Positions 1 through 26,217 of a stretch of DNA of 26,217 nucleotides are shown here, one piece after another. The notes beneath the pieces are model-generated. The model was not told where the DNA came from and ran no database searches. It saw only the letters and a list, made by a program, of their open reading frames with translations. A program made the translations under genes and the position numbers. How positions within the stretch are numbered: the first letter of the stretch is position 1; the number at the start of each line of letters is the position of its first letter. The stretch is from a virus, in the IMG/VR virus record IMGVR_UViG_3300043466_000440, positions 1 through 26,217 of that record; one strand, written 5' to 3'.

Positions 1-118
1 CGCATCCACAATCTATTCCTGTTGCTTTGCTAAATAATTCTACTGCTTTTTTAATACCTGTTGCTTCTGTGATTTGTTCTATTGTATCACCTAAACCTTT
101 TGCTTTTTTTGTAGCCAT
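1..118 (-). CDS. Conserved small phage protein, N-terminal part only (cut by window edge)
   Basis: Thirty-nine codons are visible before the window ends, starting at an ATG at 118 (MATKKAKGLGD...). The visible part is Lys- and Ala-rich at first and ends in Asp-Cys-Gly-Cys (residues about 36-39). I associate the pattern of a 'KGLGDT' start followed by 'ATGI...' and a 'DCGC' motif with a small protein of Bacteroidota phages, but its function is unknown to me. It follows the sigma-like gene by 15 bases, so it is probably in the same transcript. The Cys pair may continue into a metal-binding motif outside the window. That the gene is real is fairly safe; its length and role cannot be judged here. 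Confidence 0.65.
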   Translation of the reverse strand, partial: MATKKAKGLGDTIEQITEATGIKKAVELFSKATGIDCGC

Positions 119-133
119 AATTTTAAATTTTAA

Positions 134-676
134 TTAATAAATGTTATTGTAATCGTTTCTTATATAATCTTGGTATTCACGTTCAAATTTGTTTTTAAGT
201 ATTTCTTTGTAGTTTTTTATGCTGTGAAATATTGATATTAAACTAATATTTGTTTCAGAAGCTATATCTCGCATTGACATATCTGTATCTCTGTAAAGTT
301 TAAATAACTTTTTATCGTACCAATGCCAATTATCTATTTCTTCATCAATCATTAAACAAATATCATTATAAGCATTATGTTCTTCTATATTGGAATCATC
401 AAATAGCTCCCAACATCCATCAAAAGGCACTTTATTTACAAGTTTCTTTTTATTGTAGTATTGATAAAATAAAGAACGTAACGTAAAAAACATATATCCT
501 TTTCGTACATTTCCTTTATCATCTATTAACTTTTCTGCATTTGCATACTTCATTAAAGCAATATAAGATTCTTGTACTATATCTTCTGCATAATCGTATT
601 CACCAAGTTTTTGGATTGTTTTAACCCATTCCTTATGGTGTTTTGCTACTTGTTCAATCCATTTGAAGTTGTCCAT
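134..676 (-). CDS. Sigma-70-family (ECF-like) sigma factor homologue
   Basis: The 180-residue protein has the layout of a small two-domain sigma factor. Residues about 28-45 (DYAEDIVQESYIAL) match the conserved region 2 helix that binds core RNA polymerase and the -10 element. Residues about 121-162 (a 'LFKLY' helix, then 'MSMRDIASETNIS') match the region 4 helix-turn-helix that binds the -35 element. A charged linker, residues 46-120, joins them. It would redirect host RNA polymerase to phage promoters, or act as a diverged DNA-binding regulator. The ATG at 676 lies 31 bases inside the upstream membrane-protein gene, which suggests coupled translation. The family match is by eye; sigma activity is inference. 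Confidence 0.75.
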   Translation of the reverse strand: MDNFKWIEQVAKHHKEWVKTIQKLGEYDYAEDIVQESYIALMKYANAEKLIDDKGNVRKGYMFFTLRSLFYQYYNKKKLVNKVPFDGCWELFDDSNIEEHNAYNDICLMIDEEIDNWHWYDKKLFKLYRDTDMSMRDIASETNISLISIFHSIKNYKEILKNKFEREYQDYIRNDYNNIY

Positions 677-870
677 AAAAAGTTAAATGAAATAAATAAT
701 ATTAGTATTTGTATAGTGTGGTCTGTTTCAGTATCGTAAACATCATCATTATACAAAGCACCAAACATTACTCCTTTAACAGGTGTTATTAATACATCGC
801 AATCAAAAAAACTTGTTGCTAAAAATACTAATGCTAAAATAACTACTAATATCACTATAAATAATTCCAT
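646..870 (-). CDS. Small membrane protein, two hydrophobic segments
   Basis: The 74-residue product starts with an almost unbroken hydrophobic stretch (residues about 3-22, ending 'ATSFF'). A polar loop containing 'DVYDTETDHT' follows, and a second hydrophobic segment covers residues about 52-66. It is probably an inner-membrane protein. Its start is one base below the stop of the 98-residue gene, and its end overlaps the sigma-like gene by 31 bases, so all three should be cotranslated. I do not recognise a family. It is not near the lysis genes, so a holin role is unlikely, and a host-interaction role would be a guess. Confidence 0.6.
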   Translation of the reverse strand: MELFIVILVVILALVFLATSFFDCDVLITPVKGVMFGALYNDDVYDTETDHTIQILILFISFNFLWTTSNGLNK

Positions 871-871
871 A

Positions 872-1168
872 CTATAAACTTTTAATTGTTAAAAATGCTT
901 CTTTTTTTTCTGTTGTTATTTCTTTAATCTTAAAATTAATATTAATGTTTGTTAGTTCTGAATCTTGCTCTTTTAATAAGTTCATTATATTTTCTATTTC
1001 TAACCAATTATATTTAGAATCCATTTCTACTAACTCCTGTAAATATATTAACTTTTCTGTTAAGTCTTTAAAATAACTTATTAACATTTTATTATCTGAA
1101 TTTAATACAAGCATTCTTGTTGCAGAAGTTTGTAAATCTTCTAAATGTGTTTTAATTGTTGTTTGCAT
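872..1168 (-). CDS. Hypothetical helical protein
   Basis: This 98-residue protein is rich in Leu, Lys and Glu and looks almost wholly helical. There are heptad-like stretches around residues 20-50 and 55-75. It has no signal peptide, membrane segment or recognisable catalytic motif. The start ATG at 1168 is three bases below the stop of the methyltransferase gene, in line with the tight spacing of this operon. I do not recognise the family. The position among methyltransferase, ATPase and sigma-like genes suggests an accessory replication or regulatory role, but nothing in the sequence shows this. Confidence 0.6.
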   Translation of the reverse strand: MQTTIKTHLEDLQTSATRMLVLNSDNKMLISYFKDLTEKLIYLQELVEMDSKYNWLEIENIMNLLKEQDSELTNININFKIKEITTEKKEAFLTIKSL

Positions 1169-1171
1169 TGT

Positions 1172-2020
1172 TTATTGTTTTATAAATGAAAAAATATGTT
1201 CTATTATTGGTAAAGTCCAACCATCACCTAATAAACTACCTGCTTTTTTTGTTGAAAGTATATCGCAATAATTATCAGGAAAACCTTGTAATCTACACAT
1301 TTCAATTTTGTTACAAGTTCTAACTAAATTATTTTCTTTAATTAAAGTAATCATTCCTGTAGTTGCATTTCTATGTAATAAATATTCTTGTTTTGAATTT
1401 TCCATTGCACCACTATTTGTGTTTAAACAACTATGTTTAATAATATCTACTTTACCACTTGTAATTATATCTTTAAACATTATATATCTATCTTTTGGTT
1501 GTGGTATATCTGTCACTATATCAAACATTGTTTCCTTTGTTCTAATATTACTCCAATAATACCTATCACGTAATTGCGCTGTAACTAAACTACTATTAAT
1601 TCTTACAGGATAAATGCCTAATGCTCTACTCATTATTCCAATATCTATTTTTAATGCACTTCCTACATTTTCTTGCAAAAATAAAACACTTTGATTTAAT
1701 GATTTTATATGTTCTAATATTTCTACAAATGTAAAAAACAAACTACTTCTACTTCCATTAATACCTGCACGTTTTCCTGCAGCACTTAAATCTTGACAAG
1801 GTGAACCTGATAAAACTAAATCAATACTTTTCCAATCTATATCCCATTCTTTCCATTTAGTAACATCACCAACTTGAATAGTATCAGGAAAATGATATTG
1901 TGTTAATTCAATAGCATAAGGTTTAATTTCGCTTGAATAGTATTTATTTACTTTAATGCCTACATTTTCTAATGCTTGTCGGCCAGTATTCATTCCGTTA
2001 AATAATGATAGTACATTCAT
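1172..2020 (-). CDS. DNA (cytosine-5-)-methyltransferase
   Basis: The 282-residue enzyme carries the ordered motifs of C5-cytosine methyltransferases, which transfer a methyl group from S-adenosylmethionine to cytosine in DNA. Motif I is at residues 1-14 (VLSLFNGMNTG), motif IV with catalytic Cys75 is in GSPCQ (72-76), motif VI is ENV (117-119), and motif VIII is QLRDR (149-153). A motif IX-like 'RLQGFP' follows the target-recognition part, and motif X is GDGWTLP (about 265-271). The target-recognition region, about 70 residues between motifs VIII and IX, is short, so the enzyme is compact. No restriction endonuclease is adjacent, so it looks like an orphan phage methyltransferase that could protect phage DNA from host restriction. 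It starts one base below the ATPase stop. Confidence 0.93.
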   Translation of the reverse strand: MNVLSLFNGMNTGRQALENVGIKVNKYYSSEIKPYAIELTQYHFPDTIQVGDVTKWKEWDIDWKSIDLVLSGSPCQDLSAAGKRAGINGSRSSLFFTFVEILEHIKSLNQSVLFLQENVGSALKIDIGIMSRALGIYPVRINSSLVTAQLRDRYYWSNIRTKETMFDIVTDIPQPKDRYIMFKDIITSGKVDIIKHSCLNTNSGAMENSKQEYLLHRNATTGMITLIKENNLVRTCNKIEMCRLQGFPDNYCDILSTKKAGSLLGDGWTLPIIEHIFSFIKQ

Positions 2021-2021
2021 A

Positions 2022-2864
2022 TTAAAATATATCTTTTAATGGGTCGTAAAAAGCACCCTCAACTTGTGGTAAACCAAAACTATTAACTTTGAAACTAAAA
2101 TTTTCAAATGGTGCGTTTCTGCTTCGTTTACAAGATACTGTAACTAAACCCTTGTTTACTGTATTTAATTCTAATTGTATTTGTGTTTCTGCTTTCTTTT
2201 CTAAAAAACTACCTAAATGACCTGTAGGTTTATCTGAACCAAAATTTGAGTGAATAACAGTAACTATATGACAATTTAATTCTTTACTCCATTTCATTAA
2301 CTTTTGTACTACTGCATTTGATTCCTCAATGTTGTTTACATCGCTACATAAATCTGCAATACCATCAATAATTACCAAACCTATTTCTTTTGCTTCTAAT
2401 TTGTCATAAAGGTAATATTCTATAAAATCAACTCGTTCTTTAAATGATAATTGCCTTAATGCTAATGTATGATATCTATCAGTTTTTTTTGCAATCATAT
2501 CCAATGGTCGTTTAAATACCATTTGAGCGTGAAAATTACCTTGTTCTGTATCGAAATGTATTAAGTGTTGGTTTTCCCTATTTGCTTTTAATTCGCCACA
2601 AAACGATTCTAAATGTTCTGATAAATAAATAGCAGATAATAAACTAACAAAAAATGTTTTCTTTGATTTTGGTGGTGCTTGTACAAAGCTAAAATTTCCA
2701 TAAGTCCCTAAAGGTACAGGATATTCTTTTGAACCATCTTTTGTATCGTAACTTTTTGTGCCAAATGATATTGCAGGTTTAGGATATTCTATTTTTTCTA
2801 ACGGATTGATTAAACAATCTTCTTCAAACATTTGCATTAGCAACCTTTGTGCTTCTATATCCAT
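2022..2864 (-). CDS. RecA-fold AAA ATPase (RepA/RadA-like)
   Basis: The 280-residue protein looks like a RecA-fold ATPase of the AAA_25/RepA group, which work as hexameric helicases or recombination factors. A Walker A-like loop lies at residues 63-70 (APPKSKKT). It lacks the usual glycines, but Lys69-Thr70 keep the phosphate-binding positions. A 'FDTEQ' at 104-108 fits the catalytic-Glu strand, a Walker B strand is LVIIDG (163-168, Asp167), and a sensor-like 'VIHSN' lies at 203-207. The gene follows the SSB terminator and precedes the methyltransferase by one base. A role in phage replication or recombination with ERF and SSB is inferred. No primase or polymerase domain is visible in it. Confidence 0.78.
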   Translation of the reverse strand: MDIEAQRLLMQMFEEDCLINPLEKIEYPKPAISFGTKSYDTKDGSKEYPVPLGTYGNFSFVQAPPKSKKTFFVSLLSAIYLSEHLESFCGELKANRENQHLIHFDTEQGNFHAQMVFKRPLDMIAKKTDRYHTLALRQLSFKERVDFIEYYLYDKLEAKEIGLVIIDGIADLCSDVNNIEESNAVVQKLMKWSKELNCHIVTVIHSNFGSDKPTGHLGSFLEKKAETQIQLELNTVNKGLVTVSCKRSRNAPFENFSFKVNSFGLPQVEGAFYDPLKDIF

Positions 2865-2884
2865 TTTATTATTTTCTTTGTTTT

Positions 2885-2912
2885 AAAAAAAGGGTAGCTT
2901 TTACACTACCCT
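2885..2912 (-). terminator. Intrinsic terminator after SSB
   Basis: On the minus strand a perfect 7-bp stem (AGGGTAG / CTACCCT, arms 2906-2912 and 2891-2897) with an 8-base loop is followed by six T (2890-2885). It begins eight bases past the SSB stop and ends the ERF-SSB transcript, leaving the ATPase-methyltransferase-sigma genes to read-through or to an unseen promoter. Confidence 0.9.
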
Positions 2913-2919
2913 GTTAAAT

Positions 2920-3219
2920 TTAGAAAGGTAAATCATCACCTACTACTTCTTTAGTAGCAACGCCTTCTTTCTTTTCTGCTAATTGGATAGTTCCATTAGT
3001 CCAAATTACGTTACCATTACCCAAGTATGATTTAGGTTTTTTTGCTTCACGTTCTTCTTTAGTTTGTGAATCTGTTAAAGAAACATTTTGCCCCCATTGG
3101 TTAGATTCATCGTTTACTGCAACTGTAAAGTTATAATAAACTGCTCCATCTTTACCTTGTACAAATTTTTCTTTTGGTAATTTGTCAACTCTTAAACTAA
3201 CATTAATTAATGCACTCAT
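2920..3219 (-). CDS. ssb: Single-stranded DNA-binding protein (SSB)
   Basis: This 99-residue protein binds and protects single-stranded DNA during replication and recombination. The N-terminal strands (starting ALINVSLRVDKL) and the central 'VYYNFTVAV' fit an OB-fold. The acidic C-terminus ends GDDLPF, the conserved SSB tail that recruits partner proteins. It is shorter than host SSB (usually about 110-180 residues), with little linker before the tail. It lies in one transcript with the ERF annealing protein upstream, a usual pairing in phage recombination modules, and is followed at once by a strong terminator. The ATG at 3219 has an A-rich leader and no Shine-Dalgarno box, as in Bacteroidota. 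Confidence 0.85.
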   Translation of the reverse strand: MSALINVSLRVDKLPKEKFVQGKDGAVYYNFTVAVNDESNQWGQNVSLTDSQTKEEREAKKPKSYLGNGNVIWTNGTIQLAEKKEGVATKEVVGDDLPF

Positions 3220-3294
3220 ATTATTTGTTTTTATTTGCCTACCTTGTTTTACTGCTGTCAGCTATTCAGTTTTATTTACTTGACTTTTAATAAT

Positions 3295-3480
3295 TCATTT
3301 TTTAAAATAATACCAATTACATTTTCTTTCTTTTTCTAATACACCCTTTTTTTCAAATAATTCTAAAGGTTGATTTTCCCATAATTGCCATTCAATAATT
3401 TTATCAACTAATTCATTCATATTATTAGCAGATAAATTTAATTTATAATCTTCTCCTAATTCTATTTTTAATTTTAACAT
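3295..3480 (-). CDS. Hypothetical small protein between ERF and SSB genes
   Basis: The 61-residue product begins with a strand-like 'MLKLKIELGEDYKLNL', then a helical part (residues about 20-35), and ends in a basic aromatic tail (NWYYFKK). It has no membrane segment or known motif. It starts one base below the ERF stop, so it is part of the recombination operon. A gap of 75 bases separates it from SSB. I do not recognise the family. Its place suggests an accessory recombination or DNA-binding role, without direct evidence. Confidence 0.6.
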   Translation of the reverse strand: MLKLKIELGEDYKLNLSANNMNELVDKIIEWQLWENQPLELFEKKGVLEKERKCNWYYFKK

Positions 3481-3481
3481 A

Positions 3482-4051
3482 TTATTTAATTTTTAACAAT
3501 TCATCTTTAACTACCTTAGTCATTTTGTATTTAGATTCTATTGTTGCAATATTACCACCATTTTTTAGATATTCAATAGCTTTATTAAATTCAGGTGTGT
3601 TTTTATTTAACCATTTTAAATCATCTGTTGCAGGTTCTTTATCGTGCTTATTAATTGCATCTGAATCTTGTGTATCATCAATTAAAAGTAAATTACCTAA
3701 TGCGTACTTTTTAGCATAAGAAGATGCAGAACCAAACTTTTGAGGCATTTGCATTCCTTTTTGTTCTAAATCTATACCTACAATAGCAGTAGCTTGAATA
3801 GTGTCTAAATCATCGTTTATAGAAGCTGTAGAACATAATATTGGAAATTGATTAAATTCTGCGTGAACTATTTTTTCTGTAATTGTAAAATTCACTTGGT
3901 ACTTTTCGTTAAATGGTTTAAGTGCTTCTAATATATCTTCTGCACTTCTAAAATTGTATTTTCCAAAGCTATTAAACTTTGATTTACTTGCTTTAAATTC
4001 TTTTTGAATTAAAGATAATTTTTGATTTAATGTTAATTCTTTTGTTTCCAT
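3482..4051 (-). CDS. erf: ERF-family single-strand annealing recombinase
   Basis: The 189-residue protein matches the ERF (P22 essential recombination function) superfamily, which anneals complementary DNA strands. The N-terminal half has 'FNSFGKYNFRSAEDI' (residues 26-40), typical of the family start. The signature GSASSYAKKYALGN lies at residues 107-120, followed by the acidic DDTQDSD (125-131). A separate C-terminal part (about 142-189) looks like a small helical domain. It lies downstream of tiny genes that share the promoter near 4700 and upstream of SSB. With SSB and the NinG-like nuclease it forms a recombination set that could circularise or concatenate phage DNA independently of host RecA. 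Confidence 0.92.
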   Translation of the reverse strand: METKELTLNQKLSLIQKEFKASKSKFNSFGKYNFRSAEDILEALKPFNEKYQVNFTITEKIVHAEFNQFPILCSTASINDDLDTIQATAIVGIDLEQKGMQMPQKFGSASSYAKKYALGNLLLIDDTQDSDAINKHDKEPATDDLKWLNKNTPEFNKAIEYLKNGGNIATIESKYKMTKVVKDELLKIK

Positions 4052-4052
4052 T

Positions 4053-4232
4053 TTAATGTTTTTTAATATTAATATATAATTCTATCGTATCTATAGCTTT
4101 TTCAAAATCTTTAATATTTTGTTTTAATCTTTTAATTATATCAGGACAATCTTCAAATTTATTACAATCATCTTCTAAATTATGTTCTAAATAAAATTTT
4201 TTTTCTTTAAGTGTTTTTAATACTAATTCCAT
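4053..4232 (-). CDS. Hypothetical 59-residue helical protein
   Basis: An ATG at 4232 opens a 59-residue reading frame (MELVLKTLKEKK...IKKH) ending at TAA 4055-4053, one base above the ERF start. The product is highly charged, with a long probable helix rich in Lys, Glu and Ile and an acidic middle 'EDDCNKFEDC' with two Cys. It overlaps nothing and sits between two genes with identical one-base spacing, which supports it as a real gene. I do not recognise the family. As the gene directly before ERF it may be an early accessory protein. Confidence 0.6.
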   Translation of the reverse strand: MELVLKTLKEKKFYLEHNLEDDCNKFEDCPDIIKRLKQNIKDFEKAIDTIELYINIKKH

Positions 4233-4233
4233 T

Positions 4234-4413
4234 TTAATTGGTTTTTGAGTTGTAAATTTCTTTTTTAACTATTGTTTTGTATTCATCAGGACATTCTAAA
4301 TCTGCTAATTCAAATATATAAGTTTCTAATACTTGAATATGACTTTCTAATCTGCAAATTTGTTCCTGCATCGCTTCCATTCTAAATCTGTTGTAGTCTA
4401 ATAAATCTTTCAT
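4234..4413 (-). CDS. Hypothetical 59-residue coiled-coil protein
   Basis: The frame from ATG 4413 to TAA 4236-4234 encodes 59 residues starting MKDLLDYNRF. A central heptad-like helix (about residues 12-40, containing 'QICRLESHIQVLETYIFEL') suggests a short coiled coil, followed by a basic tail. A second Met at residue 12 is another possible start. Its ATG overlaps nothing and begins two bases below the stop of the 29-residue membrane peptide. I do not recognise the family. Confidence 0.58.
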   Translation of the reverse strand: MKDLLDYNRFRMEAMQEQICRLESHIQVLETYIFELADLECPDEYKTIVKKEIYNSKTN

Positions 4414-4414
4414 C

Positions 4415-4504
4415 TTAAATAAAGTTACTAATTAATAATTGCATTGTAAATAAACCTGCCCATAATAAAAGAGCTAATCCGAAATTTTTTAATGTTTGTT
4501 TCAT
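4415..4504 (-). CDS. 29-residue single-span membrane peptide
   Basis: The frame from ATG 4504 to TAA 4417-4415 encodes 29 residues. It has a basic start (MKQTLKN) and one hydrophobic segment running almost to the end, so it is probably a single-pass membrane peptide. It lies tightly between the 47- and 59-residue genes on the transcript from the promoter near 4700. Such peptides are often missed by gene finders. Reality is supported by tight spacing only, so confidence is moderate. The role is unknown. Confidence 0.48.
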   Translation of the reverse strand: MKQTLKNFGLALLLWAGLFTMQLLISNFI

Positions 4505-4510
4505 AATTTT

Positions 4511-4654
4511 TTAAAGTTTAAATTTAATTGCTAATTGAGTTAATTTAAATCGAGTACAAGAGTGGTTAGTACCAATTTGCATTCTTTCGTTTTGTAAATT
4601 TTTAATTTGTAATTTACCTAATCTTTCTGACCAATGTTCTTTTAAAGTTTTCAT
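4511..4654 (-). CDS. Hypothetical 47-residue basic protein, first gene of the ERF operon
   Basis: The frame from ATG 4654 to TAA 4513-4511 encodes 47 residues (MKTLKEHWSERLGKL...), basic and with a helical first half. It is the first gene after the promoter at 4686-4716, with a leader of roughly 25 bases, A- and T-rich and lacking a Shine-Dalgarno box. The ERKLQ-type charge pattern and 'CTRFKL' near the end suggest a nucleic-acid-binding or regulatory peptide, but I do not recognise a family. Confidence 0.52.
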   Translation of the reverse strand: MKTLKEHWSERLGKLQIKNLQNERMQIGTNHSCTRFKLTQLAIKFKL

Positions 4655-4685
4655 AATATTTGTTTTTTTGTTTTTAATTATAGGG

Positions 4686-4716
4686 CAAATATATAAATGT
4701 ATTTTGAATAAAAAAC
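4686..4716 (-). promoter_or_regulatory. Bacteroidota-type promoter of the ERF-SSB operon
   Basis: The -7 element TATATTTG (minus strand, 4693-4686) matches the Bacteroidota consensus TAnnTTTG. Upstream, an ATAGTTTTTTATT stretch (4719-4707) gives a weak -33 element (TTTT rather than TTTG). The promoter at 23000-23029 has the same arrangement (ATAGTTTTGTATT ... TATATTTGC), with a spacing different by one base. It lies between the NinG terminator and the first tiny gene, as expected for a new transcript. Confidence 0.7.
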
Positions 4717-4749
4717 TATGATTTAAAACTTTAACAAAATTTTAACAAA

Positions 4750-4778
4750 TAAAAAACCCTGCACTATTAATACAGGGT
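4750..4778 (-). terminator. Intrinsic terminator after NinG-like gene
   Basis: On the minus strand a 6-bp stem (ACCCTG / CAGGGT, arms 4773-4778 and 4756-4761) with an 11-base loop is followed by a T run (4755-4751). It ends the transcript that carries the lysis and NinG-like genes, just before the promoter at 4686-4716. Confidence 0.85.
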
Positions 4779-4806
4779 CTTTAGAAACAAAGAAAAACAA
4801 GAAACT

Positions 4807-5181
4807 TTACAAAGTGTTTACTTTTTCGGTATAATAGTCTATCAACTCTATTAAATCTATATCTGCAAATTTAACTATTTGCTTTGATTTAATTTGTAAT
4901 TCTTCTGATAAGTTATTACCAAGATATTGACTAAATTTATATTGTTCACCTGAACGTGATATGTTACATCCATAACATTGAACACCTACATTACGTTCAT
5001 CCCAACGTGTTGAATAATGTGAGCGTGACATAAAATGACCACACTGCAGCTTTTTATAATGGTCTTTTTTACCACAAGTTACACAAGTAGCAATTTCATT
5101 AATAGCATCTTTACGCCTTATGTACTGGCTAAAGATAGTATCTAATTTTGTTACTAACGTTTTACGTGTTGGTTTTTTCAT
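4807..5181 (-). CDS. ninG: NinG/Rap-like recombination nuclease
   Basis: The 124-residue protein matches the lambda NinG (Rap) family of structure-specific recombination endonucleases. A zinc-finger CVTCG (Cys33, Cys36) is followed by QCGHF (Cys47, His49), then RWDERN (59-64) and QCYGCN (Cys69, Cys72, Asn73), in the order and spacing of that family. I place the start at the ATG at 5181. A longer reading from a TTG at 5211 adds ten residues but has no support. It is followed by a terminator. Together with ERF and SSB it should process recombination intermediates of phage DNA. It is shorter than lambda NinG (about 200 residues), keeping the Cys/His core. Confidence 0.85.
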   Translation of the reverse strand: MKKPTRKTLVTKLDTIFSQYIRRKDAINEIATCVTCGKKDHYKKLQCGHFMSRSHYSTRWDERNVGVQCYGCNISRSGEQYKFSQYLGNNLSEELQIKSKQIVKFADIDLIELIDYYTEKVNTL

Positions 5182-5182
5182 A

Positions 5183-5273
5183 TTGCAAAGTTTAAAATAA
5201 GATATAAACAATCTTGTTAAAAAGTAAATTTAAAATATTGCAATTTTGTCAAAAATATCCTGTAACTTTGCAA
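5183..5273. repeat. Separated 10-bp inverted repeat upstream of NinG-like gene
   Basis: The arm at 5183-5192 (ttgcaaagtt) is the exact reverse complement of 5264-5273 (aactttgcaa), 71 bases apart. One arm ends two bases before the ATG of the NinG-like gene. It could form a long-range stem in the leader or mark two binding sites, but in such AT-rich DNA a chance match is quite possible. Confidence 0.3.
5225..5253 (-). promoter_or_regulatory. Possible weak promoter for NinG-like gene
   Basis: A TTTG (5253-5250) is followed after 17 bases by TAAATTTA (5232-5225), one base off the TAnnTTTG consensus. It would start transcription about 35-40 bases above the ATG at 5181. It is a consensus match by eye with one mismatch. 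Confidence 0.35.
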
Positions 5274-5280
5274 AATACTT

Positions 5281-5386
5281 TTTTAAAATATATAAAAAAA
5301 AACTAAATAAGTATAAAAAAAATAAACAAAAAAAGTTTAAAATATAAAATAAAAAAAGCAAAATATAATAGGGATAGCTATGCTTT
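5281..5386. other. A-tract-rich non-coding region
   Basis: No gene fits in 5212-5386. The plus strand holds A-tracts of seven to nine bases at about 5294-5302, 5315-5322, 5328-5334 and 5351-5357, with centres about 20, 12 and 23 bases apart, close to multiples of a helical turn. This suggests intrinsically curved DNA, such as an upstream promoter element or an origin-like region. Nothing more specific is visible. Confidence 0.35.
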
Positions 5387-5521
5387 TTACCTTCCCTGAC
5401 CTCTGTATAGCTTTTTGTAGTTTTTAGAAGATTTTAATTTACTACTTTTATTTTTACTATGAATATTTGGTCTTGATATATTACTATCTACTTTTACAAG
5501 AACAATCGTTTGCTTCGCCAT
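5387..5521 (-). CDS. Conserved 44-residue basic protein ending YRGQGR
   Basis: The frame from ATG 5521 to TAA 5389-5387 encodes 44 residues. The C-terminal half is very basic and Ser-rich, with 'KLKSSKNYKKLYRGQGR' at the end. I recognise the closing 'SKNYKKxYRGQG' pattern from small proteins in many Bacteroidota phages, though I know no function for it. The start lies 28 bases inside the spanin gene, suggesting coupled translation. No membrane segment or Cys motif is present. A nucleic-acid- or virion-associated role is possible from charge alone. Confidence 0.68.
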   Translation of the reverse strand: MAKQTIVLVKVDSNISRPNIHSKNKSSKLKSSKNYKKLYRGQGR

Positions 5522-5985
5522 ATTAAATATATAATTATAATTCCTAAAATAAACCACAAATAAATAAAGTAATTAGCTTTTTTATCTATTTGCTTTTCTT
5601 TAATGTTTTCTTTACTTGATGTTTTTACTTTACTTTCAGTTTTAACGTGTTTTAACGTGTTTTCTGATACTTTTAGTTTATTGTTATATAAAGTATTAGT
5701 TTTAGTTTTTTTATAGCTTAAAACAACGTTTTTATATGTTTTACCTTCTACAATAAATTCTTTTAAACTATCAATAGGTTTAATTATAATTTCATCAAAG
5801 TAAACAGTTTTGTTTATATTAGTTTCTACAACAGAATCTTTAACTTTATTTTCAGTTAAATCTATTTTAGTTTCTACCAAACTATCTTTTTTTACTTTTT
5901 GAACTTTAACATCTACCTTGCGTGATGCACAAGAAAATAAAACTGCACCACATATGATATTAAGAAAAATAAACTTTGCTTTCAT
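5494..5985 (-). CDS. Unimolecular spanin (u-spanin), outer-membrane lipoprotein with C-terminal TM
   Basis: The 163-residue product has an N-terminal lipoprotein signal: basic start, hydrophobic core, then lipobox LFSC with Cys19. It also has a single C-terminal transmembrane segment (about residues 139-157) followed by 'RSKR'. Between them lies a charged, strand-rich periplasmic region with repeated 'KVKxDSxVET' patterns (about 30-60). This is the topology of u-spanins such as T1 gp11, which join outer and inner membranes and fuse them at the last step of lysis. It overlaps the end of the endolysin gene by 26 bases, the usual place for a spanin. The assignment rests on topology and position, because spanins have little sequence conservation. 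Confidence 0.78.
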   Translation of the reverse strand: MKAKFIFLNIICGAVLFSCASRKVDVKVQKVKKDSLVETKIDLTENKVKDSVVETNINKTVYFDEIIIKPIDSLKEFIVEGKTYKNVVLSYKKTKTNTLYNNKLKVSENTLKHVKTESKVKTSSKENIKEKQIDKKANYFIYLWFILGIIIIYLIWRSKRLFL

Positions 5986-6406
5986 ATAATCTTCTTCTTG
6001 TTAAACCTGGTACTTCTTTTTTATTTACTTTATTCCACTTTAAAAACTCTAATTCAATAGATTTATCATTGTGGTTAATATTTACTTTTTTTAATAATGT
6101 GCTATTTGTAAAACCTGCTATTCCAATATTATATGCTAATGAAACTAAAGCATTAAATTGATTTTGATTTAAAGGACTTGTAACTAATTTAGAAACTTTA
6201 CTTGCAAATTTATCAGCTATGTGTTTAAACATTTCAAATGCTTGTACTCTTGTTATTTCTTTATCTAATAAAGTTACTTTTGTACCATTTGGATAATAGG
6301 TATTTCCAAATCCTATTGTAGGTACTTTTGCAGAACATAAATAAGGTTTAGCACTAAAACCCTCAAATTCAGTAATAAGTAAATAACCACTATTATTTAG
6401 TTTCAT
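5960..6406 (-). CDS. Endolysin, GH24 (T4-type) lysozyme
   Basis: The 148-residue enzyme cleaves the glycan strands of peptidoglycan to release progeny. The GH24 catalytic signature E-x8-(D/C)-x5-T is visible as Glu15, Cys24 and Thr30, within a start resembling phage lysozymes ('EGFSAKPYLC', then 'PTIGFGNT'). The helical lobe 'NQFNALVSLAYNIG' (about residues 102-115) and the C-terminal 'PGLTRRRLYE' are also standard. Cys replaces the usual Asp, as in P1- and P22-like members. There is no signal peptide or SAR domain, so release should depend on a holin. The ATG at 6406 overlaps the end of the 57-residue membrane gene, and the spanin gene follows with a 26-base overlap. Confidence 0.93.
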   Translation of the reverse strand: MKLNNSGYLLITEFEGFSAKPYLCSAKVPTIGFGNTYYPNGTKVTLLDKEITRVQAFEMFKHIADKFASKVSKLVTSPLNQNQFNALVSLAYNIGIAGFTNSTLLKKVNINHNDKSIELEFLKWNKVNKKEVPGLTRRRLYESKVYFS

Positions 6407-6566
6407 TGTTTTTGTTTTTTTCCATTAAATACCATCTGCGTAAAGTATAACCTGAAGCAAACATAAATGCTAAAACTTTCATTGTAGCATCTACATTAGC
6501 AAAAGATATTGCAAAATATGTTCCTGTTAAAAGTGATAATTTCAAGTCTAAAAAGTATTGTTTCAT
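6393..6566 (-). CDS. Small membrane protein, possible holin or antiholin
   Basis: The frame from ATG 6566 to TAA 6395-6393 encodes 57 residues. There are two hydrophobic stretches (about 9-24 and 30-41), then a basic 'LRRWYLMEKNKNN' tail, which suggests an inner-membrane protein with the tail in the cytoplasm. It is coupled by an ATGA overlap to the 60-residue membrane gene above and overlaps the endolysin start below. Size, topology and place fit a holin or its antiholin partner. Which of the two adjacent genes is the holin cannot be told from sequence. Confidence 0.65.
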   Translation of the reverse strand: MKQYFLDLKLSLLTGTYFAISFANVDATMKVLAFMFASGYTLRRWYLMEKNKNNETK

Positions 6567-6745
6567 TTTCTTAATCGTTCTACTATATTTGTAACTCCTT
6601 CAATTCCTATATAAGCTGTAGCAATAACAACCCAATCAGAAGAAGTTAATGTTTGATTAAATAAACCAAAACAAGCAATAACAAAAACTAATAATTTTCT
6701 GCTTATTAATTTATTTAAAATAACATCAAATTGTTGCCTGCTCAT
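6563..6745 (-). CDS. Small membrane protein, holin candidate
   Basis: The 60-residue product has a basic N-terminus (MSRQQFDVILNKLISRK), a strong hydrophobic segment at about residues 18-32 ('LLVFVIACFGLF'), a second weaker one at about 38-52 ('WVVIATAYIGIEG') and a charged C-terminus (VERLRK). This is a class II holin-like size and layout. It is immediately upstream of a second small membrane gene and two genes above the endolysin. The start at 6745 overlaps the end of the 74-residue gene by 20 bases. Function is inferred from position and topology. Confidence 0.65.
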   Translation of the reverse strand: MSRQQFDVILNKLISRKLLVFVIACFGLFNQTLTSSDWVVIATAYIGIEGVTNIVERLRK

Positions 6746-6950
6746 CTTCTTCTATTTTAAGTGCTTTGATAAATTCGTTTATATTTAAAAATTCTACATC
6801 GTTAATTGTACACGAAATATCAAGTAAAATTATTCCATTATTAGTTGGAATATGACATTGACTTTCGGAAATTACTTCCGCTTTTCCATCAAATAAATAA
6901 ATTAAATTATTTAATTGAAATCCATTTTGTATTGTTTTTATATTAAGCAT
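6726..6950 (-). CDS. Hypothetical protein between fibre and lysis genes
   Basis: I choose the ATG at 6950, giving 74 residues (MLNIKTIQNG...), because it overlaps the fibre stop by only eight bases. An ATG at 6971 would add seven residues. The protein has alternating strands in the first two-thirds ('FQLNNLIYLF', 'GIILLDISC') and an acidic C-terminus (KIEEDEQ). No membrane segment is seen. I do not recognise the family. Its place directly after the fibre would suit a fibre-assembly helper or tip protein, which is a guess. Confidence 0.6.
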   Translation of the reverse strand: MLNIKTIQNGFQLNNLIYLFDGKAEVISESQCHIPTNNGIILLDISCTINDVEFLNINEFIKALKIEEDEQATI

Positions 6951-8808
6951 ATTGTGTAATTCTATATCCATTCATAACTGAGCTATCTGCACCATTTGTT
7001 AATTGAATTGCAAATATTAAATAATAATCAACTGATGAATTATAAGCAACTGAAGTTTGAGCAACTGTTGTTTGTATCATATCCGTTACATTTGAAGCAG
7101 TTGGGCCAACATTATTACTCAAATTGGTTCCGTTATAAAAAAATGAACGAGAATTTTGATGAGTTTGAATAACAGCTCCTGCTGCTATTTGGTAAAATGT
7201 AGCAATTAATGTTGCTCCTGTGATACTGTTACTTGTATTAATATACATTCTATAATTTCCTCCTCCTACCGAACCTGTTTTTGTAAATCTTGCTATTACA
7301 TCCAAACCATTATTTGATGTAAAAGTATTTGCAGGAATTAATATACTTTGTGTTATTGTATTAGTAGTTGTTCCTGTTACAATAGTTCCTGTTGTTCCTA
7401 TTGCTATTTTTGTGAAAGGACTTGAACCACCACTTATTACTAAATCACCACTACCTAAAACAGAATTTCCATTAATAGTTTTAATATTAGTTCCACTAAC
7501 TAAAGCATCTTGTTTTGCATTAAAAGTATTCCAATCTGAAGAACTTAATGCACCTCTATTAGATGCAGAAGCAGTAGGTACATTTAAAGTTATTACAGGC
7601 GTTGTAGTTGAATTAGCAACACTTGAACTTAAATCTGTTCCTGTAGTTCCTAAAGTTAAAGCAGATACAGATGTAACTGTTCCACCACCACCACCACCAC
7701 TATATTGTGGAATATTTAAAGTTGCACCTATTAAAGTAGCTGCACCACTTGTACCTGTTGTAGTTAAAGTTAAAGTATCTTGTTTTGAAGTTGCTAAACC
7801 ACTATATAAACTATTTACTGCATTATCACCTGTATTAGTTCCTGATTGATTGCCAATAGTTGTTAAATTAGCATCCGTAACATATCTTTTATCTGTACTA
7901 TCAGCAATATCAGAAGTATTTAAAGTAATATTTGAACTTAATGCTTTTGAATTTACAGTAGTTGTTTTAGGTACTAAACCTGATAAATCTTGGTCACCTG
8001 TGTTTACTCCACTTGTGTTACCCAATAAAGTAGATTCAGCACTTGTAATTAAACGTGAACCTGTAACTTTATCAACTTTACCTGCTAAAGCTGTTATATT
8101 TCCACTATTATCAAAATTAGTAACTGTTGAAAGTCTTGTAATTTCTGTATCTAATATTAATGATTTTCCTGTTACTTTATCTACTTTTAAAGCATCTTGA
8201 CTATCTACATATGAAGTTGTAGCAAGTCCACTAATAGAAGGAATAGTAGGTTTATTTAATATCTGTGCATCGCCACTTGTAGCGTTCCAATCGGCATTTA
8301 CATTTACTTCTGCACCTGGTTGTATTCCTGCTAATTTAGTTTGTTCTGCAGTTGTATAATCGTTTGTGCTTAAACCTTTACCTGCAATTTTATCTACCTT
8401 TAAAGCATCTTGTGAATCTACATAAGTTGTAGTAGCTAAACCACTTATTGAAGGTATTGTAGGTTTATTAAGTATTTGAGAATCACCTGATGTTGCATTC
8501 CAATCAGCGTTCACGTTTACTTCTGCACCTACCTGAATACCATCTAATTTAGTTTTTAAAGCATTAGTAAAGTTATTATCAGAAGTAGGTATAATAACAT
8601 CACCTATTTGCCCATTTACTGTAGTAACTAAACTTGTACCACCTGTAACTGAATTAATATTAATAGTAGTTAATTCAGGCGTTACAGCAATACCAATACT
8701 TTCAGTAGTTGAAGATATATTAACATCTATAACATCTGTTGAAATTGAAGGATTGATAACTACATTTTCAGTAGTTTCATTAACAGTTATATTTACATTA
8801 TCAGGCAT
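6943..8808 (-). CDS. Tail fibre protein with internal repeats
   Basis: This 621-residue protein is probably the receptor-binding tail fibre. It is rich in Thr, Ser, Asn and Gly and poor in Cys. The N-terminal part (1-85) is strand-rich and may attach to the tail. Residues 88-158 and 159-about 216 are near-identical repeats, each with 'NVNADWNATSGD' and 'ILNKPTIPSISGLATT', motifs seen in many phage fibres that form trimeric shafts. A Ser plus six-Gly linker lies near residue 370. A separate C-terminal domain (about 462-621) is likely the receptor-binding head. The gene follows a baseplate-like gene by one base. No recombinase or reverse transcriptase for switching the tip is nearby. Confidence 0.85.
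   Translation of the reverse strand: MPDNVNITVNETTENVVINPSISTDVIDVNISSTTESIGIAVTPELTTININSVTGGTSLVTTVNGQIGDVIIPTSDNNFTNALKTKLDGIQVGAEVNVNADWNATSGDSQILNKPTIPSISGLATTTYVDSQDALKVDKIAGKGLSTNDYTTAEQTKLAGIQPGAEVNVNADWNATSGDAQILNKPTIPSISGLATTSYVDSQDALKVDKVTGKSLILDTEITRLSTVTNFDNSGNITALAGKVDKVTGSRLITSAESTLLGNTSGVNTGDQDLSGLVPKTTTVNSKALSSNITLNTSDIADSTDKRYVTDANLTTIGNQSGTNTGDNAVNSLYSGLATSKQDTLTLTTTGTSGAATLIGATLNIPQYSGGGGGGTVTSVSALTLGTTGTDLSSSVANSTTTPVITLNVPTASASNRGALSSSDWNTFNAKQDALVSGTNIKTINGNSVLGSGDLVISGGSSPFTKIAIGTTGTIVTGTTTNTITQSILIPANTFTSNNGLDVIARFTKTGSVGGGNYRMYINTSNSITGATLIATFYQIAAGAVIQTHQNSRSFFYNGTNLSNNVGPTASNVTDMIQTTVAQTSVAYNSSVDYYLIFAIQLTNGADSSVMNGYRITQYA
8161..8547 (-). repeat. Two tandem 213-base repeats in the fibre gene
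   Basis: The fibre codes for the same roughly 71-residue unit twice, from about 8547-8335 and 8334-8161 (the second copy trails off after 'ALKVDK'). The proteins differ at few positions (DSQIL/DAQIL, TTTYVD/TTSYVD), while the DNA differs at many third codon positions. The duplication is therefore old and kept at the protein level. Confidence 0.85.
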
Positions 8809-8809
8809 A

Positions 8810-9145
8810 CTATCTTGTTATATCACATTTAACAACAAAATTACCTTCTACCCAAGTTTTAACAGTACCATCGGCAAAAGTTATTTCAATATCATAAGAA
8901 TAATTATATTCAGGTATGTTTATAATTTGCTTATTTATTTTAAATAAACCATTAGCAGCACTTGTAATAGTTAAACCTGCATTAGCTACAGAAGTAAATG
9001 ATAAAATAGGTACACCACCACATTCTTTTTTAAGTTGCATTTTAATTACTGCACCTGTTAAATTAACTGCTGTATTATTTTTTTTAACTTCAAAATTAAC
9101 TGCTTCGAAAGTATCGCCCTGTATATGTGAAAAATTTAAACTCAT
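8810..9145 (-). CDS. Baseplate BppU-N-like beta-sandwich protein
   Basis: The 111-residue protein begins 'SHIQGDTFEAVNFEV' and continues with 'AVNLTGAVIKMQLK' (about residues 27-40). It ends with alternating strands ('YSYDIEITFADGTVKTW', then 'GNFVVKCDIT'). This is the pattern of the N-terminal domain of baseplate upper proteins (BppU), which connect fibres to the tail tip. Here the domain stands alone, directly upstream of the fibre gene with one base between them, so a fibre-to-tail adaptor is a reasonable inference. Its start overlaps the preceding tiny gene by ATGA. Family assignment is by eye and uncertain. Confidence 0.58.
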   Translation of the reverse strand: MSLNFSHIQGDTFEAVNFEVKKNNTAVNLTGAVIKMQLKKECGGVPILSFTSVANAGLTITSAANGLFKINKQIINIPEYNYSYDIEITFADGTVKTWVEGNFVVKCDITR

Positions 9146-9237
9146 TTTGATTTTTGTTTTTCTAATTTATTTAAAAAGATTTCTAATTTCTTTACATTAG
9201 TTTCTTTTGGTTTGTATGTTTCTTTTATAGTACCCAT
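9142..9237 (-). CDS. 31-residue basic peptide between connector and baseplate-like genes
   Basis: The frame from ATG 9237 to TGA 9144-9142 encodes 31 residues (MGTIKETYKPKETNVKKL...), very Lys-rich with a helical second half. It starts 13 bases inside the connector gene and ends in an ATGA overlap with the baseplate-like gene, so it bridges the two with no gap. This position supports translation, although the peptide may serve mainly to couple the genes. No family is recognised. Confidence 0.48.
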   Translation of the reverse strand: MGTIKETYKPKETNVKKLEIFLNKLEKQKSK

Positions 9238-9725
9238 CCTGTAAAATTTGCATCTTTATCAGGGTAAACATCTGAATTTGAATTTAAATTATATTCAGGA
9301 AATAAAGACTGGTTAAAAGTCATATAATCAATAAATCTATTTGTATAGCTTTGTGCTGTATCACGTGCTTTTTCAATAAGATAATCTATTTCTGATTTAT
9401 CTACTACTGTACTATTTTCAGAACTATGTTTAAATACACCTTTTTCACTTATTTTAATAGATGCATAAGGCAAATATTCTACCATAGTCCAATGTACTAC
9501 CATCATTTTAATATAATCGCTTAAAAGCGTTGTATATGGTGATGCTAAATTCCCTGCTACAATTCCATCGTTTATCTTATTGTATAATTTAGTTCCTAAA
9601 TAGTTCTGAATATGCACTTGCTGTGCTTGGAAAATATATTGTGTATAGCTATCAGGGTCTACATTACCATTTATAATAGTATGTTTAACTAAATCGTTTG
9701 TTGTTATAAATAATGCTTTTGCCAT
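9225..9725 (-). CDS. Head-tail connector-like protein (DUF6712-type)
   Basis: The 166-residue protein is mainly helical, with 'IQNYLGTKLYNKINDGI' (about residues 39-55), a hydrophobic helix around 'LLSDYIKMMVVHWTMVEYLP', and a C-terminal helix 'ARDTAQSYTNRFIDYM'. This resembles the gp6/gp15-type adaptor proteins and the DUF6712 family of Bacteroidota phages. These probably form the ring between portal and tail. It lies directly downstream of the portal gene (six bases), the expected place for a connector. The link is by pattern and context. Confidence 0.62.
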   Translation of the reverse strand: MAKALFITTNDLVKHTIINGNVDPDSYTQYIFQAQQVHIQNYLGTKLYNKINDGIVAGNLASPYTTLLSDYIKMMVVHWTMVEYLPYASIKISEKGVFKHSSENSTVVDKSEIDYLIEKARDTAQSYTNRFIDYMTFNQSLFPEYNLNSNSDVYPDKDANFTGWVL

Positions 9726-9731
9726 TTCTTA

Positions 9732-11525
9732 TTAATTTGTATATCCCATTTTATCCCAATACTCTTGTGTGTAACCTTTTGTAGGCATATCGCTTGGCTT
9801 CATAGAAACTTCTTTTTCATTTCTAATTCTATATCCGTATTTTTCAGCAGTAGCAGAACTAATAGCTTTTGCATTAGGGTTTGTAGGGTCTATTTTAATA
9901 CCTTCAAAACTTGCGTATGTTCTACGTAACCATTTATGATTGCATCGAGCTCCACCTTTGTAAAGCCATATAGAATAAGTATCAGAACCACCTTTTCCAA
10001 AACCTTCATTTACTACTTGTTTTTCCATAGCTATAATATCTTCTTTACGATATACTTTTTTAGCACGTAACATTTTACTACAAAATTCACGTTCACCTGT
10101 TAAATCGCCACTATAAACATATCTTGTAATAAATTGAACACCATCAATTACTTTATCTTGTTCTTTATCTTTTATATTTGGTCTTGCTGTACCTGTAGAA
10201 GTAACAAATTTCCAAATTTTAGATAATGTACTTTTCTTTTTATTATTTAAAGCATTTATTTCAGCATCTAATTCTTCTTCTGTATCGTAATCAACTTCCG
10301 TTTCATCAATTAAAAACCATTCATCGCTTAATTGCTCACCTTTTTCAATTAAAGCATCTGCAATACTTTCAGTAGATAAATTATGTGAACACATTTTAAC
10401 ACCTGTTTCTTCTTCCATTGTTTCGTTGTTCATTCCTGAAACATCAACAAATTCTAAAGGTTGTATTGTTTTAAAATATAATTTTAATGATATACTATTA
10501 ACAGCTAATATTTCATCAATAGCATCGATTATTTCTAATTGATATGGTTTAATAACTATATTATCAAATAATAAAGTAGCAGTTTTAATTTCATCTGCAT
10601 TGTTACCAAGTCCACCATCACCAGTTCTGATTCCTAACAACATTGGTGAAGTAACTCTATGACCTACAATTAATTTATCAAAACATTCTTTACTTAAATA
10701 TTCGTAATGTGCAGGTGCATCGTTTAATGGTAAATCTTCAACAGTAGTTTTACTTTCAGCATTAGCATTAAAAGCTATAATAACTTTTTCACCTCTTGCA
10801 CCTGTTAATTTGTTCATCACATCACGCTTCATTTTATCACGCATTTCTTCCGAAGGTACACCATTATTAAAATTAATAACTTTAGTACCACTAAATCCGT
10901 TTTCTACATCGTTTATCTGATAATCACCTATTTTTTCTTCTAATAAAGCATAAGGTAAAGAACCTGAATAATCTATAGGGCTATAATAATCAAAACCTGA
11001 TACATAAGGTTGAATAACATAAATTTCTACTTCATTACCATTACCAAAACCAAAAGCAGGAATACGTTTTACATCTTCACTTGGCTTCTTTTTACTCCAA
11101 TCGTGATGATAATACCACGCTTCAATTTGCCCTTTATCATTACATTTTTCAGCCCGTAAAGTTTGCATAGGAAAGTGTAAAACTTGTTTAACTTGTTTAC
11201 CCTGCATTACTACCTGCATAGCAGCCATCCCTAACAATTTACGTTCTAAAGCTATTTTACGCAAATCTGAATCTTTAATAATAGATTTCATTTGTGCATA
11301 TTCATTTGGCTTTTTGTTAGAATCTAAAGCATCTAAACCTTTGCCATAAATCATATTCGCAACACCAGTAATAATTGCACCATTTGTAGCAGAATATAAA
11401 TATCTATCAATTAAATATTGAAAGTAATTATTATCACTTCCATATTCAATATAACTATTCTTTTTATTTTCCTGAATTACAGGGCTTGTATAAGCACTTA
11501 AATTTACTATTGATATATTACTCAT
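9732..11525 (-). CDS. Portal protein with extra C-terminal domain
   Basis: The 597-residue protein is probably the portal, the dodecameric channel for DNA packaging at one capsid vertex. Residues 1-about 400 have portal-like features: 'NGAIITGVANMIYGKGL', the long wing/stem helices, and 'RVTSPMLLGIRTGDGGLGNNADEI', a typical portal core stretch. An acidic linker follows (about 395-425, 'DETEVDYDTEEELDAEI'). The C-terminal part (about 465-540) carries 'GEREFCSKML' and 'GGARCNHKWLRR', which remind me of the Cys/His tail segment at the end of Mu gpF/SPP1 gp7-type minor head proteins. It seems to be a portal fused to part of a minor head protein. No separate head-morphogenesis gene is seen in the window. 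The start overlaps the preceding gene by eight bases. Confidence 0.75.
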   Translation of the reverse strand: MSNISIVNLSAYTSPVIQENKKNSYIEYGSDNNYFQYLIDRYLYSATNGAIITGVANMIYGKGLDALDSNKKPNEYAQMKSIIKDSDLRKIALERKLLGMAAMQVVMQGKQVKQVLHFPMQTLRAEKCNDKGQIEAWYYHHDWSKKKPSEDVKRIPAFGFGNGNEVEIYVIQPYVSGFDYYSPIDYSGSLPYALLEEKIGDYQINDVENGFSGTKVINFNNGVPSEEMRDKMKRDVMNKLTGARGEKVIIAFNANAESKTTVEDLPLNDAPAHYEYLSKECFDKLIVGHRVTSPMLLGIRTGDGGLGNNADEIKTATLLFDNIVIKPYQLEIIDAIDEILAVNSISLKLYFKTIQPLEFVDVSGMNNETMEEETGVKMCSHNLSTESIADALIEKGEQLSDEWFLIDETEVDYDTEEELDAEINALNNKKKSTLSKIWKFVTSTGTARPNIKDKEQDKVIDGVQFITRYVYSGDLTGEREFCSKMLRAKKVYRKEDIIAMEKQVVNEGFGKGGSDTYSIWLYKGGARCNHKWLRRTYASFEGIKIDPTNPNAKAISSATAEKYGYRIRNEKEVSMKPSDMPTKGYTQEYWDKMGYTN

Positions 11526-11847
11526 AAATTTTAAATTCGTTGTTTGTAACGTTTGAAACGTATTGATTTTGATTTATAGTATAAACATCGTTTGCTTGAT
11601 TTGTACAAAAGATTTTATCTTTATAAACTATATTATTACCATTTTTAATAGTTAAATTATAAAATGTATTTTCTTTTAAATCAAAAATAGTTGTAGCAGT
11701 TATATAATAATCTGATAAATAAAAATCAGCTACTATAGTTGTTTCTTCGCTTGTAGTTTCGTTTCTTAAAACAATAGTTGTAGCATTCATTTCACGTGGT
11801 ATGAAAGTTATGCTTTGTGCTGTGTTTTGTTCTTTTAAAATTATCAT
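11518..11847 (-). CDS. Hypothetical beta-rich structural protein
   Basis: The 109-residue protein is rich in Thr, Asn and Ile with alternating strands ('TTIVLRNETTSEETTIVADF', then 'FYNLTIKNGNNIVYKDKIF'), which suggests a small Ig-like or beta-sandwich domain. One Cys is near residue 82. It lies between the probable tail tube gene and the portal, after a terminator, and overlaps the portal start by eight bases. A head or tail decoration, or an adaptor, is plausible, but I recognise no family. Confidence 0.6.
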   Translation of the reverse strand: MIILKEQNTAQSITFIPREMNATTIVLRNETTSEETTIVADFYLSDYYITATTIFDLKENTFYNLTIKNGNNIVYKDKIFCTNQANDVYTINQNQYVSNVTNNEFKIYE

Positions 11848-11895
11848 AAACTATTTTTATATATTAATAATTTAAATACAAAATTGTTTTAAAAC

Positions 11896-11925
11896 AAAAA
11901 AGGATGCTAAATAAATAGCACCCCT
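11896..11925 (-). terminator. Intrinsic terminator after probable tail tube gene
   Basis: On the minus strand GGGTGCTA (arm near 11916-11923) pairs with TAGCATCC (11909-11902), including one G-U pair, around a six-base loop. Six T follow. It separates the tail tube gene from the portal transcript segment. Confidence 0.85.
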
Positions 11926-11949
11926 TTTAAAAAAAAACAAATAATAATA

Positions 11950-12492
11950 TTATGCTACAGTACCTTCAATAATTGAAGCTAATATAGAAGTTGTTAATGG
12001 TCCTGTTACAAAGTTTGCAGGTACAGGTTCCATTCCTTGAAATTCCATAGAATAACCACTTTTATCAGCCATAGCTGCACCACTTGAAATAGTAGCAGTA
12101 ACCAAGTCCATACCTTTAGTTAAACCTGCCATAAAAAAGTTTCCATTGTTATCTTCTACAATAACTTGTGGTCTACCATAAGCTAATAATTTTAATTGCT
12201 TGTTATCAGCAATAGTTAATTTATTGAAACTTAAAGTTAATTTTTGGTCTACAAATGTAGTACCATTTTCTCTTGATGAAGTAACAGTTTGTTCAAATGT
12301 TGAAGTCCCTTTTAATTCATATTTGTAACCAACAGGAGCACCACCTAAAGCAGTAATAACATCCTCTTGTCCTGCAGTAGCAGAATACGTTACTGTTGTA
12401 GCATCACCCCAATTAATGAAGTATGCTGCTCTTAAACCACCGATTGAATTTTTACATTGTTCGGCTCTTCCTAATGATATATCGCAAGGCAT
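11950..12492 (-). CDS. Probable major tail (tube) protein
   Basis: The 180-residue protein starts MPCDISLGRAEQCKNSIGG and is strand-rich. It includes 'YKYELKGTSTFEQTV' (about residues 56-70), 'LTLSFNKLTI' and 'KLLAYGRPQVIVEDNNGNF'. I associate this pattern with a conserved structural protein of Bacteroidota phages, probably the tail tube. The size, its position directly after the major capsid gene, and its own terminator on each side fit a product needed in high copy. The direct evidence for 'tail tube' is context, so a second capsid or decoration protein is the main alternative. Confidence 0.62.
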   Translation of the reverse strand: MPCDISLGRAEQCKNSIGGLRAAYFINWGDATTVTYSATAGQEDVITALGGAPVGYKYELKGTSTFEQTVTSSRENGTTFVDQKLTLSFNKLTIADNKQLKLLAYGRPQVIVEDNNGNFFMAGLTKGMDLVTATISSGAAMADKSGYSMEFQGMEPVPANFVTGPLTTSILASIIEGTVA

Positions 12493-12512
12493 AAGTATAT
12501 TTTTTAAAAGTT

Positions 12513-12544
12513 AAAAAAAAAGGGAAGGCATTTTACCTCCCCTT
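12513..12544 (-). terminator. Intrinsic terminator after major capsid gene
   Basis: On the minus strand a 9-bp stem AAGGGGAGG / CCTTCCCTT (12544-12536 with 12528-12520, one G-U pair) encloses a seven-base loop. A run of about eight T follows (12520-12513). It lies 23 bases past the capsid stop and 21 bases above the tube start. Confidence 0.88.
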
Positions 12545-12566
12545 ATTTATATAAACTAAGTTAGTA

Positions 12567-13520
12567 TTAGTTAGCAGCGTTTGTGATTCCGTAAGTTACG
12601 ATATCTTCTACATTAGCGTATTGTACACCTGCAGTAAATCTCATAACAACTCTTACGTTTTCAGAACCATCAATATCAGCCATATCAATTACTTTTACTT
12701 CATTGTAGTCAGATAATAAACCTGTTCCAAAGAATAAGTTAGATTTTTGAGTAGCAATAGCAACGTTAGAAGCTAAACCATTAGCAACAAAGATTTTAAC
12801 ACCATCAAAAGATAACGAACCATTGTTAAACCATTGTGTACCCATAGCATTAGTACCATTAGCACCTAAACCTGATGCTCCAAATCCACCTAAAGCACGT
12901 ACATATGCTCTTGCGATGTTTTGAGAAACATAGATGTATAAATCTTCTTTTCCGTAAAGTGAAGCAGGAATAGCATCAACGATTTTTCCTAATTCAGCAA
13001 CAACATTAGCAGCAGTTACAGTAGTTCCTGCAACTTCATTAGCAGTAGGTAAAGCTGCATCTAAAGTTAATAATCTTGTGAATCCGTTAAATTCACCTGC
13101 ATTAGCAGTTACACCACGCCAGATGTTTTGTTCTGTTTTTTCAGCAACTTTAGCAGAAACGTGTGCTAATAAGAAATCAGCAAAAGCAGGTGGTAAAGAA
13201 TCAAATGCAGAATATCCCATTTGTACTGCTTCCCAATCAGATTTGAAATCTTTTTTACAAAGTTGTAAATTTACTTGAAATTCTTCGGGTTGTAAGATTT
13301 TTTCTGTTAATGTTACTGTAGAAGTAGCATCAAAATCACAAGTAGCATCTTTAACGATTGCATCTGTAGCAACTTTTTTAAGAACTTCTTTGAATTTTAC
13401 GTTTGGTTTAACTTCGATTCCACCATTTGCAATAGTAGAACCTGATAATAATGCAGCAGAAACATATTTTCCTGCAAAACTTCCACTATAAGTAGTGGTA
13501 ATTGATGTTGTAGTAGCCAT
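12567..13520 (-). CDS. Major capsid protein (HK97-like fold)
   Basis: The 317-residue protein is probably the main shell protein of the head. It is rich in Ala, Val, Gly and Asn. It has an N-terminal arm, a long central helix region ('SAKVAEKTEQNIWRGV', about residues 121-136), a 'DLYIYVSQNIARAYVRAL' strand-helix (about 192-209), and 'VRVVMRFTAGVQYANVEDIV' near the C-terminus, which matches the A-domain end of HK97-type capsids. The preceding gene is a scaffold-like protein and, further up, an XkdF-like protease, the usual maturation set. A strong terminator follows directly. The gene's GC is higher than that of its neighbours, with many GCA/GCT Ala codons, common for a highly expressed structural gene. 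Confidence 0.85.
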   Translation of the reverse strand: MATTTSITTTYSGSFAGKYVSAALLSGSTIANGGIEVKPNVKFKEVLKKVATDAIVKDATCDFDATSTVTLTEKILQPEEFQVNLQLCKKDFKSDWEAVQMGYSAFDSLPPAFADFLLAHVSAKVAEKTEQNIWRGVTANAGEFNGFTRLLTLDAALPTANEVAGTTVTAANVVAELGKIVDAIPASLYGKEDLYIYVSQNIARAYVRALGGFGASGLGANGTNAMGTQWFNNGSLSFDGVKIFVANGLASNVAIATQKSNLFFGTGLLSDYNEVKVIDMADIDGSENVRVVMRFTAGVQYANVEDIVTYGITNAAN

Positions 13521-13526
13521 AATTTA

Positions 13527-14072
13527 TTAATTAAAAAGTTTTGCCATAACTAAATCTTGTGTAGTCATTTGGCGATTAGGTGATAATTTATTTAGTTTTA
13601 CTTCGTTTTTAACTTCAGGTGAGTGTGTTAATGGTTCAACAACAACATCTGAACTTAATTCTTCTTTAACAACTTCTTTTACTGATTTTAATTCAGCAAT
13701 TTCAGTTCTTAATTTTTCAATTTCTGCAAAAAACATTTCTTTAGAAACTGATTCTACAATTCTTTTTGGTGTAGCAACTGCTTCAGCTTGTGCTTCAACT
13801 TCTACTTCTGCTTCAGGTGCTTCTTCAACTTCAGCAACAGGTTCTTTAATTTCAGCAATAACACCTTCAACGGCTACTACTAAAATCATACCATCTTCTA
13901 ATTCGTATTCCCCAACAGGTAAAGGTATTCTTTCTTCACCATTAACAATAAAAACAGCGTTTTCCATTTCAAATGCATCTGCTTCTAAAATAGTAACTCC
14001 ATCTTTAAGTTTCATTTGAGCAAGTTTTACTTCCATACCCAAAATCGTTTTGATTTCATTAATTACATTCAT
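13527..14072 (-). CDS. Capsid scaffold-like protein
   Basis: The 181-residue protein fits a scaffold that guides capsid assembly. Residues 1-75 form a compact strand-rich part ('IPLPVGEYELEDGMILVV', 49-66). A Glu/Ala/Val-rich acidic linker follows (76-100), then a coiled-coil stretch (about 105-140, 'MFFAEIEKLRTEIAELKSV') and a basic, flexible C-terminus (about 155-181). It lies six bases above the major capsid gene and below a protease gene. The acidic linker with coiled coil is typical of scaffolds. The folded N-terminal part is an extra, possibly a decoration or protease-binding domain. Confidence 0.7.
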   Translation of the reverse strand: MNVINEIKTILGMEVKLAQMKLKDGVTILEADAFEMENAVFIVNGEERIPLPVGEYELEDGMILVVAVEGVIAEIKEPVAEVEEAPEAEVEVEAQAEAVATPKRIVESVSKEMFFAEIEKLRTEIAELKSVKEVVKEELSSDVVVEPLTHSPEVKNEVKLNKLSPNRQMTTQDLVMAKLFN

Positions 14073-14078
14073 ATTTAC

Positions 14079-14495
14079 TTATTTAAGTTTACTTTTAAAT
14101 TCATCAACAATTATATTTGTATCTGCAAATTTATTTCCATAAGCTGATATAGAAACTCCATCTAATAAACTTAATGATTGAGGCAATTCTAATCCTAAAG
14201 AATCAGCTTGTTTTTTTAAATTAGATATTTCTGTATAAATATTAACTAATTCTTTATCTAATAAATTAGCTTCTTTTTTTAAATCAACACCTTTTCTTTC
14301 TACATCTCCAACTAAACCTAAAACTTTATTACTTTCAGCACCCCAAGAATCTCTTTTACTAAAATGATTTTTTATTTTAGCTAAAGCATTAGATTTTGCT
14401 TTTTCAATATCATCTAATTTACCTAATTCAACTTTAGTGCTTTTTAATTCTGTTTTTCCAAACAAAGCATTCATTACTATTTTTTCAGTAGACAT
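14079..14495 (-). CDS. Hypothetical helical capsid-module protein
   Basis: The 138-residue protein is mostly helical and basic. A long Leu/Lys/Glu stretch (about residues 68-105, 'LKKEANLLDKELVNIYTEI') likely forms a coiled coil. The N-terminal part has 'KIVMNALFGKTELKSTKVEL'. No membrane segment or Cys is present. It lies between the Cys-rich small protein and the scaffold, six bases above the latter. A role in capsid assembly is suggested by place alone. Confidence 0.6.
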   Translation of the reverse strand: MSTEKIVMNALFGKTELKSTKVELGKLDDIEKAKSNALAKIKNHFSKRDSWGAESNKVLGLVGDVERKGVDLKKEANLLDKELVNIYTEISNLKKQADSLGLELPQSLSLLDGVSISAYGNKFADTNIIVDEFKSKLK

Positions 14496-14542
14496 AATTT
14501 TATTTTTTTATATTAATTAATGTTATTTATTTTTGTTATAAA

Positions 14543-14728
14543 TTAACCATTAGAACGCACCATAGTTCTTGTACCATCTACATTTGTAACTGAACTTGAT
14601 TGTTGTCCTACAGTAGCACCAATTCCTTGTTCTTGTAATTCGCCTTGACAACATTCAGAACTATATTTTCCATCTTTACAAAGGCATCCACGTTTTTTAC
14701 CTTTTGGTGAACTTGTTTTATTTCCCAT
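14543..14728 (-). CDS. Small Cys-rich (SEC-C-like) protein
   Basis: I start this gene at ATG 14728 (61 residues, MGNKTSSPKGKK...), four bases below the protease stop. An ATG at 14752 inside the protease gene is less likely. The core is CLCKDGKYSSECCQG (about residues 15-29), a Cys-x-Cys ... Cys-Cys arrangement like the zinc-binding SEC-C motif. 'QEQGIG' and a Ser/Gly/Thr-rich tail follow. I associate the 'CxCKDxxYSxxCC...QGIG' pattern with small proteins in structural modules of Bacteroidota phages, of unknown function. Metal binding is inference. A small decoration or assembly factor is possible from its place between protease and scaffold. Confidence 0.68.
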   Translation of the reverse strand: MGNKTSSPKGKKRGCLCKDGKYSSECCQGELQEQGIGATVGQQSSSVTNVDGTRTMVRSNG

Positions 14729-14732
14729 AATT

Positions 14733-15323
14733 TTATTTATTAATTTCAGCATTAGTTATTATTGATTTAATTTTTTCAATCAATTCTTTTTCTTTTTCGT
14801 TTTGTAAAGACATTTCTAATTTATCAGCAAAGTAACCTTCAATACTAAATCCTTTTACTTTTCCTGTTTTTACAAAGTCATTCCAAATAGTATCATTGTT
14901 TACTTTCATAGAAACAACCCAAGAACCTACTGGTGCATCTAAACCATATTTTTTAGATTTATCCATATCAGCATCTTCAACAATCCAAGATTCTACAACT
15001 GATAAATCTTTTAATTCTTTTTGGTGTTCTAATGTTGCATTGTTTTGATTTGAGTTCATTAAAAACAATTCACTTGCTTTTCGTACTGTTTCATCTGAAA
15101 AGAAAATATAATATTCATCGTTTCCATTTCTACGATAAATGTGCTTGTTTGGAATTAAAGCAGCACCCATTAAAATACGTTTTTCATCATCAACTTTAGC
15201 TAATTGTAGCTGTTGATTTAATGAAATAAAGTTAGATTCTATTGCAGGAAATTCAACTATTGAAACTGCATCTACTCCTGAAAGCTCTTCACTTTCATCT
15301 ATTATTAGTTCTATTATCTTCAT
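14733..15323 (-). CDS. XkdF-like prohead serine protease
   Basis: The 196-residue protein matches the XkdF-type putative phage serine protease (Peptidase_S78_2), which trims scaffold and capsid during head maturation. Key stretches are 'VSIVEFPAIESNF' (about 20-32), 'ATLEHQ' with candidate catalytic His100, 'VVESWIVEDADMDKSKKYGL' (109-128), 'PVGSWVVSMKV' (131-141) and 'KGFSIEGYF' with candidate catalytic Ser160. The C-terminal 25 residues are charged and helical. It begins the capsid module after a 215-base non-coding stretch, and the Cys-rich gene follows after four bases. The protease role is family knowledge; the catalytic residues are read by eye. Confidence 0.87.
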   Translation of the reverse strand: MKIIELIIDESEELSGVDAVSIVEFPAIESNFISLNQQLQLAKVDDEKRILMGAALIPNKHIYRRNGNDEYYIFFSDETVRKASELFLMNSNQNNATLEHQKELKDLSVVESWIVEDADMDKSKKYGLDAPVGSWVVSMKVNNDTIWNDFVKTGKVKGFSIEGYFADKLEMSLQNEKEKELIEKIKSIITNAEINK

Positions 15324-15538
15324 ATTATTAAAATAAATTAAATTTTGTTTTGTTTTATTAACTTTAAATTTAAAGCGATTTTTATTTGATTTAAACGATT
15401 ATAATTGTTTTTAATATACTATATTGTTTTTTTAAAGTTTTTTAATTTAACGAAAAATACCAATAAAATCAATACTTTACAGCACAAGTTTTTATTTATA
15501 GTATATTATTGTTTTAATAGTTTTTATTTATAGTTACA
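15324..15538. other. Non-coding spacer between tape measure and capsid modules
   Basis: This 215-base, extremely AT-rich spacer has no open reading frame of note on either strand. It holds a direct repeat at its upstream end and a CTTTAAATTTAAAG palindrome near 15360-15375. I found no TAnnTTTG promoter. A TATTTTTC near 15448-15455 is the closest match but lacks a properly placed TTTG. It is a likely place for control of capsid genes. Confidence 0.5.
15487..15534. repeat. Pair of identical 16-bp direct repeats
   Basis: The 16 bases agtttttatttatagt occur at 15487-15502 and again at 15519-15534, with start points 32 bases apart, about three helical turns. They lie just past the tape measure stop and upstream of the protease gene. 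They may be binding sites for a regulator or a duplication remnant. Confidence 0.55.
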
Positions 15539-17209
15539 TTAACCCATTGAAGCATTGTTAATGATATTTCTATTCAATGCTTGTCCTGTTGTAACTGCAC
15601 CTGCTACTACATATGCTTGTACTGGTTCCATATTTTGTTGTGCCATTCCTTGTGCAATTTGATTCGCACCACCCTGACCTACAACATTAAATTGAGGTGC
15701 AGAAGGAGCAGCACCACCACCACCTGTAGCACCACCACCACTTGGAGCACCACCACCACCTAAAGCAGATAATGCTTTTGAAGTAGCTGCAATATTCGCT
15801 GCAATACCTAAACCTGCAGAAACTTTATTCATTATTTTTTTAGTAGCTAAATAAGGTACACCTGCTGGACCCATTAAAGCTGCTGCTGCTGTATCGGCTG
15901 CATCGGCTGCTTGTGTTCCAATAATAATTCTTGCAATACCCATAGCACTTTCAGCAATTAATAAACCTTTTTGAACATCTTTATTGCCTTCAAACAATCC
16001 TTTTAATAAACCTATACCACCTTCAATGTTTGCTAATGTAGCTTGTTGTATTGCTTTTTTTCCTTCTGCAGTTGCTTTTTCTTGTTCTAAAATTTTATCT
16101 GCTTCTGCTTTTGCATCTGCTATTTTTTTATCTGATAATATTTTATCTGCTTCTGCTTTTTTATCATCATCTGATTTTTTTATTAAAGCAAGATTATCTA
16201 AATGTTGTTTTGTTAATTCTTCTGTAGATAAATTATTAGCTTGTAATATTGCTAATTTTTCTTGGTATTCCCTATTTTCTCTTTCTGCAGGTGTTTCTTT
16301 TGATTTTCTTAAATTATCTAAAATAGCCATAGCATCTTTAGCAGATTGCATTTCTTTGGCTGTTTGTTCATCTTTAATTTTTTGTAACCTGTCGGCTTCT
16401 TCTTTAGCTCTTTTTTCTTTTAATTCTTTTGCTTTTCTTTCAGCTTCTTGTTGTTTTTCTAATGCTTTTTTTCTGTTTTCTTCACGCTTTTCCATTTCTT
16501 CTTTTTCCCTCTTTGTGAGTTCTTTTGAACCTTCCGAAAATCGTTTCATACTATCAGTATAAGCAGTTTGTGTTTTTTTGAAACTTCCACCTACTTGGTC
16601 TATACCTGCAGTTATAGCATCTGCATCTAAAGTAAAAATACCTTTTAAAATCTTCATTACACCGCCACCTGATTCTTTTATAAAGGTAAAATATGCCATC
16701 ATAGCAGAATAAACCATTCCTATACCTTTTGTAACATATGGTAATGCTTGTGTAGCTAAATCAACAAATGTATCAAACAAAGGTTCTACTGCACGAAATA
16801 CACCTTGAAAGATTTTCTTTAAACCATCTAATAAAGGTTGCATTTTTTTCATAGCACCTTCATTTTCTGAAAATGCTGCAACTAAACCACCAAGTAAAGA
16901 AACAATTAAACCAATTCCTGTAGCTTTTAATGCACCACCAAAACTTTGTGTAGCAACTTTTGCACTATTTATTCCTGCACCAAGCATTCCAAGAGGACCA
17001 CCTGCTTGTTCTAAACTATCTACCCAATCAGCAGAAGCGTTTCGTGAAGATTTTATTTTATCTTCTAAATCATCAATCTGATTATATAGGGCTTTAAATT
17101 CAGCAGAACCTGCAGCAGTATCACGTAACTGTCTTTTTAATGCTTTTAATTCAGATATTGAACCTTCTATATTTGATTTTATTTCTAAATTTACTACTTT
17201 ATTTTCCAT
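15539..17209 (-). CDS. Tail tape measure protein
   Basis: The 556-residue protein sets tail length and is probably ejected with DNA. Its N-terminal part (1-60) is a coiled coil ('ELKALKRQLRDTAAGSAEFK'). A hydrophobic, Gly-rich region (about 70-115) contains 'GIGLIVSLLGGLVAAF'. A very Lys/Glu/Ala-rich coiled coil spans about 220-380, then a second hydrophobic Ala-rich part (about 395-470) and a Gly-rich linker (about 475-500). At about 0.15 nm per residue the tail would be of the order of 80 nm, a rule-of-thumb estimate. The start at 17209 overlaps the preceding 48-residue gene. Among the tail genes it is the last before the capsid module, which is unusual. Confidence 0.87.
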   Translation of the reverse strand: MENKVVNLEIKSNIEGSISELKALKRQLRDTAAGSAEFKALYNQIDDLEDKIKSSRNASADWVDSLEQAGGPLGMLGAGINSAKVATQSFGGALKATGIGLIVSLLGGLVAAFSENEGAMKKMQPLLDGLKKIFQGVFRAVEPLFDTFVDLATQALPYVTKGIGMVYSAMMAYFTFIKESGGGVMKILKGIFTLDADAITAGIDQVGGSFKKTQTAYTDSMKRFSEGSKELTKREKEEMEKREENRKKALEKQQEAERKAKELKEKRAKEEADRLQKIKDEQTAKEMQSAKDAMAILDNLRKSKETPAERENREYQEKLAILQANNLSTEELTKQHLDNLALIKKSDDDKKAEADKILSDKKIADAKAEADKILEQEKATAEGKKAIQQATLANIEGGIGLLKGLFEGNKDVQKGLLIAESAMGIARIIIGTQAADAADTAAAALMGPAGVPYLATKKIMNKVSAGLGIAANIAATSKALSALGGGGAPSGGGATGGGGAAPSAPQFNVVGQGGANQIAQGMAQQNMEPVQAYVVAGAVTTGQALNRNIINNASMG

Positions 17210-17340
17210 TTTCTTTTTACTTGTTCAAAACCTTGTTTCCAAGAAGTTACTAATTTATATTTACCTTTTGCTATTTCTATTATTTCACTTTGTCCGTAAT
17301 GTTCGTGTAGTGATAATAATTCTAAAATGTTTTTTATCAT
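17194..17340 (-). CDS. 48-residue hypothetical protein directly before tape measure
   Basis: The frame from ATG 17340 to TAG 17196-17194 encodes 48 residues (MIKNILELLSLHEHYGQ...), helical with a basic end 'QVKRKWKIK'. It starts in an ATGA overlap with the preceding 777-residue tail gene and its last 16 bases overlap the tape measure start, so it is closely coupled. No family is recognised. Its place suggests a small tail-assembly factor. Confidence 0.55.
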   Translation of the reverse strand: MIKNILELLSLHEHYGQSEIIEIAKGKYKLVTSWKQGFEQVKRKWKIK

Positions 17341-19670
17341 ATTGCTGTTTGTAAAATATTTATGTGTTCTGTTTTTTGTAAAACACCACCTATGTAATAT
17401 TCAATTCCTATTCTATCAGTTCTATCTACTCCACTTGAATTAGCAGGAATAGTAACTGTTAGTGTAATATCGTTTACATTATCTAATGTTGGTGTATAAA
17501 CTAAATAATTTTCTGCACCTTTTAAAGAAAAACTATCATAGTCATTTAAATAAATAACTTCTTCTAATGCTTGTGCTGTTTTATCAACTTGCAATACATT
17601 GTAACTTGCGTATTTATATCCTACAGAACTTGCAGCGTTTATTCCTCTATAGTCTGTAATTAATTCTAAATTAGCTTCACCTGTTGTTAAATCGGTAGTC
17701 ATATTATTAATAATATACCTTTTGTTTCTAATTACTAACCTATCATTTAAAGCTATACCTAATGATTTGCCTGCACCATTAGTAACAGATGAATTTAGTA
17801 AACTTGTAGGAAATAATGCTTTACATTTAATAACTCTTGTTTTAATGTTATATAAATTATCAATATAATTTTTATAGTGTCTAAAATACAATCCTTTTGG
17901 TGCTAAAACATTATACCAAGGCGATTGTTCATCACCAAAGTTCATAGTCATTAAATATGAAAATGTAGCATCTGTTGGCAAACTATTATATTCATTTGAA
18001 AATCTAATGTAATTATCTTGATGCGAGTGTCCTGATTCTGTTGTAATATATATTCTATCTGAACCACTTAAAGCAGTAGGTAATGTTCCATTGTTATAAA
18101 TTAACATTGGTTTTGGTGTATATGGTTTTAAATCTTTATCTATAATAGTAGCAGTTTCAAAATTATAACCTGTTGCTCTTTCAAATAAAACATTTTCAAA
18201 TGGTAGTTTAATTTCATAATTAGAACTTTCACTTGAATTAGTATTAGTATAAATTAAATCACCATATTCAGTATTGTATAAACCTCTGTAAGCGTTGTTT
18301 AAAATGTTATTACTTTTTTCATATTGAAAATTTATTGCCTTAAATAATTTAGGGCGTTCTATTTCCATTTCATCTGCATAAACATATTTTGTTATATCTA
18401 ATATTTTTCCTGCATTGTAATACATTTCTAAAGGTAGAAATTCAAATGTATTTACATCTTTAGGAATAATCATTAAATTAAACGCTTTTATAATACCTGT
18501 AATAAAATCATTAACAGTAATATCAGGTACATAGTTTTTAATCGCAATATTTGAAACTACTGTTTGACTTGCACTTGTTGCTTGTACTAAAATTGTTTTA
18601 GAAAAAACTACAATACCTTCATATTTTACATAAGAAGTAAAACTTGATGAACTTTCAGAACTGAAATAAAATCTAAAATTATTTGTAGCAGGGTTATCAG
18701 CAAAAGAAGTATTTAAAACATTTATAGTAGTGTTACCACTTAAATTATCATATGTTGCAAATGGAAAATTATTATCAGTTACAGTTATTTTATAATTTGT
18801 TGATGTTGTAGTAATTACTAATTCAACATAATTTCTTCTAACAGGTGAAGTAGAAAAACCCCAAGTTGTAGATAAAACATCTGTTGTTAAATCTAATAAA
18901 GCAGGTTGCGTTCCTGATTTAGATGTAAAGTCAATTAATAATGGTTCTGATTTATATTGTAAAGCATCTGCATTTTTAAGATACAAATATAATTTACTCC
19001 ATTGGTCTAATCTAAAAAAACTACCAGTAAATGTTACACCATATTTAGTTTGTATAAATTCAAATACTTTCCATAAAGGTACAGCAGGAAATAACTCGTT
19101 CCATTGTATAGCACCTGCAGTTTGAGTAATATCTTCGTGTGATGCACCTGATTTATAATAAAATTTTCTACGTGAACCAATTAAAGGATAACTAACTAAA
19201 TAACTTGTACTTGTAGGGTTTATTCTATTAATTATATTTGTTGAGTTGTAAGTATGATTTAAACTACTAAAATCTAAAGTGTTTAATTTATCATCTTTAA
19301 ATTTATCTTTTAATTGTGTTAAGTTACCATAAAACGTAACTGTATAACTTTCAATAAATCCGTTCTTTTTATTTGCCTTTTCTAATTGGATATTTCCCCT
19401 CTTAAATAAAACTGAATTTACCTCAATATAAGCATCATATCTTTTACGATGGTCGTAACCATTATCTATAGAACTTTCGTACCAATGTGATAGTGTTTTG
19501 TTATTCCTTTTAGATGCAGGTATAGTAAACGATTGTGAAAAGTCAGTATAGATTTTTCCTAAATCATTAAAATTGGAAACAGCACTTGTAACAGATATTT
19601 TTTCATCGTTAAATAATTCTAATCTTTTTGAAGTTGTATCTGTATAAATATAAAGTGAAACTACATTCAT
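17337..19670 (-). CDS. Large tail-tip / baseplate protein
   Basis: The 777-residue protein is the largest in the window. Its N-terminal part carries 'VSNFNDLGKIYTDFSQSFTI' (31-50) and, further on, 'RYDAYIEVNSVLFKRGNIQL', then 'YTVTFYGN'. I associate this start with tail-tip or baseplate proteins of Bacteroidota siphophages, comparable in position to Dit/Tal proteins. The rest is strand-rich with many Tyr, Asn and Thr and ends in an Ig-like segment (about 680-777, 'LTVTIPANSSGVDRTDRIGI'), which may bind host surface sugars. It overlaps the 356-residue gene by one base (TAATG) and the 48-residue gene by ATGA. The exact role (hub, Dit or adhesin) is unresolved. Confidence 0.68.
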   Translation of the reverse strand: MNVVSLYIYTDTTSKRLELFNDEKISVTSAVSNFNDLGKIYTDFSQSFTIPASKRNNKTLSHWYESSIDNGYDHRKRYDAYIEVNSVLFKRGNIQLEKANKKNGFIESYTVTFYGNLTQLKDKFKDDKLNTLDFSSLNHTYNSTNIINRINPTSTSYLVSYPLIGSRRKFYYKSGASHEDITQTAGAIQWNELFPAVPLWKVFEFIQTKYGVTFTGSFFRLDQWSKLYLYLKNADALQYKSEPLLIDFTSKSGTQPALLDLTTDVLSTTWGFSTSPVRRNYVELVITTTSTNYKITVTDNNFPFATYDNLSGNTTINVLNTSFADNPATNNFRFYFSSESSSSFTSYVKYEGIVVFSKTILVQATSASQTVVSNIAIKNYVPDITVNDFITGIIKAFNLMIIPKDVNTFEFLPLEMYYNAGKILDITKYVYADEMEIERPKLFKAINFQYEKSNNILNNAYRGLYNTEYGDLIYTNTNSSESSNYEIKLPFENVLFERATGYNFETATIIDKDLKPYTPKPMLIYNNGTLPTALSGSDRIYITTESGHSHQDNYIRFSNEYNSLPTDATFSYLMTMNFGDEQSPWYNVLAPKGLYFRHYKNYIDNLYNIKTRVIKCKALFPTSLLNSSVTNGAGKSLGIALNDRLVIRNKRYIINNMTTDLTTGEANLELITDYRGINAASSVGYKYASYNVLQVDKTAQALEEVIYLNDYDSFSLKGAENYLVYTPTLDNVNDITLTVTIPANSSGVDRTDRIGIEYYIGGVLQKTEHINILQTAI

Positions 19671-20740
19671 TATATTATATTGTTTATTAAACTATTCGAG
19701 TATTCAAAATCCATTGTATAGTTTATATTTTTATCTAATAAATTTGATTTGTATTGTAAAGATTGTGTTTTAATTGTTGCAGGTTTACCATCTAATAAAA
19801 TAGTATCACTTAACATTAATTCTTTGATGAAATTATTATATCCTTCTGTAACCCAACCTGTGTTACAAGTTATAGTTTGTGTTCCGTTTATGTTAAATGA
19901 TTTCTTCTGTCCTTCAGAAGCATTATAAAATATATTAGAAGGCATTAAATTATATTTACTACTTTGTATATCTATTTTATTAGTTTGTGCTTTAAAGAAC
20001 GTTATTTGTTGCCATCCACCATATCTGTTTACATACATACAATTTACAGGTGTGTATTTACATTCTTCTATTTTTTCTGTGTAAACCCTATACATAACAC
20101 CATCTACATCACTTTCAATTTCACAAAAAGCAGAATTATTAAAAGCTAATGGTACTTTATAATTAAAATAATCTGTAGAACCACCACTTAAAATAAGATA
20201 GGTATTTAATAATGTACCTGCTGAATTAAAATAACTAACTGTATAATTGTTTGCAGGAGCACGTTTTATTAAAAAATTAAATGAAGGTATATTATTATAA
20301 TATTGTATTTTATTATTTACGTTTTGTTGAACACCTAATAAAACAAAATCTAAATTATATGCAATATCGTGGTCTAAACCATCTGTAACTTCTGTATATC
20401 CATTAACACCAATATATAATACATTAGTAATTAAAGTAAAAGTACCTGATACATTTTTATATTTTTTAATTCTTGCAAAACACCAACCTGTATTACTTTC
20501 AGCAATAGGTGATGTTGAATAACTTGGTGTTATCTGATTAATATATTCTAATATATAAGGCGATACATTATAATTAGTTTCTATTTGTGTTGCAGAAGCA
20601 ATATTAGAACTTAATATATATGTTGGTGTAGTAGGTTCTGTTGTACCTTTATTCCAAATAAATAATTCTACTTTACTTCCTGTTTGCCCTACTTCATCAA
20701 CTATTATCTGAAACGGACTTCTTGCACTTATTACTTCCAT
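19670..20740 (-). CDS. Tail-tip / fibre-associated protein
   Basis: The 356-residue protein is strand-rich with many Asn, Thr, Tyr and Ile. The N-terminus (MEVISARSPFQIIVDEVGQT) and the stretch 'CKYTPVNCMYVNRYGGWQQI' with a following 'FFK' (about 230-250) form a pattern I associate with a conserved tail protein of Bacteroidota phages, located just before the larger tail-tip protein. It may be a distal tail or adhesin component. No enzyme motif or membrane segment is present. Its stop and the next start overlap (TAATG). The assignment is by pattern and context only. Confidence 0.58.
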   Translation of the reverse strand: MEVISARSPFQIIVDEVGQTGSKVELFIWNKGTTEPTTPTYILSSNIASATQIETNYNVSPYILEYINQITPSYSTSPIAESNTGWCFARIKKYKNVSGTFTLITNVLYIGVNGYTEVTDGLDHDIAYNLDFVLLGVQQNVNNKIQYYNNIPSFNFLIKRAPANNYTVSYFNSAGTLLNTYLILSGGSTDYFNYKVPLAFNNSAFCEIESDVDGVMYRVYTEKIEECKYTPVNCMYVNRYGGWQQITFFKAQTNKIDIQSSKYNLMPSNIFYNASEGQKKSFNINGTQTITCNTGWVTEGYNNFIKELMLSDTILLDGKPATIKTQSLQYKSNLLDKNINYTMDFEYSNSLINNII

Positions 20741-20743
20741 TTT

Positions 20744-21244
20744 TTAATCTTTTAAATTATAATCTACCATTGTTTCTACATCTTGACCAAACGCCTTTAT
20801 TAAATCTGTATCTATGTATTTTTTATATCCTGCTTCAAATGGTTTTGTAAAGAATAAAGAAGGTTTAATACCATTTAAAAAAACACTTCTTGCTATTGCA
20901 TATTGTAAACTTTGTCTATCTTCAAATTGACCTTTTTCATTTCTTGGTGCAATACCTTTTCTAACTATCCATTTATCAAACGCTTTTGCAGGTGGCATTT
21001 TATTTGTATAACTATAAGGTGTGTTGTATTTTTTTAATGTACCTGAAACTCCTTTATCCTGATAGTGTCCGTAATCTACCATTGTAAAACCTACAATAGA
21101 AAAACCATTTTCAGTTACTACTTCACCATCAATAGAATTATAAAGTTCCTTTGTACTATTTTTATTTCCTTTAGTTAAATTGCTTCTTGATTGTTGTATT
21201 ACATAATCTCTGAAGCGTTGTAATACTTTTTCAACTTCTAACAT
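20744..21244 (-). CDS. Tail completion protein, HK97 gp10-like
   Basis: The 166-residue protein resembles the HK97 gp10-like tail completion family, which helps join the tail to the head. An N-terminal helix ('VLQRFRDYVIQQSRSNLTKG') leads to 'STKELYNSIDGEV'. The family-like 'FTMVDYGHYQDKGVSGT' follows (about residues 53-69) and then a C-terminal part with 'IKPSLFFTKPFEAGYKKYI', where basic and aromatic residues recur. It overlaps the preceding tail terminator-like gene by seven bases. The pair, in this order, is common in siphophage neck/tail regions, though here they lie far from the portal. Confidence 0.7.
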   Translation of the reverse strand: MLEVEKVLQRFRDYVIQQSRSNLTKGNKNSTKELYNSIDGEVVTENGFSIVGFTMVDYGHYQDKGVSGTLKKYNTPYSYTNKMPPAKAFDKWIVRKGIAPRNEKGQFEDRQSLQYAIARSVFLNGIKPSLFFTKPFEAGYKKYIDTDLIKAFGQDVETMVDYNLKD

Positions 21245-21693
21245 TTGGTCATTTTATTTTCAATAGCAATATCAAAAGTAAAAGTTACACCTGCTATTTT
21301 GTTTTCAAAACGTTCTGTAAAAAATTCAATGTTTGCAGTACCATTTACTAATTCGTAATCTTCTGATAAATCACCTCTGTTTAATACTTCTAAGAATCTA
21401 TTTGCAACTGCTAATTGAGTGTTTAATACATCTTGTTCGTTATCATTACCTAAAAATATATCTGTAGTTTTAGATTTACTTTCATCTACAATATCCATAC
21501 ATAGAATAGATATATTATAATTTAAAACTGCACCTTGATACGATACAGAATTTACTATAATATGACTTAATGGAAATATAGTTTGTTTATTTAAATCTAC
21601 TTTAAATATATCGCCTGTTGTAACTGTATTAACAAATAAATCTTCTTGTAGTTTATTTTTAATTACTTGTGTTATTTCGTAGTATGTACTCAT
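21238..21693 (-). CDS. Tail terminator-like protein
   Basis: The 151-residue protein starts with a helix (MSTYYEITQVIKNKLQED), then strands including 'PLSHIIVNSVSYQGAVLNYNISILCMDI' and a closing 'AGVTFTFDIAIEN'. This alternation resembles tail terminator proteins (lambda gpU type) that cap the finished tail tube. Its ATG at 21693 overlaps by ATGA the stop of the -1 extension of the chaperone gene, not the stop of the zero frame. It overlaps the gp10-like gene by seven bases. The assignment comes from fold pattern and context. Confidence 0.6.
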   Translation of the reverse strand: MSTYYEITQVIKNKLQEDLFVNTVTTGDIFKVDLNKQTIFPLSHIIVNSVSYQGAVLNYNISILCMDIVDESKSKTTDIFLGNDNEQDVLNTQLAVANRFLEVLNRGDLSEDYELVNGTANIEFFTERFENKIAGVTFTFDIAIENKMTKC

Positions 21694-21944
21694 ATTTTTT
21701 TCTTAATTAAATCAGATTCTATTTTGTTTTTTTGCTTTTCAAATGTTAGGTATGTTAAACACTGGTTAATTGGTAGTTCGGTAACTCTATCAAATCTTGT
21801 AACATCTCCTTGAGCGATAGCATAGATTGATGAATACCAACCCCATCGTTTTCCAAATTGTGCTGTTGCAGAATAGTCTGCATCTGCTTGTTCTGTTCCA
21901 AATAAGTCATCGTACTTTTCAATAATTCGTTGCCTAAATTGTAA
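21690..21944 (-). CDS. Minus-one frame extension of tail chaperone
   Basis: From the TTA at 21944 the -1 frame is open for 84 codons to TGA 21692-21690. It encodes 'LQFRQRIIEKYDDLFGTEQA' and then 'GKRWGWYSSIYAIAQGDVTR' and 'LPINQCLTYLTFEKQKN'. The Trp-rich middle and Leu/Tyr/Phe pattern look like a genuine folded domain, unlike the Gln/Met/Leu-rich zero-frame end. Its stop forms an ATGA overlap with the tail terminator-like gene, as most gene pairs here do. Joined to the first 165 residues it would make a 249-residue protein, comparable to the gpGT fusion of lambda, which recruits the tape measure protein. A single-base error in the T run could also produce this picture. Confidence 0.75.
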   Translation of the reverse strand, partial: LQFRQRIIEKYDDLFGTEQADADYSATAQFGKRWGWYSSIYAIAQGDVTRFDRVTELPINQCLTYLTFEKQKNKIESDLIKKKI

Positions 21945-22438
21945 AAAAAAACATTAGCACCAAATACAACATCTAAAGGAGCGTGTTTCATTACATCTGA
22001 ATATGTAATACTACCATTATACTTTTCTATTTCATACGTGTTATTTAAACCTTTCTTTTTAATTGGCCTATATAATACTGCCATAGCTTTATGCATATTA
22101 TCCCAATCACCAATGTATGAATCTAAATCTGTATATTCGCCAAAAGTCATATCATCTAAATCAGGAATAAAACCAAATTCAACTCCACCAAGTTTAAATC
22201 TGTTTATAAACTTATGCGATTGCACGTTAAACATTTTACCTATAGAAGCTGTTATTTCTAATACATCTTTATACTTAATTTCAGCTACATCTTTTAAATC
22301 TATATTGCAGAACGTTTGAACCATCTTTTGATTCAAAAATTCAGCATCATCATTATCTTTAGCTATCTTTAGGAACGCCTGGTATTGTGATAACTTAATT
22401 TCGTTTAATTCTGTTGGTATGCTTATTTCTAATTTCAT
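21755..22438 (-). CDS. Tail assembly chaperone, zero-frame product
   Basis: The 227-residue zero-frame product starts MKLEISIPTELNEIKLSQYQ. It has a central conserved-looking 'FGFIPDLDDMTFGEYTDLD' (88-106) and 'KAMAVLYRPIKKKG' (117-130), a pattern I associate with tail-assembly chaperone-type genes of Bacteroidota siphophages. After residue 165 a run of nine T allows a shift to the -1 frame. Residues 166-227 of the zero frame (ending PNYQLTSV) may be only the end left when no shift occurs. Like lambda gpG, the short form would be the abundant chaperone bound along the tape measure. It follows a terminator at 22485-22513 without a clear new promoter. Confidence 0.7.
   Translation of the reverse strand: MKLEISIPTELNEIKLSQYQAFLKIAKDNDDAEFLNQKMVQTFCNIDLKDVAEIKYKDVLEITASIGKMFNVQSHKFINRFKLGGVEFGFIPDLDDMTFGEYTDLDSYIGDWDNMHKAMAVLYRPIKKKGLNNTYEIEKYNGSITYSDVMKHAPLDVVFGANVFFYNLGNELLKSTMTYLEQNKQMQTILQQHNLENDGVGIHQSMLSLKEMLQDLIELPNYQLTSV
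21944..21950 (-). promoter_or_regulatory. Slippery heptamer T TTT TTT for -1 frameshift
   Basis: In the zero frame the minus strand reads GTT TTT TTT TAC, a run of nine T (21951-21943). Slipping back one base on T TTT TTT keeps both tRNA pairings perfect and continues with TTA CAA TTT in the -1 frame, which stays open for 84 codons. This is the classic arrangement in siphophage tail chaperones. I did not find a clear downstream pseudoknot by eye. Confidence 0.75.
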
Positions 22439-22484
22439 ATTATTGTTTTTTATATTAATAACTATTTTGCGTTATTGTATTAAA

Positions 22485-22513
22485 CAAAAAAAAGGCACAT
22501 ATTTCTATGTACC
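22485..22513 (-). terminator. Intrinsic terminator before tail module
   Basis: On the minus strand GGTACATA (22513-22506) pairs with TATGTGCC (22501-22494), with one G-U pair, around a GAAA tetraloop. Nine T follow (22493-22485). It lies 34 bases past the stop of the 68-residue gene and 47 bases above the chaperone start. Confidence 0.92.
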
Positions 22514-22546
22514 TAATTTAACCAAATTAACTAATCTAAAACAAAA

Positions 22547-22753
22547 TTAACTTTCTATTTCTTCTATTGCTAAATCTATTATATCGTTGTATTGTTTTGT
22601 AGATAGTATTTCATAAACATCAATACCTTGTATTAATATTTCTTCATCCTCAATACAGCTTCCTGTATAATCTTCATCTGAACCTTTTAAATAGAATCCT
22701 TTTACTTCAAATTCTATATCGCAATAATTAACTGTTACTTTCACTTTTTTCAT
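22547..22753 (-). CDS. Hypothetical 68-residue acidic protein
   Basis: The 68-residue product starts with strands (MKKVKVTVNYCDIEFEVKGF) and continues acidic ('GSDEDYTGSCIEDEEIL'), ending in a helix with 'IIDLAIEEIES'. It has two Cys residues, no membrane segment and no motif I recognise. It lies ten bases below the 70-residue gene and ends before a strong terminator, so the two form a short transcript from the promoter at 23000-23029. A regulatory or host-interaction role would suit a two-gene unit with its own promoter, but is unproven. Confidence 0.6.
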   Translation of the reverse strand: MKKVKVTVNYCDIEFEVKGFYLKGSDEDYTGSCIEDEEILIQGIDVYEILSTKQYNDIIDLAIEEIES

Positions 22754-22763
22754 TTTGTTTGTT

Positions 22764-22976
22764 TTAGTTTAAAATTTCAATTCCTTTAGGTAGTTTTTCA
22801 TATGTACCCCAAGTTGTAGTTATAATCATATCGTTACCTTCAAAATAAGAATCTTCTTCAGCACATTCTGCAAATACTGAATCTTTATCTAAAATAGCAA
22901 ATAATTTTTTATATAAACCTTTGTAACCATTAGGTTTTTGATTTATTAATCTGAATTTTGCAAATGTTGTAGTCAT
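22764..22976 (-). CDS. Hypothetical 70-residue protein with its own promoter
   Basis: The 70-residue product (MTTTFAKFRLINQKPNGYKG...) has a basic, aromatic first half and an acidic middle ('ECAEEDSYFEGND'), then 'MIITTTWGTYEKLPKGIEIL'. It looks like a small alpha/beta protein without membrane segments. It is the first gene after the best promoter in the window, with a short leader of roughly 20 bases (A-rich, no Shine-Dalgarno). I recognise no family. Confidence 0.62.
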   Translation of the reverse strand: MTTTFAKFRLINQKPNGYKGLYKKLFAILDKDSVFAECAEEDSYFEGNDMIITTTWGTYEKLPKGIEILN

Positions 22977-22999
22977 TGTTTTTGTTTCTTATTGATACG

Positions 23000-23029
23000 C
23001 AAATATACAACCTTTATTAACAATACAAA
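23000..23029 (-). promoter_or_regulatory. Bacteroidota-type promoter
   Basis: The -33 element TTTG (23029-23026) and -7 element TATATTTG (23007-23000) are separated by 18 bases, a full match to the TTTG / TAnnTTTG Bacteroidota housekeeping promoter consensus. It drives the two small genes 22976-22547. This is the clearest promoter in the window, and it shares its ATAGTTTT...TATATTTGC layout with the promoter at 4686-4716. Confidence 0.85.
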
Positions 23030-23056
23030 ACTATTTTAAAATTTTAACAAAACTTT

Positions 23057-23117
23057 AACATTTACAAATGTTTTATATTTAAATCAAATGTAACAAATAT
23101 GTGTTAAATATGTTACA
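23057..23117. promoter_or_regulatory. Operator-like dyads upstream of the promoter
   Basis: Two inverted repeats lie above the -33 element. One is aacattt-ac-aaatgtt (23057-23072), 7-bp arms with a two-base spacer, 27 bases from the -33 box. The other is tgtaaca ... tgttaca (23089-23095 and 23111-23117), 7-bp arms 15 bases apart, overlapping the stop of the 49-residue gene. They could be binding sites for a phage regulator or, for the second, a weak hairpin. No protein partner is known. Confidence 0.4.
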
Positions 23118-23262
23118 CTTTCAAATATTCAGCAGCTATAGTGTACATCTGTTGCATCTTTTTAATTTCACCTATATTGCGTGGTAGATTAATCGCTACC
23201 TCTACACCTTTAACGTGATGTATATAACATTGTATTGCTGCTATTATTTGTCCGTAAGTCAT
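23113..23262 (-). CDS. Hypothetical 49-residue protein after terminase
   Basis: The frame from ATG 23262 to TAA 23115-23113 encodes 49 residues, starting MTYGQIIAAIQCYIHHVKGV and ending 'MYTIAAEYLKV'. It seems to be two helices joined by 'NLPRNIGEIKK'. The codons are in good agreement with neighbours and the leader is A-rich. It begins 33 bases below the large terminase stop and is the last gene before the promoter region. No family is recognised. Confidence 0.6.
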   Translation of the reverse strand: MTYGQIIAAIQCYIHHVKGVEVAINLPRNIGEIKKMQQMYTIAAEYLKV

Positions 23263-23295
23263 AATTTATTTGTCAAGTTTCCGACATCATTTACT

Positions 23296-24504
23296 TTAAT
23301 AAATAAAATAGTTACCTTTGTTTGGATTCTCTAATTGATGACTAACAGCATATCTTAAAGCATCTAATAAGTGATTGTGATTATCTATTGGTGTACTTGA
23401 TTTCTTTTCTAACCAACAATAATTATTTAACTCTTTAATTAGATTGATTGATTCAGGTGATACTATCAAATCGTAATCTTGCAATAATGATATTCCATAA
23501 GTTACAGAACCTTGTCCTTTAATTGCAGGTACAATATTCAACCCTAACGTTTGAAGTTCTGAAATTAATCTTGGTTCTGCACTATCAGCTACTATTAAAC
23601 TATCTAAACAGTGTTGTTTATTTAAATTAAATATCTGCGATGTTGTTAGTGCTTGTAAGTAGTAACGTTCATTTATATATATTCGTTTATTAGAAGTATC
23701 TATATTGCATTCTACAAGTGTTGTTGGGTCGTTACTAAAACCAAAATCCTGGCCGAATACAGATTTACCTATTTGTTTATATTCGCCTATAGTCCAATTT
23801 GTAAATATAACTCCTTCTGCTTTATCTAACCATCCACCAAGTATTTGATGCTTATACTTTTCAGGTCTGCGTTGTTTAATATTCTCAATTTGATTTATAA
23901 ATGATTCAGATAGATTTTCAATGTTATCTAAATAGGTAGTGTGAATATATGTAGTATCACCTTTAATTAAATTGCTTCCTGCTTCTACACCTTTATCTTC
24001 AAAGAACTTCTTATATATAAAGTGTTCTTTTGTTGCAGGGTTTAATACTAATAAAACTCTGTTATGGATTCCTTTTGTTCTGATACTGAAATCTATCTTT
24101 TCAAAAGTTTCTTCATCTGTTAGTTCTTCTGCTTCATCTAAAACCCAAGTTGTAACACCTGCTAAAGATTTTAAAGAAGCTGTTTGTGTACCACTACTTG
24201 TTTTAATACCTTTAAACAAGATTTTAGACCCTGTTTTTAGATTTACGATTTCATCTTTAGTTATATAAAAATCGTTGCTTAAATCGGCTGTATCAATTTT
24301 GTCTATAAATTCAGGTATAATAGAAACATTTGCAGAAGTTAAAGTGTAACGTGTAAAAAGAATCACGTGTCCTGCTTCATATGTTAATAGTAATAAAAAG
24401 GAATTAAGGGAATATGATTTACCACTTCCCCTTCCACCTGTAATTACAAAGTATCTACTATCTGAACCTAATAGATTATATTTCTGATTTATTGCTATTT
24501 CCAA
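23296..24504 (-). CDS. terL: Terminase large subunit (PBSX-type)
   Basis: The 402-residue motor protein cuts and pumps phage DNA into the prohead through the portal. The ATPase domain has Walker A GGRGSGKS (residues 23-30), Walker B VLDEAEE (121-127, Asp123/Glu124) and a coupling-like 'LNPATKEHFIYKKFF' (154-168). The RNase H-like nuclease domain shows GQDFGFSNDP (Asp253), VADSAEP (Asp307) and 'DNHNHLLDALRYA' (Asp374, Asp381) as metal-binding acids. Length and motif order are those of PBSX/SPP1-type TerL, often linked with headful packaging. Its ATG at 24504 lies 29 bases inside the small-subunit gene. No portal follows directly; tail genes come first, which is unusual. Confidence 0.95.
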   Translation of the reverse strand: MEIAINQKYNLLGSDSRYFVITGGRGSGKSYSLNSFLLLLTYEAGHVILFTRYTLTSANVSIIPEFIDKIDTADLSNDFYITKDEIVNLKTGSKILFKGIKTSSGTQTASLKSLAGVTTWVLDEAEELTDEETFEKIDFSIRTKGIHNRVLLVLNPATKEHFIYKKFFEDKGVEAGSNLIKGDTTYIHTTYLDNIENLSESFINQIENIKQRRPEKYKHQILGGWLDKAEGVIFTNWTIGEYKQIGKSVFGQDFGFSNDPTTLVECNIDTSNKRIYINERYYLQALTTSQIFNLNKQHCLDSLIVADSAEPRLISELQTLGLNIVPAIKGQGSVTYGISLLQDYDLIVSPESINLIKELNNYCWLEKKSSTPIDNHNHLLDALRYAVSHQLENPNKGNYFIY

Positions 24505-24775
24505 CCTTGAAGATATCTTTTATGTTAAAATCATTTACGTTGTGTGTAGCTTCTATAATTTCTTTTGGTTTGCCGAATATATGTTCTGCAATAAATAATT
24601 GTCCTCTTTGTGATTGCATTAATGTATCTTTAACAAAAGCTATTTTAGTATCTTCTTCTGTTTCTTTATTATACAGTTCGCTTAATGCTTTAACAAATAT
24701 ATTGTTTACCTTTTCTTCTTCTACTTTTGATTTACGACCTGCGTTGGGTCTTGCACCACCTCTAACTTTTTCCAT
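24476..24775 (-). CDS. Terminase small subunit-like DNA-binding protein
   Basis: I start at ATG 24775, giving 99 residues. A longer reading uses a TTG at 24799 and is unlikely. The N-terminus 'RGGARPNAGRKSK' (about residues 5-17) is the AT-hook-like basic motif seen at the start of many phage small-terminase or DNA-recognition proteins. A helical region follows (about 20-75, 'FVKALSELYNKETEEDTKIA', then 'GQLFIAEHIFGKPKEIIEAT'). It overlaps the large terminase gene by 29 bases. A DNA-recognition role in packaging is inferred from motif and position. Confidence 0.78.
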   Translation of the reverse strand: MEKVRGGARPNAGRKSKVEEEKVNNIFVKALSELYNKETEEDTKIAFVKDTLMQSQRGQLFIAEHIFGKPKEIIEATHNVNDFNIKDIFKVGNSNKSEI

Positions 24776-24832
24776 TTGAAATAAATAATGATTATTCAAT
24801 TTTAAATAATAATAAATAAAAACTATTGTTGT

Positions 24833-25102
24833 TTAAACTCTTACTTCTATTTCTTCATAGAAACAATCATTTAATTCGTGAAAAATATACCATTTGTGAA
24901 AATATTTTTCTTCAAAATAATTTTTTATCCATCTATAATCACCATTATATTGAGAATAATGATTGCACCATTTATCTTTTAATGAATTAAATTTTTTAAC
25001 ATATGCAATAACTTTTTCTTTATCAAATGTAGCAAATATATTATGTTCTCTATAATCTTCATATTTACCTGTGCTATATTTAACTATATATATATTTTTC
25101 AT
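24833..25102 (-). CDS. Hypothetical 89-residue aromatic-rich protein
   Basis: The 89-residue product is rich in Tyr, Phe, Lys and Trp. It starts MKNIYIVKYSTGKYEDYREH, a strand-turn-strand beginning like small phage regulatory or inhibitor proteins, and ends acidic (CFYEEIEVRV). Two Cys and several His/Trp are in the second half. Its ATG overlaps the stop of the preceding 56-residue gene by ATGA. I recognise no family and see no membrane segment. Confidence 0.6.
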   Translation of the reverse strand: MKNIYIVKYSTGKYEDYREHNIFATFDKEKVIAYVKKFNSLKDKWCNHYSQYNGDYRWIKNYFEEKYFHKWYIFHELNDCFYEEIEVRV

Positions 25103-25269
25103 ATTTCTTTATTATAAAGTTTACCTAATTCTTTTGCTACTTCTTTCCAATGTTCTGTCTGTTGCATTTTACCTGAACAAACTATTCTGTTATATTCTTT
25201 GCTGTATTTATTATAAAGTATTTCAGCACGTTCTTTTGGTGTCATTGGTTCTATTGTTTCTTTTATCAT
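25099..25269 (-). CDS. Hypothetical 56-residue protein
   Basis: The frame from ATG 25269 to TGA 25101-25099 encodes 56 residues (MIKETIEPMTPKERAEILYN...), helical and basic. Both ends overlap neighbours by ATGA (34-residue membrane peptide above, 89-residue gene below), which strongly supports that it is translated. A 'TPKERAEILYNKY' segment suggests a helical domain with an N-cap. No recognised family. Confidence 0.65.
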   Translation of the reverse strand: MIKETIEPMTPKERAEILYNKYSKEYNRIVCSGKMQQTEHWKEVAKELGKLYNKEI

Positions 25270-25370
25270 TGTAGTATAGATTTAATTATTAATACTATTG
25301 CTAATATAATATTTATTGCACATATTATTGAAGATACTTCTACTATTATTTTTTCTTGTTTATTTTTCAT
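25266..25370 (-). CDS. 34-residue single-span membrane peptide
   Basis: The frame from ATG 25370 to TGA 25268-25266 encodes 34 residues. It has a short basic start (MKNKQEK), then one hydrophobic Ile/Val/Ala-rich segment of about 22 residues and 'KSILQ' at the end. It starts seven bases below the 91-residue membrane gene and ends by ATGA overlap in the 56-residue gene. A single-span inner-membrane peptide is likely, function unknown. Confidence 0.52.
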   Translation of the reverse strand: MKNKQEKIIVEVSSIICAINIILAIVLIIKSILQ

Positions 25371-25376
25371 ATCTTG

Positions 25377-25652
25377 CTAAATAAAATAAGGTCTAATTGT
25401 TAATACTCCTAAGCTAAAACCTAATGCAAACGCTAAAGCTATTAAGAATCTTCCGTAAAATGTTTTGACTTCTATTGTAAAATGATTCATTGGTAAACAT
25501 AAAAAAGGATTTATAAATACCATTCCTACCATCCCGTACCAGTTTTTTTCCATTAAAAAAGTAAAACTTGCTATGCTGTTTGCTTCTAAAACTATTGCAG
25601 ATATAAATACTATTAATAGTTTCCACCAAGTTATTTTATCTTTTACTATCAT
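25377..25652 (-). CDS. Small three-span membrane protein
   Basis: The 91-residue product has about three hydrophobic segments: residues 9-31 ('WWKLLIVFISAIVLEANSIA'), 38-54 ('WYGMVGMVFINPFLCL') and 69-88 ('FLIALAFALGFSLGVLTI'). It is thus an integral inner-membrane protein. It is coupled by ATGA to the DnaA-like gene above. Three spans would allow a class I holin, but the endolysin lies 19 kb away, so another role, for example superinfection exclusion, is just as likely. I recognise no family. Confidence 0.62.
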   Translation of the reverse strand: MIVKDKITWWKLLIVFISAIVLEANSIASFTFLMEKNWYGMVGMVFINPFLCLPMNHFTIEVKTFYGRFLIALAFALGFSLGVLTIRPYFI

Positions 25653-26173
25653 ATCTTAATATTGTTATTCATTTTATAAAATGCTTCTAATCTATCTTGT
25701 ATTAAATCAAACTGTATTGTACCTTTAGTGTTATTCATAAGGTTGTTTAAATCATCTATTATTTTGTATTCAAATCTTGGTCTATCTATTTGTTCTTGCA
25801 GTTCTTTTTTTAGTTTATCATTTTCAAATGTTAATTTATAAAGTTGTTGTTTTACCTTTTCAATTTCAGATAGTTCTTTTAATTCTGCTTCATTATCTAT
25901 TGTAAAGTAACTTAATATAGTTGCTTTAAACTTTTTTAATTCAGGGTTATATTCTTCATACATCTTATAGTTTTTTAAAGCGTGTATAACAGTAGCGTGA
26001 TTTAATTCTAATGTATCACCTATTGCTTGAAGTGTTTTATTTGGTTTTAATTGTTTTAATACATTACAATATAAAGAACGTAATTCAATAACTTCTCTTT
26101 TACGTGTTCTTATATCTATATTGGTGTTTGTTTCTTGCTTTATTATTTCTTTTAATCTTTCTGTTATTTCCAT
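25649..26173 (-). CDS. DnaA domain IV-like DNA-binding protein
   Basis: The 174-residue protein contains the C-terminal DNA-binding domain of DnaA without its ATPase. Residues about 22-69 show 'RTRKREVIELRSLYCNVLK', 'TLQAIGDTLELNHATVIHAL' and 'KNYK'. The NHATVIHA (58-65) corresponds to the DnaA signature DHSTVIHA that reads the DnaA box. A coiled-coil stretch follows (about 95-135). Such proteins occur in Bacteroidota phages and may recruit replication proteins to the phage origin or act as regulators. It heads the operon in the window and is coupled by ATGA to the next gene. The start ATG at 26173 has an A-rich leader, and an upstream gene may overlap it. Confidence 0.8.
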   Translation of the reverse strand: MEITERLKEIIKQETNTNIDIRTRKREVIELRSLYCNVLKQLKPNKTLQAIGDTLELNHATVIHALKNYKMYEEYNPELKKFKATILSYFTIDNEAELKELSEIEKVKQQLYKLTFENDKLKKELQEQIDRPRFEYKIIDDLNNLMNNTKGTIQFDLIQDRLEAFYKMNNNIKI

Positions 26174-26217
26174 TTTAATATTTCTGTTATTGGTATTAGT
26201 ATTGATTTTGAAGTGTT

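Follow-up and report, generated by a model that had tools for sequence, protein, structure and literature searches.

A gene in the virion-structure block of a viral contig changes frame by −1 at a run of nine T's and thereby codes for a short and a long product, and comparison of its homologues indicates that this two-product frame change is real, deeply conserved and far beyond chance. The contig, hereafter called the window, is the whole stretch of DNA that was analysed (26,217 bases, G+C content 27.5%), and the hosts of the virus are Flavobacterium-like bacteria. The complete explanation that we propose, in which RNA polymerase would slip on the run and the two products would form a pair of tail assembly chaperones, appears reasonably probable.

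The run is located on the minus strand (21951-21943) and is read in the 0 frame as GTT TTT TTT TAC, a phase that places the heptamer T_TTT_TTT within it. The 0-frame ORF (21755..22438, minus strand) codes for 227 residues, a gpG-like short product that consists of an N-terminal domain common to both products (residues 1-165) and a 62-codon 0-frame tail, and that corresponds to PHROG 32199 (function not known). The −1-frame extension (21690..21942, minus strand; 84 codons and a TGA stop) codes for a helical C-terminal domain with a WGWY motif, and together with residues 1-165 it makes up the long product of 249 residues. The segment from 21755 to 21942 is thus coded in both frames. Two codons past the run, a TAG (21934..21936, minus strand) ends the third (+1) frame, which closes at this place in 346 of 387 loci (see below). 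The −1 stop overlaps the start of the next gene in an ATGA (21690..21693, minus strand), and 61 bases separate the 0-frame stop from that gene. The latter (21238..21693, minus strand; 151 residues, PHROG 30964, function not known) is probably coupled translationally to the long product, given this overlap. Of these elements, the codons at the run, the 84 open −1 codons, the stop at 21690, the ATGA and the 61-base gap had been described in the initial annotation, and all hold on re-reading of the sequence. The slip run is the sole T or A run of at least nine inside the annotated ORFs of the window. Coding-strand T9 runs are also present between genes, at 5294, 11929 and 12513, and are possibly terminators.

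A first scan yielded 80 viral loci with 71-95% identity to the window. All 80 harbour T9 in the identical phase, and both frames are kept wherever the contig is long enough, including the −1 extension, whose persistence in relatives had been raised as a point on which the frameshift reading could fail. The same arrangement is found in distant relatives, namely the isolate Nonlabens phage P12024L, a Flavobacterium genome bin and two more Flavobacteriaceae genome contigs, and the homology of both frames is traceable to about 25% identity. Using profiles for the N-terminal domain and for the −1 domain, we collected 387 loci that match both, and clustering at 70% identity sorted them into 64 lineages. 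Because many loci are overlapping or related contigs, lineage counts are safer than locus counts. In all 387 loci, the two domains are coded in frames that differ by −1, and none has both in one frame. The junction run is T9 in 369 of them and T10 in 18, with no run of seven or eight T's in the 64 lineages. The programmed −1 frame change giving a short and a long product, as initially annotated, is therefore strongly supported, and the run length in relatives, chosen beforehand as the test that could refute it, came out in its favour.

The run was also sought among 2.9 million viral contigs, by a scan limited to one well-conserved form of the site. A T8 version of this form was found in none of them, T9 in at least 151 of the loci fetched, and ten or more T's in a single match (L092), in which an extra Phe codon lengthens the run and the frame relation is kept. 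Eight predicted viral proteins match the N-terminal and −1 domain models alike, suggesting that one-frame homologues exist. Only three of the approximately 1,200 Bacteroidota genomes searched carry the gene; prophage copies are thus rare, and the evidence comes mostly from viral contigs. Among isolate phages, a DNA similarity search gave no match, and a protein search identified P12024L/S as the only relatives, the weak matches to Escherichia phages being judged due to chance.

Genes 40 and 41 of P12024L, annotated as two separate hypothetical proteins, are read here as one frame-shifted gene. Its two halves correspond to PHROG 32199 and, in P12024L-like members, for the −1 extension, to PHROG 38404, both filed under function unknown. 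As annotated, gene 41 (L082, 3528-3695) lies wholly within the −1 extension, and its start is probably wrong. Flavobacterium phage 6H (L233, 10047-10927) carries a fold relative without a T run in the region; close to the corresponding position its frame seems to change, either through a different route or because of a sequence error. In two viral contigs, each about 35 kb long, a copy of the gene is present near both ends (L014/L039 and L206/L216). The copies of the first pair are unlike, with 90% and 84% identity to the window, and the two-copy contigs are possibly joined assemblies of two related phages.

In the mechanism that we propose, most messages would carry U9 and give rise to the 227-residue product. 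RNA polymerase, when copying the nine T's, would sometimes add one U (or drop two), and ribosomes would then read on in the −1 frame to yield the 249-residue product, in which the same 165-residue domain is followed by a different, helical C-terminal domain. Loss of one U or gain of two would lead to a stop two codons on. The two proteins would most likely act like lambda gpG/gpGT, i.e. as two tail assembly chaperones made in a fixed ratio. In most loci the −1 stop either overlaps the next start or directly adjoins it, so that slippage may also tune expression of the next gene. Such an effect on an overlapping downstream gene is reported for Shigella spa13 (PMC5009743).

The initial annotation had assumed that the ribosome slips. 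Ribosomal −1 frameshifting, in which tandem slippage of tRNA-Phe on T_TTT_TTT in the U9 message would give the long product as it does in lambda G-GT and P2 E-E', stays the main rival, but we find slippage by RNA polymerase moderately more probable on comparative grounds. In its favour, the T_TTT_TTT heptamer, of the X_XXY_YYZ type, is present in phase in every member, so that a ribosome could slip there too; TTC is never used for the two Phe codons; and the tail chaperone frameshifts described in a review are ribosomal (PMC5009743). Seven T's would suffice for a ribosome, yet the run is never shorter than nine and its flanks compensate each other. The run occurs in three phases and, with its flanks, takes the forms V/L/I-FF-Y/W/S/C (2+6+1), to which the V-FF-Y of the window belongs, G/S/D-FF-L (1+6+2), L-FFF-G (exactly nine T's) and several T10 forms. 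A left codon contributing one T (G, S or D) thus pairs with a right codon contributing two (TTG), an association with P = 5e-6 under independent flanks in the 64 lineages and 0.015 over 10 clusters at 45% identity. Across the 2.16 Mb of loci, T runs of at least nine hardly occur outside this site. It therefore looks as if the length of the run is itself selected, the flanking residues and the phase being free to change, with few independent events behind this pattern. The polymerase reading calls for some caution, since part of the run is constrained by residues needed in two frames as well, and there are few compensating changes.

Signals that would stimulate a ribosomal shift were also sought. 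None of AGGAG, GGAGG or AAGGA occurs within 25 nt 5' of the run in the 64 lineages, although this test is weak because the host group hardly uses Shine-Dalgarno sequences. A 93-nt stretch of RNA from the window folds slightly better than shuffled sequences (z −2.1), RNAalifold found no consensus pair past the run in an alignment of 22 diverse members, and a search of Rfam gave no match. We discarded a downstream RNA structure, as the strong base conservation past the run is explained by two-frame coding. In E. coli, ribosomes shift far less readily on U_UUU_UUU than on A_AAA_AAG, and bacterial polymerase slips with high efficiency in vivo at nine A's or T's, the RNA:DNA hybrid being 9-10 bp (PMC5009743). 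Slippage on T runs is listed for n > 8 (PMC3711429).

A role as tail assembly chaperone is likely, based on architecture and context: one N-terminal domain is common to two C-termini, the gene belongs to a structural block, and there are weak fold and tail-family matches. The N-terminal domain is modelled with confidence (mean pLDDT 80), its last helix passing through the slip site; the model of the −1 extension has four helices and a lower confidence (71). No sequence or fold match was found in the PDB, nor any match to known chaperones in Pfam. Predicted viral structures include many relatives without known function and sub-threshold matches to an annotated tail assembly chaperone and an annotated tape-measure chaperone, and a weak sequence match to a tail family was obtained. 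Sequence homology to lambda gpG/gpT was not found, as anticipated in the initial annotation, which had seen no obvious kinship to lambda gpG. The classical gpG/gpGT position proposed there does not apply: the gene comes just after TerL and is followed by small genes without known function, a pair of large genes that look structural and, five genes away, the likely tape measure gene, rather than standing directly between the major tail protein and tape measure genes. The analogy with the tail assembly chaperone frameshift of lambda G/GT (PMC5009743) is nevertheless the best functional reading, one that we regard as quite probable and that does not imply membership in the family.

Alternatively, the frame change might provide two different C-termini for some other protein of the tail or neck. 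This is consistent with the lack of matches to known chaperones in sequence and among solved structures and with the distance from the likely tape measure gene. We deem it unlikely, as the frameshifted extension of a shared domain, within a block of structural genes, and the weak fold matches to annotated chaperones argue for a chaperone pair.

Three other ORFs of the window were noted by eye, all on the minus strand. That at 134-676 resembles a phage-encoded sigma-70-type factor, and P12024L has a gene annotated as sigma-70 region 2 upstream of TerL. The ORF at 25649-26173 contains NHATVIHALK, which resembles the DNA-binding motif of DnaA domain IV, and the one at 1172-2020 is C5 DNA methyltransferase-like, with an SPCQ motif.

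We then considered the segment behind the run, in particular its 0-frame reading. On the 5' side of the run, the third 0-frame position is the most variable (0.36 versus 0.17-0.18); past the run, it is the third −1-frame position that varies most, and the −1 frame dominates from there on. To assess the openness of the 0 frame, −1 codons were redrawn among synonyms in 21 clusters at 50% identity. In the redrawn sequences, the 0 frame is usually closed within about six codons. The openness observed departs from this with a combined P of about 7e-21 over the 21 clusters, and upstream control frames are not significant. The 0-frame tail is thus more open than −1 coding alone predicts, which implies that about 60 codons are read twice. 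Judging from these patterns, the tail is under selection and is no by-product. Just past the run, many bases are invariant owing to the demands of both readings. The length of the tail, 16-84 codons across loci, is not universal: members of the P12024L group have short tails of 16-25 codons, part of the L228-L250 group has tails of about 20-50, and most other loci have 52-84 codons.

The initial annotation had offered a homopolymer error as its own alternative, i.e. an error of sequencing or assembly that splits a continuous 249-residue gene. T9 runs are error-prone, and the predicted viral proteins that match both domain models fit such a gene. An error would, however, have to recur with the same frame relation in 387 of 387 loci, whose sources are numerous independent metagenomes, one isolate phage and contigs of bacterial genomes, without ever leaving the conserved-form T8 in 2.9 million contigs, and it would not account for a selected 0-frame tail; this explanation is excluded for all practical purposes. 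That the −1 ORF might be a separate gene starting inside the 0-frame gene, the way gene 41 of P12024L is annotated, is equally hard to credit: its 84 codons in the window include no Met codon, an ATG occurs among the first 40 −1 codons in only 9 of the 64 lineages and at scattered places, and conservation of the −1 frame starts at the run itself. Internal initiation was rejected on these grounds. Phase variation, whereby T's gained or lost at replication would switch genomes between the products, was likewise rejected with near certainty, since long homopolymers are the usual switch for it but both T8 and T10 would be expected among genomes with this site, whereas T8 is never seen and the sole conserved-form T10 preserves the frame relation.

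Frameshifts in tail chaperones are a classic of translational recoding, and a programmed frame change in such a gene is of a known kind. Probably new are a T9 site of conserved run length, its likely transcriptional mechanism and a long tail coded in both frames; no description of such a frameshift in Bacteroidota phages was found in the non-subscription literature that was searched. We give about even chances to the broader proposal that polymerase slippage at 9-10 T's, a length matched to the RNA:DNA hybrid, and not ribosomal frameshifting, determines the ratio of two tail assembly chaperones throughout a large family of Flavobacteria phages, and that in most members the 50-80 codons past the run encode two functional C-termini. 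If so, the ratio of the two products would be set one step earlier, at transcription, and the 64 lineages would represent a large natural series for the length and context of slippage. Coding in both frames over such a length is an unusual constraint on the tail. Two PHROG families without known function prove to be one gene, and a search for T9 at this place can help to correct how Bacteroidota phages are annotated.

The gene shares with lambda gpG/gpGT and related chaperones a −1 change, an N-terminal domain common to both products with a frame-shifted C-terminal extension, and a place in a virion-structure gene block. It differs from them by the absence of detectable homology, by its position after TerL and not directly before the tape measure gene, and by a mechanism that is probably transcriptional. 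The slip site of lambda is GGGAAAG, instead of the nine T's found here, and its 0-frame tail has about four codons, compared with the 16-84 doubly coded codons of the present family. The E/E' frameshift of P2, a ribosomal −1 shift at the heptamer T_TTT_TTG, similarly involves a T-rich slippery site in a tail gene. That heptamer is read by ribosomes, whereas the present run always has 9-10 T's. Transcriptional slippage is reported for Shigella mxiE and spa13, Thermus dnaX and IS elements (PMC5009743, PMC3711429). These systems resemble the present one in slipping at A or T runs within a coding region, of nine bases in the best-known examples, with two products per gene. Those are cellular or mobile-element genes and this is a phage structural gene, and the accounts of them consulted mention no long doubly coded tail.
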